Positions 1 through 56,400 of a stretch of DNA of 56,400 bases are shown here, piece by piece. This DNA is from Aquabacterium sp. Its GTDB lineage: Bacteria > Pseudomonadota > Gammaproteobacteria > Burkholderiales > Burkholderiaceae_C. The number at the start of each line of letters is the position of its first letter. The stretch's first letter is position 1. Made by a program: the position numbers and the translations under genes. The notes below the pieces were generated by a model that was not told the origin of the DNA, did no database searches, and saw only the letters and a list, made by a program, of their open reading frames with translations. The stretch covers positions 1 to 56,400 of the forward strand of contig JAKLLB010000015.1 of the NCBI GenBank assembly GCA_023150345.1, in the 5' to 3' direction.

Positions 1-1915
1 GCTGGTGGCGCGCCATCGTCATCCAGGCCAGATCATCGGCCATGTCCGTCCACGCGGGCGTACCCATGAGCGTCGTTGCCAGTGCGTCCTGGCGCGCCGC
101 TTGCAACCAGGGCAATGCCCATTGTGCGGCCTGGCTACCCAGCATGCCGAGCAAGCGGGCCAGGCGGCCAGGCTCGCGTTCCATGTAGACCACGCGCCAG
201 CCGGGTTCGAGCTTGGCGCGCTTGGCGGCACTGTCCATCGCTTCGCGCAGGCCGCCCAGGCGGTCGACCAGCCCACGTTCGAGAGCCTGTTCACCGGTCC
301 AGACGCGACCCTGCGCCACCTCGTCGATCTTCTGCGGCGTGCTGCGTCGCGCTTGCGCGGCCAGTGTCGTGAAGTCGGTGTAGATGCGATTCACGCCGGT
401 TTGTACCAGCGCCGCGAAGCGGGGATCCATCGGTTTGCGCGGATCGTAGGCGTTGGCGAGCCACGCGGTGGCGACACCCGACGCATGCACGGGCAGCTTG
501 GCCATCAGTCCGTCGGCCGTCGGCAACATGGCAAAGACGCCGATGGAGCCGGTGATGGTGGCCGGGTCGGCGATCATTTCGTCAGCGGCCAGCGAGATCC
601 AGTAGCCTCCCGAGGCGGCCACGTCGCCCATCGACACCACCACCGGCTTGCCGGCCTTGCGGGTGAGCTCGAGCTCGCGGCGCACGAGCTCCGAGCCGAA
701 GGCGCTGCCACCGGGAGAGCGCACGCGCAGCACGATGGCACGCACCTGCTCGTCATCGCGCGCCTGGCGCACCAGCTCGGCGGTGCTGCGCCCGCCCACC
801 GCCCCAGGCGGGGCGTCGCCGTCGGAGATGCCGCCCTCGGCAACCACGACCGCCACCGCCGGCCCGTGCCGCGCCGGCGGGTCCAGACGCGAGAGGTAGC
901 CATCCAGCGTGATCTGGCGAAAGGTCTTGGACTGCGGGTCGACGGCCCCTCGGGCGAGCATCATGGCCCGCAACTCGTCGCGTGTCTTCAGGCCATCGAC
1001 CAGCTTGGACTGCAGCGCCATCTGCGCGGTGCTTCCCTCGGCCTGCTGCAACCGCTCGGCCACCTGCGCGATGCCCTGGTCGATGCTGCCTTCGGGCAGC
1101 TTGCGCGCAGCCTCCACACCGCGGGTGTAGCTGCGCCACAAGCTGCCGAAGAGGGCCGCATCGGCCTCCAGCGTGGCAGGCGAAGGGGCATTGGCGAAGA
1201 ACGGCTCGCCCGCATTTTTGAACTTCCCCACGCGGATCACGTTGGCCTGCACACCCAGGCGATCGAGGGCATCGCGGTAGTAGTTGCGCAGGCTGCCATA
1301 GCCCTCGAGCATGACCATGCCCATCGGGTGCAGCAGCACCTCGTCGGCATGCGCGGCCAGGTAGTACTGCCGCTGGCTGTAGTTCGATCCCCAGGCGATC
1401 ACCTTCTTGCCGCCGCTGGCCTGGCGGAAGTGCTGCAGCGCCTGCGTCACCTCGCGCAGGTTGGGTAGGCCCGCGCCGGCGAAGTCGTCGAGCACCAGCA
1501 GTACGCTGGCGATCGCAGGATCGGTGGCAGCTGCGTTCAGTGCGCGCACCACATCGCGCAGTTGCACCTGCGCATCGGGCGCGCCCTGCATCTGCTTGAT
1601 CGCGCGATCGCGGGGGTCGCCGGCACGCTGATCGACCAGCGGGCCGCGCAGGTTCAGCACCAGCACCGTCTTGTCGTTCAGCGGCGGCGTGCCTGCGCGC
1701 AACCAGGCGAAGAGCACGGCACCCACCACCAGCAGGAACAGCAGGTTCAGGACCAGGCGTCGGCTGCCATCCACCAGCCACCAGATCCAGCCGGCCACTC
1801 GGCGCAGCCGTCCCGGCCCAGCCGGTGCGGGCGTACTCGGCCGCGGCGCCGTGGCACCGACTTCAGGTGGGGCCATTGGCGTCGTATCGCGGGCGTCTCT
1901 GGGGTCGTCGCTCAT
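1..1915 (-). CDS. sppA: Signal peptide peptidase SppA, 67K type (3' end outside window)
   Basis: Inner-membrane serine protease that degrades signal peptides left after protein export. 638 codons are visible and the frame runs off the left edge, so the C-terminus is missing; E. coli SppA is about 618 residues, so little is lost. A proline-rich cytoplasmic leader is followed by one membrane segment at about residues 41-65. The tandem protease halves carry the general-base lysine motif GKFKNAGEPF and the nucleophile motif AASGGYWIS, matching the Lys/Ser dyad of the family. The start is the ATG read from 1915, 41 bases after the mfd stop on the same strand, so cotranscription with mfd is possible. 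Identification is firm. Confidence 0.93.
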   Translation of the reverse strand, partial: MSDDPRDARDTTPMAPPEVGATAPRPSTPAPAGPGRLRRVAGWIWWLVDGSRRLVLNLLFLLVVGAVLFAWLRAGTPPLNDKTVLVLNLRGPLVDQRAGDPRDRAIKQMQGAPDAQVQLRDVVRALNAAATDPAIASVLLVLDDFAGAGLPNLREVTQALQHFRQASGGKKVIAWGSNYSQRQYYLAAHADEVLLHPMGMVMLEGYGSLRNYYRDALDRLGVQANVIRVGKFKNAGEPFFANAPSPATLEADAALFGSLWRSYTRGVEAARKLPEGSIDQGIAQVAERLQQAEGSTAQMALQSKLVDGLKTRDELRAMMLARGAVDPQSKTFRQITLDGYLSRLDPPARHGPAVAVVVAEGGISDGDAPPGAVGGRSTAELVRQARDDEQVRAIVLRVRSPGGSAFGSELVRRELELTRKAGKPVVVSMGDVAASGGYWISLAADEMIADPATITGSIGVFAMLPTADGLMAKLPVHASGVATAWLANAYDPRKPMDPRFAALVQTGVNRIYTDFTTLAAQARRSTPQKIDEVAQGRVWTGEQALERGLVDRLGGLREAMDSAAKRAKLEPGWRVVYMEREPGRLARLLGMLGSQAAQWALPWLQAARQDALATTLMGTPAWTDMADDLAWMTMARHQ

Positions 1916-1956
1916 GGTGTTCGGGGTTCGGTGGTGGATCGGCACAAGCGCGGCCT

Positions 1957-4900
1957 TCAGGCCGGCTCCCGCTGCGGTGTGCCCAGCGACCGCAACACAT
2001 CGCGGATGAACTGGGCGCGGTCCTTGGGCTCGGCCAGCTCGCGATCGATGCGCAGTTTGTCATTGCCGGCCAGTCGGATGTGACGGTTCTTCTGCACGAG
2101 CTCGATGATGCGCATGGCATCGATCGGCGGGTTGGGGCGGAACGTGATGCTCATCAGCCGCGGGTGGGCGTCGATCTTCTGCACGCCGTACGGCCGCGCC
2201 AGCACGCGCAGACGGTGGGTGTCGAACAGGGTCTGCCCCTGCGGCGGCAGTTTGCCGAATCGGTCGGTCAGTTCCTCGAGGATGGAGTCGAGCTGGTCGG
2301 CGCGCTCGGCCATCGCCAGGCGCTTGTACAGGTTCAGGCGCGTGTGCACGTCGCCGCAGTAGCTGTCGGGCAGCAGCGCCGGCGCGTGCAGGTTGATCTC
2401 GGTGGCGCCACCGAAGAATCCGGTGGGCGACAGCAGATCGGGCTCGCGGCCGGCCTTGAGCGCCCGCACGGCCTCGCCCAGCATGTCGTTGTACAGCTGG
2501 AAGCCGACTTCCTGCATGTTGCCGCTCTGGTTCTCACCCAGTACCTCGCCCGCGCCACGGATCTCGAGATCGTGCATTGCGAGGTAGAAGCCCGAGCCGA
2601 GCTCTTCCATGCTCTGGATGGCTTCCAGACGTTGCGCGGCCTGCTTGGTCAGGGCCTCGGTGTCGGGCACCATCAGGTAGGCGTAGGCCTGGTGGTGACT
2701 GCGCCCGACGCGCCCGCGCAACTGGTGAAGTTGGGCCAGGCCGAACTTGTCGGCGCGGCTGATGACGATGGTGTTCGCGCTGGGCACGTCGATGCCGGTC
2801 TCGATGATGGTCGAGCACAGCAGCAGGTTGCTGCGCTGGGCGACGAAGTCGCGCATCACGGCTTCGAGTTCGCGCTCGGGCATCTGGCCGTGCGCCACCG
2901 CGATGCGCGCTTCGGGCAGCAGCTCGGCGAGGCGCTCGCGCCGCGCGAGGATGGTCTCCACCTCGTTGTGCAGGAAGTAGACCTGGCCGCCGCGCTTGAG
3001 CTCGCGCAGCACGGCCTCGCGGATGACGCTGTTGCCCTCATTGCGCACGAAGGTCTTGATCGCCAGGCGGCGCTGCGGCGCGGTGGCGATGACGGACAGA
3101 TCGCGCAGGCCCTCGAGGGCCATGCCCAGGGTGCGCGGGATCGGCGTGGCGGTGAGCGTGAGCACGTCGACCTCGGCGCGCAGGGCCTTGATAGCCTCCT
3201 TGTGGCGTACGCCGAAGCGGTGCTCCTCGTCGATGACGAGCAGGCCCAGGCGCTTGTACTTCACGTCGGCCGACAGCAGCTTGTGCGTGCCCACGACGAT
3301 GTCTACCGTGCCGTTGGCCAGGCCCTCGAGCGTGGCCTTGACCTCCTTGGGCGAGCGAAAGCGAGACAGCTCCGCCACCTTCACCGGCCACTTGCCGAAG
3401 CGGTCGACCAGCGTCTGGTAGTGTTGCTCGGCCAGCAGCGTGGTGGGTGCGAGCAGCGCCACCTGCTTGCCGCCATGGACCGCGACGAAGGCCGCGCGCA
3501 GCGCGACCTCGGTCTTGCCGAAGCCAACGTCGCCGCACACCAGCCGGTCCATGGGCTGCGGGCTGATGAGGTCCTGGATCACGGCATGGATCGCGGCGCG
3601 CTGATCGGGCGTTTCCTCGAAGCCGAAGCTGGTCGCGAAGGCCTCGTAGTCGTGTGCCGAGAAGCGGTGGGCATGGCCCTCGCGGGCCGCGCGCCGCGCA
3701 TACAGGTTGAGCAGCTCGGCAGCGGTGTCGCGCACCTGCTCGGCGGCCTTGCGCCTTGCCTTCTCCCACTGGCCCGAGCCCAGCTTGTGCAGCGGTGCCT
3801 CGTCGGCGCTCACGCCGGTGTAGCGGCTGATCAGGTGCAGCTGCGACACCGGCACGTACAGCGTCGCATGGTCGGCGTACTCGAGGTGCAGGAACTCGCT
3901 GGCGCCGCCATCTTCACCCTGCGACAAATCGATGCTCACCAGCCCGCGGTAACGCCCGATGCCGTGGTTGGCATGCACCACCGGATCGCCCACCTTGAGC
4001 TCGGACAGATCCTTGATGAGCGCATCGACGCTGCTGGCTTGCTCCTGCTTGCGGCGCCTGCGCGCCTGCGGCGTGCTGGCGAAGAGCTCGGTCTCGGTGA
4101 TGAACTGGATGCCCGGGCGCGGCGGCACGGTGGAGCCGCCCGAGTCGGCATGCGGCAACCAGCAGAAGCCCTCGGCCAGCGGCGCCGTGGCAATGGCCAC
4201 CTTTTCGTCGCCCGCCTCGAACTCGGCCAGCGAGTCCACGCTCGGTGGGTCGATGCGGTGGTCGCGCAGCAATTCGAGCAGGCTCTCGCGGCGACCCTCG
4301 CTCTCGGCCACGATGAGCAGCCGGTGAGGGGTGGCATCGAGGTGTCGCGCCAGACGCGACAACGGCTCGGTGGCGCCACGGTCGATCGACAAGTCGGGCA
4401 GCGGGCGCGCCCAATCCACTGCCTCGTGGCCGCGCAATGCCAGCGTGGCGTAGTCGCCGGCATGGCCGTAGAACTCCTCGACGCGCTGGAACAGCGCCTC
4501 GGGCGGCAGGATGGGGCGTTCGGGGTCGTGCTGCAGGAAGCGATGGCGTTCGCGCGTGTCGGTCCAGAAGCGCTCGAGCGCGGCGTCCACCTCGCCATGC
4601 AGCACCAGCAGCGCCTGCTCGCCGAGGTAATCGAACACGGTGGCCGTTTCGTCGAAGAACAGCGGCAGGTAGTACTCGATGCCCGCACCGGCGATGCCTT
4701 GGGCGATGTCCTTGTAGATGCGGCAGCGGGTCGGGTCGCCTTCGAGCCGCTCGCGCCAGCGCTGGCGAAACGCCGTGCGTGCCGCTTCGTCCATCGGGAA
4801 CTCGCGCCCGGGCAGCAGGCGCACCTGCGGCACCGGGTAGAGGCTGCGCTGGCTGTCGGGATCGAAGGTGCGGATCGAATCGATCACATCGTCGAACAGG

Positions 4901-5487
4901 TCGACGCGGTAGGGCACCGGGGAGCCCATCGGGTACAGGTCGATCAGACCGCCGCGCACCCCGAACTCGCCGGGTGAGACCACCTGCGTCACGTGGCTGT
5001 AGCCCGCCAGCGTGAGTTGCGCTCGCAGCGCGGCCTCGTCCAGTCGCGTCTTCTGGGTGAATTCGAACGTCGTGGCCGCCAGGAAGCGCGGTGGCGCCAG
5101 GCGGGTCAGCGCGGTGCTGGCCGGCAACAGCACCACCTCGACGGGCGGCGCATCGGCATCGGCGCGCGGCATGCCGGCGTCGCGCCCTTGCAGCAGCCGC
5201 CACAAGGTGGCCAGGCGCTCCGACACCAGGTCGTGATGTGGCGAGAAGGTGTCGTAGGGCAGGGTCTCCCAATCCGGGAAGACGACGGGGCGCAGCGCCG
5301 GTGCGAAGAAGGGCAGTTCGTCGGCCAGGCGCTGCGCGTCGGCCGGCTCGGCGGTGACGATGGCCACGCGGTGGCGTCCGGCCTGCGCCTGCGCCAGCGC
5401 CGTGCGCGCCAGCAGCAGGGCATCGGCCGAGCCGGTGGGCCGGGGCAGGGTGTAGCGCTTGGCGCGCGCAATGGAAGGCAGTTGCAT
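1957..5487 (-). CDS. mfd: Transcription-repair coupling factor Mfd
   Basis: ATP-dependent translocase that removes RNA polymerase stalled at DNA lesions and recruits UvrA. 1176 residues, against 1148 in E. coli. Order of domains: UvrB-like module with the motif [16 protein letters not shown] near residue 65, an RNA-polymerase-interacting domain around [16 protein letters not shown], then the RecG-like translocase with Walker [10 protein letters not shown] near residue 652, DEEH box near 752, and TATPIPRT near 780, and a TRCF C-terminal domain. The frame stays open upstream to 6180, but that part is antisense to ispD; the Met of [12 protein letters not shown] at 5487 is the family-like start. 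Divergent from ispD with a 69-base gap. Confidence 0.96.
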
Positions 5488-5556
5488 CGGAGACGACGGC
5501 GCCGGTGCCAGGCACCTTTGGCCGGCGCGAAGGAGGCCGGATTCTAGAATCGCGCC

Positions 5557-6288
5557 ATGAGCTACACGATCGGAGGGCCGCCGCGCCTGTTCGGCCTGGT
5601 GCCCTGTGCGGGCTCGGGCCTGCGTGCGGGTACCGATGGCCCCAAGCAGTATGCGCCACTGGCGGGGCGGCCGCTGGTGGCGCACACGCTGGAGGTATGG
5701 GCCGGACTGCTGGAGGTAGAGGCCACGCTCGTGGTGCTGGCGCCCGACGACGATCGCTTCGAGCAGGTGGTGCCGCAGTGGCAGGGGCCTCGCTGCTGGA
5801 GCGCGCGGGTGGGCGGCCTCACCCGGGCCGAATCGGTGGCTGCCGGGCTGGCGGAGCTGGCCGTTCGCGGCGTGCAGCCGCACGACTGGGTGCTGGTGCA
5901 CGATGCCGCCCGCGGCCTGCTGCAACCGCAGTGGGTGCGCCGCCTGATGAGCGCCTGTGGCGACGACGAGGTGGGAGGCCTGCTGGCGCTGCCGGTGGCC
6001 GACACGCTCAAGCAGGCCGGTGACGAAGAGCCCGCCCGTGTCGATGCCACCGTCCCGCGTGCCGGCAAGTGGGCCGCACAGACACCGCAGATGTTTCGCC
6101 TGGGCCTGCTGCGCGCCGCGCTGGCCGCTGCCGGGCCGCAGGTGACCGACGAGTCCAGCGCGGTGGAAGCGCTGGGCCACCGGCCGCGGTTGGTCAGCGG
6201 CGACCCCGAGAACTTCAAGCTCACCTGGCCGGGCGACTTCGCGCTGGCCGAGCGCCTGCTGGCCACACGGATGACTCCCTCTTCATGA
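5557..6288 (+). CDS. ispD: 2-C-methyl-D-erythritol 4-phosphate cytidylyltransferase IspD
   Basis: Third step of the non-mevalonate (MEP) isoprenoid pathway: joins CTP and methylerythritol phosphate to give CDP-methylerythritol. 243 residues, normal length. The N-terminal nucleotide-binding loop [18 protein letters not shown] is the family signature in slightly altered form (usually VPAAGxGxRMG). DAARGLL and the [10 protein letters not shown] segment match the usual HDAARP and TPQ.F regions. The last codons overlap the start of ispF by four bases (ATGA), the common ispD-ispF coupling in proteobacteria. Confidence 0.95.
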
Positions 6289-6806
6289 CCGAACTCACGC
6301 GCGCTGCCGCAATCCCGACCCCGTCGTTGCGCGTGGGCGAGGGCTGGGACATCCACAGACTCGTCGAAGGGCGGCCGCTGGTGCTGGGCGGTGTGGTGGT
6401 GCCTCACAGCCACGGTCTGCTGGGCCATTCCGACGCGGATGCGCTGCTGCATGCCATCACCGATGCCCTGCTGGGTGCGGCCGGCCTGGGCGACATCGGC
6501 CGGCACTTCCCCGATACCGACGATGCGTTCCGCGGTGCCGACTCGCGCCAGTTGCTGGCCGAGGCGCTGCGCCGGGTGCGTGAACGCGGCTGGACGCCGG
6601 TGAACATCGACTGCACCATCGTCGCGCAGGCGCCCAGGATGGCACCGCACATCGATGCGATGCGCGCCTCGATTGCCGCGGTGCTGGGGCTCGGCACCGA
6701 CTGCGTCAACGTCAAGGCCAAGACGGCCGAGCGCATGGGCCCGGTGGGGGAGGGCCAGGCCATCGAGGCACGCGCGGTGTGCCTGTTGCAGCGCTTGCCG
6801 GCGTGA
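6285..6806 (+). CDS. ispF: 2-C-methyl-D-erythritol 2,4-cyclodiphosphate synthase IspF
   Basis: Fifth step of the MEP pathway: cyclises CDP-methylerythritol 2-phosphate with loss of CMP; homotrimer with one zinc per active site. 173 residues. The metal ligands are in GWDIH (Asp and His near residues 20-22) and [14 protein letters not shown]. The motif [11 protein letters not shown] and the C-terminal [11 protein letters not shown] are family hallmarks. An in-frame start far upstream at 6069 lies inside ispD; the ATG at 6285, overlapping the ispD stop, gives the standard length. The gene ends 17 bases from the convergent envZ-like gene, so there is no room for a separate long terminator. Confidence 0.96.
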
Positions 6807-6823
6807 CGCCTGCGCCGCCCGAC

Positions 6824-8158
6824 TCAGGCCGGTGCGCGCTTCAACCGAACGTGGATCACCAACCCGCCCTCGGGGGCGTTGGCCAGTTCGAGGTGGCCAC
6901 CCATGCGCTGCATCGCCTTGTCCACGATGGCGAGCCCCAGGCCCGCGCCGGTGGCAGCCGTGCGTGCCGCGTCGCCGCGGAAGAATGGCGTGGTCAATTG
7001 CGACAACTTGGACGGTGGTACCCCGGGTCCGCGGTCACGCACGGTGACGATCACCCAGGGCCCTGAACGCGCGTAGGTCACGCTGACCAGTGCGATGCCG
7101 GTATCGACGCCGCGCCCGTAGCGGCGGGCGTTCTCGAACAGGTTGCCGAACACGCGGCCGAGCTCCGTTTCGTCGGCCATGACCGCAATGTCGATCGCGA
7201 CCTTGGAGACGATCTGGATCTCGGTGGGGTCGCGGAAGGCGGCCGCCTCCTTGTCGATCAGGCGCGCCAGCATCACCGGCTTGAGATGGGTTTCGCCGGG
7301 GCGGGCGTAGTCCATGAACTTGTCGATGATGGCGTCGAGCTGGTCGATGTCGGCGGCCATGTTGCGCTTGGCCTCTTCGTCGGTGACGCTCATTTCGGCT
7401 TCCAGGCGCAGGCGTGCCAGCGGCGTGCGCAGGTCGTGGCTGATGCCTGCCAGCATCACGGCACGGTCTTCCTCGACCTTGGCCAGCTCCCGGGCCATGC
7501 GATTGAAGCCCATGTTGACCTCGCGGATCTCGCTGGTCAGGGTGTTCTCGTCCAGGCGCGAATCGTATTCGCCGCCGCGGATGCGGCTGGCGGCGAACGA
7601 CAGCTCGCGCAGCGGCTGGTTGATCAGCCGCGCGATCGCGACCGAGCCGATCACCGTGGCCAGCAGTGCGATGCCCACCCACATCGCCCAGGTGCCCCGG
7701 GTCAGCGGATGTATGCGCGCGGCCTCGGCCTGCAGCCACCACGGGTCGCTTTCGATCGTGAAACCCACCCAAAGGCCCGGCGTGCCGTTGACGCTGCTGG
7801 CGACGATGGTGTCGGGGCCCAGGCGCGAGCGGATCTCGCCGGCCACCCGGCCGGTGAAACGGTCTTCCTCGAAGGGCTCCCACTTGTCGGCGGGCTCGCG
7901 CGGCGCCACCCGTATCGCCTCACGGGCCGTCATCGCCTTGACCAGTGCCACCCGCTGGATGCGGTCGGCGTGGCGCAGCCCCTCGCGCGAGAGGTTCACC
8001 AGGCTGGCGATCTGCTGGGCAGCCAGCACCACACGCGGCTCGGTGTCGAGCGCGCGCAGCGTCTGCACCCAGGCGAAGATGCCTCCACCGAGCAGCAGCG
8101 CGAGCAGGACGAAGGTGCGCCAGAACAGACTCAGCGCAACCCGCTTTTTCCGGGCCAT
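6824..8158 (-). CDS. envZ: Sensor histidine kinase, EnvZ/OmpR family
   Basis: Membrane sensor kinase that pairs with the response regulator immediately upstream. 444 residues. One membrane segment lies near residues 12-30 and a second near 178-200, bounding a periplasmic domain of about 150 residues. A HAMP linker follows (INQPLRELSFAASRIRGGEYDSRL), then the HisKA helix with the phosphoacceptor His in GISHDLRTPLARLRLE, and a C-terminal ATPase with the G boxes RDRGPGVP and GAGLGLAIV. The arrangement and the HisKA sequence are those of EnvZ of betaproteobacteria. It starts 7 bases after the ompR stop, so the two are one operon. The sensed stimulus cannot be read from sequence. Confidence 0.88.
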   Translation of the reverse strand: MARKKRVALSLFWRTFVLLALLLGGGIFAWVQTLRALDTEPRVVLAAQQIASLVNLSREGLRHADRIQRVALVKAMTAREAIRVAPREPADKWEPFEEDRFTGRVAGEIRSRLGPDTIVASSVNGTPGLWVGFTIESDPWWLQAEAARIHPLTRGTWAMWVGIALLATVIGSVAIARLINQPLRELSFAASRIRGGEYDSRLDENTLTSEIREVNMGFNRMARELAKVEEDRAVMLAGISHDLRTPLARLRLEAEMSVTDEEAKRNMAADIDQLDAIIDKFMDYARPGETHLKPVMLARLIDKEAAAFRDPTEIQIVSKVAIDIAVMADETELGRVFGNLFENARRYGRGVDTGIALVSVTYARSGPWVIVTVRDRGPGVPPSKLSQLTTPFFRGDAARTAATGAGLGLAIVDKAMQRMGGHLELANAPEGGLVIHVRLKRAPA

Positions 8159-8165
8159 GACCCGG

Positions 8166-8897
8166 TCAGGCCGCGCCGTCCGGGACGAACACGTAGCCGA
8201 CGCCCCAAACGGTCTGGATGTAGCGCGGCTGCGAGGGGTCGGGTTCGATCATCTTGCGCAGGCGCGAGACCTGCACGTCGAGGCTGCGGTCGAACGGTTC
8301 GAACTCGCGTCCGCGCGCCAGCTGCGCGAGTTTGTCGCGCGACAGCGGTTGGCGAGGGTGACGCACCAGCGCCTTGAGCATGCTGAACTCGCCGGTGGTG
8401 AGCGAAATCAGCTCGCCGTTCTTCGTGAGCCGCCGCAACGACAGATCGAACTCGAACGGGCCGAAGGTGACCACCTGCGCGTCCTTGGACGGGGCGCCCG
8501 GGGCCTCGGGTGCGGGGCGGCGGCGCAGCACGGCATGGATGCGCGCCAGCAGTTCGCGCGGGTTGAAGGGCTTGGGCAGGTAGTCGTCGGCTCCCACCTC
8601 GAGCCCCACGATGCGGTCGACGTCCTCGACCTTGGCCGTGAGCATGATGATCGGCGTCGTGTCGTTGGCTGCGCGCAGGCGGCGGCAGATCGACAAGCCA
8701 TCCTCGCCCGGCAGCATGAGATCCAGCACGATCAGGTCGAGGGTCTCGCGCGTCATCAGGCGGTTCAGCGCCTTGCCGTCCTCGGCAAGCAACACCTCGA
8801 AGCCCTCCTGGGTGAGGTAGCGGCGCAGCAGGTCGCGAATGCGGGCGTCGTCATCGACCACCACGATGCGGTCGGCGCGGTTGCTGGAGGCGTTCAT
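8166..8897 (-). CDS. ompR: Response regulator OmpR
   Basis: DNA-binding response regulator of the OmpR/PhoB class. 243 residues. The receiver domain (about 8-125) has the acidic pocket VVVDDD, the phosphoacceptor Asp in LIVLDLMLPGEDG, the conserved Thr of MLTAK and the Lys of LPKPFN. The C-terminal winged helix (about 145-238) contains SRDKLAQLARGREFEPFDRSLD and VWGVGYVF, both very close to E. coli OmpR. First gene of the two-gene operon with the sensor kinase. The region upstream holds repeats resembling its likely binding sites (separate entry), which hints at autoregulation. Confidence 0.93.
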   Translation of the reverse strand: MNASSNRADRIVVVDDDARIRDLLRRYLTQEGFEVLLAEDGKALNRLMTRETLDLIVLDLMLPGEDGLSICRRLRAANDTTPIIMLTAKVEDVDRIVGLEVGADDYLPKPFNPRELLARIHAVLRRRPAPEAPGAPSKDAQVVTFGPFEFDLSLRRLTKNGELISLTTGEFSMLKALVRHPRQPLSRDKLAQLARGREFEPFDRSLDVQVSRLRKMIEPDPSQPRYIQTVWGVGYVFVPDGAA

Positions 8898-8912
8898 GCC
8901 GGACTCCGAATT

Positions 8913-8976
8913 TGTAACAGGGGCATTGTGCGGGGGAATCCGAGGCTGTTACAGCTCATCCTGACCCACTGTTACA
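8913..8976. promoter_or_regulatory. Repeated TGTTACA/TGTAACA motifs in front of ompR
   Basis: Three copies of one 7-8 base word lie in the 167-base space between ompR and the divergent SIMPL gene: TGTAACAG at 8913-8920, CTGTTACAG at 8946-8954 and CTGTTACA at 8969-8976. The last two are direct repeats 23 bases apart. GTAACA-type words are part of known enterobacterial OmpR sites, so these may be OmpR boxes. The repetition is seen; the binding is inference. Confidence 0.45.
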
Positions 8977-9064
8977 ACTCTTGCGGCATCCCGGCGCGCG
9001 TGGGGGTGCATGCCGTTGCGCGGGCTACCATGGGCGCTTCGACACCCTGCTCGCACATCGACCT

Positions 9065-9796
9065 ATGAAGCCATTCGTCGCAAGACCGTTGTCGGCCTGC
9101 TGCCTCGCGTTGGCAGCGTTGGCGCCCCTGCCGGCCCGGGCCCAGGCCGTGATCAACCCGCCGCCGCAGAACGTGCTCACACTGTCGGCCCAGGCCACGG
9201 TGGAGGTGCCTCAGGACCTGCTGATCCTCACGCTCGGGATCACCCGCGACGGCAGCGATGCCTCCGCCGTGCAGACGCAACTGCGGCAGGTGCTCGATGC
9301 CGGCCTGGCCGAGGCCCGCAAGGCGGTGAGGCCGGGCCAGATCGAGGTGCGCACCGGGCAGTTTTCGCTGTCGCCGCGCTACACGTCCAAGGGCGGCATC
9401 AGCGGTTGGATGGGCGTGGCCGAACTGGTGATCGAGGGCCGTGACATGACCGCCATCAGCCAGCTTGCCGGCCGGGTGCAGGGCATGACGGTGTCGCGCG
9501 TGAGTTTCGCGCTGTCACGGGAAGCTCGCGACAGGGTCGAGGGCGATGCGGCCAGCCAGGCCATCACCCGCTTTCGCGCGCGCGCCGACGCCTACGCCAA
9601 GCAGTTCGGCTTCGGCGGCTGGGGAATCCGTGAAATCAGCGTGAACCACGGCGACGCGCCCATGCATGCACCGGCCCCGGTGTACCGGGCCCGCGCGATG
9701 TCGGTTGCGTCGGGCGAAGAAGCGCAGCCCATTGAACCGGGCAAAACCCAGGTCGTGGTCACCGTCAACGGCAGCATCCAGATGTCGGCGCGTTGA
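9065..9796 (+). CDS. Secreted SIMPL-domain (DUF541, YggE/BP26-like) protein
   Basis: 243-residue exported protein of the SIMPL/DUF541 family. A signal peptide occupies residues 1-29 with a cleavage site after ARAQA. The body shows the family pattern: LSAQATVEVPQDLL near the start, the GQFSLSPRYTSKGGISGW segment, a long helix with repeated Ala and Arg, and the C-terminal KTQVVVTVNGSIQM strand. Family members are periplasmic or outer-membrane oligomers of unclear role, linked to oxidative stress in some species. A start at 8981 is also open but would place the signal peptide internally, so the Met at 9065 is preferred. Converges on bdhA with four bases between the stops. Confidence 0.85.
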   Translation: MKPFVARPLSACCLALAALAPLPARAQAVINPPPQNVLTLSAQATVEVPQDLLILTLGITRDGSDASAVQTQLRQVLDAGLAEARKAVRPGQIEVRTGQFSLSPRYTSKGGISGWMGVAELVIEGRDMTAISQLAGRVQGMTVSRVSFALSREARDRVEGDAASQAITRFRARADAYAKQFGFGGWGIREISVNHGDAPMHAPAPVYRARAMSVASGEEAQPIEPGKTQVVVTVNGSIQMSAR

Positions 9797-9800
9797 GCGG

Positions 9801-10571
9801 CTACTGCGCCACCCAGCCGCCGTCGACGTTCCAGGCCACACCGCGGATGTTGTCAGCCGCCGGCGAGCACAGGAACACCGCCAGGTCGGCCAGCTGCTCG
9901 GGCGTGGTGAACTGCAGCGAGGGCTGCTTCTCGGCCAGCAACTGGCGCTTGGCATCGTCGTTGCTGATGCCGGCCTGCGCGGCACGCGCATCCACCTGCT
10001 TCTGCACCAGCGGGGTGAGCACCCAGCCCGGGCAGATGGCATTGACGGTGACGCCGGTCGTGGCGGCTTCCAGCGCCACGGTCTTGGTGAAGCCCACGAT
10101 GCCGTGCTTGGCGGCCACATAGGCCGACTTCTCCGCCGAAGCCACCAGGCCATGCACCGATGCGATGTTGAGCACGCGGCCCCAGTTGCGGCGTTTCATG
10201 CCGGGCAGTGCCAGCCGGGTGGTGTGGAAGGCCGAGGTCAGGTTGATGGCGATGATGGCATCCCAGCGATCGACCGGGAAGTCCTCCACCTTGGCCACAT
10301 GCTGGATGCCGGCGTTGTTCACCAGGATGTCCAGCGAGCCGAACTCGGCCTCGCAGGCCCGCACCATGGTTTCGATCTCGCTGGGCTTGCTCATGTCCGC
10401 CCCGTGGTACGACACCCGGGTGCCCAGGCGTGCTACCTCGGCTCGGGCGGCTTCGACATCGCCGAAGCCATTGAGCATGACGTTGGCCCCCTGGCGCGCC
10501 AGGGCAACGGCCATGCCCAGGCCGATGCCGCTGGTCGATCCGGTGACAAGGGCGGTCTTTCCTTTGAGCAT
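9801..10571 (-). CDS. bdhA: D-3-hydroxybutyrate dehydrogenase (SDR family)
   Basis: NAD-dependent short-chain dehydrogenase that interconverts D-3-hydroxybutyrate and acetoacetate, a step in breakdown of poly-hydroxybutyrate. 256 residues. Cofactor loop TGSTSGIGLGMA at the N-terminus, NNAG near residue 90, catalytic Ser in NIASVHGL, and YVAAK for the Tyr/Lys pair. The segment ICPGWVLTPLVQKQ is typical of hydroxybutyrate dehydrogenases and separates it from other SDRs. The start at 10571 is set by GGAG about seven bases upstream; the longer frame to 10649 lacks a site. Presence of phaR later in the window fits a polymer-storing host. Confidence 0.88.
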   Translation of the reverse strand: MLKGKTALVTGSTSGIGLGMAVALARQGANVMLNGFGDVEAARAEVARLGTRVSYHGADMSKPSEIETMVRACEAEFGSLDILVNNAGIQHVAKVEDFPVDRWDAIIAINLTSAFHTTRLALPGMKRRNWGRVLNIASVHGLVASAEKSAYVAAKHGIVGFTKTVALEAATTGVTVNAICPGWVLTPLVQKQVDARAAQAGISNDDAKRQLLAEKQPSLQFTTPEQLADLAVFLCSPAADNIRGVAWNVDGGWVAQ

Positions 10572-10636
10572 GAGAATCTCCACTTGGTGTACGGTGGCGG
10601 CAAACCGCCCACGATTATCGACAAGGAGCCTGAAAC

Positions 10637-11503
10637 GTGACTGAACCACGGCTGCGGCACGTGCAGTGCCTGGACGGCAAGGGTTTGCACCGCATGGCGT
10701 ATTGGGAATGGGGTGACCCGCTCAATGAGCGCGCGCTGGTGTGCGTGCACGGGCTGGCGCGGCAGGGCCGCGACTTCGATACGCTGGCGCAGGCCCTGTG
10801 CAGCCACTACCGGGTGGTGTGCCCGGACGTGGTGGGCCGCGGGCAGTCCGACTGGCTGGCCGATCCGATGGGCTACTCGATCCCGACGTACGTGGCCGAC
10901 ATGGTCACGCTGCTGGCTCGCCTGGACGCTGCGCAGGTCGACTGGGTCGGCACCTCCATGGGGGGGCTGATCGGCCTGGGGTTGGCAGCGCTGCCGGATT
11001 CGCCTGTGCGCAAGCTGGTGCTCAACGACGTCGGCCCGACCATCCAGCCCGAGGCGTTGCAGCGCATCGGAACCTACCTGGGGCTGCCGGTGCACTGGGC
11101 CACGCTGGACGAAGCCGCTGACGCCCTGTGGGCCATCTCGCAGGGGTTCGGGCCGCACACCCGCGAGCAATGGCTCGCGCTCACGCGGCCTCAGCTCAAG
11201 CCCCACGGCGAGGGCTACAAGCCGCACTACGACCCGGGCATCGCGATCCCGTTTCGGCTGATCACGCCCGAGCTGGCGCGCGCCGGCGAAGCCGCCTTGT
11301 GGCACAGCTGGGACGCGCTGCGCATACCCGTTCTGCTGCTGCGTGGTGCCCAGTCCGACCTGCTGTCGGAAGGCACGGCGCAGGCCATGACGCAGCGTGG
11401 TCCGCGGGCTCGACTGGTCGAGTTCGCCGGGGTGGGGCATGCACCGATGCTGGTGCAACCCGACCAGGTGGATGCGGTGCGGAGCTTCCTGCTGCAGACA
11501 TGA
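10637..11503 (+). CDS. Alpha/beta hydrolase
   Basis: 288-residue soluble alpha/beta-hydrolase fold enzyme of unknown substrate. The nucleophile elbow is GTSMGG (Ser near residue 98), the acid is probably in LLLRGAQSDLLSE, and the His is in GVGHAPML near the C-terminus. The oxyanion region is VCVHGLARQGRDFD. The start is GTG at 10637 with AAGGAG at 10623-10628. Its stop overlaps the ATG of relA (ATGA), so the two are likely cotranscribed and translationally coupled. It is divergent from bdhA with 65 bases between. A hydrolase of acyl or hydroxyacyl esters would fit the neighbourhood but is not shown. Confidence 0.82.
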   Translation: MTEPRLRHVQCLDGKGLHRMAYWEWGDPLNERALVCVHGLARQGRDFDTLAQALCSHYRVVCPDVVGRGQSDWLADPMGYSIPTYVADMVTLLARLDAAQVDWVGTSMGGLIGLGLAALPDSPVRKLVLNDVGPTIQPEALQRIGTYLGLPVHWATLDEAADALWAISQGFGPHTREQWLALTRPQLKPHGEGYKPHYDPGIAIPFRLITPELARAGEAALWHSWDALRIPVLLLRGAQSDLLSEGTAQAMTQRGPRARLVEFAGVGHAPMLVQPDQVDAVRSFLLQT

Positions 11504-13686
11504 AGACGGGGGCAGTGGCGCCGCAACACGACGCGGCGGCGATCGTGCAACTGGCCGGCCGCGCACCGGCAGAATTGCCGGTGCCGGAGGCGGTCGATGC
11601 CGATGCCTGGGCCATGCGCGATCGCGCCCGTGCGTTTGCCGAGCCGTTGCTGCAGGGCCAGTGCCTGGATACCGGCGAGGACGCGATGGCCCACGCCGAT
11701 GGCGTGGCCGCCATCCTGCGCGACATCGGTGCGGCGCCGGCGATGCAGGCTGCGGCCTACCTCGTCTACGCCGGCGACTACCTGCAGCGCCCCGAGGAGA
11801 TGGTGACCAAGGCCTTTGGTGCCAGCTACGCCGGCCTGGTGAGCCACACCCGCAAGCTGGTGCAGATCCAGCGCGCCGCTCGCGAGGCCCAGGTGGGCGA
11901 GGAGCAGCGCGCGCTGCAGACCGAGCGTGTGCGCAAGATGCTGCTGGCCTTCTCGCGCGACCTTCGGGTCGTGCTGCTGCGGCTGGCCTCGCGGCTGCAG
12001 ACACTGCGTTGGCATGCCGCCACCAAGACCCCGTGCCCGAGTCTGCTGGCGCAGGAGTCCCAGCAGGTGTTCGCGCCGCTGGCCAACCGGCTGGGAATTT
12101 GGCAGATCAAGTGGGAGCTGGAAGACCTGTCGTTCCGCTTTCTGCAGCCCGAGGTCTATCGCCGCGTGGCGCAGCAGCTGGCGCAAACGCGCGTCGAGCG
12201 CGAGGGCAGTGTCGAGGCGGTCCGGCGTCAGCTCGGGCAGGAGCTGGCCGCGGTCGGCATCGCGGCGGAGGTCCAGGGTCGACCCAAGCATCTGTACAGC
12301 ATCTGGAAGAAGATGCAGGGCAAGAACCTCACGATCGAGCAGGTGTTCGACGCCCGCGCCCTGCGGGTGATCGTGGCCGACGTACCCGCCTGCTATGCAA
12401 CGCTTTCCCGCGTGCATGAGCGTTTCCGGGTGGTGCCGGGTGAGTACGACGACTACATCGCCCGGCCCAAGCCCAACGGCTATCAGTCATTGCACACGGT
12501 GGTGCTGGGCGATGACGGCCGACCGGTGGAGGTGCAGATCCGCACAGCTGCCATGCACGAGCATGCCGAGCACGGCGTGGCCGCGCACTGGGCCTACAAG
12601 GAAGCCGGCACGCGTGGTTATGCGGGCGTGAGCGCGGCCGGCGATTTCGAGGAACGGCTGGCCGAAGCGCGCAAGGCCGTGCTGCGGCAATTGCTGGCCT
12701 GGGAGCGTGACTTCGTCGGCCGGTCCACCGCGCCGGCCGAGGTTCCAGGCGGCTCGCAGGCCGAAACGTCGACCACGGCCACGTTCGAGGACCGCATCTA
12801 CGTGTTCACCCCGCAGGCCACCGTGATCGAGCTGCCCGCCGGCGCGACGCCGGTGGACTTCGCCTACTGCGTGCACACCGACCTGGGGCATCGGTGCCGC
12901 GGCGCCCGCGTGGACGGCGCCTTGGTCCCCTTGAACACCGCGCTGGCCAACGGGCAGACCGTGGAGATCACCGTCGCAAAGGATGGGGGGCCGTCGCTGG
13001 ATTGGCTGAACCCCGAGCTGGGCTATCTGCTCCAGCGCGAGGGTCGCACCGCACTCAAGCTCGACGACCTGGCCGCTCAGCTGGGTTTCAAGGGCGCCGA
13101 TGCCTTGTTCGAGGTGGTCGGCAAGGACGAATACTCGCTGCGCAACATCGAGCTGCTGTTGCGCCCGGCCCCCCCACCAGCACCTGCCGACGAGCATGTA
13201 CCGCTCAAGCGAGCTCGCGGCAGCGAGGGCGGCGTGCTGGTGGTGGGCGTGGAGTCTTTGCTCACGCAGTTGGCGCGCTGCTGCCGGCCGGCGCCTCCCG
13301 ATCCGATCGGTGGCTACGTCACGCGGGGCAAGGGCGTCGCCATCCACCGGCTGGACTGCACCAACTTCCGCCACATGCAGCAGCAGCAGCCGGACCGGGT
13401 CATCGCCGTGGCCTGGGGCGCGGCGCCTGCGGGGCGCGAGGCCGCCTATCCTGTGGACGTGCTGGTCGAGGCCGCTGATCGTTCGGGCCTGTTGCGCGAC
13501 ATCTCGGAGGTCTTCGCCAAGGACAAGACCAACGTGATCGGCGTACACACCCAGTCGGTGCGCGACGCCACCGGCGGCACCGCCTACATGACCTTCACCG
13601 TCGAGGTCGACAGCGCCAACCGCCTGGAATCGGTTCTGCGCCAGGTGGGGCAGGTCGCCGGTGTGCGCCGGGCGCGCCGGCGGTAA
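11500..13686 (+). CDS. relA: GTP pyrophosphokinase RelA
   Basis: Ribosome-linked (p)ppGpp synthetase of the stringent response. 728 residues. The N-terminal domain is a degenerate HD hydrolase: the His-Asp pair is missing (AYLVYAGDYLQRPEEMV in its place). The synthetase domain follows with GRPKHLYSIWKKMQ, FDARALRVI, and the acidic EYDD form of the EXDD motif that marks RelA rather than bifunctional SpoT, then PKPNGYQSLHTVV. TGS (YVFTPQATVIELP), a Cys-rich CC region (ARCCRPAPPDPIGGYVTRGKGVAIH) and a C-terminal ACT domain complete it. The frame opens further upstream, but the ATG at 11500 overlapping the hydrolase stop gives the family length. Confidence 0.95.
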   Translation: MKTGAVAPQHDAAAIVQLAGRAPAELPVPEAVDADAWAMRDRARAFAEPLLQGQCLDTGEDAMAHADGVAAILRDIGAAPAMQAAAYLVYAGDYLQRPEEMVTKAFGASYAGLVSHTRKLVQIQRAAREAQVGEEQRALQTERVRKMLLAFSRDLRVVLLRLASRLQTLRWHAATKTPCPSLLAQESQQVFAPLANRLGIWQIKWELEDLSFRFLQPEVYRRVAQQLAQTRVEREGSVEAVRRQLGQELAAVGIAAEVQGRPKHLYSIWKKMQGKNLTIEQVFDARALRVIVADVPACYATLSRVHERFRVVPGEYDDYIARPKPNGYQSLHTVVLGDDGRPVEVQIRTAAMHEHAEHGVAAHWAYKEAGTRGYAGVSAAGDFEERLAEARKAVLRQLLAWERDFVGRSTAPAEVPGGSQAETSTTATFEDRIYVFTPQATVIELPAGATPVDFAYCVHTDLGHRCRGARVDGALVPLNTALANGQTVEITVAKDGGPSLDWLNPELGYLLQREGRTALKLDDLAAQLGFKGADALFEVVGKDEYSLRNIELLLRPAPPPAPADEHVPLKRARGSEGGVLVVGVESLLTQLARCCRPAPPDPIGGYVTRGKGVAIHRLDCTNFRHMQQQQPDRVIAVAWGAAPAGREAAYPVDVLVEAADRSGLLRDISEVFAKDKTNVIGVHTQSVRDATGGTAYMTFTVEVDSANRLESVLRQVGQVAGVRRARRR

Positions 13687-13707
13687 GAGAAAGCGTCCGC
13701 GCCATGC

Positions 13708-13713
13708 TATAGT
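13708..13713 (+). promoter_or_regulatory. Putative -10 box of tRNA-Val promoter
   Basis: TATAGT sits 12 bases before the 5' end of the tRNA, which would place the transcription start near 13720. The expected -35 region overlaps the relA stop (around 13685-13690) and is poor, so this rests mainly on the -10 word and its position. Confidence 0.4.
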
Positions 13714-13725
13714 TCCACGCTTCGC

Positions 13726-13802
13726 AGGCGCGTAGCTCAGCTGGTTAGAGCACCACCTTGACATGGTGGGGGTCGTTGGTTCGAGTCCAATCGCGCCTAC
13801 CA
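13726..13802 (+). tRNA. tRNA-Val (anticodon GAC)
   Basis: 77 bases with a complete cloverleaf and encoded CCA. The acceptor arms AGGCGCG (13726-13732) and CGCGCCT (13792-13798) pair fully. The D arm is GCTCAGCTGGTTAGAGC. The anticodon stem CCACC/GGTGG encloses TTGACAT, giving anticodon GAC. The T loop is GGTTCGAGTCC. It reads GUC and, by wobble, GUU valine codons. It lies 39 bases after relA and is followed at once by a strong terminator. Confidence 0.98.
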
Positions 13803-13815
13803 AATTCGGTAGATG

Positions 13816-13851
13816 AAAAAAGCACCTGGCGCAGACGCCAGGTGCTTTTTT
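13816..13851. terminator. Perfect 16-bp terminator hairpin after tRNA-Val
   Basis: AAAAAAGCACCTGGCG (13816-13831) and CGCCAGGTGCTTTTTT (13836-13851) are exact inverted repeats around the loop CAGA. It has a GC-rich core and a T run on both strands, so it should stop transcription from the tRNA and from the opposite direction. Confidence 0.95.
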
Positions 13852-13986
13852 CTTGCCGGTACGAAAGACAGCACCGAAGCACTGGGCCTGCACCAGTCTT
13901 TCCGATCGCTCGCGCGCAAGCGATCCTGACGATCGCCAAATCGCGGGTTGCGGCCAGAACGCTCTACGGCTGTGTCGGCTGTCGAT

Positions 13987-14763
13987 TCATGCGTCGTCCG
14001 GGCTGTCTCCGGACGTAGCGGTCGCGCTGCGCCGCCGAGCTGCCTCCGCGAGGCCGGCACTCAACAGCAGGGCCAGCGTCCCAGGCTCGGGCACCGGTAC
14101 AGGGTCGTCCGGGTCGTCGCCGACGGCGGTGGTGGCGAACACCTTGACGTAGTTCGTGCTGATCTGCTGGCACACACCCGACACCGTGCCGCAGCCTCCG
14201 GAGAAGCCGCTCGACGTGTAGTACAGCGCGACGTCGAGGTCGAAGGCGTCGTCGTCGATGATCAGGACCGGGCTTGCTTGCGTCAGGTCCGAGAACGAAC
14301 CGCCGTGGAACCACACGCCGTCCTCGTACATCAGTGGCCCCCCCGTCTGCGGCGCGCTGTCCTCCGGATCCACGATCCAGCTCATGAATGCGCGGAAGCC
14401 CCCGCGGTCGTTGAAGTACGACAGCAGGTGGCTCATCGATACCGTGGTGAAGTGTTGGCCGTCATGCGCCTGGAAGTGCAGCTTCAGCGTCTGCGTGCGC
14501 GTGGCGAACTCGCCTGGGTACGACTCCAGGATGACCTGGTCGCCCGTCAGGGCCTCCAGCGTCGAGTACGAGGTGATGCCGCCGCCCGAGTACCCCATCC
14601 ATCCCAGCAGCTCAGAGCCGGCGCGCACATCGACGTCGTAGGTGGCTTGTGAGAAGTGTGTGGTCAGGACCGGATCGGCTCGCGCCGGGCCGGTCAGCAA
14701 CACCAGCAGCAGCGCTGCGGCCGGTGCGATGCGCAATGTGTCGCGAAGTCGTTCCAGGGTCAT
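13987..14763 (-). CDS. PEP-CTERM sorting-domain protein
   Basis: 258-residue exported protein, function unknown. The signal peptide is at residues 1-29 ending GPARA. The middle (YDVDVRAGSELLGWMGY to YYTSSGFSGGCGTV) is a beta-rich Ser/Gly/Thr-rich domain with four Cys near its end. The C-terminus has VPVPEPGT followed by a short hydrophobic stretch LALLLSAGLAEAA and an RRR cluster: the PEP-CTERM signal handled by exosortase in exopolysaccharide-making bacteria. The hydrophobic part is weak and about 13 residues follow the Arg cluster, more than usual. Start at 14763 with AAGGAG eight bases upstream; the longer frame to 14925 has no site. No exosortase is in the window. Confidence 0.75.
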   Translation of the reverse strand: MTLERLRDTLRIAPAAALLLVLLTGPARADPVLTTHFSQATYDVDVRAGSELLGWMGYSGGGITSYSTLEALTGDQVILESYPGEFATRTQTLKLHFQAHDGQHFTTVSMSHLLSYFNDRGGFRAFMSWIVDPEDSAPQTGGPLMYEDGVWFHGGSFSDLTQASPVLIIDDDAFDLDVALYYTSSGFSGGCGTVSGVCQQISTNYVKVFATTAVGDDPDDPVPVPEPGTLALLLSAGLAEAARRRSATATSGDSPDDA

Positions 14764-15112
14764 CGTGGATCTCCTTGCGGGCCGGCAATCGCGGCCGTGT
14801 GCGCAGTGATGCTGCAACTGTGGCGTTTCCCGGGCGTTTCTCGGGCCCGGGCAGGCACCGCGCACGGGCCAGTCACAGAACGCTGCGCGCGGCTGGGAGA
14901 TGCTCTGAGGCCCCGGCCTGTTCACATCCCGTCAGTGGGGTGGCGATGCTGCTGGCCCGCATGCTCGCCGGTGCCCTGCGGGAGCGACCGGGTTCGCAGG
15001 CGACTGTCATTGCCGATGGCGCACCTCTCTTGGCCTTGGCGCTGCTGGGTGTGCGTGTCGAGGGGTCGCGAGCCGGGTGAGTCCCCTCGAGGCGCTGCCG
15101 TTGGGTTGCGCC
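14764..15112. other. 349-base stretch with no supported gene
   Basis: It lies upstream of the PEP-CTERM gene and downstream of the EamA gene. Apart from the ribosome binding site of the former next to 14764, I see no gene, hairpin with T run, or clear promoter. The open plus-strand frames here have no recognisable protein features. Confidence 0.5.
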
Positions 15113-16180
15113 TTAGTGCGAGTGCCGGTGGTGTTCGTCGGGGAAGTGCTCGTGGGTGTGCGTCATCGGCTCATGCCGATGACGGTGCGTGTGGCGCTTG
15201 GGCACCCACTCGCCCGATGGGTGGTGCTCGTGGTGCACGTCGTGCTCGTGTTCGTGCTCGTGTTCCATCGCCTCGTGCGGATGCGGATGTGCGTGCCGTT
15301 CGCTCAGGTGGAGCCACACGCCCAGGGCCATCAGGGCCGCGGCGAGCAGCAGCGGCGGGGTCATGGGCTCGCCCAGGCACAGCACCGCGAGCAGCGCGCC
15401 GAAGAACGGCGCCACCGAGAAGTAGGCCCCGGTGCGGGCCGTGCCCAGGTGGCGCAGCGCGACCACGAACAGCGTCAGGCTGATGCCGTAGGCGAAGAAG
15501 CCCAGAACGGCCGAACCCACGAGCACACCGATTGGTGGCACGCTGGTGCCGAGCACCAGCGCGATGGCCAGGTTGACCGACCCTGCTACCAGTCCCTTCA
15601 CCATGGCCACCCAGGTCGCGTCGGCAAGCGACACCTTGCGGGTGAGGTTGTTGTCGATGCCCCAGGCCAGGCAAGCCCCCAACACGGCGAGCGCCGGCAG
15701 CAAGCCGCCGAACTCTGCGTCGGCGGACCAACTCAGCACGAGGGCGCCCGCCACGATCGCCAGCATGCCGATCGCGATGCGCCGATCGAAGTTCTCCTTG
15801 AAGGCGAACCAGGCCAGCAGCGCCGTGAAGACACCCTCGGCGTTGAGCAGCAGCGATGCGCCCGAGGCGGGCATGCCTGAGACCCCGAACATCAGCAGCA
15901 CCGGCCCGACGACGCCACCGGCCAGCAGGGCGCCGATCAGCCAGGGCCACTCGCGCGCGGCCAGCCGGGATGACGCCGTGCGGCGCAGAGCACGCAACAG
16001 TGCGAGACCGAGGCCCGAGCCCAGGTAAAGCAGCGCGGCCAGCATCCACGGGCCCACATCGCGCACGAGCGCCTTTGCCAGGGGGGTGCTCGCCCCGAAC
16101 AGCACCGCGGCGAGCAGCGCAGCGCCCACGCCCGCAGGCAGGGCGGCTGCGGCGGTACGGCGTGAACTTGGCGTACTCAT
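15113..16180 (-). CDS. EamA/DMT-family transporter with a His-rich C-terminal tail
   Basis: 355-residue inner-membrane protein with ten predicted membrane segments in two EamA repeats: the first half begins GVGAALLAAVLFGASTPLAK, and the second contains LAWGIDNNLTRKVS and GTARTGAYFSVAPFFGALL. After the last helix comes a tail of about 60 residues (from HAHPHPHEAMEHEHEH to the C-terminus) with 23 His, plus many Glu, a likely metal-binding segment in the cytoplasm. The substrate is unknown. It lies 104 bases behind cadR on the same strand, next to a cadmium-type exporter, so a link to divalent metal handling is plausible. EamA members otherwise export amino acids and metabolites. Confidence 0.85.
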   Translation of the reverse strand: MSTPSSRRTAAAALPAGVGAALLAAVLFGASTPLAKALVRDVGPWMLAALLYLGSGLGLALLRALRRTASSRLAAREWPWLIGALLAGGVVGPVLLMFGVSGMPASGASLLLNAEGVFTALLAWFAFKENFDRRIAIGMLAIVAGALVLSWSADAEFGGLLPALAVLGACLAWGIDNNLTRKVSLADATWVAMVKGLVAGSVNLAIALVLGTSVPPIGVLVGSAVLGFFAYGISLTLFVVALRHLGTARTGAYFSVAPFFGALLAVLCLGEPMTPPLLLAAALMALGVWLHLSERHAHPHPHEAMEHEHEHEHDVHHEHHPSGEWVPKRHTHRHRHEPMTHTHEHFPDEHHRHSH

Positions 16181-16284
16181 GGCGCGCGTGTCGCGGCACC
16201 GCGGCAGCGATCTGACGCGGTGCGGGGCCCGCGAGCATCGACTGCGACATGGGCCATCGAGGTCATGTCCGGGTCATGTCGGTG

Positions 16285-16731
16285 TCAGTGCGCGCCATGC
16301 ACATGACGTCGCGTCGCGGCGCCAGTTGGCCGGGTTGCGGCTGCCCGATCCAGTCCGTCCAGGATCCCGCACTCGGACACTGCGTGTGGCTCGGTGCACC
16401 GCGCGCGCAGCGCCTTCAGGGCCCTCTCCAGCGCGCGCAGGTCGCGGATGCGCCGAGCCACGTGTCCGATGTGCTCGTCGAGCAGCGCGTTGATCTCGCC
16501 GCAGTCCTGGGCCGGTGCTTCGCGTAGATGGATCAACGCGCGGATTTCGTCGAGTGTCATGTCCAGGTTGCGGCACTGGCGGATGAACGCGAGCCGCTCG
16601 ACGTGCGCCGGCAGGTAGACCCGGTAGTTGTTGTCTGCCCGGGCCGCAGGGGGCAGCAGGCCCGCGCGCTCGTAGTAGCGGATGGTTTCCACCGGCGTGC
16701 CGGTTGCCTGGGCAAGCGCTCCGATCTTCAT
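16285..16731 (-). CDS. cadR: MerR-family regulator, CadR/PbrR type (Cd/Pb responsive)
   Basis: 148-residue metal-responsive activator. The N-terminal winged helix-turn-helix (MKIGALAQATGTPVETIRYYER) and the dimerising coiled coil (IGHVARRIRDLRALERALKAL) are typical. The metal-binding cysteines are at residues 77 (QDCGEI), 112 (RARCTE) and 121 (SECGIL), the pattern of CadR and PbrR, which sense Cd(II) and Pb(II). The C-terminus ends in HVHGAH, resembling the second, His-rich metal site of CadR. Divergent from cadA, with a MerR-type promoter between them. Confidence 0.9.
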   Translation of the reverse strand: MKIGALAQATGTPVETIRYYERAGLLPPAARADNNYRVYLPAHVERLAFIRQCRNLDMTLDEIRALIHLREAPAQDCGEINALLDEHIGHVARRIRDLRALERALKALRARCTEPHAVSECGILDGLDRAAATRPTGAATRRHVHGAH

Positions 16732-16768
16732 GGGCGGTCCTCGTCTCGTGCCGCGATGATGGCGGAGC

Positions 16769-16799
16769 TTGACTCTAAGCCTGCTACAGGGTTTGCAAT
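16769..16799 (+). promoter_or_regulatory. MerR-type promoter and operator of cadA
   Basis: The -35 box TTGACT (16769-16774) and -10 box TGCAAT (16794-16799) are 19 bases apart, the overlong spacing that MerR proteins correct by twisting DNA. The spacer has an imperfect dyad, with ACTCTA on the left and CTACAGGGT on the right, close to known CadR and PbrR sites. Transcription should start near 16806. Confidence 0.8.
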
Positions 16800-16826
16800 G
16801 GCAGGATGGTCAACGGAACTCATTCG

Positions 16827-18827
16827 ATGAAGCACTCCCAAGCTCGCCACGGTCACCCGGGCAAGCAACCTGATCATGCCTGCGGCGGGTGTTGCGACAA
16901 GCCGCGCCAACCCGCCGCCGGCCATGGCGCTGACCACGGCCATGACCACGGCCATGACCACGGCGCATGGCCGAAGCTGACCGGGGCGCTGCTGCTGGCC
17001 GTCGGCGCTGAGCTCATCGGGTACTTCGCGCCTGAGACAACCGCATGGCGTGGGGCGGGGCTCGCCGTTGCGGCCGTGGCGATCTGGCTCGCAGGGTTCG
17101 ATGTCTACAAATTCGGCGTCAAGTCGCTGCGGCATGGGCGCCTCGACATCAATGCCCTGATGACCGTCGCCGTGACGGGCGCCTTCGTGATCGGCCAGTG
17201 GCCCGAAGCGGCGATGGTGATGGCGCTCTATGCCATCGCCGAGGCCATCGAGGCACGCGCCGTCGACCGCGCACGCAACGCCATCCAAGGCCTTCTGGCG
17301 ATGGCACCGCAGGAAGCTTCGGTGCGGCAGGGCGACGGCAGCTGGGCCAGCCGGCCGGTGCGCGAGATCGGCACGGGTGCGATGCTGCGAGTGAAGCCCG
17401 GCGAACGCGTGCCGATGGACGGTGTCGTCCGCTCGGGCCGGACGAGCATCGACCAGGCCCCCGTCACCGGCGAAAGCATTCCGGTTGACAAGGTCGAAGG
17501 CGATCCGGTTTTCGCCGGCACGATCAACGCTTCGGGTACGTTCGAGTTCGAGGCCATGGCCCTCGCGTCGGATTCCACACTGGCTCGAATCATCCACGCC
17601 GTCGAGCAGGCGCGGGCCACGCGGGCGCCGATGCAGGGCTTCGTCGACCGCTTCGCCGCGGTCTACACGCCGGCCATCTTCGTCGTCGCGCTGGCCGTTG
17701 GGCTGCTGGGCCCGTGGCTGCTGGGCTGGACGGCGCAGCAGTCCGTCTACAAGGCGCTGGTGCTGCTGGTCATCGCCTGCCCCTGTGCACTGGTGATCTC
17801 GACGCCGGTGACCATCGTCAGCGGTCTGGCCGCCGCGGCGCGTCGCGGCATCCTGATCAAGGGCGGTATTTACCTGGAACAAGCGCGCAGGCTCAAGGCC
17901 ATCGCGCTGGACAAGACCGGCACGATCACCGAGGGCAAGCCCCGGCTGGTCGACTGGTCCGTCGTCGATCCCTACACCGAGCCATCGATGGCGGAGCACG
18001 TCGCCGTTGTGCTGGCGACCCACTCCGAGCACCCGGTGTCCAAGGCGATCGCGGCCGGGCTCGAGCCCAACAGTGTCGAGGCGCAGGACTTCGTGGCGCT
18101 CGCCGGCCGTGGCGTGCAGGCCGATGTGGGCGGCGTGACCTACGTGCTCGGCAACCACCGGCTGATCGAGGAGCGCGGCCTGTGTTCTGCGGCGCTGGAG
18201 GACCGCCTGAAGCAGCATGAAGACGCTGGTCGCACCGTCACGTTGCTGGCCACGGCGCAGAAGGTCATCGCGCTGTTTGCGGTGGCCGACTCGATCAAGC
18301 CGTCCTCGCGCGAGGCGGTCGCATCGCTGCGCGCACTGGGCATCACGCCCGTCATGCTGACCGGGGACAACCAGGCGACGGCCGATGCGGTGGCGCACCG
18401 GGCCGGGATCGAGAGCGCGCGCGGCAACCTGCTGCCGCAGCACAAGCTGGAAGCGATCAAGGCACTTCAGCGCGAGATCGGGCCGACCGCGATGAGCGGC
18501 GACGGCATCAACGACGCCCCGGCGCTGGCGCAGGCCGACATCGGCGTGGCGATGGGCGCCGCCGGCACCGATATCGCGATGGAAGCGGCCGACGTCGTCG
18601 TGATGAACGACGACCTGCGCCGCATCGCCGAGATGGTCCGGCTGTCGCGCGCAACCCATGCCGTGCTGTGGCAGAACATCACGCTGGCGCTGGGCATCAA
18701 GGTGGCCTTTCTGGCCCTGGCCATCTTCGGCAACGCCACCATGTGGATGGCGGTCTTCGCCGACATGGGTGCCAGCCTGCTGGTGGTGTTCAACGGATTG
18801 CGACTGCTGCGCAGCCGGCGCCCGTAG
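16827..18827 (+). CDS. cadA: Heavy-metal P1B-type ATPase (Cd/Zn/Pb exporter)
   Basis: Pumps Cd(II), Zn(II) or Pb(II) out of the cytoplasm with ATP. 666 residues from the ATG at 16827; an upstream ATG at 16806 falls at the predicted transcription start, so it is unlikely. No ferredoxin-like HMA domain is present. Instead the N-terminus has HACGGCCDK and a His-rich run (HGADHGHDHGHDHG). Core motifs: TGES, the CPC in VIACPCALVIS (about residue 317), phosphorylated Asp in DKTGT (about 361), SEHPVSKAI (about 402), LTGDN and GDGINDAPAL (about 558). Divergent from cadR and presumably induced by it. Confidence 0.93.
   Translation: MKHSQARHGHPGKQPDHACGGCCDKPRQPAAGHGADHGHDHGHDHGAWPKLTGALLLAVGAELIGYFAPETTAWRGAGLAVAAVAIWLAGFDVYKFGVKSLRHGRLDINALMTVAVTGAFVIGQWPEAAMVMALYAIAEAIEARAVDRARNAIQGLLAMAPQEASVRQGDGSWASRPVREIGTGAMLRVKPGERVPMDGVVRSGRTSIDQAPVTGESIPVDKVEGDPVFAGTINASGTFEFEAMALASDSTLARIIHAVEQARATRAPMQGFVDRFAAVYTPAIFVVALAVGLLGPWLLGWTAQQSVYKALVLLVIACPCALVISTPVTIVSGLAAAARRGILIKGGIYLEQARRLKAIALDKTGTITEGKPRLVDWSVVDPYTEPSMAEHVAVVLATHSEHPVSKAIAAGLEPNSVEAQDFVALAGRGVQADVGGVTYVLGNHRLIEERGLCSAALEDRLKQHEDAGRTVTLLATAQKVIALFAVADSIKPSSREAVASLRALGITPVMLTGDNQATADAVAHRAGIESARGNLLPQHKLEAIKALQREIGPTAMSGDGINDAPALAQADIGVAMGAAGTDIAMEAADVVVMNDDLRRIAEMVRLSRATHAVLWQNITLALGIKVAFLALAIFGNATMWMAVFADMGASLLVVFNGLRLLRSRRP
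16926..16961 (+). repeat. Three tandem 12-base repeats coding for His-rich units
   Basis: GGCCATGACCAC occurs twice exactly (16938-16949 and 16950-16961), preceded by a two-mismatch copy (GGCGCTGACCAC, 16926-16937). Each unit encodes four residues ending Asp-His. It lies in the His-rich N-terminus of cadA and could vary in copy number by slippage. Confidence 0.85.
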
Positions 18828-18910
18828 CGCGGCGCGCGCAGCGGTGATCGGGGGGTGCGCGCGCAGGTCTGCCCCAGCACGGGCGCGCGGCTGACTTGTG
18901 GGTACGAGGC

Positions 18911-19738
18911 CTACTGCTGAACCAACTCCACGCGCCTGTTCTTGGCTCGGCCGGCGTCCACGAGGTTCGAGGCCACCGGCGCGATCGGACCCACGCCGTG
19001 GGCAACGAGCCGCGCTGCTGCAATGCCGTGTCGGGTCGTCAGGGCTGCAACAACGGCTTCGGCGCGGGCCTTGGAGAGCTTCATGTTCAGCTCGAGGCTG
19101 GCCACGTTGTCGGTGTGCCCGACGACGTGCAGCTTGAGCGGGGGCTGGGCCTTGAGCAGTCGTGCGATCTCCACCAGGGCAGCCTCGGACTCGGGCTTGA
19201 TGTCGGACCTGCCGGTGTCGAACTGGATGCCGTACACCGCGATGCGACCATCTGCCTGGATGCCGGCGCCCAGCGCCGCGGCATCGGCCACGATGTCCTG
19301 CCGCATGGTGCCCTTCTCGACGATGCGCAGCAGGTACTGCTCGGCAATGGTGGCATTGGCATGGACCCAGACCTCGGTGCCTTCCTTGACCACCTGGTAG
19401 TACTGGTCGCCCTCACCGTTGTTGCCCACCTGGACGCCACCGACCTTGACCAGGGCGTTCTGGATGTTGCGATGAACGGCGACCGCACCGGGCGCCTTGG
19501 CGCCTTCGTCCAGTGCATACATGATCTCGGTGTACCGGCCCTCGACCGCCGTCTCCTTCTTGCCGGCCAGGAAGGTGTGGGTCGAGAAGTCGTGGTTCGT
19601 GCAACGGCTGATGCGAAACCCGGGAAACCGCGTCAGCAGGCCGGGGTCGCGACACCCGGGTGCATCAGGCTCTTTGGCGTGAACAGGGCCGAAGGCAAGA
19701 CTGAGTAATGCAAGGGCAAGCAGGCTCGCGGGACGCAT
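18911..19738 (-). CDS. OmpA-family peptidoglycan-binding protein
   Basis: 275-residue exported protein. Signal peptide at residues 1-21 (cut after FGPVHA). The middle domain is of unknown type with two Cys (GCRDPG and SRCTNHD) that could form a disulfide. The C-terminal OmpA-like domain (about 165-275) starts IAVYGIQFDTGRSDIKPES and has VVGHTDN and LSKARAEAV, with the Asp and Arg that hold diaminopimelate of the cell wall. Ends RAKNRRVELV as usual. There is no N-terminal beta barrel or lipobox, so it is likely a soluble periplasmic cell-wall linker. It is not obviously tied to the neighbouring metal genes. Confidence 0.85.
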   Translation of the reverse strand: MRPASLLALALLSLAFGPVHAKEPDAPGCRDPGLLTRFPGFRISRCTNHDFSTHTFLAGKKETAVEGRYTEIMYALDEGAKAPGAVAVHRNIQNALVKVGGVQVGNNGEGDQYYQVVKEGTEVWVHANATIAEQYLLRIVEKGTMRQDIVADAAALGAGIQADGRIAVYGIQFDTGRSDIKPESEAALVEIARLLKAQPPLKLHVVGHTDNVASLELNMKLSKARAEAVVAALTTRHGIAAARLVAHGVGPIAPVASNLVDAGRAKNRRVELVQQ

Positions 19739-19891
19739 GGGCGATGGGTGTGCAGTGCGGTGGTGCCCCTATTCGATGCAGACGAGGGGCGGTCGCTCAG
19801 CGTAGCGCGAGCGGCGTGGCACCGGGTTGAGGGGCGTCAGGCCCGCTGGGATGCATGGTGACCCTTCGCGCGCAGCCGGCGTGCCTGCCGG

Positions 19892-21055
19892 CTAATCACC
19901 ACACTGTGTCGGCTGTCGCTGCGCCAACGCTGCCCATGACGATGCCAGCGCATCGGCGGCACGGTCGACGTCGTCTGCACGTGTCGTTCGGCCGACGGAC
20001 AGCCGCACGGCGCCGCTGGCGCGAGAGGGCTCGATGCCCATGGCCGCCAGCACGCCGCTGACCTGATCGTGCTCGGAATGGCAGGCCGATCCCAGCGATG
20101 CCGCCACGCTGTCGGCGGCCTGGGCCAGCAGCGTGCGCCCAGCGATCCCGGGAAACGACACATGAAGGGTGTTGGGCAGCCGCTGTTCGGGATGGCCGTT
20201 CAGCTTCAGGCCAGGGACACCTGCGGCGAGCCGCTCATGCAGCCGGTCGCGCAGGGCGCGCAGGTGGCCGGCGATGCCGGGCAGTTCCAGCGCCGCGAGC
20301 GCTGCGGCGGCCCCGAGTGCCACGATCATGGGCACGTTCTCGGTGCCCGGTCGCAACCCATGCTCCTGGCTGGCACCGTGGAGTATCGGCCGCACCGGAA
20401 CGCCCGTTCGCACGTACAGCGCACCAATGCCTTTGGGCGCGCCGAACTTGTGGCCGGCGATGGTCAGCAGATCCACGCCGAGCGCCTGCACGTTCACCGA
20501 CAGCTTTCCGACGGATTGCGCCGCGTCGGTGTGCAGCCAGATGCCGCGCGGACGGGTGAGGGCAGCGATTTCGGCGATCGGTTGCAGCGTGCCGACCTCG
20601 TTATTGGCGTGCATCACCGACACCAGCGCCGTGTCGTCGCGCAAGGCATTTTCGACGGCTTCGGCCGACACGCGGCCGTGTCCGTCGACATCGACAGTGG
20701 TGACCTCCCAGCCTTGCTCGCGCAGTGCCGCTGCCGGCGCGGCCACCGCCGGGTGCTCGATGCTGCTGATCACGAGATGCCGCCGGGTTGCGGGCGCCGC
20801 AAGCGCCGTGCCCAGCAGCGCCAGGTTGTTCGCTTCGGTCGCGCAGCCGGTGAACACGATCTCCTCGGGTCGTGCACCGATCAATGCGGCGACCTGCGCG
20901 CGCGCCTCGTCCACCGCCTGTGCCGCACGCTGGCCGTAGGCATGGTGGCTCGATGGGTTGCCGAAGTGCTGTTGCAACCATGGAGCCATGGCGGCAAACA
21001 CCTCGGGTGCCACCGGCGTGGTGGCGTTGTGATCGAGATAGACGGGGTTGTGCAT
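19892..21055 (-). CDS. Cysteine desulfurase (NifS/IscS-like, class V aminotransferase)
   Basis: PLP enzyme that takes sulfur from cysteine as an enzyme-bound persulfide. 387 residues from the Met of MHNPVYLDHNATTP. PLP motifs: ATEANNLAL, SSIEHPAV, HTDAAQSVGK, and the Schiff-base Lys in IAGHKFGAPKG. The persulfide Cys is in SLGSACHSEH. A frame start at 21088 is possible, but it falls inside the operator shared with the divergent regulator and has no binding site, so 21055 is preferred. It is outside any isc or nif cluster. The neighbours (ArsR-rhodanese, DsrE) suggest a dedicated sulfur-trafficking role. Confidence 0.88.
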   Translation of the reverse strand: MHNPVYLDHNATTPVAPEVFAAMAPWLQQHFGNPSSHHAYGQRAAQAVDEARAQVAALIGARPEEIVFTGCATEANNLALLGTALAAPATRRHLVISSIEHPAVAAPAAALREQGWEVTTVDVDGHGRVSAEAVENALRDDTALVSVMHANNEVGTLQPIAEIAALTRPRGIWLHTDAAQSVGKLSVNVQALGVDLLTIAGHKFGAPKGIGALYVRTGVPVRPILHGASQEHGLRPGTENVPMIVALGAAAALAALELPGIAGHLRALRDRLHERLAAGVPGLKLNGHPEQRLPNTLHVSFPGIAGRTLLAQAADSVAASLGSACHSEHDQVSGVLAAMGIEPSRASGAVRLSVGRTTRADDVDRAADALASSWAALAQRQPTQCGD

Positions 21056-21081
21056 GGCGTGGAACGATGGGGTCGTGATGT

Positions 21082-21111
21082 TTGCCATTCATTCTAATGG
21101 ATGTTAGAATG
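21082..21111 (+). promoter_or_regulatory. Promoter and palindromic operator of the ArsR-rhodanese gene
   Basis: CATTCTAA (21090-21097) and TTAGAATG (21104-21111) are perfect 8-base inverted arms around six bases. The same DNA makes a good promoter: -35 TTGCCA (21082-21087), a 17-base spacer, and -10 TAGAAT (21105-21110), each 5 of 6 to consensus. The start would be near 21117, on top of the ATG at 21118. A repressor bound to the palindrome would cover the -10 box, and could also block the divergent desulfurase. Confidence 0.75.
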
Positions 21112-21117
21112 AAAACC

Positions 21118-21840
21118 ATGGAAGTGAATCGCTCCCTGAAGAACCTTCTCTATGAGCAGGTCGCCCGCGTGGGCAAGGCACTGGCCAGCCCCAAGCGCCT
21201 GGAGATCCTCGAGATGCTGGCGCAGGGCGAAAAGGCCGTGGAGTCGCTGGCGACGGAGGTCGATATCGATGTCAAGCTGGCCAGTGCCCACCTCAAGGCG
21301 CTGAAGGAGGCGCGGCTGGTGCAGGTGCGCCGCGACGGCAAGCGGATGATCTATCGCCTCAGTGGGGGCGACGTGGCTCGGCTCGGCGTCACGCTGCGTC
21401 AGGTGGCCGAGGAACACCTGGCTGAGTTGCGGCTGGCCTTGCAGCAGATGATGGCCGAGCCCGAGCGGCTCACGCAGGTAGGCCGCAAGGAGTTGCTGGC
21501 TCAGGCCAAGCGCGGCGACGTGGTGGTGCTCGATGTGCGCCCGCAGCAGGAGTTCGACACCGCGCACCTGCCCTATGCCCGATCGATGCCGCTGGCCGAG
21601 CTGGCGCAGCGCCTGGCAGAGCTGCCGCGCGGCGCAGAGATCGTCGCGTACTGCCGCGGTCCGTTCTGCCTGATGTCCGACGAGGCGGTCGAGTTGCTGC
21701 GCAAGCACGGCTTTCGTGCGCGCAAGACCACCGATGGCGTCACCGAGTGGCAGGCGGCAGGCCTGCCCGTGACGCGCCGCCGATCCCACCCAACCGAACC
21801 TGGAGTGCGCCATGTCCCACACGCTCTTCATCGTCAATGA
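21118..21840 (+). CDS. ArsR-family regulator fused to a rhodanese domain
   Basis: 240-residue regulator. Residues 1-100 are an ArsR/SmtB winged helix (ASPKRLEILEMLAQGEKAVESLA, recognition helix KLASAHLKALKEARLV). The C-terminal part (about 120-220) is a rhodanese: DVVVLDVRPQQEFDTAHLPYA and the active loop YCRGPFCLMS with the catalytic Cys and a second Cys five residues on. This suggests sensing of sulfane sulfur or metalloid through the rhodanese Cys. With the promoter above, transcription would begin at or one base before the ATG at 21118, so the mRNA may be leaderless. Overlaps the DsrE gene by 29 bases. Confidence 0.9.
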   Translation: MEVNRSLKNLLYEQVARVGKALASPKRLEILEMLAQGEKAVESLATEVDIDVKLASAHLKALKEARLVQVRRDGKRMIYRLSGGDVARLGVTLRQVAEEHLAELRLALQQMMAEPERLTQVGRKELLAQAKRGDVVVLDVRPQQEFDTAHLPYARSMPLAELAQRLAELPRGAEIVAYCRGPFCLMSDEAVELLRKHGFRARKTTDGVTEWQAAGLPVTRRRSHPTEPGVRHVPHALHRQ

Positions 21841-22162
21841 CGCGCCATACGGAAACGAACGCGCCTACAACGCGCTGCGCCTGGCCGGCGCGCTGGCCAC
21901 TCGCGAAGGACAGCCTGTGCGGTTGTTTCTGATGGCCGACTCCGTCGCCTGTGCCAAGAGCGGGCAGAAGGTGCCCGAGGGCTACTACAACGTGCAGATC
22001 ATGCTGGGCAAGGTGGCACGCAATGGCGAGGTGGGCCTGTGTGGCACCTGCATGGACGCACGTGGCCTGCGCGACGACGAACTGATCGACGGTGCGAAGC
22101 GTGGCACGCTCGCCCAACTGGCAGACTGGACCGCCGGCGCCGACAAGGTGCTGGTGTTCTGA
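21812..22162 (+). CDS. DsrE/DsrF-like sulfur-relay protein
   Basis: 116-residue soluble protein of the DsrE/YchN fold. The start MSHTLFIVNDAPYGNERAYNALRLA is typical. Cysteines lie in DSVACAKSGQ and in VGLCGTCMDARG; the CxxC-like GTCMDARGL loop is where DsrE-type proteins carry a persulfide. It is read in another frame from inside the 3' end of the ArsR-rhodanese gene, with the overlap suggesting coupling. Likely role: accepting sulfur from the desulfurase or the rhodanese. That role is inference from family and neighbours. Confidence 0.85.
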   Translation: MSHTLFIVNDAPYGNERAYNALRLAGALATREGQPVRLFLMADSVACAKSGQKVPEGYYNVQIMLGKVARNGEVGLCGTCMDARGLRDDELIDGAKRGTLAQLADWTAGADKVLVF

Positions 22163-22204
22163 GCGTTTCGTCGACTTCTGGAAGTAGCCACGGTCCGGTC
22201 GGCC

Positions 22205-23275
22205 ATGACACCCGAGCTGGGCGTGATCGAGGGCTACTTCGGCCGGCCGTGGCCGCACGAGGACCGCAAGGCCGTGCTGAAGCAGCTGCGCGCGCTGGGC
22301 TATTCCTGGTACCACTACGCGCCGAAGGCCGATGCCCACTTGCGTCGACGCTGGCGCGAACCACACCCGCCGGCAGCACAGGCCGAGTTGTGCGATCTGG
22401 CGGCCCATTGCCGCGCACTGGGGCTGCGGTTCGGCGTGGGATTGAGCCCGTACGAGCTCTATCGCGACTTCGGGAGCGTCGCCCGGCGCGCCTTCGTCGA
22501 CAAGGTCCGATCGCTGGACGACATCGGTGTCGACGAGCTGGCCATCCTCTTCGACGACACCCGCGGCGACGTGCCTGACCTCGCCGCCCGCGAAGTCGAG
22601 ATCGTCCATGCAGCCATGGGCGCGACCCGAGCCAGCAGGGTGCTGATGTGCCCCACGTACTACAGCGACGACCGGATGCTCGACATCGTGTTCGGCGAGC
22701 GCCCCAGCGGCTACCTGGAAGAACTGGGCTGCCGACTGGACCCGGCCGTCGGTGTGTACTGGACCGGCGAGGAAATCTGCGCCCGGGAGTTCAGTTGCGG
22801 CCACCTGGCGCGGGTGGCGCACGCGCTGCAGCGCAAGCCCACGCTGTGGGACAACTACCCTGTCAACGATGGACCGCGCATGTCCCGGTTCCTGCATCTG
22901 CGCGGGTTCACGGGGCGGCGCCACGCAATCGGCGCTCACATTGCGGGACACGCCATCAACCCGGCACTGCAGCCGCATCTGAGCCTGATTCCCGCCGCCA
23001 CGCTGGTGCAGAGCTACCACGGGGGCGATGCCTATGACTACGGTCGCGCATTTCACGAGGCCGCATGCACGCTGGCCGGTGAGCGGCTGGCCACGATGCT
23101 GCAGGAGGACCTGTACGCCCTCCAGGACCGGGGTATAGATGGCCTGGGTGCAGAACTCCCACTTCTGCGCGCTCGGTATGCTGCCGTGTCCCACCCCATG
23201 GCCGAGGAAGTGGTGCGCTGGTTGGACGGTGCCTATACAGTGGACGGCTGGATCGAAGCCCCCGCTGACGATTGA
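22205..23275 (+). CDS. GH84-like glycosidase (O-GlcNAcase/hyaluronidase family), cytoplasmic
   Basis: 356-residue protein matching the catalytic barrel of glycoside hydrolase family 84. The family opening appears as GVIEGYFGRPW (usually GVxEGFYGxPW), the paired catalytic Asp as ILFDDTRGD (about residue 120), and the later strands as VLMCPTYYSDD, GVYWTGEEI and LWDNYPVNDGPRM, all in family order. The substrate-pocket region near INPALQPHLSLIPAAT also fits. Members remove N-acetylglucosamine using the substrate acetamido group. There is no signal peptide and no extra domain, so it should act in the cytoplasm. It sits 42 bases after the DsrE gene, odd company for a glycosidase. Confidence 0.8.
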   Translation: MTPELGVIEGYFGRPWPHEDRKAVLKQLRALGYSWYHYAPKADAHLRRRWREPHPPAAQAELCDLAAHCRALGLRFGVGLSPYELYRDFGSVARRAFVDKVRSLDDIGVDELAILFDDTRGDVPDLAAREVEIVHAAMGATRASRVLMCPTYYSDDRMLDIVFGERPSGYLEELGCRLDPAVGVYWTGEEICAREFSCGHLARVAHALQRKPTLWDNYPVNDGPRMSRFLHLRGFTGRRHAIGAHIAGHAINPALQPHLSLIPAATLVQSYHGGDAYDYGRAFHEAACTLAGERLATMLQEDLYALQDRGIDGLGAELPLLRARYAAVSHPMAEEVVRWLDGAYTVDGWIEAPADD

Positions 23276-23340
23276 CACGTCAAGCCGGTCTTCGCTGCGA
23301 GACTCACTCTGTGCGTCGTCCCAAACCCCGGAGTCATTCC

Positions 23341-24024
23341 ATGCACCGACCCCATCACGCCGTGCTGTTCGACTTCGAAGGCACTCTGGTCGACTTCCAA
23401 TGGCGGCTATCGCAGGCCGAGGCCGAGCTGCGCCAGGCCTGCGCCGTCATCGGTTGCCCAACGGCGGGTTCGTATGCGGACTTGTGGAATGCAGCGGCGC
23501 ACTCGTTCGAGCCGCAGGGGCGAGTCGATGAGTTGCGCCGGGCGCTGGGTCCGATCTACGACCGCTGGGACGCCGATGCGCTGACCCGCTGGGCGCCGCG
23601 GCCCGGTGCGGTCGCCTTGCTCGAGCGGCTCGCGGCGTCGGGCATCCGCACCGCCCTGGTGAGCAATGTCGGGCGCCTCGCCCTGGGTGCCGCACTCGAG
23701 CGCTTCGGCTTGGCGCGTTGGCTGGCGCCGGTGATCAGCCGCGACGATGTCACGATGCTCAAGCCGCACCCGCAGGGCACGTTGCGCACGCTGGCTGCGT
23801 TGGGGGTTACCGCCCCTGACGCGCTGTTCGTCGGCGACAGCCGCGCCGACGTGCTGGCCGCGCGCGCTGCCGGCATGCGCGTGGCCATCGTTCGCAATGG
23901 CGAGTGCGATGAATCGGCCTTCAGCGCGCTGCCACCGGACTTCTTCGTTTCGCAGCTGGACGAGATTGCGGATTGGGTGGACGGTGCGCACTGGTGCAGC
24001 AAGAGCGATCCACGGTGCACGTAG
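23341..24024 (+). CDS. HAD-superfamily hydrolase
   Basis: 227-residue phosphatase-like protein of the gph/phosphoglycolate type with an alpha-helical cap. The motif I is LFDFEGTL: the nucleophile Asp is there, but the second Asp (general acid) is replaced by Glu. Motif II is ALVSNVG, motif III is MLKPHPQG, and motif IV is FVGDSRADVLAARAAG. The start at 23341 has GGAG eight bases upstream; an earlier TTG start overlaps the GH84 stop. The substrate is unknown. It may process a sugar or phosphorylated product made by the preceding glycosidase, but this is only suggested by position. Confidence 0.85.
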   Translation: MHRPHHAVLFDFEGTLVDFQWRLSQAEAELRQACAVIGCPTAGSYADLWNAAAHSFEPQGRVDELRRALGPIYDRWDADALTRWAPRPGAVALLERLAASGIRTALVSNVGRLALGAALERFGLARWLAPVISRDDVTMLKPHPQGTLRTLAALGVTAPDALFVGDSRADVLAARAAGMRVAIVRNGECDESAFSALPPDFFVSQLDEIADWVDGAHWCSKSDPRCT

Positions 24025-24040
24025 AGTCGACCGCGCTTGC

Positions 24041-24061
24041 TAGAATCAAACAACTCTTTGA
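24041..24061 (+). promoter_or_regulatory. Promoter and possible operator of the ars operon
   Basis: TAGAAT (24041-24046) is a plausible -10 box. It runs into TCAAA (24046-24050), six bases, then TTTGA (24057-24061), an inverted repeat of the kind bound by ArsR proteins. The region 24041-24075 is clearly AT-rich against its surroundings. No good -35 box was seen. Confidence 0.5.
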
Positions 24062-24074
24062 ATATTTTAATGAT

Positions 24075-24401
24075 GTGAACGACGAACAAGTCGCTCGGGC
24101 GCTCGGGGCGCTGTCGCAGGTGCACCGCCTGCGTGCATTGCGTGCCCTGGTCGTGGCCGGGCACGAGGGCCTCACGCCTGGCGTGTTGAGCGAGCGCCTG
24201 GGCATCTCGCCGGCTTCGATGTCGTTCCACCTCAAGGAGTTGTCGATCGCGGGCCTGGTCAGCCAGACCCGCGACGGACGCCACCTGATCTACCGTGCGG
24301 CCTTCGGCCGCATGAACGAGTTGATGGGCTTCCTGACCGCCAACTGCTGCGCCGGGCAACCGTGCGAGCTCGACACACCCAGCTGCCACTGCCCGCCATG
24401 A
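24075..24401 (+). CDS. arsR: Arsenic-responsive repressor ArsR
   Basis: 108-residue ArsR/SmtB repressor. The winged helix is ALSQVHRLRALRALVVAG to SPASMSFHLKELSIAGLVSQTRDGRHLIYR. The C-terminus has Cys91-Cys92 and Cys97 (NCCAGQPC) plus Cys104 and Cys106, the As(III) site type of Acidithiobacillus ArsR, in place of the alpha-3 CxC site of plasmid R773. Start: a GTG at 24075 gives the usual N-terminus (NDEQVARALGAL); the frame is open further upstream, so this is a choice by family length. Its stop overlaps arsC by ATGA. It should release the promoter above on binding arsenite. Confidence 0.9.
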   Translation: MNDEQVARALGALSQVHRLRALRALVVAGHEGLTPGVLSERLGISPASMSFHLKELSIAGLVSQTRDGRHLIYRAAFGRMNELMGFLTANCCAGQPCELDTPSCHCPP

Positions 24402-24886
24402 CCACACATGTACTCATCTTGTGCACCCACAACTCGGCCCGCAGCGTGCTGGCCGAGTGCATGCTGAACCACTGGGCCCGCCAGCTGGACAGGGATGTAC
24501 GCGGCCACAGCGCAGGCAGCACGCCCAGCGGGCGCGTGAACCCGCATGCCCTCGAGGCATTGCGCCTGGCGGGCGTCGATGCCAGCTCGGTACGCAGCAA
24601 GTCCTGGGACGAGTTCGCCGCAGCCGGCGCGCCGGCCATGCGCATCGTGATCACCGTCTGCGACAACGCCGCGGCCGAGCCGTGCCCCTATTGGCCTGGC
24701 AGCCCCGTGCAGGTGCATTGGGGTTACCCGGATCCGTCGCTTGCGCCCGAGGCCGAGAAGGCACGGGCCTTCGAGCTCACCCGGCAAGCCATCGGCTATC
24801 GCATGCTGCAGTTGCTGTCGCTGCCGATCGATGCGATGGCCGATGCCGACCTTCGGGCCGCTCTGACAGACGCCGGCAGGAACTGA
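24398..24886 (+). CDS. arsC: Arsenate reductase ArsC (low-molecular-weight phosphatase fold)
   Basis: Reduces arsenate to arsenite in the cytoplasm. 162 residues. The P-loop is CTHNSARS (Cys9 to Arg15, CX5R). Two more Cys in VCDNAAAEPC are eight residues apart, roughly the spacing of Cys82 and Cys89 in the thioredoxin-coupled pI258 enzyme, so thioredoxin is the likely reductant. GYPDPS supplies the usual Asp. Second gene of the operon, overlapping arsR; two bases separate its stop from the aquaporin ATG. Family assignment is sure; the reductant is inferred. Confidence 0.9.
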   Translation: MTTHVLILCTHNSARSVLAECMLNHWARQLDRDVRGHSAGSTPSGRVNPHALEALRLAGVDASSVRSKSWDEFAAAGAPAMRIVITVCDNAAAEPCPYWPGSPVQVHWGYPDPSLAPEAEKARAFELTRQAIGYRMLQLLSLPIDAMADADLRAALTDAGRN

Positions 24887-24888
24887 GC

Positions 24889-25569
24889 ATGCCGCGCGCA
24901 TTCGCACGCAAGCTGCTGGGCGAAGCGCTCGGCACCATGGGGCTGCTGGCCGTGGTCATCGGCTCGGGCATCATGGCCGAGCGTCTGGCCGGCGGCAATG
25001 CCGCCCTTGCGCTGCTGGTCAACACCCTGGCCACCGTTGGCGGCCTGTATGTCCTCATCGAAGCGCTCGGTCCGGTCAGCGGCGCGCACTTCAATCCGGC
25101 GGTGTCGTTGGCGATGGCGTTTCGCGGCGAGTTGGCATGGCGGGCACTGGCACCATACATCGGCGCGCAATTGCTTGGCGCCGTGCTGGGGGCGTGGCTG
25201 GCGCATGCGATGTTCGACACCACGGTGTTCCAGCTCGCCACCCAGGTGCGCGGCGGAACCGGCCAGTGGATCGCCGAAGCGGTGGCCACCGCCGGTTTGC
25301 TGCTCATGATCCTGCGTTCGCCCCCCGGGCGGGTGGCGGCCATGGTTGCGTGCTACATCGGCGCAGCCTACTGGTTCACTGCGTCCACCTCGTTCGCCAA
25401 CCCGGCTGCGTCTTTCGGGCGCATGTTGTCCGACAGCTACGCCGGCATCGCGCCGGGCAGCGTGCCGGGATTCGTGATCGCCCAGTTGGTCGGCGCCGGT
25501 CTGGGTGTGGTGCTGCACGCGGCACTGGGTGAGGGGCCGTCGGTTGCATCAATCAAGCCGGAGTCCTGA
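24889..25569 (+). CDS. aqpS: Aquaglyceroporin (MIP family, AqpS-like arsenite channel)
   Basis: 226-residue inner-membrane channel with six membrane helices in two halves. The two pore loops are HFNPAVS and FANPAASFGR, each with an NPA motif, and the Arg of the selectivity filter is in the second. The position between arsC and arsD points to AqpS-type proteins, which let arsenite leave the cell down its gradient. Start at 24889, two bases after arsC. No arsB or acr3 is seen in the window, so this channel appears to be the only arsenite exit in the operon. Confidence 0.9.
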   Translation: MPRAFARKLLGEALGTMGLLAVVIGSGIMAERLAGGNAALALLVNTLATVGGLYVLIEALGPVSGAHFNPAVSLAMAFRGELAWRALAPYIGAQLLGAVLGAWLAHAMFDTTVFQLATQVRGGTGQWIAEAVATAGLLLMILRSPPGRVAAMVACYIGAAYWFTASTSFANPAASFGRMLSDSYAGIAPGSVPGFVIAQLVGAGLGVVLHAALGEGPSVASIKPES

Positions 25570-25571
25570 AG

Positions 25572-25940
25572 ATGAGCAAGTTGGAAGTGTTCGAGCCCGC
25601 AATGTGCTGCTCCACAGGCGTGTGCGGCGTGGATGTCGACCCTGTGCTGGTGCAATTCGCCGCTGATGTGCAGGCGTTGCAGGAGACGGGGATCGACATC
25701 GTGCGCCACCGGCTGGGCCACGACACTGCAGCGTTCGCCGCCAATCCGGATGTGATTCAGCAGATGCAGGCGGGCATGGACCGCTTGCCGATTCTCACCG
25801 TCGATGGTCGCGTGGTGTCGACCGGCCGATATCCATCGAGGGCGCAGTTGGTCGGTGCGCTGGGCCAGCAGGCTGCGTTCGAGCCAGCGCCGGATGTCGG
25901 CACCGGCGGTTGCGGCTGCGGATCGGGCCGGTGCGGCTGA
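25572..25940 (+). CDS. arsD: Arsenic metallochaperone ArsD
   Basis: Delivers As(III) to the ArsA ATPase. 122 residues, thioredoxin-like fold. The chaperone cysteines are at the exact positions of R773 ArsD: Cys12, Cys13 and Cys18 (MCCSTGVCG). A further set in the tail (GGCGCGSGRCG) corresponds to the vicinal Cys pairs of longer ArsD proteins. It starts 2 bases after the aquaporin gene, and its TGA is interlocked with the arsA ATG (ATGATGG). Confidence 0.95.
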   Translation: MSKLEVFEPAMCCSTGVCGVDVDPVLVQFAADVQALQETGIDIVRHRLGHDTAAFAANPDVIQQMQAGMDRLPILTVDGRVVSTGRYPSRAQLVGALGQQAAFEPAPDVGTGGCGCGSGRCG

Positions 25941-27721
25941 TGATGGACGCAGGATCGGACGGCAGCCTGCCCGCCATCGAGACCCGCTTCGCGTTTTTCA
26001 CAGGCAAAGGCGGCGTGGGCAAGACCTCTCTGGCCTGCGCCAGTGCGCTGCGCCTGGCCGGGCAGGGCCGTCGCGTGTTGCTGGTGAGCACTGACCCGGC
26101 TTCCAACCTCGACGAGGTGCTCGAGACGCCGCTGGGCACCTTGCCCACCGAAATTGCCGGCGTCCCGGGTCTCAGCGCCCTCAACGTCGATCCGGAGGCG
26201 GCCGCAGCGGCGTATCGCGAGCGCATGGTGGGCCCGTACCGGGGCGTGTTGCCGACAGCCGCCATCCACAGCATGGAGGAGCAGTTCTCTGGCGGCTGCA
26301 CTGTCGAGATTGCAGCGTTCGATGCCTTTGCTGAACTGCTGGCGGGCAACGAAATCACCCGTGCGTTCGATCATGTCGTATTCGACACGGCGCCCACCGG
26401 CCACACGCTGCGACTGCTGTCACTGCCGTCGGCGTGGAACGAGTTCCTGATGACCAATTCAACCGGCACGTCCTGCCTGGGCCCGTTGGCCGGACTGGAG
26501 AAGAACAAGGCCACCTACCGCGCCGCAGTACAGGCGCTGGCCGACCCGGACCTGACCACTGTGGTGCTGGTGGCTCGCCCCGATCGATCGGCGCTGCGCG
26601 AAGCCGAGCGCACGCGCTGCGAACTGGCCGATCTGAGCGTGCGCCACCAGGTCCTGGCACTCAATGGCGTGTTTCGATGCGCGTCCGAGGATCCCGTGGC
26701 GCTGGCGATGGCGAGCCGGCAGGCCCAGGCGCTGGAGCACATGCCTGACGGTCTGGCCGCGCTGCGGCGCAGCGCAGCGGGCTACCTGCCGCGCGGCCTG
26801 GTTGGATTGGCATCGTTGCGCGCCTTCCTGCACTCCACCGGCATGCCGTCGCTCCAATCAGCGCCGACGCTGTCGCTGGGCACGCCGGGCGGTCTGGGCA
26901 CGATCGTCGACGCGGTCGAGGCGGCCGGTCATGGCCTGGTGATGACCATGGGCAAGGGCGGCGTGGGCAAGACGACTGTAGCGGCGGCCATGGCGGTGGC
27001 CCTGGCCAATCGCGGCCACCGTGTGGTGCTGTCGACGACTGACCCAGCGGCGCATGTGAGCTGGGCAATCGACGAGGCGGTGCCGGGCTTGTCCATCGCG
27101 CGCATCGATCCTGTCGCAGAAGTGAACCGCTATCGCGACGAAGTCATGGCCAAGGCGGGCGCAGGACTCGATGCGCAGGCCCGGGCGATGCTGGAGGAGG
27201 ATCTGCGCTCGCCATGCACCGAGGAGATCGCGGTCTTCCGTGCATTTGCGCAAACGGTCGACCAGGCGCGCGACGTCTTCGTCGTGCTCGACACGGCGCC
27301 GACCGGGCACACCATCTTGCTGATGGACTCAGCCGAGGCCTATCACCGTGAAGTCGGTCGAACGCAGGGTGACGCACCGCAGGCCGTTCGCAACCTGTTG
27401 CCAAGGCTGCGCGATCCGGCCTACACGCGGGTGCTCATCGTCACGTTGCCCGAGGCAACGCCAGTACATGAGGCCGAGCGGCTGCAGGCCGACCTGCGGC
27501 GCGCCGGTATCGAACCGTATGCCTGGGTGATCAATCAAAGCCTGCTGGCCAGCGACACGCGCGATCCGGTTCTGCTGCAACGCAGCCACTGCGAGGTGCC
27601 ATACATCGAGCGCGTGGTGCACGAGTCGGCCCATCGATGTGCGCTGATTGCCTGGCAGAGCGAACCGCCAGTCGGGGCGCGCGCGCTGGGGGCATGGGCA
27701 GCCTCTGGGCCAGAACATTGA
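25940..27721 (+). CDS. arsA: Arsenite-stimulated ATPase ArsA
   Basis: Soluble ATPase with two homologous halves; in other ars operons it drives ArsB. 593 residues. P-loops GKGGVGKTS (about residue 22) and GKGGVGKTT (about 340). Signature DTAPTGHT occurs twice (about 151 and 451). All three metalloid-binding cysteines of R773 ArsA are kept: FSGGCTVE (near 119), TGTSCLGP (near 178) and RSPCTEE (near 426). The start overlaps the arsD stop by one base; a second ATG follows immediately. The usual membrane partner ArsB is missing here, which leaves its output unclear. Confidence 0.94.
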   Translation: MMDAGSDGSLPAIETRFAFFTGKGGVGKTSLACASALRLAGQGRRVLLVSTDPASNLDEVLETPLGTLPTEIAGVPGLSALNVDPEAAAAAYRERMVGPYRGVLPTAAIHSMEEQFSGGCTVEIAAFDAFAELLAGNEITRAFDHVVFDTAPTGHTLRLLSLPSAWNEFLMTNSTGTSCLGPLAGLEKNKATYRAAVQALADPDLTTVVLVARPDRSALREAERTRCELADLSVRHQVLALNGVFRCASEDPVALAMASRQAQALEHMPDGLAALRRSAAGYLPRGLVGLASLRAFLHSTGMPSLQSAPTLSLGTPGGLGTIVDAVEAAGHGLVMTMGKGGVGKTTVAAAMAVALANRGHRVVLSTTDPAAHVSWAIDEAVPGLSIARIDPVAEVNRYRDEVMAKAGAGLDAQARAMLEEDLRSPCTEEIAVFRAFAQTVDQARDVFVVLDTAPTGHTILLMDSAEAYHREVGRTQGDAPQAVRNLLPRLRDPAYTRVLIVTLPEATPVHEAERLQADLRRAGIEPYAWVINQSLLASDTRDPVLLQRSHCEVPYIERVVHESAHRCALIAWQSEPPVGARALGAWAASGPEH

Positions 27722-27780
27722 CCGCCCGCCGTCGGTTCGGGCCAGGGATGCCGGTTGGTCTCTGATACTTTCGCCGTTCC

Positions 27781-28365
27781 GTGGAGTTCGACTTGGAAGC
27801 ATTTCTCGTATCCACCGGCGTCGTCGCCCTTGGCGAGATGGGTGACAAGACCCAGTTGCTGGCCATCGTGCTGGCCGCCATGTTCCGCAGGCCCTGGCCC
27901 ATCGTTGCAGGCATCCTTGTGGCCACCCTGGCCAACCACGGCGCCGCCGGGGCACTGGGCGGCTGGGTGGCCAGCGCGCTGGGTCCCGACGTGATGCGCT
28001 GGCTGATCGGGGTGTCCTTCCTGGCCATGGCGCTGTGGATGCTCATACCCGACCGGATCGACGAGGAGAACGCCGCCGGTCGGCAGCGCTTCGGCGTGTT
28101 CGGCACGACCGTGGTCGCGTTCTTCCTGGCCGAGATGGGTGACAAGACGCAGATTGCCACCGTCGCACTCGCTGCCCGCTACGAGGACGTCGTGTCTGTC
28201 GTGGTGGGCACCACCTTGGGCATGATGCTGGCGAACGTTCCCGCTGTGTTCCTGGGTGACAGGATTGCGCAACGAGTCTCGATGAGACTGGTGCACGGCG
28301 TTGCGTCGGCCATCTTCTCGGTGCTGGGCGTGCTCACGCTCTTCAACGTGGGCCACATGTTCTGA
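27781..28365 (+). CDS. GDT1/TMEM165 (UPF0016) family manganese exporter
   Basis: 194-residue inner-membrane protein with six predicted helices in two repeats. Each repeat has the family motif: ALGEMGDKTQLLA and FLAEMGDKTQIAT, where the acidic residues bind the cation. Bacterial relatives such as MneA export Mn(II). Start is GTG at 27781. It follows arsA by 59 bases on the same strand, with no clear terminator, so it may be cotranscribed; no yybP-type manganese riboswitch is visible in front of it. A short GC hairpin without T run lies just after the stop (GGGGC/GCCCC, about 28369-28387). Confidence 0.9.
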   Translation: MEFDLEAFLVSTGVVALGEMGDKTQLLAIVLAAMFRRPWPIVAGILVATLANHGAAGALGGWVASALGPDVMRWLIGVSFLAMALWMLIPDRIDEENAAGRQRFGVFGTTVVAFFLAEMGDKTQIATVALAARYEDVVSVVVGTTLGMMLANVPAVFLGDRIAQRVSMRLVHGVASAIFSVLGVLTLFNVGHMF

Positions 28366-28393
28366 CGGGGCCGGGGCCGATCGCCCCGCTGCC

Positions 28394-29644
28394 TCAGGTC
28401 GCTTCGGGGTTCTCCACCAGCAACGCAATGCCCTGGCCGCCGCCGATGCAGGCCGACGAAACACCCCAGCGGGCGCCGATCTGGCGCAACTGGCGCGCCA
28501 CGGTGATCGTGAGCCGCACGCCGGTGGCCGCCAGCGGGTGGCCCAGCGCAATGGCGCCGCCGTGCACGTTCAGGCGCGCCTGCTCGAGCCCGAGTTCTTG
28601 CGCAACAGCCAACGTCTGCGCCCCCTGCGCCTCATTGACTTCGAAGCGGGCGACATCGTCGAGCTCCAGCCCGCTGCGTTCGAGCAGCAGCCGAATCGCC
28701 GGGGCCGGGCCGATGCCCATGATCTCGGGCGGCACGCCGACCACAGCGGCCGCGGCGATGCGCGCCAGCGGGGTGCGCCCCCATGCGCGGACACCGGCCT
28801 CGTTGGCCACCAGCGCCGCGGCGGCGGCATCGGTCAACGCCGAGCTGTTGCCACCGGTCTGCACGCCGCCGTCGAACACCGTGCGCAGGCGCGCCAACAC
28901 GTCCACTGGCGTGGGCCTCGGGTGCGTGTCCTGTTCGGCGCTCGTGGCCTTGCCGGTCAGCTTGAGGCGGCGCGGGCGATAGCCGGGAAGATCGAAGGTC
29001 TCGTTGGTCACCGGCACGATCTCGCCGGCCAGCCAGCCCGAGGCTTGCGCCGCGAGCGCGCGCTCGAACGACTGCGCGGCAAAGGCGTCGACCGCCTCGC
29101 GCTCGATGCCGTACTGGCGGGCGAGGTTCTCGGCGGTCTGGATCATCGACACGCCGGTGGCGGGGTCGGTGAGGGCCTCCCACATGTAGTCCTTGAAGCC
29201 CAGTGGAGCGCCCAGGCGGAAGCCGCCGCGGTGGTCGAAGGCAGCGATGGGGTTGCGCGTCATCGATTCGGTGCCCACCAACAGCGCCAGCGTCGCCGCC
29301 CCGGTGCCGATCTGTTCGCCGGCCTGGCGGAACAGCTCGAACCCGGTGCCGCAGATGCGCTGGCACTGCAGCGCCGGCACATGCAGCGGCACGCCGGCGT
29401 ACAGGCCGATGTGGCGGCCGACGTAGAACTGGTCGAAACCGCCCGGCGCCATGTTCCCGGCCAGCACCGAATCGACGCGCTGGGCGTCGATGCCGGTGCG
29501 AGCGAAGAGCGCACGCGCGGCCTTGATGCCGAGGTCGATCGGGTTGGCGTCGGCGAACGCGCCCTGGTAGTCGACCATCGGCGTGCGCACGCCGTCGAGC
29601 ACGTAGGTGTCAGCGAAGGACTGGTACAGGCCGGGGGTCGGCAT
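28394..29644 (-). CDS. Acetyl-CoA C-acyltransferase (thiolase)
   Basis: Thiolase-family enzyme, 416 residues, which cleaves 3-ketoacyl-CoA or condenses acetyl-CoA. Nucleophile Cys98 in CQRICGTG, the catalytic His in GGAIALGHPLAATG, and the second Cys in SSACIGGGQG. Start at 29644 with AGGAG about 10 bases upstream; the frame is open to 29881 but overlaps the divergent regulator. It faces a TetR-type gene across a palindrome, so it is likely repressed by that regulator. Degradative versus biosynthetic direction cannot be told from sequence. Confidence 0.9.
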   Translation of the reverse strand: MPTPGLYQSFADTYVLDGVRTPMVDYQGAFADANPIDLGIKAARALFARTGIDAQRVDSVLAGNMAPGGFDQFYVGRHIGLYAGVPLHVPALQCQRICGTGFELFRQAGEQIGTGAATLALLVGTESMTRNPIAAFDHRGGFRLGAPLGFKDYMWEALTDPATGVSMIQTAENLARQYGIEREAVDAFAAQSFERALAAQASGWLAGEIVPVTNETFDLPGYRPRRLKLTGKATSAEQDTHPRPTPVDVLARLRTVFDGGVQTGGNSSALTDAAAAALVANEAGVRAWGRTPLARIAAAAVVGVPPEIMGIGPAPAIRLLLERSGLELDDVARFEVNEAQGAQTLAVAQELGLEQARLNVHGGAIALGHPLAATGVRLTITVARQLRQIGARWGVSSACIGGGQGIALLVENPEAT

Positions 29645-29683
29645 GGCGGATGTCTCCTGTCGGCCATCGAGTGGGCCGAACCA

Positions 29684-29695
29684 TACACTAGTGTA
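29684..29695. promoter_or_regulatory. 12-base palindrome between thiolase and TetR genes
   Basis: TACACTAGTGTA is a perfect palindrome 39 bases before the thiolase ATG. TetR-family proteins bind palindromes of this kind (TACA and TGTA ends) between divergent genes, so it is a good candidate operator. Confidence 0.65.
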
Positions 29696-29805
29696 CGGAA
29701 TTTGGCGGCAGCCGGAAAGCAGATGTTTGGCCGGCGCGTGTGCGGTGGCCGGCGATGGCCATGGCGCCCCGGCCATGTCATCATCGCGCCCGCCAGATCG
29801 AGTCG

Positions 29806-30444
29806 ATGCCCTGGCACCGGACCCCCCACAGCCGAGCCTGCGTGCCCCGTCCCCGCCGAACCTCACCAGCCGAAGCGCCACGCCCGCGCCTCACACCCGA
29901 GGCGTGGGTGCACGAGGCCATGGAGATGCTGGTCGATGGCGCCATCGACCGCGTGCGGGTGGAGGTGCTGGCCACACGCCTGGGTGTCACCCGCGGCAGC
30001 TTCTACTGGCACTTTCGCGACCGCGAGGACCTGCTGCGCGCCGTGCTGCAGGCCTGGCGAGTGCAGACCACCGACCACCTGACACAGCGCCTGGAGGGCG
30101 CCAGCCGCGACCCACGCACCCAACTGCACGACCTGATGTCGCTGCCGCAACGCGGTTCGGCGGCGCGAAGGCTGGCCCGCATCGAAATGGCGATCCGCGA
30201 ATGGGCGCGGCGCGACGACATGGCCCGCCTGGCGGTCGAGGCCGCCGACGCCAGCCGCATGGGCTACATCGCGCAGGTGTACACCGCGCTCGGCTGGGGC
30301 ATTGCCCAGGCGCGGGCGCGCGCATTCCTGCTCTATGCCTACAACCAGGGCCAGGCCCTGATGCCCGAACAGGGGGGGGCCGCGCAGGGTGCCGAACGGC
30401 TGCGGCTGATCGAGGAACTGCTCACGCAGTCGCCACCGCAGTAG
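29806..30444 (+). CDS. TetR/AcrR-family transcriptional regulator
   Basis: About 212 residues from the ATG at 29806. The DNA-binding domain is RLTPEAWVHEAMEMLVDGAIDRVRVEVLATRLGVTRGSFYWHFRDREDLLRAVL, with the helix-turn-helix in LATRLGVTRGSFYWHF. The ligand domain is helical with no recognisable pocket. The N-terminal start is uncertain: a Pro/Arg-rich segment precedes the regulator core, and an earlier ATG at 29740 is possible. Divergent from the thiolase gene and probably its repressor through the palindrome between them. The ligand could be an acyl-CoA. Confidence 0.85.
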   Translation: MPWHRTPHSRACVPRPRRTSPAEAPRPRLTPEAWVHEAMEMLVDGAIDRVRVEVLATRLGVTRGSFYWHFRDREDLLRAVLQAWRVQTTDHLTQRLEGASRDPRTQLHDLMSLPQRGSAARRLARIEMAIREWARRDDMARLAVEAADASRMGYIAQVYTALGWGIAQARARAFLLYAYNQGQALMPEQGGAAQGAERLRLIEELLTQSPPQ

Positions 30445-30550
30445 GCGCTTGGGCAACCCGAGCCGTACACAGCTGCATGGAGTCGCGCACGGGTGCCGCC
30501 CTGGCGCCGGGGCGAGGGCCCGCACGGCGTGGGGGTATGCGGCCGGAGGG

Positions 30551-30576
30551 GGGTACGTGGTACCCTATAGGGTATA
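30551..30576. promoter_or_regulatory. Chained inverted repeats GGGTAC/GTACCC/GGGTATAC
   Basis: GGGTAC (30551-30556), GTACCC (30560-30565) and GGGTA (30570-30574) alternate. The first two form a palindrome around GTG; TACCCTATAGGGTA (30561-30574) is another, 14 bases and perfect. A further GGGGTA lies upstream near 30531. The type resembles the GC-rich palindromes with TACCC/GGGTA arms bound by CsoR/RcnR/CstR-family repressors, but no such regulator is in the window. It stands about 30 bases before the DUF302 start. Confidence 0.6.
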
Positions 30577-30604
30577 CATCGTCCACGCCTGACCGGAGGT
30601 CCCC

Positions 30605-30994
30605 ATGATCGGATTCCACGCCACGCTCCAGATGCCGTTCGACGCCGCGGTGCAGAGGGTCATCGACGCACTTAAGGTGGAGGGCTTCGGTGTGCTCACC
30701 GACATCGACGTGCAGGCCACCATGAAAGCCAAGCTCGGCATCGACGTGCGGGCGCACCGCATCCTGGGCGCCTGCAACCCGCCGCTGGCGCACCGCGCGC
30801 TCGAGGCCGTGCCCGATGTCGGCCTGCTGTTGCCGTGTAACGTGGTCGTGCGCCAGGAGGCCGATGGCTCGGTGACCGCCGGCTTCATCGACCCGGGCGT
30901 GATGGTGCAGATGTTCGACCACCCCGAGATGCGCGCCGTGGCCGACGAGGCGAGGGCGCGCCTGCTGCGGGCCCGCGATGCCGTGATGCACTGA
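30605..30994 (+). CDS. DUF302-domain protein
   Basis: 129-residue soluble protein of the DUF302 family. It starts [36 protein letters not shown], and contains the typical MKAKLGID and [14 protein letters not shown] segments, where the single Cys is conserved in many relatives. Then [11 protein letters not shown] with a second Cys. The fold is a small alpha/beta barrel with no known catalysis. Some DUF302 genes go with sulfur oxidation or copper clusters, none of which is visible here. GGAGG lies seven bases before the ATG. The strong palindromes in front point to specific regulation. Confidence 0.85.
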
Positions 30995-31064
30995 ACCCTG
31001 CTGCTCAGGATGGGCGCGGGGGCTCCGCGCGGCGCCAGCACGCGATGCCGTAAGCTGCCGCGCC

Positions 31065-34000
31065 ATGTCGAACGAACGCCGGCCCGGTCTCGTGGTGCTG
31101 CAGGGCAACCGCCTGGAGCAGCTCGCCGCCGTTGTGGCGCAATGGCTGCGCCGCGACCCGCTGCCGCCTCTGGTACACGAGGTGTTCCTGGTGCAAAGCC
31201 ACGGCATGGCCGAGTGGCTCAAGATGGCGCTGGCCCACGACGGTGGCATCTGCGCCGCGGCACGCATGGAACTGCCGGCTCGCTTCGTGTGGCGGGCGAT
31301 GCGCGCCGTGTTGGGGCGCGATGCAGTGCCAGCGGCGTCGCCGCTGGACAAGGCCGCACTGACCTGGCGCCTGGTGCGCCTGTTGCCCGCGCTGCGCGGT
31401 CCCATCTGGGAGCCGTTGCACACCGCCTGGGCCGGTGCGTTGACGTCCGCCACTGAGTCCGCCGCCGACGACGCCGGTGCCCCGCTGCGGCGGCTGCGCC
31501 TGGCCCAGCGCCTGGCCGACCTCTACGACCAATACCAGGTCTACCGCGCCGACTGGCTGGACGACTGGGCCGCCGGGCGCGACCGCCTGGTGCACCCGGT
31601 GGCCGGCCTGCGCGCCGCCCGCGAAGTGCCCGCCGACGAGCTCTGGCAGCCGGCGCTGTGGCGCGAGCTGTTGCAGGAGCTCGAAGGCGCGCAGCAGCAG
31701 GCGGTGCGACCGGCGCTGCACCAGCGCTTCATTCAGGCGCTGCAGCGCCGGCGCAACGAGCCGTGGCCGCAGTTGCCGCGGCGGGTGGTGCTGTTTGGCA
31801 CACCGCACCTGCCGCACCAGACGATGCAGGCGCTGCTGGCGCTGTCGGCCCACATGCAGGTGCTACTGGCCGTGCCCAACCCCTGTCGCTACCACTGGGC
31901 CGATACGCTCGACGGACGCGAGCTACTGGCCCAGGCGACACGGCGCCAGCCGCTGCGCGGTGGGCTCGATCTGGCGCAGTTGCCGCTGCAGGCCATGCAC
32001 GCCCATGGCCATCCGTTGCTGGCCGCCTGGGGCCGTCAGGCGCGCGACTTCGTGCGCCAGCTCGACGCCTGTGAGGATGCGGCGGCGACGGCGGGCATCG
32101 AGCTGCAACGCGTCGATCTGTTCGACGACGACCCGGGCGCCAGCGCGCTTCATCGCCTGCAGGCGCAGGTGCGCGACCTGGTGCCGTTGGGCGAACCGCC
32201 TGGCACCGCCGCGCAACCGCCCGATCCTGGCGATCGCTCGATCGTCTTTCACATCGCCCACAGCCCGCAGCGCGAGGTGGAGGCGCTGCACGATGCGCTG
32301 CTCGACATGCTGGCGCAACGCGAGGAGGGCGCGCAGCCGCTGCAGCCGCGCGACATCATCGTGATGGTGCCCGACGTGGCACTGTTCGAGCCTGCCATCC
32401 GCTCGGTGTTCGGACAGTATGCGCGCGACGACGACCGCGCCATCCCCTGGCAGATCGCCGACCTGGGTGCGCGCGACCGCCACCCGCTGCTGCTGGCGCT
32501 GGACTGGCTGCTGCAGGCGCCGGCGCCGCGTTGCACCACCAGCGAGTTGCGCGCGCTGCTCGAGGTGCCGCCTGTGGCCCGACGGCTGGGCCTGGATGAG
32601 ACCGACCTGCACACCGTGCTGGCGTGGGCAGCCGAGGCCGGCGCGCGCTGGGGGCTCGACGCCAGCCACCGCGCTGGGCTGGGCCTGGGCGCCTGCGGCG
32701 ACGGCAACACCTGGTGCTTCGCGTTGCGCCGCATGCTGCTGGGTTGGTCGGCCGGCGCCTTGCGCCAGGGGCACGAAGGCATCGAGCCGCTTCCCGCGGT
32801 CTCCGGGTTGGAGGGGCGGCTCGCCGGTGCACTCGACGAACTGCTGCAGCGGCTGCAGGATTGGTGGCGCGACGCCGGGCTCGAGCGGGCGCCGCTGGCC
32901 TGGGCCGAGCGCCTGCGCGAGCTGCTGCAGGGCTTCTTCGTTGTGGACGAGGAAGCCGACCGTGCCGTGTTGGCCTTGGTGGACGACGCCCTGGCGCAAT
33001 GGCTGGAGGCCACCGAGCTGGCTGGGTTCGACGAAGCGGTGCCGCTGGCGGTGGTTCGCGAAGCCTGGATGACCCGGCTCGACGCGACGGCCGAGCCCGG
33101 GCGGGCTGGCCGCCTGCTCGATGGCGGCGTCACCTTCTGCACCTTGCTGCCCCTGCGCGCGGTTCCGTTCGAGGTCGTGTGCCTGCTGGGCATGAACGAA
33201 GGCGACTACCCGCGCCGCGGCGGCGTCGACGATTTCGATCTGATGTCGCTGCCGGGGCAGGCCCGCGCGGGCGATCGATCGCGCCGCGACGACGATCGCC
33301 AGCTCATGCTCGATGCCGTTCTTGCGGCACGCCGAACGCTGTTGGTGAGCTGGAGCGGTCGCAGCGTGCGCGACAACGAGCAACGTCCACCGTCGGTGCT
33401 GGTGGCGCAGCTGCGCGACCACCTGTGCGCCCTGTGGGGCGAACCGGCACTTCGCGCGCGCACGATCGAGCACCCGCTGCAGCCGTTCTCGCGGTGCTAC
33501 TTCGAAGCGGCCCCGCCCGGCGCTGCGCACATGCCGCTGGTCAGCCACGCACGCGAGTGGCGTGTGCTGCACCAGCCGCCGCCGCCCGTGCCGAACGACC
33601 CGCCGATGCTGCCGAGAGCCGACCCCACGACGGCCGAGTTCGAGCAGACGCTGACCATCGATGACCTGGTCGCCTTCCTGCGCAACCCCGTGGCCGCGTA
33701 CTTCGAGCAGCGGTTGCGGGTGCGCTTCGACGGCGCGCTCGATCTGCCCGAAGACGACGAGCCGCTGTCGGTGCGCGGGCTCGAGCGCTGGCAGTGGGTC
33801 GACCGCGTGCTGGCTCAGGTGCGCTCACGCGAGCCCGCCACGGCCGAGGCCGCATGGAGCGAGGTGCACGCTGCCATCGCGCGGTTGCGCCGTGCGGGCG
33901 AGCTGCCCCTGGCCGGGCCCGGTCAGGCGCTGGAAGACGAACTGCACCGCGAACTGATGCCGGCGCTGGCCCGCTGGCAGCACGAGCGCGCGCGCCGGCC

Positions 34001-34610
34001 GCTGGCGATGGCGGCGATCGAGCTCGATTGGACGCACCCGACGCAGCCTCGTTGGAGCGTGCACGATCGCGTGCTGGGCCTGCGCGAAGGCGACGCAGGT
34101 TGCGCCTGGATCGAACTCACCGCGCGGCGCCTCGTCGGCGGACGGTCCGAGAAGCTGCGGCGCGACGGCAGCTGGCTTGCTGCGTATGTGCGCCAGCTCG
34201 TTGCGGCAGCCTGCGGCTGGCCGGCGCCGCACATCGCCATCTGCGCGCCGATGCATGCGCTGGCGCCAGCGCCCGATGTGGAGGCAGCCCAGGCGGCACT
34301 GGCCGCACTGATGGAGGCGCGCGCGGCGGCACTGGCTGGCGACCAGCCCTGGCCCACCGCGCCGGCCACCGGCCTGGCCTGGTTGGCCGACCCGGCCACC
34401 GCCGCTGCGGTCTACGACGGCGGCGGCTTCGCCACGGCGGGCCGGCCGGGTGAGGTGCGCGACCCCGCGCTGGCCCGCCTGTATCCCGATGCCGACGCCT
34501 TGTTGTCGGCCCGCGGATTCGAGGCCGCAACCGTGGCGCTGTACCAGCCGTTGGCGCGCTGGCTCGATGCCTGCACGTGGGCGACGAACGACGCGCAGGA
34601 GGCCGCATGA
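31065..34610 (+). CDS. recC: Exonuclease V subunit RecC
   Basis: Recognises Chi and splits the DNA duplex in RecBCD, the enzyme that processes double-strand ends. 1181 residues; E. coli RecC has 1122. The start LVVLQGNRLEQLAAVVAQWL, and the inactivated helicase segments VHEVFLVQSHGMAEWLKMALA and FCTLLPLRAVPFEVVCLLGMNEGDYPR, are typical, as is TLTIDDLVAFLRNPVAAYFEQRL near the C-terminus. Whether the Chi sequence matches that of E. coli cannot be told. Its stop overlaps recB by ATGA. No binding site is evident before the ATG at 31065. Confidence 0.93.
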   Translation: MSNERRPGLVVLQGNRLEQLAAVVAQWLRRDPLPPLVHEVFLVQSHGMAEWLKMALAHDGGICAAARMELPARFVWRAMRAVLGRDAVPAASPLDKAALTWRLVRLLPALRGPIWEPLHTAWAGALTSATESAADDAGAPLRRLRLAQRLADLYDQYQVYRADWLDDWAAGRDRLVHPVAGLRAAREVPADELWQPALWRELLQELEGAQQQAVRPALHQRFIQALQRRRNEPWPQLPRRVVLFGTPHLPHQTMQALLALSAHMQVLLAVPNPCRYHWADTLDGRELLAQATRRQPLRGGLDLAQLPLQAMHAHGHPLLAAWGRQARDFVRQLDACEDAAATAGIELQRVDLFDDDPGASALHRLQAQVRDLVPLGEPPGTAAQPPDPGDRSIVFHIAHSPQREVEALHDALLDMLAQREEGAQPLQPRDIIVMVPDVALFEPAIRSVFGQYARDDDRAIPWQIADLGARDRHPLLLALDWLLQAPAPRCTTSELRALLEVPPVARRLGLDETDLHTVLAWAAEAGARWGLDASHRAGLGLGACGDGNTWCFALRRMLLGWSAGALRQGHEGIEPLPAVSGLEGRLAGALDELLQRLQDWWRDAGLERAPLAWAERLRELLQGFFVVDEEADRAVLALVDDALAQWLEATELAGFDEAVPLAVVREAWMTRLDATAEPGRAGRLLDGGVTFCTLLPLRAVPFEVVCLLGMNEGDYPRRGGVDDFDLMSLPGQARAGDRSRRDDDRQLMLDAVLAARRTLLVSWSGRSVRDNEQRPPSVLVAQLRDHLCALWGEPALRARTIEHPLQPFSRCYFEAAPPGAAHMPLVSHAREWRVLHQPPPPVPNDPPMLPRADPTTAEFEQTLTIDDLVAFLRNPVAAYFEQRLRVRFDGALDLPEDDEPLSVRGLERWQWVDRVLAQVRSREPATAEAAWSEVHAAIARLRRAGELPLAGPGQALEDELHRELMPALARWQHERARRPLAMAAIELDWTHPTQPRWSVHDRVLGLREGDAGCAWIELTARRLVGGRSEKLRRDGSWLAAYVRQLVAAACGWPAPHIAICAPMHALAPAPDVEAAQAALAALMEARAAALAGDQPWPTAPATGLAWLADPATAAAVYDGGGFATAGRPGEVRDPALARLYPDADALLSARGFEAATVALYQPLARWLDACTWATNDAQEAA

Positions 34611-37600
34611 CGACGGGGGCCGCGCCCACTCCCGCCACTGCGGATACGCGCGGTACCGTGCAGGCCACGCCGGTGCTCGACCCGCTGAGCCTGCCGCTGG
34701 CTGGCTGCCAGCTCATCGAGGCCAGCGCCGGCACGGGCAAGACCTGGACCATCGCCGCGTTGCTGCTGCGCATGGTGCTCGGCCACGGCGTGGCCGCGCG
34801 CATGCCCGCGGAAGTGCTGGTGATGACCTTCACCCGCGCCGCCACGCGCGAGCTGGCGCAGCGCATCCGCGAGCGCCTGGCCGAGGCGGCCACCGTGTTC
34901 CGCTTGCCGCCGGGCGCCGAGGGCGACATCGCGGCGCGCGATCCGTACCTCGGTGCGCTGCTGGGCGGGTATCCCGCCGGCGCGGCGCGCGAGCATGCCG
35001 CCTGGCGTCTGGGCGCCGCCGCGCAGGCGATGGACGATGCCGCGGTGTTGACGCTGGACGCCTGGTGCCAGCGCATGCTGCGCGAACACGCCTTCGACGC
35101 AGGCGGCCTGCCCGACGACGAACTGCTGCCTGATCTCGGCGCCCTGCAGCGCGAAGCGGCGCTCGACTACTGGCGCCAGCAGGTGTACCCGCTCATCGAC
35201 CCGGCGCGCACCGCCGTGCTCGAGCTGTGGCCGCAGGCCGATGCCTTGCGCGACTTCGTCCGTGGTGCGGGCGAGCCCGATGCCCCTGGCACCGGGCCGA
35301 TGGCGAGTCTGGCCGAAGTCGCCGGCGCCGCTGTGCAGGCGATGGCGTCGGCGCTGACGGCCATCAAGAGCGGGTGGGCCGATCGGGTGGTGCGCATGCG
35401 GGGGTGGCTCGAGCCGCTGCTCGAGCCCGGCCGCTCGCCCTTCAACGCCAACATGGTCAAGCCCGCGAGCGCGCGCGGCTGGCTCGATGCGCTGGCGGCC
35501 TGGGCGGCCGATCCCGCCGCGCGGGTGCCCGAGCTGACCGAACGCGAGCTGCACCGCCTCACGCCGGCCGGCCTGCAGCAGGCGCTGAAGAAGGGCCAGA
35601 CCTGCTCGCCGCCGCCCGACTTCGATGCCGTCGATGCCCTGCGCCTGGCATTGCAGGAGCTGCCGGATCCAGGCCCGGCGATCCGCCGCCATGCGCTGGC
35701 GGGCGTGGCGCGGCGCATGGCCGAGTTGCAGGCGCGCTCGCGTCAGCTCGGCTTCGCCGACATGTTGCGCCGTCTGGACGACGCGCTCGACGAGCGCCGG
35801 CACGGAGCGCGCGCCCAGCGCCTGCGTGCGCGCATCGTGGGGCAGTTTCCGGTCGCGGTGGTCGACGAGTTCCAGGACACGTCGCCGCTGCAGTGGCGCA
35901 TCCTCGAGCGGCTGTACCGCCCCGCCGGCGGTGCGGCCGAGCCGGTGCTGCTGCTCATCGGCGATCCCAAGCAGGCGATCTACAGCTTCCGCGGCGCGGA
36001 CATCCGCAGCTACCTGCAGGCCAGGGCGGTCACCGCCGGCCGCCACCACCGGCTGGCGACCAACTTCCGCTCCACGGTGCCGCTGGTGGCGTCGGTCAAT
36101 GGTTTGTTCGACGTGGCGCAGCGCAGGGGCGGCGCCGGCGTGTTCGAGCTGCCGGCGCTCGACGACCAGGCGCCGGACAGCCTGGCTTACGAGGCGGTGC
36201 AGGCGCACGGGCGGGCCGAGCGCTGGCGCGTGGCTGGGGCCGAGCCGGCACCGCTGACCTTGTGCGTCGATGCCGAGCTGCGCTCTGCCGACGACGCCAT
36301 GAAGTCGATGGCCGCGCGGGCAGCCGATCGCATCGTGCGTTGGCTGGCCGACCCCGCCACGGGCTTTGACCATCCGCAGCGGGGCTACACCCGCCTGCGC
36401 CCCGCCGATGTAGCCGTGCTGGTGCGAACCGGGCGGCAGGCACTGGCGATGCGGCAGGCGCTGCGGCGGCGCGGCGTGGCATCGGTGTACCTGTCCGACC
36501 GTGATTCGGTGCTCGCAAGCGCCGAAGCTGCCGACATGCTGCGCCTGCTGCGGGCGATCGAGTCGCCGCGCGACATCGCCCTGGTGCGGGCGGCATGCGC
36601 CACGGCGCTGATGGGACTCACGCTCGACGAGCTGCGGCTGCTGGCCGAAGACGACGAGGCGTTCGACGCGCGTTGCGAGGTGTTGCTGCAGCTGCAGCAG
36701 GTGTGGCGCCGCCAGGGTGTGCTGGCCGTGGTGCGCCAGGCGCTGCACCGGCTGGGATTGCCCGCGCGTTGGATGGCCGCGCAGCCCACCAGCGGCAGCC
36801 GGCCGGGCGAGGGCGAGCGGCGCCTGACCAACGTGCTGCACCTGGGCGAGCTGTTGCAGGCCCACGCGCCCGTGCTGGACGGCGAGGCCGCCGTGGTGCG
36901 CTGGCTGGCACAGGCCATCGACGAGGCCACCGAGCCCGACGGCGCCACCCCGGCCGAAGAGCACCTGCTGCGGCTGGAGAGCGACGCCGATCTGGTGCAG
37001 GTGGTCACCGTCCACAAATCCAAGGGGCTGGAGTACCCGCTCGTGTGCCTGCCGTTTGCCGCGCACCGACGCAGCGCTGCTTCGGGTCCCGGCCGCAGCC
37101 GCGCGCTGCGCCTGCCACGCGCCGGCGGCGGCCAGCGCCTGGTGCTCGAGCCGCAGGAAGCCGATCTGGCCCTGGCCGACGCCGAACGCCTGGCCGAAGA
37201 CATGCGACTGCTCTACGTGGCGCTGACACGCGCCCGCCACGGCGTGTGGGTGGGTCTGTCGGCGCTGCGCGTGGGCCAGGGCAACCGCTGCGTGTGGCAT
37301 GAGAGCGCGATCGGGCGGCTGCTGTCCGGCGCGCAGCCCATCGAGGCCGAGCAGTTGCCGGCGAAGGTACAGGCCATCGCCAGCCAGGTCCCGGGTGTGG
37401 CTGTCGAGCAGACCGACGCGACACCCCCGACACCGCATGCCGCCGCGCTGGGGGTGGCAGCGGATTCGTTGCCGCCGCTGCGACCGGATGGCGCCTATCA
37501 CGCCAGCTTCGATCGCAGCTGGAGCGTGGGCAGCTACACCGCGCTGGTGCGCGATGCCCAGTCACCGGTCGAAGTTTGGGAGGAGGGCATCGATGCAGCC

Positions 37601-38554
37601 ATGGTGTCCGACCACTCGCCTGGAGTTCGACCGAATTCGATGACGTCAGAAGCCGATGGGTTCGTGGACGACACGCAAGCGACTCTGGGCCTGCCCGTCC
37701 GGCTGCGCGAAGACGAGGCCCGCGAGATGGCCGCAGCTGCGGATGCGGGCGAGCCCGATCACGCGCGCCCATCCGCTGCATCGGCCACCGGCGTTGCGCC
37801 CTGGCATGGCTTTCCGCGCGGCGCGTTGCCGGGCAACTTCCTGCACGACCAGCTCGAGTGGCTGGCTGGCGTGTCCTTTGCGCTGGGCCGCGATGCCACG
37901 CTGGCGCCAGTGCTCGAACGGCGGTGTGCGCGTGCGGGCTGGGGTCATCGCAGCGGCGATGTCGGTCAATGGCTGCAGCGCGTGTGCGGCACGCCGCTGG
38001 ATGCGCTGGGCGCCGGCGGTCGCGGCCCAGGCGTGGCACTGCAGGCCTTGCAGGGCACGGCCGCCGAGCTGGAGTTCTGGCTGCCCAGTGCCGGGCTGCG
38101 AGCGGCCGAGGTCGATGCCCTGTGCCGGAGTCACATCCTGCCCGGCCGCGAGCGGCCCGTACTGGCGGCGCGTACCTTGCACGGCATGCTGATGGGTTTC
38201 ATCGATCTCGCCTTTGAGCACGAGGGGCGTTACGGCGTGCTCGACTACAAGTCGAACGCGCTGGGCACCACCGATGCCGCATACGCCCCGCACGCGTTGG
38301 TCGCAGCGCTGCTGCAGCATCGCTACGACGTGCAGGCGGCCTTGTACCAGGTGGCGCTGCACCGGCTGCTGCGTGCGCGCCTGGGCAGCACCTACGCGCC
38401 CGCGCGCCATCTGCACGGCGCGGTGGTGTGGTTCCTGCGTGGCCTGGCCGCGCCCGGGCAGGGGGCCGTGTGGCTGCCACCCGCGGTGGATCTGATCGAG
38501 GCGCTCGACGCCATGCTGGCGGGGCATACGTCTGCGGGAGGCCAGCCGGCATGA
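34607..38554 (+). CDS. recB: Exonuclease V subunit RecB (helicase and nuclease)
   Basis: 3'-5' SF1A helicase with a C-terminal nuclease. 1315 residues, longer than the 1180 of E. coli, with extra length near residues 940-1040. Walker A is EASAGTGKTWTIAA (about 38-51); later helicase motifs are VVDEFQDTSPLQW, LIGDPKQAIYSFRGAD, LATNFRS and VTVHKSKGLEYPLV. The nuclease active site is the C-terminal VLDYKSNALG (about 1211) with metal-binding Asp and Lys, so nuclease function should be intact. ATG at 34607 overlaps recC; the last four bases overlap recD. Confidence 0.95.
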   Translation: MTTGAAPTPATADTRGTVQATPVLDPLSLPLAGCQLIEASAGTGKTWTIAALLLRMVLGHGVAARMPAEVLVMTFTRAATRELAQRIRERLAEAATVFRLPPGAEGDIAARDPYLGALLGGYPAGAAREHAAWRLGAAAQAMDDAAVLTLDAWCQRMLREHAFDAGGLPDDELLPDLGALQREAALDYWRQQVYPLIDPARTAVLELWPQADALRDFVRGAGEPDAPGTGPMASLAEVAGAAVQAMASALTAIKSGWADRVVRMRGWLEPLLEPGRSPFNANMVKPASARGWLDALAAWAADPAARVPELTERELHRLTPAGLQQALKKGQTCSPPPDFDAVDALRLALQELPDPGPAIRRHALAGVARRMAELQARSRQLGFADMLRRLDDALDERRHGARAQRLRARIVGQFPVAVVDEFQDTSPLQWRILERLYRPAGGAAEPVLLLIGDPKQAIYSFRGADIRSYLQARAVTAGRHHRLATNFRSTVPLVASVNGLFDVAQRRGGAGVFELPALDDQAPDSLAYEAVQAHGRAERWRVAGAEPAPLTLCVDAELRSADDAMKSMAARAADRIVRWLADPATGFDHPQRGYTRLRPADVAVLVRTGRQALAMRQALRRRGVASVYLSDRDSVLASAEAADMLRLLRAIESPRDIALVRAACATALMGLTLDELRLLAEDDEAFDARCEVLLQLQQVWRRQGVLAVVRQALHRLGLPARWMAAQPTSGSRPGEGERRLTNVLHLGELLQAHAPVLDGEAAVVRWLAQAIDEATEPDGATPAEEHLLRLESDADLVQVVTVHKSKGLEYPLVCLPFAAHRRSAASGPGRSRALRLPRAGGGQRLVLEPQEADLALADAERLAEDMRLLYVALTRARHGVWVGLSALRVGQGNRCVWHESAIGRLLSGAQPIEAEQLPAKVQAIASQVPGVAVEQTDATPPTPHAAALGVAADSLPPLRPDGAYHASFDRSWSVGSYTALVRDAQSPVEVWEEGIDAAMVSDHSPGVRPNSMTSEADGFVDDTQATLGLPVRLREDEAREMAAAADAGEPDHARPSAASATGVAPWHGFPRGALPGNFLHDQLEWLAGVSFALGRDATLAPVLERRCARAGWGHRSGDVGQWLQRVCGTPLDALGAGGRGPGVALQALQGTAAELEFWLPSAGLRAAEVDALCRSHILPGRERPVLAARTLHGMLMGFIDLAFEHEGRYGVLDYKSNALGTTDAAYAPHALVAALLQHRYDVQAALYQVALHRLLRARLGSTYAPARHLHGAVVWFLRGLAAPGQGAVWLPPAVDLIEALDAMLAGHTSAGGQPA

Positions 38555-40530
38555 ACGCGGCGCTGGCCCTGCAGTGGCTCGAGCGCTGGCGCGCGGCTGG
38601 TGCGCTGCGTGCGCTCGACCTTGCCTTCGCACGCTGGCTGCACGAACTCGACGCGAACGCGCCCGGCTCGCTGCTGCTGGCCGCCGCCGTGGTGTCGGCG
38701 CTGGAGGGGCAGGGCCATGCGGGGCTGCCCCTGGACGATGACCCCATCGCGGGAAATGGCGTCGCGTCCGCCTGGGTGCTGCCGGACTGGCCGCAGGCCA
38801 TGCGTGACGAACTGGAACCTCTGGCCGCGCAGTGGCCCCGCGATGCCGCGGCCGCGCGGGTCGCCTGGCGACACCCGCGCGTGGTGGAGCTCGACCCGGC
38901 GGATGACCTCGGCAGCACGCCGCTGGTGTGGGTGTCGCAACCCGGCTTGCCGCGGCTGGCCTTGCGCCGGTACTGGCGCAATGAGCGCGAGGTGGCCGCG
39001 CAGGTGCGCGTGCGATGTGCCACGGCGGACGCCTCGGACGCCGATGTCGCGCTGCGCGATGCCTGGCTGGACCGGCTCTTTGCGCCAATCGCGCCTGGCG
39101 CCGGCGGGAGCACCCGGGCGCAGGTCGATGCACCGGACCTGCAGCGCCAAGCCTGCCTGCACGCACTGCGCAGCGGGTTCACGGTCATCACCGGTGGGCC
39201 CGGCACGGGCAAGACGTACACCGCGGCGCGGCTGCTGGTGCTGCTGCACGCGCTGCACCGCGGGCCCACGCCGCTGCGGGTGGCGCTGGCTGCGCCCACC
39301 GGCAAGGCCGCCTCGCGGTTGCGGGCCTCGATCGACGCCGCGCTGGCCGACTTGCAGCGCGACCTGGCCACGGCTGACCCCGGTCGCCCCTGGCCCGAGC
39401 ACGCCGCCGAGGTGCTGCGCGGGGCCAGCGCAAGAGCCCCGGCCCGAACCCTGCATGCGTGGCTGGGCATGCACCGCAACAGCGACCGCGCGAATGCGCA
39501 GCCGCGGACGCTGAACGTCGATGTCATGCTGCTGGACGAGGCGTCGATGGTGCATCTGGAACTGATGGCCGATCTGTTGCGGGCGCTGCCTCGGCAGGCG
39601 CGGCTGGTGTTGCTCGGCGACCGCGATCAACTGGCCTCGGTGGAGGCCGGTGCGGTGCTGGCCGACGTGTGCGAGGCCGCGGACGCCGGCCCGCCAGCGG
39701 GACCGGTGGTGGCGCTGCAGGGCAGCCGACGCTTTGGGGGCGCCATCGGCGAACTGGCGCGTGCCGTGCACGCCGGTCATGGCGCGGCGGCGCTGGCCAC
39801 GCTGCAACGCAGCCAAGCCGAACATGGCGCGGTGGCACTGCGCACGCCCGCAGATCCTTCGCAATTGCTGGGGCAGTTGCGCGCGCAGGGCTGGGCGCCC
39901 GGCACCGACAGCGCGTGGAGCGCATATGTGGCGATGCTGCGCGAACGCCCGCGCGAGCCGCGAGCGCATGCCGACTGGGTGCAGGCGTTGTTGACGCAGG
40001 CCGATCGGTTTCGCGTGCTCTGCGCCTCGCGCAGCGGTCCGTGGGGCGCGGCCGGCTGCAATGCTGCGATCGATGCCGCCCTGCGGCGGCTGGGCTTGCC
40101 GGCGCCACAAGGGCGGCTGCAGATGGTCACGCGCAACCATCCGGCGCTGGATGTCTACAACGGCGACATCGGTGTGGTGCTGCAGCCCCCGGGCGGCGGC
40201 GCGCTGCGCTTGTATCTCGGCGGCCAGCGCTCGGTGGCGCTGTCGCGGCTGCCCGATCTCGAAGGCGCCTGGGCGCTGACCGTTCACAAGAGCCAGGGAT
40301 CGGAGTTCGCACATGTGGCGCTGGTGCTGCCGCCCTGCGACAGCGCGCTGCTCACACGCGAGCTGCTGTACACCGGCATCACGCGGGCGCGCGACCGCCT
40401 CACGCTCATCGCGCCGGAGCCTGGGCTCATCGCCGCGGCTTGCGCGCGGCGCACCCGGCGCCTGGGCGGGCTGCGTGCGCTGCTGGCCCACGGCGGGTGG
40501 CAATGCCTTGATGCAGATGAAGTTGCCTGA
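38551..40530 (+). CDS. recD: Exonuclease V subunit RecD (5'-3' helicase)
   Basis: Fast SF1B helicase of RecBCD. 659 residues; E. coli RecD has 608. Walker A is GGPGTGKTYTAARLL (about residue 215); LAAPTGKAASRLRASI, VMLLDEASMVHLELM, LLGDRDQLASVEAG and the C-terminal AWALTVHKSQGSEF and TGITRARDRL complete the helicase motifs in order. Start at 38551 overlaps the recB stop. The order C-B-D with every junction overlapping implies a single translationally coupled unit. The next gene, phaR, is 79 bases further. Confidence 0.95.
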   Translation: MNAALALQWLERWRAAGALRALDLAFARWLHELDANAPGSLLLAAAVVSALEGQGHAGLPLDDDPIAGNGVASAWVLPDWPQAMRDELEPLAAQWPRDAAAARVAWRHPRVVELDPADDLGSTPLVWVSQPGLPRLALRRYWRNEREVAAQVRVRCATADASDADVALRDAWLDRLFAPIAPGAGGSTRAQVDAPDLQRQACLHALRSGFTVITGGPGTGKTYTAARLLVLLHALHRGPTPLRVALAAPTGKAASRLRASIDAALADLQRDLATADPGRPWPEHAAEVLRGASARAPARTLHAWLGMHRNSDRANAQPRTLNVDVMLLDEASMVHLELMADLLRALPRQARLVLLGDRDQLASVEAGAVLADVCEAADAGPPAGPVVALQGSRRFGGAIGELARAVHAGHGAAALATLQRSQAEHGAVALRTPADPSQLLGQLRAQGWAPGTDSAWSAYVAMLRERPREPRAHADWVQALLTQADRFRVLCASRSGPWGAAGCNAAIDAALRRLGLPAPQGRLQMVTRNHPALDVYNGDIGVVLQPPGGGALRLYLGGQRSVALSRLPDLEGAWALTVHKSQGSEFAHVALVLPPCDSALLTRELLYTGITRARDRLTLIAPEPGLIAAACARRTRRLGGLRALLAHGGWQCLDADEVA

Positions 40531-40609
40531 TGACGGCCGCGGGTAAGCCCTGCCGGGCCGTCGCGGGGCGCTCCTTAGAATTTCCGCATTGCACAAGGAG
40601 CAGCCTTCG

Positions 40610-41188
40610 ATGCCTTCCCCCCGCCGCAGCGCCCCGCCCGAGGGTGCTGATGCGGCCGCCCCGGGCGGCCCGCGCGTCCTGAAGAAGTACCCCAACCGAC
40701 GCCTGTACGACACCCGCACCAGCAGCTACATCACGCTGGCCGACGTCAAGCAGATGGTGCTCGAGGGCGAGACCTTCGAGGTGCGCGATGCCAAGTCGGG
40801 CGAAGACCTCACGCGCAGCATCCTGTTGCAAATCATCCTCGAAGAGGAATCTGGCGGCGTGCCGATGTTCAGCACCCAGGCGCTGGCGCAGATCATCCGC
40901 TTCTACGGCCATGCCATGCAGGGCATGATGGGCAGCCTGCTGGAGAAAAACCTGCAGGCTTTCGTCGACATGCAGGCCCGTATGGCCGAGCAAACGCAGG
41001 GCCTGGTCGATCCCAAGACCTTCACGCCCGAGGCCTGGACCCAGCTGATGACCGGCCAGGCGCCGGCCATGCAGAACCTGATGGGCAACTACCTCGAGCA
41101 AAGCAAGAACCTGTTCACGCAGATGCAGGAGCAGATGCTCGCCGGCGGGTTCTTCGGCGGCACGACGGGTACCGGCGGCAAGCGCTGA
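40610..41188 (+). CDS. phaR: Polyhydroxyalkanoate synthesis regulator PhaR
   Basis: Repressor of phasin and other storage-granule genes; it binds both DNA and poly-hydroxybutyrate. 192 residues. The N-terminal DNA-binding domain is VLKKYPNRRLYDTRTSSYITLADVK; the accumulation domain MFSTQALAQIIRFYGHAMQGMMGSLLE follows; the C-terminus is Gln/Met-rich. Start at 40610 has AAGGAG at 40595-40600; an upstream TTG at 40589 is in frame but has no site. A possible -10 box TAGAAT lies at 40576-40581. Separate from phaCAB, as is common. Confidence 0.92.
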   Translation: MPSPRRSAPPEGADAAAPGGPRVLKKYPNRRLYDTRTSSYITLADVKQMVLEGETFEVRDAKSGEDLTRSILLQIILEEESGGVPMFSTQALAQIIRFYGHAMQGMMGSLLEKNLQAFVDMQARMAEQTQGLVDPKTFTPEAWTQLMTGQAPAMQNLMGNYLEQSKNLFTQMQEQMLAGGFFGGTTGTGGKR

Positions 41189-41237
41189 GCGCGCCATCGC
41201 GCCGGCTCGCACAGGCATCAAGACCGGCGCGCATTTC

Positions 41238-41516
41238 ATGGCACGCGCACCCGTACTCACGGCCATTGTGGCCACCGCCGCGGTGACGGCGGGCGCGGCG
41301 GTGTTCAACCCCACGCCCGAGCAACACCGCGCACGCATCAAGCAGGCCGTCACCGAGCGCAGCCCGATCGCCGGAGCGCTGGGCGTCGGGGCGCTCACCG
41401 CGTTCGTGTCGAGTTATCACTCGATCGGTGTGGCGTCCTACACCACCGTCGACGGCAAGACCGTTTCGGTCGGGGCGTTTGGGATGGTGTTCGTGCTGGA
41501 GTCGCGGCGCAAGTGA
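41238..41516 (+). CDS. Small exported or membrane-anchored hypothetical protein
   Basis: 92 residues with an N-terminal hydrophobic segment (LTAIVATAAVTAGAAVF) that may be a signal anchor, followed by NPTPEQHRARIKQAV and the C-terminal SIGVASYTTVDGKTVSVGAFGMVFVLE. The pattern recalls small DUF4359-type proteins (NPSxExY near the start and a short beta sheet ending in GxFG), but I cannot make that assignment with certainty. Its last codons overlap the next gene by GTGA, so the pair is probably cotranscribed. Confidence 0.6.
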   Translation: MARAPVLTAIVATAAVTAGAAVFNPTPEQHRARIKQAVTERSPIAGALGVGALTAFVSSYHSIGVASYTTVDGKTVSVGAFGMVFVLESRRK

Positions 41517-41851
41517 AGCCGGCATCGCCGAACTTGGCCGCCTGGCCCAACCTGGGTCCGAAGTCTGCGGCGGCACTGAAGGCAGCCGGAATCGACTCGA
41601 TCGAGACACTGCGCGCGCTGGGGTCCGTGCCGGCCTATGCCCGCGTTCGAGGCGTATGGCCGGCCGCGAGCCTCAACTTGCTCTGGGCCCTGGAGGGAGC
41701 CCTCACCGGGCTCAGATGGCAGGAGGTCGCGCGCGAACACCGCACCAGCTTGCTGCTCGCGCTCGAGCAGCACATGGCTCATCAGGATGCGCGCCCGCGC
41801 AAGCCGGTGCCGCGTGCAGGTGGGCGGCGCGCGCCAGATGCCGCGAGGTGA
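41513..41851 (+). CDS. Stand-alone TfoX C-terminal domain protein
   Basis: 112 residues. The core NLGPKSAAALKAAGIDSIETLRALGSVPAYARVR and LNLLWALEGALTGLRWQEV is the TfoX/Sxy C-terminal domain, a helix-hairpin-helix-like fold, without the N-terminal domain of competence regulator TfoX. The start is a GTG whose last two bases lie in the TGA of the preceding gene. The tail is Arg-rich and basic, fitting DNA or RNA contact. Function of such free domains is unknown. Confidence 0.8.
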   Translation: MKPASPNLAAWPNLGPKSAAALKAAGIDSIETLRALGSVPAYARVRGVWPAASLNLLWALEGALTGLRWQEVAREHRTSLLLALEQHMAHQDARPRKPVPRAGGRRAPDAAR

Positions 41852-41967
41852 ACGAGCGGTGGGCGGAGATGTCTTCGCGTGCCGTTTCGACGAGGTCAAC
41901 CATGGCCGGGCCCGCATTGTCAGCTCGCCCGCGTTGTCGGTGCGGCGCAACACCCGCTTCAGCATGA
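41852..41967. other. Short intergenic stretch between convergent genes
   Basis: It lies between the TfoX-type gene and the end of the small minus-strand frame. If that small frame is not a gene, the empty stretch is 310 bases, up to 42161. I see no terminator hairpin with a T run, and no promoter. Confidence 0.4.
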
Positions 41968-42165
41968 TCAGCAAGGCCTTGGATCGGCCGATGCAGCGGC
42001 ACCACGCAGCAACCAATCTCGCACGAGCGCAAATTCCCGGTAATGAACCTGGGGCTGCCCGTCTTCGGGCGGCCTGGCCTGCTTCAGTGCCTTGACCAGC
42101 GCACCCTTCTCGCAGTCACTGAGCAGATCTTCTTCCGGGTCGCTCCGCAGTTCGGGGGAGTTCAG
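41968..42165 (-). CDS. Possible 65-residue protein with a CTG start, last gene of the PspA/flotillin operon
   Basis: An open frame of 66 codons begins at CTG (42165-42163), overlapping the ATPase stop as CTGA, just as other genes here overlap by ATGA. It reads NSPELRSDPEEDLLSD, then EKGALVKALKQARPP, then QVHYREFALVRDWLL. The composition (acidic start, amphipathic helices, a Trp and no rare-codon runs) looks like real protein, and it has no ATG, GTG or TTG start upstream before a stop. GGAGG lies about 14 bases before the CTG. CTG starts are rare, so this could instead be the 3' remnant of a lost frame. No family recognised. Confidence 0.35.
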   Translation of the reverse strand: MNSPELRSDPEEDLLSDCEKGALVKALKQARPPEDGQPQVHYREFALVRDWLLRGAAASADPRPC

Positions 42166-45100
42166 GAGCTTGGTTTCTTGCCTCCGGCTGCCTTGGCGTC
42201 AAGCAGCTGGCCTAGGCGCTCGACTTGGTTCGAGACCGAGCGGTCCAGCATAAGTCGCTCCTCGGTGGCAGCGACCAGCGGCATGATGATCTTGCGGTAG
42301 GTCACCGCGATCTCCAGCACCGCCTGGGCTAGGCGCAGCGCCTCGTTGCCGCCGCGGTCGGCGCTGCTGTCGGGTGGCGGCGGCGCGTCGGGATCCGGCG
42401 GCGGCTGCAGCTCCCGCACCGCACGTGCCACCTCCAGCAGCGTGCTGGCGATGCGTGTGCTGCCGTCGGCCTCGGCCCCGCCGAGCTGGCGGCGTCGTAC
42501 GAAACCCTCGCAGATGGCGCGCCAGCGAGCGTCTTCCTCGGCGCTCGGTCGGCCCAGCAGCTGGGCCAACTTCAGCAGGTTCTCCTCCGCGCCGTTGGTC
42601 AGGGTCTGGGCCTCGCCGCGGTAATGGTCGCGCAGCAGCGCATCAAGCTCGGCATCGCTCATCAGTGGCGTGATCTTGCCCGCCAGCTTGACCATGTTGC
42701 GGTAGCTGCCCTGCAGCTTGAACGGTGGCTCCTCGCGGTAGGCGTCCTGCTGCGCGGCCGAGGCGATGTAGGCCAGGTTCACCTTCAGCAGCAGGTCGCG
42801 CGCGCGCGACAGGCGGCCCACCAGTGCCACCAGCTCCTCCAGCTCGGCAGCGCTGTAGGGGTGGGCGAATTCGCCGCCGGCCACGTCGCCGCCGCCGGCC
42901 AGCGCCACCAGCCGGTGCAGGTCTTTCGGTTCGCGTGACGACAGCGGCAGCAGCACCGGGTTGGCCGTCAGGCTGTTCTCCAGGTACGACAGCGCGAACA
43001 GCGCCTCGCGGCCCGACAGCACGTCGCCCAGGTTGTAGATGTCGGCGCGGTTGGCCAGCATGTCGGGGATCTTGAAGACATCGCCCGACTCGGTGTACGG
43101 GTTGCCGGCCATCACGATGGCGAAGCGCTTGCCGCGCAGGTCGAAGGTGCGCGGCTCGCCGTTCCACACGCCCTCGATGCGGCGCGTGGCGTCGGCCAGG
43201 GCAATGAACTTCTGCAGGAATTCGGGCGCGGTGTGCTGGATGTCGTCCAGGTACAGCATCACGTTGCTGCCCATGGCCAGGCCCAGGTTCAGCTTCTGCA
43301 GCTCCTGCCGCGCGGCGCTGTTGGGCGAGGTGGCCGGGTCGAGCGACGTGACCTCGTGGCCCAGCACCGGACAGTTGATGCGCACGAACACCAGGCCCAG
43401 GCGGTCGGCCACGTACTCCATCAGCGTGGTCTTGCCGTAACCCGGCGGCGAGATCAGCAGCAGCAGGCCCATGCGGTCGCTGCGCGCGGCGGCACCGGCG
43501 GCGCCCAGCTGCTTGGCCAGGTTGTCGCCCACCAGCGGCAGGTAGACCTCGTCGATCAGCCGGTTGCGCACGAAGGTGGACAGCGGCCGGGCCTGGAACT
43601 GCGCCAGCTTCAGGCGCTGCTTCTCGGCCGCCAGCAGCGCATGGCGGCGGCCGCGGAAGGCCTCGAAGCCGGGCTGCACCACCGAAGTGTGGTGGTTGAA
43701 GCGCTGCCAGAAGTCGTTCAGCTGCAGCAGCAGCGTGCCGTCGACGATGCGTGGATGCTCGCCCAGCAGCCCGGTCACCGTGGCCGACAGCTCGGCGTTG
43801 TGGCGCCGGCGTGGCGTGCGCAGCGCCAGCGCGGCGGCGGCTTCGTCCACCCACACCGCCGCGTCCTGGCCCAGGCCGGCCCGGCCGTCCGCGCTGCCGG
43901 CAAACGCGGCCACCCAGTCGCGCGCCAGGTGCCAGCGCTCCAGCGCTGGTGCAGCCTCCAGGTCGTGCGTCCACGCCGCCAGCCGGCCGCTGCGTTCCAG
44001 CGCGCGCTGCAGCGCCGCGGCCAGGTCGTCGGCCGGGCCGCTGATGACCCAGCCCTCGGCGATGCGCTCGTCGGCCAGCTGACGCGACAGGTACGCGGCC
44101 GCCTCGACGGCGAGGGCCGTGTCCGCGGCCGCCTTCGCGCCCAGCCAAGGGGCGGCAAAGGCCTGCAGCGCGTTGGCCAGTTCGGTGCCCAGTGCGGCCA
44201 GCGCGCTGCCGGCGCCGAAGGCCGCCTGCAGCTGCAGCGCCGTGCGGCTGCGGCGCTGCAGCGCAGTGCGCGCGGCCTCGTCCAGCCCGTGCTGCGCATA
44301 CAACAGGGCCAGCGTGCGCGCCGCGGGCCCATAGGCCAACAGGCCCGCGGCCTGCTGCAGTTCCGCCAGCGCCAGCAGCAGGCGCGTGGCGTCCTCGTCG
44401 TGCACGCCCTTCTGGTACCCCTCGTGGAAGCGTGCGGCAGCGGCTTGACGCAGCTCGTCGCGCAACACGGCGACGCCGTCGGCGCCGTCGCCGGAGGGCG
44501 ACTGCTGCAGCAACGCCCCCAGCGGCCCGCGGCCTTCCAGGGCGTCGCGCAGCAGCGTGCCGGCCAGGTACTCGGCGCGGTAGAGCGCCGGCGTCTCCGA
44601 CACCAGCGCCTGCTGCCAGTACGGCTTCAGCGCGTCCAGCTCGGCGTCCGCGGCCGGCGCCTGGTAGTCGGTGCCGGTGAGTTGCCAGGCCAGGCCCTCG
44701 CCGGCCGGCACCAGCGTCAGGTCCAGCGGCTGGCGGTTGATGGTGAAGGCGTGCGGGCCGAAGCGCAGCGTCTGGCCGTCGTCGGCCACCAGCTCCCGCT
44801 GGTCGCGCACGGCGCGCAGCGCGGCGTCGTGCGCGGCCTTCAGCCGGGTGGCGATGTCGTCGGCCGCCACCGCGGCGCCCAGTGTGCGCAGGTCGTCGAT
44901 CAGCTGGCGCAGCTTGCCCACCATCGGGTCGGCGGCAAAGTAGCTGTGCACCTGCGCCGGCTCACGCAGCGTGGCGATGCGGCGCGGCACGCCGTCGAGG
45001 ATGCGGCCGGCCGCTTCTGCCACCGCCTGGGCGCGGCGCTGGCGGGCTTCCAGCAGGTCTTGCCGGCGTGCGGCCAGCGCCTCGTAGACGGCTTCGCGCT

Positions 45101-47390
45101 GCTCGGCGATGTCGGCCAGGAACTCGTCGTGCTCCGCGAAGCGGCCTTCCAGTTCTTCCAGCTGCGCCAGCAGCCGGGTCAGCGCGTCGTCGCACTTCTC
45201 CGGTGTGTCGGCGAACTCCAGCGCGTTTTCCACCGCCTGCGAGAACAGCTTGAACTGCGCTCCGAACTCGGCCCGCGCCTCCGCCGCGCCCAGCGACTTG
45301 CGGCGCTGGCGCGCTTCGGCACGCTGCTTGTTGATCTCGGCGTACAGCGCCGAGATGCGGTCGAGGATGCGCGTGCGCACCACCGCATCACCACCGGGTA
45401 GGCCGCCCAGCTGCGCCGTCAGCAGGTCCAGGCCGGCGGCCTGCGCATCCAGCGTCTGCAGCAGCTGGCCCAGTGCCGGCGAGGTGCGCGCCTGCGCCAG
45501 CTCGGCCGCCAGCTGCTGCAGGCCGCGGTGCTGCGCGTCGAAGGCGTTGTCGGCGGCCAGGAACTGCAGCGCCCGTTCACCCACGCGCTGCTGCTCGGCG
45601 GCCAGCGTGGCGTCCATCGCGTCCAGCGCCGCGGTGTCGGCGTAGCGCAGGTCCTTCAGGCCGTGCAGCTGGCCGCGCTGTTCACGCAGGCGGTCCAGCG
45701 CGTGCACGAAGTCTTCCGGCTTGCGCCACAGCGTGCTGGCGATGTCGGTCAGCAGCGCACGCTGCGCGCGCGCTGCCTGTTCGATGGCCTGCGCCGTTTC
45801 GCGCCGGATCGCGTCGACCTTCTCGAACTCGGCCAGCGTGGACTTCGCGCCCTCGGCCACTGCGCGCAGGTCGGCGGCCAGGCCCTGCGCCTCGGGCTCG
45901 TCGAGCCAGAAGAAGGCATCGGCGATGCGGCCGGCCTGGCGGATCAGGTCTTCGTAGGCGGTGCGCGTGGGCGCCTGCTCGGCGAGTGCGCGGGCGATGC
46001 CGATCAGGTCCGAGATGCCGCGCACCAGCTCGGCATTGCCGATGCGGCCGAAGAAGCCCTCGACCGCGGGCTGCGCGTGCGCATGCTCCTCGTGCGCAAA
46101 CGGCGTGCGCCACAGCTGCATGCTGTGCACGCGCGTGGGTTCACCCCGCTCGGCCTGGAACACCAGCAGCCGGCCATCCGGGAAGCGCGCGTAGCCGTTG
46201 GCCAGGATGGGCGTGGCCAGCGTCTTGTCGATCAGGTTGTAGGTGAACAGCGCGTAGTGGCCGCTGCCGGGCTCGTAGAAGACGTAGAGCACGTCTTCGC
46301 CGTTGGGTGAGCGGATCAGGCGCTTGAAGCGCAGCGCGGCCACCACCTCGCCCGGCAGGTCGAAGCGCTTGTGCTCGCCCGACTGCAGGTAGTAGCCGCC
46401 GGGAAAGATGATGCCGTGATCTTCAGGCAGCTGCACGCAGGCGCTGCCGATGGCGTCGATGCGCTGCACCTGCTGCGTGCGCGGGTTGTAGACCAGGTGG
46501 CGCGTGGCCGTTTCGCGGTAGGGGCGGATGCGCAGCAGGATCAGCTGGCCCACGCGGGCGTACGCCACCTCGGCGTCGGCCAGCGACTGGTGCGCGTCGT
46601 CCACCGGCTCGCTGTAGATGCCCAGCCCCGTCTCGGTGTTGTTCTCGACCTTGACGGTGAGGTCGCCGCCCAGCGTCTCGACGAACACGGTGTCCAGCAC
46701 GTTGATGTGCGGATGCTTGCCGGTGATGTGGTCGTCGCGCGTGGCCACGGTCCATTCGAAGTCGTGGCTGGCGGGCAGCGCGATGTCGCGTTCGCCGCGG
46801 TTGTCCACGTAGCGCACGCTGCCGTCGGTGCCGATCTGCCAGCGGAACACGCGCAGGTCGGTCAGCTGCTGGCCGATCTGGAACGCCGCCAGCAGCTTGT
46901 CCGGCGTGACCCGCAGCTGCAGCAGCGTGGCGTGCTTGTAGTAGGCGTACAGCTCGCGGAAGTCGGAGGTGAAACGCGCATCGTCGAGGAAGCTGCCGGC
47001 CAGCGGCACCGCTTCCAGTTCGTCGGCGCCTTCGGCCAGGCGGTACAGCGCAAACACGTCGCCGGCCGCGGTTTCCTTGCGCAGCCCGATGAAGACGTTG
47101 TAGCCGAACAGCAGCTGCTCGCCGATGCGCACGATGTCGCGCGCGACGCAGTTGTTCTCGGTGCGCGCGCGGGTGCGCTTGAGCAGCGCCTGCTCGCTGC
47201 GCCCGAAGGCGGCCAGCCGCGCCTCGTTCAGCGCCTGCGCCTTGGTGTTCAGCGTCGCGCCCAGCGTGGCCAGGCGCGACTTCAGCAGCTCGTAGCTGCC
47301 GCTGTGCGCCACCATCTGGTCGGTGGCCGCGGCGGCGTCGGCAGGCACGCCGGCGGCGGCCGGGGCGAGCGCGTCACTCATGCCGTTCAC
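42162..47390 (-). CDS. Giant AAA+ ATPase with DUF3686 (DNA repair ATPase type)
   Basis: 1742 residues, one of the largest proteins in the window. The N-terminal 450 or so residues (LATLGATLNTKAQALNEAR onward) match the DUF3686 type that goes with a C-terminal AAA domain. A long helical middle (about 500-900) is coiled-coil with many Glu, Gln and Arg. The AAA module has Walker A SPPGYGKTTLM (about residue 1317), Walker B MLYLDDIQHT (about 1378) and a sensor region VMAGNPYTESGDVF (about 1431). The name DNA repair ATPase is a database label without proof of role. The start may be GTG at 47390, overlapping the zinc-ribbon stop, or ATG at 47381. Confidence 0.85.
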   Translation of the reverse strand: MNGMSDALAPAAAGVPADAAAATDQMVAHSGSYELLKSRLATLGATLNTKAQALNEARLAAFGRSEQALLKRTRARTENNCVARDIVRIGEQLLFGYNVFIGLRKETAAGDVFALYRLAEGADELEAVPLAGSFLDDARFTSDFRELYAYYKHATLLQLRVTPDKLLAAFQIGQQLTDLRVFRWQIGTDGSVRYVDNRGERDIALPASHDFEWTVATRDDHITGKHPHINVLDTVFVETLGGDLTVKVENNTETGLGIYSEPVDDAHQSLADAEVAYARVGQLILLRIRPYRETATRHLVYNPRTQQVQRIDAIGSACVQLPEDHGIIFPGGYYLQSGEHKRFDLPGEVVAALRFKRLIRSPNGEDVLYVFYEPGSGHYALFTYNLIDKTLATPILANGYARFPDGRLLVFQAERGEPTRVHSMQLWRTPFAHEEHAHAQPAVEGFFGRIGNAELVRGISDLIGIARALAEQAPTRTAYEDLIRQAGRIADAFFWLDEPEAQGLAADLRAVAEGAKSTLAEFEKVDAIRRETAQAIEQAARAQRALLTDIASTLWRKPEDFVHALDRLREQRGQLHGLKDLRYADTAALDAMDATLAAEQQRVGERALQFLAADNAFDAQHRGLQQLAAELAQARTSPALGQLLQTLDAQAAGLDLLTAQLGGLPGGDAVVRTRILDRISALYAEINKQRAEARQRRKSLGAAEARAEFGAQFKLFSQAVENALEFADTPEKCDDALTRLLAQLEELEGRFAEHDEFLADIAEQREAVYEALAARRQDLLEARQRRAQAVAEAAGRILDGVPRRIATLREPAQVHSYFAADPMVGKLRQLIDDLRTLGAAVAADDIATRLKAAHDAALRAVRDQRELVADDGQTLRFGPHAFTINRQPLDLTLVPAGEGLAWQLTGTDYQAPAADAELDALKPYWQQALVSETPALYRAEYLAGTLLRDALEGRGPLGALLQQSPSGDGADGVAVLRDELRQAAAARFHEGYQKGVHDEDATRLLLALAELQQAAGLLAYGPAARTLALLYAQHGLDEAARTALQRRSRTALQLQAAFGAGSALAALGTELANALQAFAAPWLGAKAAADTALAVEAAAYLSRQLADERIAEGWVISGPADDLAAALQRALERSGRLAAWTHDLEAAPALERWHLARDWVAAFAGSADGRAGLGQDAAVWVDEAAAALALRTPRRRHNAELSATVTGLLGEHPRIVDGTLLLQLNDFWQRFNHHTSVVQPGFEAFRGRRHALLAAEKQRLKLAQFQARPLSTFVRNRLIDEVYLPLVGDNLAKQLGAAGAAARSDRMGLLLLISPPGYGKTTLMEYVADRLGLVFVRINCPVLGHEVTSLDPATSPNSAARQELQKLNLGLAMGSNVMLYLDDIQHTAPEFLQKFIALADATRRIEGVWNGEPRTFDLRGKRFAIVMAGNPYTESGDVFKIPDMLANRADIYNLGDVLSGREALFALSYLENSLTANPVLLPLSSREPKDLHRLVALAGGGDVAGGEFAHPYSAAELEELVALVGRLSRARDLLLKVNLAYIASAAQQDAYREEPPFKLQGSYRNMVKLAGKITPLMSDAELDALLRDHYRGEAQTLTNGAEENLLKLAQLLGRPSAEEDARWRAICEGFVRRRQLGGAEADGSTRIASTLLEVARAVRELQPPPDPDAPPPPDSSADRGGNEALRLAQAVLEIAVTYRKIIMPLVAATEERLMLDRSVSNQVERLGQLLDAKAAGGKKPSS

Positions 47391-47944
47391 CAGCCCGCAC
47401 GCAGCAGCGCCAGCAATTCATCGCGCTGGGGCTGCTCGTCGAGCCAGGCGCGCATGCGGGCCAGTTCCTGCATGCGGTCGTCGCCGTGGCGTTCACGCAG
47501 CGCCACCTCGCGCCGGGCGCGCGCATCATCGGCCTGCAACTGGCGCTGCCAGCCGTCGGACAGCACTTCCAGCAGGCGCGTGGCCAGGCCGGCACGCTGC
47601 AACGCCTGCCACTCGCCGCGATCGAGCCAGACCTGCTGGCACGGGCCGCAGCGATCGACGCGGAAGTCGACCGGTGCGCCGATGCGCAGGCGCTGCATCA
47701 ACCGCGTGCAGCGCGGGCAATGGCGTGCGCCCTCGGCGGCGGAGGCCGTGGGCAGATCGACGCGGTCGCCGGCCAGCGACATCTCCGGCAAGGTCGCGCC
47801 ACGATCACGCCAGCGGCGGTAGTCGTCCAGCGCCAGCAGGCTGCCGCCGCAGTCGCGGCAGGTCGAAGCCGGCAACCCGGGCGCCAGCTCCAGCAACTGC
47901 CAACCCGAATCCGAACCGCAGGTGCAACGCAACGAGGTGGTCAT
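47387..47944 (-). CDS. Zinc-ribbon (TFIIB-type) small protein
   Basis: 185 residues. Two Cys pairs in each of two ribbons: CTCGS and CRDCGG in the first, and CPRC (HCPRCTRLM) and CGPC (DRCGPCQQVWLDRGE) in the second, the latter matching the zf-TFIIB pattern. The C-terminal third is helical and charged. The ATG at 47944 is preferred over the GTG at 47953, for the purine-rich GGTGGG before it. It lies between the flotillin and the ATPase genes and is the best candidate for a connecting subunit, but that is inference. Confidence 0.82.
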   Translation of the reverse strand: MTTSLRCTCGSDSGWQLLELAPGLPASTCRDCGGSLLALDDYRRWRDRGATLPEMSLAGDRVDLPTASAAEGARHCPRCTRLMQRLRIGAPVDFRVDRCGPCQQVWLDRGEWQALQRAGLATRLLEVLSDGWQRQLQADDARARREVALRERHGDDRMQELARMRAWLDEQPQRDELLALLRAGW

Positions 47945-47957
47945 GGCGCCCACCGCG

Positions 47958-50105
47958 TCACTGCGCCAGCCGCGGCTGCAACGCCTGCAGCGCCGACTGC
48001 AGCGCGGACTTCTGCGCGTCGGTGCCCTCCCGCATCACCTTGGCCACCAGGCCGGACACCGTCAGGTTCTGCAGCTCGCCCGCCGAGCCGCCGAGCGCGC
48101 CGACCAGGCCCTGCAGGTCGCCGACCATGTCGCGCTCGCCGCTCAGGTGGTCCTTGAGGCCCACCTGCAGCGTCTGGCTCTTGCCGATGACGCCGTCGAT
48201 GCCCTTGCCCAGCGCCAGCGCGCTGACGAAGCGCTCGAAGTAGTCGCCCTGGCCGCCGACGATGTCGATCTTGGCGTTGGCCATCGCGGTGCCCAGCACC
48301 TCGGCCTGTTCCTTGGCGATGGACTGCTGCGCGTCGATGCCCTTGAGCGTCTCGACGTGCGACTTCTCCAACCGCATGCGAAACTCCTCGTGCTCGCGCG
48401 TGTCGGTGCTCATCACCTTCATCGCCTCGAACTTGTCGCGCAGGCCCTTGGCCTCGGCCAGGAAGCGCGCCTCGATCGTCGCGGCCTCGGCCTGGCCGGC
48501 CTTCACCGTGGCATCGGCGTCGAGCAGGCGCACGTTGACATCGGCTTGGCCGAGCTTTTCCTTGCCCTCGGCCTCGGCGCCCATCTTCGCACGCAGGCCG
48601 GCGGCTTCGGCCGCGGCGCGCGCCTCGATCACCTGCGCCTCGGCCTGGCCCAGCTTCAGCGTGGCCTCGGCGCCAGCGGTGCGCACATGCACATCGGCCA
48701 TGCCCTGTTTCTCGGTCGCGTCGGCACTGACCATCATCACCTTGGCCGCGGCCAGGCCAGGCGCGGCGCTGATCGCTTCCACGCCCTCGGCTTCTCGCTT
48801 CTTCGCCTCGGCGGACTTCTCGGCCACCCTCAGACGCGCCTCGGCCAGCGTGATTTCCTCGGTGGCCAGGTGGCGCGCACGGCGTTCCTGCGCCTCGGCG
48901 GCCTTCACCGCCAGCAGCAGCTTTTCCTCGGCCTGGCCCTCGGCCATGATGATCACCGACTTCTTGGTGCGGTCGGCCTCGGCGGTGACACGCAGCTCCT
49001 TGATGGCTTCCTCCTGCTCGGCCACCGTGCGTTCGACGACGATGCGCTCGCGGATCACGTCGGCGATGGCCTTCTTCTGCACCTCGACCGCGCGGTCCTT
49101 GTCGATCTTCTGCAGCGTTACTTCCTTTTCTCGGTCGACGATCTCCAGCTCGCGCGCGCGGGTGACCTTCTCTTCCTCGATCGCCACCGCGCGCTTGCGG
49201 TTGTTCTCGGCCACTTCCTTCTCGCGCTGCACGTTTTCGTTTTGCACCGCGACGACTTGTTCCGACTGCAGGCGCGCCAGCTCGCTCTTGGCCTTTTCCT
49301 CGGCCTGGATCTTCAGCGTCTCGGCTTCTTCGCGGGCCCGCACGCTGGCCACTTCACGCGCCTGGCGGGCCTGCGCGTCGGCGGCCTGGCGTTCCAGCTC
49401 CAGCAAGGCCTCCTGCGTCTCGACGTTCTTCTTCTTGATCTGCATCTCCTCGTTGCGCTGCAGCTCGTTGGTGCGCACGTGTTCCACCGCCGTCAGCTCG
49501 GTGATCTTCTTGATGCCCTGCGAGTCGAGGATGTTGGTGCTGTCCAGCTTGGACAGAGGCGTCTGCTCGAGGTAGTCGATGGCCGCGTCCTCCAGGACGT
49601 AGCCGGACAGGTCGTCGCCGATCTGGGCGATGATCTCGTCGCGGAAGCGGTCGCGCGCGCCGTACAGGTCGACGAAGTCGAGCGACTTGCCCACCGTCTT
49701 CAGCGCCTCGGAGAACTTGGCCGAGAACAGGTCTTCCAGCGTCTCGTGGTTGGAGGCGCGTTCGCAACCCACTGCCTGCGCCACCTTCAGCACGTCTTCG
49801 GCGGTCTTGTTCACGCGCACGTAGAAGCGCACCTTGATATCGGCGCGGATGTTGTCCTGGCAGATCAGACCCTCGCGGCCGGAACGGTCGATCTCGATGG
49901 TCTTGACCGAGATGTCCATCAGCTCGGCCTTGTGGATGATCGGATAGACCATGCGACCGGTGAAGGTGACGTCGGGCTCGGCACGCAAGGTGTTCACGAT
50001 CAGCGCATAGCCCTGTTCGATCTTGCGGTAGAACTTCGCGAACATCGCGACGAGGCCTAGGATCAGGACAGCCAGCACGATGGCGGCAACGATCAGCGGT
50101 TCCAT
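47958..50105 (-). CDS. yqiK: Flotillin-like SPFH protein YqiK
   Basis: 715-residue membrane scaffold. One N-terminal membrane helix (about 5-25), then an SPFH/band 7 domain (KIEQGYALIVNTLRAEPDVTFTG to about residue 200), and a very long coiled coil of Glu/Ala repeats (EKEVAENNRKRAVAIEEEKV, AEAQVIEARAAAEAAGL). The C-terminal LQALQPRLAQ end is typical of YqiK. Flotillins collect in ordered membrane patches and support cell-envelope complexes. Start at 50105 has AGAGGG upstream. It follows yqiJ by 64 bases, the partner gene also in E. coli. Confidence 0.9.
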   Translation of the reverse strand: MEPLIVAAIVLAVLILGLVAMFAKFYRKIEQGYALIVNTLRAEPDVTFTGRMVYPIIHKAELMDISVKTIEIDRSGREGLICQDNIRADIKVRFYVRVNKTAEDVLKVAQAVGCERASNHETLEDLFSAKFSEALKTVGKSLDFVDLYGARDRFRDEIIAQIGDDLSGYVLEDAAIDYLEQTPLSKLDSTNILDSQGIKKITELTAVEHVRTNELQRNEEMQIKKKNVETQEALLELERQAADAQARQAREVASVRAREEAETLKIQAEEKAKSELARLQSEQVVAVQNENVQREKEVAENNRKRAVAIEEEKVTRARELEIVDREKEVTLQKIDKDRAVEVQKKAIADVIRERIVVERTVAEQEEAIKELRVTAEADRTKKSVIIMAEGQAEEKLLLAVKAAEAQERRARHLATEEITLAEARLRVAEKSAEAKKREAEGVEAISAAPGLAAAKVMMVSADATEKQGMADVHVRTAGAEATLKLGQAEAQVIEARAAAEAAGLRAKMGAEAEGKEKLGQADVNVRLLDADATVKAGQAEAATIEARFLAEAKGLRDKFEAMKVMSTDTREHEEFRMRLEKSHVETLKGIDAQQSIAKEQAEVLGTAMANAKIDIVGGQGDYFERFVSALALGKGIDGVIGKSQTLQVGLKDHLSGERDMVGDLQGLVGALGGSAGELQNLTVSGLVAKVMREGTDAQKSALQSALQALQPRLAQ

Positions 50106-50169
50106 CGATTTCCCTCTTGTATCGGTGATGGGATGGGGGAGCGAGTGCGGTCGGCGGCGAGCGTGCGTG

Positions 50170-50802
50170 CTAGTCAGGCACGATCAGGTAGCGCTGGCGT
50201 TCGCCGTCGTATTCGACGATGCGTGCGGCCGAACCCTTGGTCAGCCCGTTTGGGGTGTCGGCCCACACGCGGATGTTGAGGCTGGCGCCTCGCCGCGACA
50301 CCTCGGCCCGACCAACGCGCTGGTCGACCCGGCCAGTGAGCACCTTGCAGGCCAGCCCCACCAGCGCGGCATTGGAGATCGCTGCATGGGTGACAAACAG
50401 GCGGCGCAGCGGGCGGATGGTGCGGGCCGTGAGGGGCAAGGCCAGCGCCCCCGAGGCCAGCAGCACGACGCTACCGGCCAGCAACCCGAGCAAAGCGGTG
50501 GGCACCAGCGGAAGCAGCCACATGCCGGCCAGGCAGCTCAGCACCCAGGCATAGAGGACGATGAGGCTGATCGCCACCGAAAAGGGCACGCCGCTGAGGC
50601 CGAATGCCACCACGTAGCTGGCCAGCGTGGAGATGTTCTCGAGCTCGGCATCGGCCTGGACTTCGATGTCGAAATCCAGGCCCGAGTGTTCGAAATCGAC
50701 CAGGCCCGCGATCGCCAGCAACCAGTAGACGATCACGATGCCGAGCAGCGCCGTCCAAACCGCCGTGGGGTAGCTGACGCTGGTGTCGAGGAAATGGCCC
50801 AT
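50170..50802 (-). CDS. yqiJ: Membrane protein YqiJ with C-terminal OB-fold
   Basis: 210 residues. A membrane segment at about 15-38 (AVWTALLGIVIVYWLLAIAGLVDF), then helical spans near 70-125 and 126-150, ending in a beta-rich OB-type domain (VGRAEVSRRGASLNIRVWAD, SAARIVEYDGERQRYLIVPD), an NfeD-like arrangement often coded beside flotillins. The start at 50802 has GGGAGG eight bases upstream; the frame is open to 50877 without a site. It fits the usual YqiJ-YqiK pair, in which the OB domain is thought to dock on the flotillin. Confidence 0.85.
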   Translation of the reverse strand: MGHFLDTSVSYPTAVWTALLGIVIVYWLLAIAGLVDFEHSGLDFDIEVQADAELENISTLASYVVAFGLSGVPFSVAISLIVLYAWVLSCLAGMWLLPLVPTALLGLLAGSVVLLASGALALPLTARTIRPLRRLFVTHAAISNAALVGLACKVLTGRVDQRVGRAEVSRRGASLNIRVWADTPNGLTKGSAARIVEYDGERQRYLIVPD

Positions 50803-50860
50803 CCGTGTCGCCTCCCGGCCCGTTTTGTTCACGCACTCAAGTTGCGGTGCATTATGGGTG

Positions 50861-51211
50861 TCAGCCCGGACCGCCACGACCGAGCTTGCTGCCGCTGCTG
50901 GCGAAGCGCATCAGCTCGGCGGCCACCTGCTCCTTGATGCCCAGCCGGTCTTCGGGGTCCAGTCCGAAACGCGCTGCAAGCAGGAGGTAGTCCTCGGCAT
51001 TCAACGACACGGTAAGCCTGGGCCGAACTGGCTTGGTGGTGGTGGGCAGGTCCAGCAGGCGACGAATCTGGTCGGAGGTGGACAGGCGGTTGTGGAAGGC
51101 AGCGGTGCGCACCGCCTCGAGCACCGCCTGCTCCACGTCGAAAGCCACCTGGACTGCCCGAATTGCCTCGTCCGATCCCGACCAGCGCGCTGGCTTACGA
51201 CGAACGTTCAT
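50861..51211 (-). CDS. Small protein with two ribbon-helix-helix-like halves
   Basis: 116 residues, of no family I can name with certainty. First half: IRAVQVAFDVEQAVLEAV followed by NRLSTSDQIRRLLDL. Second half: PRLTVSLNAEDYLLLAARFG followed by GIKEQVAAELMRF. Each looks like a short strand, a helix, a loop, and a helix with hydrophobic pattern: a ribbon-helix-helix. Its ATG overlaps the pspA stop (ATGA). It may be a regulator of the operon or an adaptor; no binding partner can be read from sequence. Confidence 0.6.
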   Translation of the reverse strand: MNVRRKPARWSGSDEAIRAVQVAFDVEQAVLEAVRTAAFHNRLSTSDQIRRLLDLPTTTKPVRPRLTVSLNAEDYLLLAARFGLDPEDRLGIKEQVAAELMRFASSGSKLGRGGPG

Positions 51212-51918
51212 GTGCCCTCAGGCTTGGCACCGGCCCGGCGCGCCCGGATCCGGTCCATCACCTGCTGCCGGCGCACGACCTCGGGGCCAATGCCGGCATC
51301 GGCAAGCTTCTGGTCCAGGGCCCCGGCACCAAACTCCTGGGCCAGCTGTTCGCCAGCCTGCAGCCGGTCGGCCAGGTCTTCGTGGCGGCGGCGGATGCGC
51401 TCCAACGACTCGCGGGCGCTTGTAAGCCGGGAGCCCCCGCTGGCGATGTTGTCGGAGATCGACCGGGTGGCGCGGTATACGCTTTCTGTCGTGCGGGCGA
51501 TTTCGACCTCGCGTTCGTGCTCGCGCAGCCGCGCCTCGGCCGCCTGGATCAGCGCCTTGAGGCGCTGCACCTGTGCCCGGAAGATCTGCAGCGACCGGCT
51601 TTGCTCGGCCAGGGTCAGCTCAAGTTCTCCGACCTTGGCGGCCACCTCCTCCGCCAGGGCCTCCTGAGCCTTGTCCAGCGCCTCGACCGCCAGACCCTCG
51701 TAGCGATGGATCTCGCCCTGAAGGCGCTTGACTTCGCGTTCGGCCTGCATCTGCCTGGCCATCACGCCGGTGAGATCGGCCTTGGCCTGCTGCAGCGCCT
51801 GGCGCGCGTCATCGATCTCCTGGCTGTAGATCGTCGTGGCATTGGCATCCACGATGCTCTCGCTGATTTCTCGCGCACTGCCGCGCAGCAGCGTCACCAT
51901 CTTGCGGATCACCGACAT
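51208..51918 (-). CDS. PspA/IM30-family membrane-stress protein
   Basis: 236 residues, nearly all alpha-helical coiled coil. It begins MSVIRKMVTLLRG and continues with the PspA/Vipp1 pattern: ARQALQQAKADLTGVMARQMQAEREVKRL and ALEEEVAAKVGELE-like Glu/Ala heptads. It binds stressed inner membrane and assembles into rings or rods. Of two ATGs, 51918 is preferred, with GGAG six bases before it (51921 has only three). In E. coli the YjfJ relative also follows a DUF2170 gene (YjfI), the same order as here. There is no pspF, pspB or pspC nearby. Confidence 0.88.
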   Translation of the reverse strand: MSVIRKMVTLLRGSAREISESIVDANATTIYSQEIDDARQALQQAKADLTGVMARQMQAEREVKRLQGEIHRYEGLAVEALDKAQEALAEEVAAKVGELELTLAEQSRSLQIFRAQVQRLKALIQAAEARLREHEREVEIARTTESVYRATRSISDNIASGGSRLTSARESLERIRRRHEDLADRLQAGEQLAQEFGAGALDQKLADAGIGPEVVRRQQVMDRIRARRAGAKPEGT

Positions 51919-51929
51919 CATGGTCTCCT

Positions 51930-52346
51930 TCAGAGCAGGTAGTCGGACAGGGCGTCCAGCGCATCGAGCGCGTTATCGCTCAGCACGGCAATCTCGCGGG
52001 CGATCTCGTCGATGCTTGCGTCTCGCCTCAGTGCACCCAGCAGTACAAAGCGCTCTCCCACACGGCCGAACGAGGACAGCGGCACCGAGGGGTTGAGCTC
52101 CAACAAAGTGGCCATCAACTCGCCGCGCAGCTCCGGCCGCACCTCGTCGTCGGCCCACAGGTAGCACAGGCACAGCAACTGCGAGGGGGAGCTGGTAAGG
52201 AAGATCGGCAGCTCCAGCCTGCCTTCGATGCCGAGCTGCACGACAGGCACCTCGCCGGGAATCGGCTGCAGCTGTACGGATAGCCCACCCATGGCTGCCT
52301 GGACATGCTGCTCCAGGCCGCGCAGTTGTTCGTGCAAGGCGTTCAT
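51930..52346 (-). CDS. DUF2170-family protein (YjfI-like)
   Basis: 138 residues, soluble. The ELPIFLTSSPSQLLCLCYLW segment, the ELNPSVPLSSFGRVGERFVLLGAL segment and the C-terminal DNALDALDALSDYLL helix are the family pattern. First gene of the seven- or eight-gene operon, with its promoter just upstream. Start at 52346, with purine-rich GAGGGGAG directly before it; an earlier in-frame ATG at 52409 lies within the promoter. Function is unknown, but its genes go with PspA relatives. Confidence 0.8.
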   Translation of the reverse strand: MNALHEQLRGLEQHVQAAMGGLSVQLQPIPGEVPVVQLGIEGRLELPIFLTSSPSQLLCLCYLWADDEVRPELRGELMATLLELNPSVPLSSFGRVGERFVLLGALRRDASIDEIAREIAVLSDNALDALDALSDYLL

Positions 52347-52390
52347 TGCTCCCCTCGGTCGACGTCGACGCAGGACGGTCGACGAACCGA

Positions 52391-52419
52391 AGCTTATGTG
52401 TGCGGACATAACATGTCAA
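52391..52419 (-). promoter_or_regulatory. Promoter and palindrome before the DUF2170-PspA operon
   Basis: On the minus strand a perfect -35 TTGACA (52419-52414) stands 17 bases before a weaker -10 TAAGCT (52396-52391). The -35 overlaps the palindrome GACAT-GTT-ATGTC (52417-52405), a plausible operator. No sigma-54 box was found, unlike the psp operon of E. coli. Confidence 0.55.
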
Positions 52420-52563
52420 GCGCCGCCGACACCCGCATCGATAGGCGGCGGCAGAGGCGGCGGGGCGCGGCAAGGTGATCACCGGAGCAACGCCGTCGTC
52501 GCAGCCATGATCGGCCTGCTCCTGCGGGCCAAGCGCGCGCCCGTCCCAACGCCCGACAGGCGC

Positions 52564-52917
52564 CTAGAGCAGCAGCAGTGCGAGTCCGGCTGCGGCAGGA
52601 ACCGCTTGAACGAACAGGATCCGCCTGCTCGCCGTGGCCGCGCCATACAGCCCTGCAACCAGCACGCACAGCAGGAAGAAGACCTTCACCGCGTGGCCGG
52701 CGTCGCCGAGCGTCAGCCCCCAGATGAGACCAGCGGCAAGAAAGCCGTTGTACAGGCCTTGATTCGCGGCGAGCACCTTGGTCTGCTCGGCGAACTCGGC
52801 GGTGAGTCCGAATGCCTTGCGCCCGGTTGGCGTCGTCCATAGAAACATCTCGAGCACGACGATGTAGACGTGGATCAGTGCCACGAGCGCGACGACGACG
52901 TTCGATGCGATGGCCAT
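52564..52917 (-). CDS. DUF1304 small membrane protein
   Basis: 117 residues with four predicted membrane helices (IASNVVVALVALIHVYIVVLEMF, the GLYNGFLAAGLIWGL region, VKVFFLLCVLVAGLYGAA, ILFVQAVPAAAGLALLLL). The family signature is LWTTPTGRKAFGL followed by ANQGLYNGFLAAGL. Function is unknown. It is on the same strand as the DUF2170 operon but upstream of that operon's promoter, so it is probably separate. The 217 bases between it and the DUF2170 start hold the promoter described and little else. Confidence 0.88.
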   Translation of the reverse strand: MAIASNVVVALVALIHVYIVVLEMFLWTTPTGRKAFGLTAEFAEQTKVLAANQGLYNGFLAAGLIWGLTLGDAGHAVKVFFLLCVLVAGLYGAATASRRILFVQAVPAAAGLALLLL

Positions 52918-52987
52918 GCGGGCTCCGATGGAGGCACTGCATGCTACGCTGCCGGCCCTCCGCGCGCGTGGCGTGTGGCCATCGGTG

Positions 52988-54379
52988 TCAGCCGGGCTGC
53001 CAGGTCACGCTGTAGACGCAATCGGCACCCTCAAGATCCGTGATGTAGGCAAATGCCTGCATCTGGCCGCGTCGATCCATGGTGGCCAAGTAGAAGCTCT
53101 TGAGGTCTGGTTCGGTGCTGGGGCAGAGGACGACGCTGGAGTAAGGAAAGTACATGACCTCACCAGTTTCGTAGTACGTTGGACCGCCGTCGTAGTACCG
53201 GTTTCGCACACTGCCCTTGAATGCCATGGCGTAACCACCACCCACGACCATGCCTCGGGCAGTGATGTCCAGTTGCTCGGCGGCGTATTGCGTGATGAGG
53301 TAGGTGCCGCCGCCGTCCAGCCCGCGCAGATCGGCTTTCACTTCATCGAAGGCGAGCGTGAGGCCGCGCTCCTGGCCGTGGCTTTGGCCCCAGACGCGCT
53401 GGCGCCCCGTGGGCAGCACAAGATCGGCAACGGGTAGCGATGCAGCCGAGGTGGCGTACGCGCGTACGGTTTCGGACAAGGCGCTGGGCAGGCGCGGGCG
53501 GAAGTTGGAAAAGTTTCGCGCGTTGGGCTGCAGCGTCATCACAAGCCCGTCGCCCACCGGCAGCACATGGGCGACGAAGTCCATGCCGCGGATGCGCCGT
53601 GCGCCGGGCACGAAGACCATGGGCACGATCTGTGGGTATCCAATGGCACCCTCGAACACGCCGTCGCGCACCTGGGCCTGGGTCCAGGGATAGGTCCACT
53701 GCACCTCGTCGACGACGACCAGTCGGGTCATCGCGGTCAAGTCTGTGCGCTTGGCGAGTGTGTGCGCCACATTACCCGCCTGAGCGAAACGCGGATCGTT
53801 CCAACCCGACAGCACCTGCGCAGACCATGAGCCGGATCCGCGGGTGGCGGCGAGGAACTCGGGCGTGAAGCGCCAGCCATCGACCGCGATCACGGTGCGG
53901 CGCACGCTCTCGGTCATGGCCGCTTCGACCGCGGCGTTGGTCGGCCCCGGGTGCTGGCGCTGTATCTCGGCGAGCGTCTCTCCGCGGGCAGCGGGCGCCA
54001 GCGTCGAAGCGAACGAGACCTCGAGCGCGGGCAGGTAGAGGCGGTCGTAATGCCAGCCTCCATCCGGCGCCGACACGCCGGCGACAGCCGCATCGCGGCT
54101 GCGAATGAACAGCGCATCGAGTTCCGCAGGCGTCAGTTGCCCGGTGGACGCACTGCCGGGCTGGTGCGTGGACTGCGCAAACTCCGCCAGGGTCATGGCA
54201 CCTTCGACAGGCGGGGCACTGGCCACGGCGCGGTTCGAAGCGGTGGGCTCGTCGTCGGAGCCCCCGCAGGCGCCCAGCACCAGCAGCGCCGACAGCGCGA
54301 TTGCGGTGGAGGCACGGCTGCGCGCCACACGGCGACTCGCACCGGGGCGCAACAACTGGGTGGATGCAGGCCGGGTCAT
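52988..54379 (-). CDS. Lipoprotein with a diverged serpin-like fold (tentative)
   Basis: 463 residues. A long signal peptide ends in the lipobox LVLGAC, with Cys38 as the lipid site. The mature part resembles serpins in segment order: [17 protein letters not shown], then [18 protein letters not shown] (serpin VNAIYFKGKW region), then [33 protein letters not shown] (the M-M / LPY region), then [17 protein letters not shown], and [16 protein letters not shown] near the hinge of the reactive loop. The classic hinge EGTEAAA is not kept, so inhibition may be lost. This is my own pattern match and needs a profile search. Convergence is not involved: it diverges from rimO. Confidence 0.5.
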
Positions 54380-54513
54380 GGTGCGGGCTTGTACCCGAGG
54401 GAGCCAGCTTCGGGAACTGCCAAACAGGGGATGCGGCGCGCTTCTTCAGCCCGGATGCGCAGCACGGCACATCGATCCACCCCTGGCGCCCGACGCGAGA
54501 CAATCGCGCCATC

Positions 54514-55887
54514 ATGCAAGACACTGCCAACGCCCCGCCCAAGGTGGGCTTCGTTTCGCTGGGTTGCCCGAAGGCGCTCACGGATTCCGAACTGATCCTC
54601 ACCCAGCTCAGCGCCGAAGGTTATGCCACGAGCAAAACCTACGACGGTGCCGATCTGGTCATCGTCAACACCTGCGGCTTCATCGACGAGGCCGTGAAGG
54701 AGAGCCTGGACGCCATCGGGGAGGCGCTGAGCGAGAACGGCCGGGTGATCGTGACCGGATGCCTGGGCGCGCGAAAGACCGATGGCGGCGACAACCTGGT
54801 GCAGCAGGTGCACCCCAAGGTGCTGGCGGTCACCGGGCCGCATGCCACCCAGGAGGTGATGGATGCGGTGCACCGGCACATCCCGAAGCCGCACGACCCG
54901 TTCGTCGACCTGGTTCCGCCGGTGGGCATCAAGCTCACGCCCAAGCACTATGCCTACCTGAAGATCAGCGAGGGCTGCAACCACCGCTGCACGTTCTGCA
55001 TCATCCCCAGCATGCGCGGTGACCTGGTCTCGCGGCCGGTGGGCGAGGTGCTGGCCGAAGCCCGCAAGCTGTTCGAGAGCGGCCTGAAGGAACTGCTCGT
55101 CGTCAGCCAGGACACCAGCGCCTACGGCGTCGACCTGAAGTACCGCACCGGGTTCTTCGAGGGCAAACCGGTGCGCACACGTCTGCTGGAGTTGTGCACC
55201 GAACTCGGGGACCTGGCCGCGGCGCACGGTGCCTGGGTGCGGCTGCACTACGTCTATCCGTACCCGCATGTGGACGACATCCTGCCGCTGATGGCCAGCG
55301 GCCGCGTGCTGCCCTACCTGGACGTGCCGTTCCAGCACGCGCACCCCGCCGTGCTGGCGCGCATGAAGCGCCCGGCCAGCGGCGAACGCAACCTCGAACG
55401 GTTGCTGGCCTGGCGCCGCGCCTGCCCGGAGCTGGTGGTGCGCTCGACCTTCATCGCGGGCTTTCCCGGCGAGACCGAGGAGGAGTTCGACGCCCTGCTC
55501 GAATTCGTGCGCGAGGCACAGATCGACCGCGCGGGTTGCTTCGCCTATTCACCGGTGGCCGGTGCCGTGGCCAACGCGTTGCCGGGGGCGCTGCCGGCCG
55601 AGCTGCGCGAAGAACGCCGCGCGCGATTCATGGCGGTGGCCGAGCAGGTGTCGGTGCTGCGGTTGCAGCGGCGCATCGGCGCCACCATGCAGGTGCTGGT
55701 GGACAGCGCACCGGCGCTGGGCCGCAAGGGCGGCGTGGGCCGCAGCTATGCCGACGCGCCGGAGATCGACGGCACCGTGCGGTTGTTGCCGCCCGAGAAA
55801 GCGTCCAAGGTGCTGAAGGTCGGCGAGTTCACCCGGGCCCGGATCGTCGGGGTCGAGGGCCATGACCTGATCGGCATTCCCACCTGA
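54514..55887 (+). CDS. rimO: Ribosomal protein S12 methylthiotransferase RimO
   Basis: Radical-SAM enzyme that methylthiolates an aspartate of ribosomal protein S12. 457 residues. N-terminal cluster domain with [22 protein letters not shown] and TGCLGARK; the radical-SAM motif CNHRCTFC at about residue 155; [11 protein letters not shown] and [15 protein letters not shown] are typical; a C-terminal TRAM domain ends it. The Cys arrangement and the S12-specific sequence separate RimO from MiaB. Start at 54514; the frame is open to 54301 without support. There is a gap of 31 bases before metC on the same strand. Confidence 0.96.
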
Positions 55888-55918
55888 GACCACAGCAGCC
55901 TCCAACGCCATCGCCCCC

Positions 55919-56400
55919 ATGACATCCGATACCGACCGCGACCTGACCACCGAGCTTGTCCACCACCCTTACGTGCCGCCGGCGGGGTTTGGCGCGGTGT
56001 CGCCGGGGGTCTACAAGGCGTCGACGGTCACCTTTGCCAACGTTTCCGCGCTGCGATCGCGCAGCTGGAAGAGCCGCGAGGGCTACACCTATGGCCTGCA
56101 TGGCACGCCCACCACGTTCACGCTGGAGGAACGCCTGGCCACGCTCGAAGGTGGGCGCCACTGCGTGCTCGCGCCCAGCGGGCTGGCCGCCATCACCATG
56201 GTGGACGCGGCGCTGTTGCGCCAGGGCGACGAGGTGCTGCTGCCCGACAACGTCTATGGCCCGTCGAAGGAACTGGCGCGCACGCTGCTGGCCGATTGGG
56301 GCATCGCCCACCGCCTGTACGACCCGCTCGACGCAAGCGGCCTGGCGGCGATGATCGGGCCGCGCACCCGCCTGGTCTGGCTGGAAGCCCCTGGCTCGGT
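55919..56400 (+). CDS. metC: Cystathionine beta-lyase MetC-like (3' end outside window)
   Basis: PLP enzyme of the transsulfuration family, the first 160 codons. The N-terminal LTTELVHHPYVPPAGFGAVSPGVYKASTVTFAN and YGLHGTPTTFTLEERLATLEGG (Tyr and Arg of phosphate binding), then LAPSGLAAITMV, fit cystathionine beta-lyase, which makes homocysteine in methionine synthesis. The PLP lysine lies beyond the window. Other members (cystathionine gamma-synthase or methionine gamma-lyase) cannot be excluded from this part alone. No SAM riboswitch or MetJ-like box is seen in the short gap after rimO. Confidence 0.85.
   Translation, partial: MTSDTDRDLTTELVHHPYVPPAGFGAVSPGVYKASTVTFANVSALRSRSWKSREGYTYGLHGTPTTFTLEERLATLEGGRHCVLAPSGLAAITMVDAALLRQGDEVLLPDNVYGPSKELARTLLADWGIAHRLYDPLDASGLAAMIGPRTRLVWLEAPGS

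What the first reader, a model, noticed from the sequence alone, without database searches (positions are those of the whole stretch)
41968..52419. Large PspA-flotillin-AAA ATPase operon, candidate membrane-stress machine
Seven or eight minus-strand genes run from one promoter: DUF2170, PspA, a small two-RHH-like protein, YqiJ, YqiK, a zinc ribbon and a 1742-residue DUF3686/AAA ATPase. Known relatives (YjfI-YjfJ and YqiJ-YqiK of E. coli) are separate there; here both sets are joined to an AAA+ motor with a long coiled coil. Inference: PspA and flotillin hold the membrane, and the motor remodels the assembly. The DNA-repair label on such ATPases may be misleading.
Basis: partly seen in the sequence, partly recalled or inferred. 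Interest (0 to 1): 0.75.

Follow-up and report, generated by a model that had tools for sequence, protein, structure and literature searches.

The report
Membrane-stress operon with dedicated DNA switch
Seven neighbouring genes form a membrane-protection operon of a kind already described by others, but the small unstudied protein inside it looks like the switch: a matching DNA tag sits on the operon's promoter, and in related bacteria the same tag marks other membrane-protection genes.

Summary
The operon is real: DUF2170, PspA, a small protein (P0003), YqiJ-like, divergent flotillin-like, zinc ribbon and a 1742-residue DUF3686 AAA+ ATPase, minus strand, about 52346-42162. The combination is in print (Ravi 2024). 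The near-constant unit is YqiJ-flotillin-ATPase (71 of 72 loci with enough flank); DUF2170+PspA is optional (34 of 68), and 5 of 29 ATPase genomes show no PspA. So 'PspA and ATPase always together' fails. The AAA domain resembles MoxR-type CbbQ/NorQ.

New here: P0003 goes with a palindrome, GACAT-N3-ATGTC, on the -35 box of the operon promoter: exact in 29 of 29 loci with P0003, 0 of 6 with DUF2170 only, 1 of 36 without DUF2170; one copy in the window's genome. In another order of the class, one form of it is in 60 of 76 genomes with a P0003 relative and 13 of 171 without. Of 30 further loci with that form, 15 adjoin PspA, SPFH or NfeD genes, 4 NhaA, 2 M48 peptidases; 0 of 12 control sites adjoin any of the first group. 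Best reading: P0003 is the operon's autorepressor and, elsewhere, controls an inner-membrane-integrity regulon. Binding is untested.

The parts
52405..52417 (.). palindrome GACAT-N3-ATGTC (P1), proposed operator of P0003
   Evidence: exact in 29 of 29 loci with DUF2170 and a P0003-type gene; only exact copy in the 4.58-Mb genome, backward control 0
52391..52419 (-). sigma-70-like promoter: -35 TTGACA 52419-52414 (overlaps P1), 17-nt spacer, weak -10 TAAGCT 52396-52391
   Evidence: TTGACA exact in 29 of 29 loci, -10 at least 4 of 6 in 27 of 29 (the window itself 3 of 6); the tool's stricter scan found none
51930..52346 (-). DUF2170 / YjfI / BacA-type (CesT/Tir-like) gene, start revised
   Evidence: Pfam PF09938 E 2.8e-24; start
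51208..51921 (-). PspA; the only PspA family match in this genome assembly
   Evidence: PF04012 E 1.4e-34
50861..51211 (-). P0003, 116 aa, proposed RHH-type autoregulator
50170..50877 (-). YqiJ-like membrane protein (GTG start uncertain)
   Evidence: profile of P0004 hits a gene annotated DUF1449
47958..50105 (-). divergent SPFH/flotillin-like protein, 715 aa
   Evidence: 45% identical to a pQBR103 protein with Band_7 E 9e-11; no direct Pfam hit
47387..47953 (-). zinc-ribbon protein, optional member
   Evidence: PF13453 E 3.3e-8; on the operon strand in 26 of 68 loci
42162..47390 (-). DUF3686 AAA+ ATPase, 1742 aa: DUF3686 47-494, helical region, AAA about 1270-1615

Best explanation
A phage-shock-like inner-membrane protection operon. 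Core (inferred mechanism): flotillin and YqiJ build a membrane scaffold that a MoxR-type AAA+ motor, reaching out through its long helical region, remodels. PspA plus its CesT-like partner DUF2170 is an add-on for damaged membrane. Control (strongest new point): P0003 is an RHH-type repressor that binds GACAT-N3-ATGTC on the -35 box and shuts the operon; stress probably relieves it through DUF2170/PspA partner switching. In this genome P0003 appears to control only its own operon; in another order of the class its relatives appear to control a regulon of PspA-PspC, SPFH/NfeD, NhaA and M48-peptidase genes. Shown: gene order, palindrome, its overlap with -35, its co-occurrence with P0003 and its positions. 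Inferred: binding, repression, the DUF2170 switch, motor action.
For: Core: YqiJ then flotillin before the ATPase in 71 of 72 loci with at least 3.5 kb upstream, across Burkholderiales, Myxococcota and Streptomyces; ATPase residues conserved, MoxR-like fold. Switch: P1 exact in 29/29 loci with P0003, 0/6 with DUF2170 only, 1/36 without DUF2170, 0 exact (10 with one mismatch) elsewhere in 1.59 Mb; -35 overlap 29/29 (110); single site in own genome. P0003 relatives in 13 of 369 class genomes, all 13 among the 27 with DUF2170. Dyad loci fetched from that sample: exact P1 in 6 of 9 with a P0003 type in the stretch, 1 of 15 without (that one is a truncated contig of a genome that has P0003). GACATAATATGTC in 60/76 genomes with P0003 type against 13/171 without, 276 against 17 sites, backward control 3 hits over the 247. 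Trans targets: 15 of 30 annotated further loci adjoin PspA/SPFH/NfeD, 4 NhaA, 2 M48; 0 of 12 chosen other-centre controls adjoin PspA/SPFH/NfeD.
Against: No binding, expression or knockout data. The RHH assignment is weak: no Pfam hit, model pLDDT 69.9 (60), no significant Foldseek hit, no internal repeat by hhalign, no PDB relative by profile (best E 0.036, 106). Genomes are related, so the Fisher p values overstate independence. 16 of 76 P0003 genomes lack GACATAATATGTC (all one genus; 3 of 3 of them fetched have P1 with another centre), and 13 of 171 without P0003 have it. G075, G203 and G284 have P0003 but only a degenerate palindrome at DUF2170 (81), G179 and G732 a one-mismatch form. 9 of the 30 trans loci have no clear membrane-stress gene. 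The window's -10 is poor (3 of 6). A paFlo3 deletion in P. aeruginosa gave only about 20% less biofilm.
Confidence: 0.66

Rival explanations
1. P1 is read by another conserved regulator; P0003 has some other role in the operon.
For: P0003 has no recognised domain; its fold is only weakly matched; 13 of 171 genomes without P0003 have the GACATAATATGTC form.
Against: P1 follows P0003 relatives genome by genome: 60/76 against 13/171. In six loci DUF2170 has an N-terminal extension instead of a P0003 neighbour, and the palindrome there is TTACATGTAA, exact in 4 of 6 and within one mismatch in 6 of 6. In G139, G515 and G233 P1 marks genes unlinked in the assembly to the P0003 gene.
Confidence: 0.17
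2. P0003 activates rather than represses, for instance as a recruiter at P1.
For: Some operons have a second P1 site 15-39 bp away.
Against: P1 overlaps the -35 hexamer itself in 29 of 29 loci, the usual layout of repression (recalled).
Confidence: 0.12
3. The flotillin-YqiJ-ATPase core and the PspA dyad are two independent machines sharing a promoter.
For: Core stands without dyad in 33 of 68 loci and in 5 of 29 ATPase genomes without any PspA match; 17 of 27 class genomes with DUF2170 have no ATPase match.
Against: All 10 class genomes with the ATPase also have DUF2170, 4 of them not adjacent in the assembly; in G139 the unlinked core carries the same palindrome as the dyad.
Confidence: 0.35
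4. DNA-repair ATPase, as the Pfam description and several records label it.
For: Label only.
Against: Neighbours are membrane scaffold-type proteins in 71 of 72 loci; AAA domain closest to MoxR-type remodellers, though RuvB is also among Foldseek's rows.
Confidence: 0.03
5. Anti-phage defence system.
For: Scattered distribution (10 of 369) and some plasmid-borne copies.
Against: PADLOC gives only weak coiled-coil and P-loop similarities; P1 sites mark ordinary membrane genes.
Confidence: 0.04

Closest known systems
CesT/Tir-PspA group-1 operon of Ravi et al. 2024 (PMC11237479; section 19 read in full, other passages)
   Same: CesT/Tir (DUF2170)-PspA with YqiJ, TM-band-7-flotillin protein and AAA+ ATPase with coiled coil; abbreviated forms without PspA also described there
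   Different: That section names neither a P0003-type gene nor a zinc ribbon for this group; the terms operator, palindrom and NhaA have 0 occurrences in its main text
bac cluster of P. aeruginosa (PMC2587700 passages; PMC10948618 passages and section 3.6; PMC13086221 passages)
   Same: DUF2170 (BacA), PspA (BacB), short NfeD and SPFH genes in one cluster; BacA crystal structure is CesT-like
   Different: The named four-gene cluster has no ATPase and no P0003-type gene; a sigma-54 site is proposed there
RHH gene at the end of CesT/Tir-PspA-spermidine synthase operons (Ravi group 2)
   Same: Probably the same family as P0003 (inference): in G139 the P0003 relative follows DUF350, spermine synthase, DUF2170, PspA and DUF4178-like genes
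   Different: There only its presence is noted; no operator or regulon is given in that section
Canonical Psp system (PspF/sigma-54)
   Same: PspA and the membrane-stress theme; PspA-PspC operons of four genomes carry P1
   Different: Promoter here is sigma-70-like with a palindrome on -35; no GAFTGA-type activator in the four fetched 6-7 kb PspA-PspC regions

Membership tests
CesT/Tir-PspA-flotillin-AAA operon (Ravi group 1) | DUF2170-PspA dyad joined to YqiJ, flotillin and AAA+ ATPase | tested here: met
   (YqiJ and flotillin through relatives)
CesT/Tir-PspA-flotillin-AAA operon (Ravi group 1) | N-terminal beta-propeller in the ATPase | not tested
   only residues 543-1742 were modelled
Canonical Psp system | sigma-54 promoter with PspF | tested here: not met
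   no -24/-12 match upstream of the first gene in 71 of 71 loci scanned, window included, at the threshold used; sigma-70-like -35 instead
SPFH/flotillin | Band_7/SPFH domain in P0005 | tested here: inconclusive
   no direct Pfam hit; relative at 45% identity has Band_7 E 9e-11, another a sub-threshold Flot hit E 0.021; two further relatives no SPFH hit
NfeD/YqiJ | YqiJ_N/YqiJ_OB domains in P0004 | tested here: inconclusive
   no Pfam hit for P0004 or three relatives; its profile hits a gene annotated DUF1449
MoxR-type AAA+ (CbbQ/NorQ) | conserved AAA motifs and MoxR-like fold | tested here: met
MoxR-type AAA+ (CbbQ/NorQ) | VWA-domain partner protein (recalled as typical) | not tested
   no VWA hit among the seven operon proteins, but neighbours and the rest of the genome were not searched
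Ribbon-helix-helix regulators | RHH fold in P0003 | tested here: inconclusive
Ribbon-helix-helix regulators | palindrome at own promoter | tested here: met
Ribbon-helix-helix regulators | DNA binding and repression | not testable with these tools
   needs EMSA and a deletion mutant

The most novel reading that the evidence does not exclude
P0003 founds a family of membrane-stress regulators that stands in for PspF/sigma-54: an RHH repressor of GACAT-N3-ATGTC, held or released by the CesT-like DUF2170 protein, that controls one inner-membrane-integrity regulon (DUF2170-PspA, PspA-PspC, flotillin/stomatin-NfeD, NhaA, M48 peptidase) in many bacteria of the class, reduced to one autoregulated operon in the window's genome.
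Probability: 0.6. Interest if true: 0.78.

Novelty: new variant of a known kind. Interest (0 to 1): 0.64.

Why it matters
What senses membrane damage for PspA and SPFH/flotillin systems outside the PspF model is largely open (my knowledge). One regulator-site pair that joins PspA, flotillin/NfeD, Na+/H+ antiport and membrane proteolysis would put separately studied systems in one response, gives a direct binding test, and offers a reason for the repeated pairing of PspA with a CesT-like protein. It also turns a family labelled 'DNA repair ATPase' into a candidate motor for flotillin scaffolds.

Tried and rejected
Sigma-54 promoter: nothing at the threshold in 71 of 71 loci. A second palindrome in the window, TTATGT-N6-ACATAA, has its core in only 3 of 35 DUF2170 loci, so P1 was preferred. 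A one-mismatch P1 search of the window alone has no power (expected 1.0). Internal repeat in P0003: hhalign of the two halves found none. Foldseek for P0003: no E below 0.001. PADLOC: only weak coiled-coil or P-loop matches. PDB sequence search with the flotillin: none. Distance-matrix correlations of the operon proteins are high (0.93-0.98) but have no control for shared ancestry and are not used. DUF3686 occurs in 0 held papers; searches for RHH with PspA, nhaA, htpX, spermidine synthase, and for YjfI with repressor, gave listings (the best 8-10 shown where more were found) in which nothing describes this regulator; only Ravi 2024 was opened for this. The place list was cut, so sites of G581, G602, G533, G513 and G522 were not annotated; 4 of 34 listed trans loci and many other-centre sites were not fetched either.

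Full report
Observation. Seven minus-strand genes occupy about 52346-42162. Pfam names DUF2170, PspA, a zinc ribbon and DUF3686/DUF7902/AAA. P0003, P0004 and P0005 have no Pfam hit. P0005 is placed as a divergent SPFH protein because a 45%-identical plasmid relative has Band_7 at E 9e-11 (three other relatives tested have no hit over the cut-off), and P0004 as YqiJ-like because its profile hits a gene annotated DUF1449 in the same place. Neighbouring genes overlap by up to 17 bp or are at most 64 bp apart. No eighth gene was supported. DUF2170 most likely starts at 52346.

Conservation of the order. A scan of one genome for each of 84,980 species with the ATPase gave 79 pattern matches, 59 of them relatives, in Burkholderiales and other betaproteobacterial groups, Myxococcota and Streptomyces. 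With 14 loci from sampled genomes and the window, 74 loci were mapped. Many are close relatives (Variovorax, Myxococcus, Corallococcus). Of 72 with at least 3.5 kb upstream, 71 have YqiJ then flotillin before the ATPase; the exception is L018. Of 68 with at least 6 kb, 34 have DUF2170 and PspA, one has DUF2170 and the P0003 type but no PspA (L024), and 33 have neither. The ATPase is uncommon: 10 of 369 class genomes, 6 of 100 family genomes, 0 of 14 named controls; the one other genome of the same genus lacks it. All 10 class genomes with it also have DUF2170 (27 of 369), four of them not adjacent in the assembly. Against a strict pairing, 22 of 28 tested ATPase genomes have no DUF2170 (the 28 were picked mainly because no dyad lay beside the ATPase), and 5 of 29 ATPase genomes have no PspA (which also held the ATPase-less G379; two of the five are MAGs). 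Twelve of 72,556 plasmid records hold the ATPase, some of chromosome size; on pQBR103 it closes a run YjfI-PspA-rhomboid-DUF2491-DUF350-DUF1190-glutathionylspermidine synthase-YqiJ position-SPFH-ATPase.

The switch. Upstream of DUF2170 lies TTGACATGTTATGTC: the palindrome GACAT-N3-ATGTC (P1) on a -35 hexamer. P1 is exact in 29 of 29 loci with DUF2170 and a P0003-type gene, 0 of 6 with DUF2170 only, 1 of 36 without DUF2170, and 0 times (10 times with one mismatch) elsewhere in 1.59 Mb of these loci. TTGACA overlaps it in 29 of 29; a -10 of at least 4 of 6 follows in 27 of 29 (the window is one of the two misses). It is the only exact P1 in the 4.58-Mb genome. In the six loci without P0003, DUF2170 has an N-terminal extension with the motif SAxYQR-x-x-R-x-RLR-x-x-G-x-VKKE (two pieces tested against Pfam gave no hit over the cut-off, best MazE-like E 0.054) and the palindrome is TTACATGTAA instead (exact 4 of 6, one mismatch or fewer 6 of 6).

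Independent test. P0003 relatives occur in 13 of 369 class genomes, all with DUF2170. Of 24 DUF2170 loci fetched from that sample apart from the ATPase loci, exact P1 is in 6 of 9 with a P0003 type in the fetched stretch (G139, G052, G240, G077, G307, G197) and 1 of 15 without; that one is a truncated contig of G179, which has P0003 on another contig with a one-mismatch P1. G075 and G203 have P0003 and only a CCCATAATATGTC/CCCATATTATGTC form, G284 (P0003 unlinked) the former. In the order of G139, P0003 relatives are in 76 of 247 genomes. GACATAATATGTC occurs in 60 of those 76 and 13 of the other 171 (276 against 17 sites; backward pattern 3 hits over the 247) (the per-genome lists typed over by hand; Fisher p 1.6e-29, not corrected for kinship). 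The 16 misses are one genus; 3 of 3 dyad regions fetched from them, and one from a fourth genome of the genus, carry exact P1 with centre TTA/TAA. G732 has a one-mismatch form at its dyad, and the P0003 gene of G515 lies apart from any dyad or P1. G603, one of the 13, is 88% complete and carries a DUF2170-PspA dyad with two P1 sites on a 4.4-kb contig.

Regulon. In 10 genomes (G139, G052, G240, G732, G626, G613, G639, G529, G570, G515) the listings show 34 loci with an ATT/AAT-centred P1 away from the dyad promoter; 30 were examined. 15 adjoin PspA, SPFH or NfeD genes: PspA-PspC in G139, G626, G613, G639; NfeD-SPFH-SPFH in G139, G626, G639, G529; an SPFH gene in G139, G613, G570; YqiJ-flotillin in G139, G570, G515; a PspA of the window's type in G515. 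Four adjoin NhaA (G626, G613, G639, G515) and two an M48 peptidase (G529, G515). Nine have other or unclear neighbours (for L023): the start of the dyad's own larger operon in G139, a TraB-family gene in G052, CutA/DsbD in G240, a 357-aa ORF in G732, four in G529 (98-aa protein, M16 peptidase, a hydrolase, a 77-aa ORF) and one in G570. In G233 a TTT-centred P1 lies about 120 bp before PspA, on another contig than P0003. Of 12 other-centre sites chosen as control, none adjoins PspA/SPFH/NfeD and 7 lie inside ORFs; of the 23 ATT/AAT loci in the same one search do, three of these in ORFs under 70 codons. 15/30 against 0/12 gives p 0.003. Six sites with AAA or AAC centres gave Tim44-like (two), NhaA, carbonic anhydrase, Dus and an esterase. 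The four PspA-PspC regions show no GAFTGA-type activator.

Novelty. The operon type is published by comparative genomics (PMC11237479: section 19 in full and passages), and the bac cluster has phenotypes (PMC2587700: passages; PMC10948618: passages and section 3.6; PMC13086221: passages, paFlo3 mutant about 20% less biofilm). The regulator-site pair and the regulon were not found in the listings of searches.

Noticed in passing
window 52567-52917 (-): A DUF1304 gene (Pfam E 4.4e-45) lies just upstream of the operon on the same strand, ending about 150 bp before the palindrome.
   Followed up: partly
L019-L022, L026, L027; also L132, L156, L120: DUF2170 genes with an N-terminal extension (or, in the last three, long ORFs not read in detail) carry another promoter palindrome, TTACATGTAA, often twice. 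The sigma-54 site proposed for P. aeruginosa bacA deserves a new look in this light.
   Followed up: partly
L120 (pQBR103 83437-106326): A plasmid carries a ten-gene run that joins the polyamine-type and flotillin-ATPase-type PspA operons.
   Followed up: no
L054: A contig titled Comamonas sp. KCTC 72670, in a 9-Mb genome, carries a myxobacterial-type ATPase locus; the organism name may be wrong.
   Followed up: no
L024: DUF2170 and a P0003-type gene with two tandem P1 sites stand before YqiJ-flotillin-ATPase without PspA, so P0003 may partner DUF2170 rather than PspA.
   Followed up: partly
L187, L189, L222, L234, L235, L238, L239, L243: P1 sites beside genes of unclear link to membrane stress (TraB family, CutA/DsbD, M16 peptidase, hydrolases, unknown ORFs): possible new targets or chance.
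   Followed up: partly
window 52988-54379 (-): A 463-aa lipoprotein-like ORF without any Pfam family and without a match in the 73 other mapped loci.
   Followed up: no
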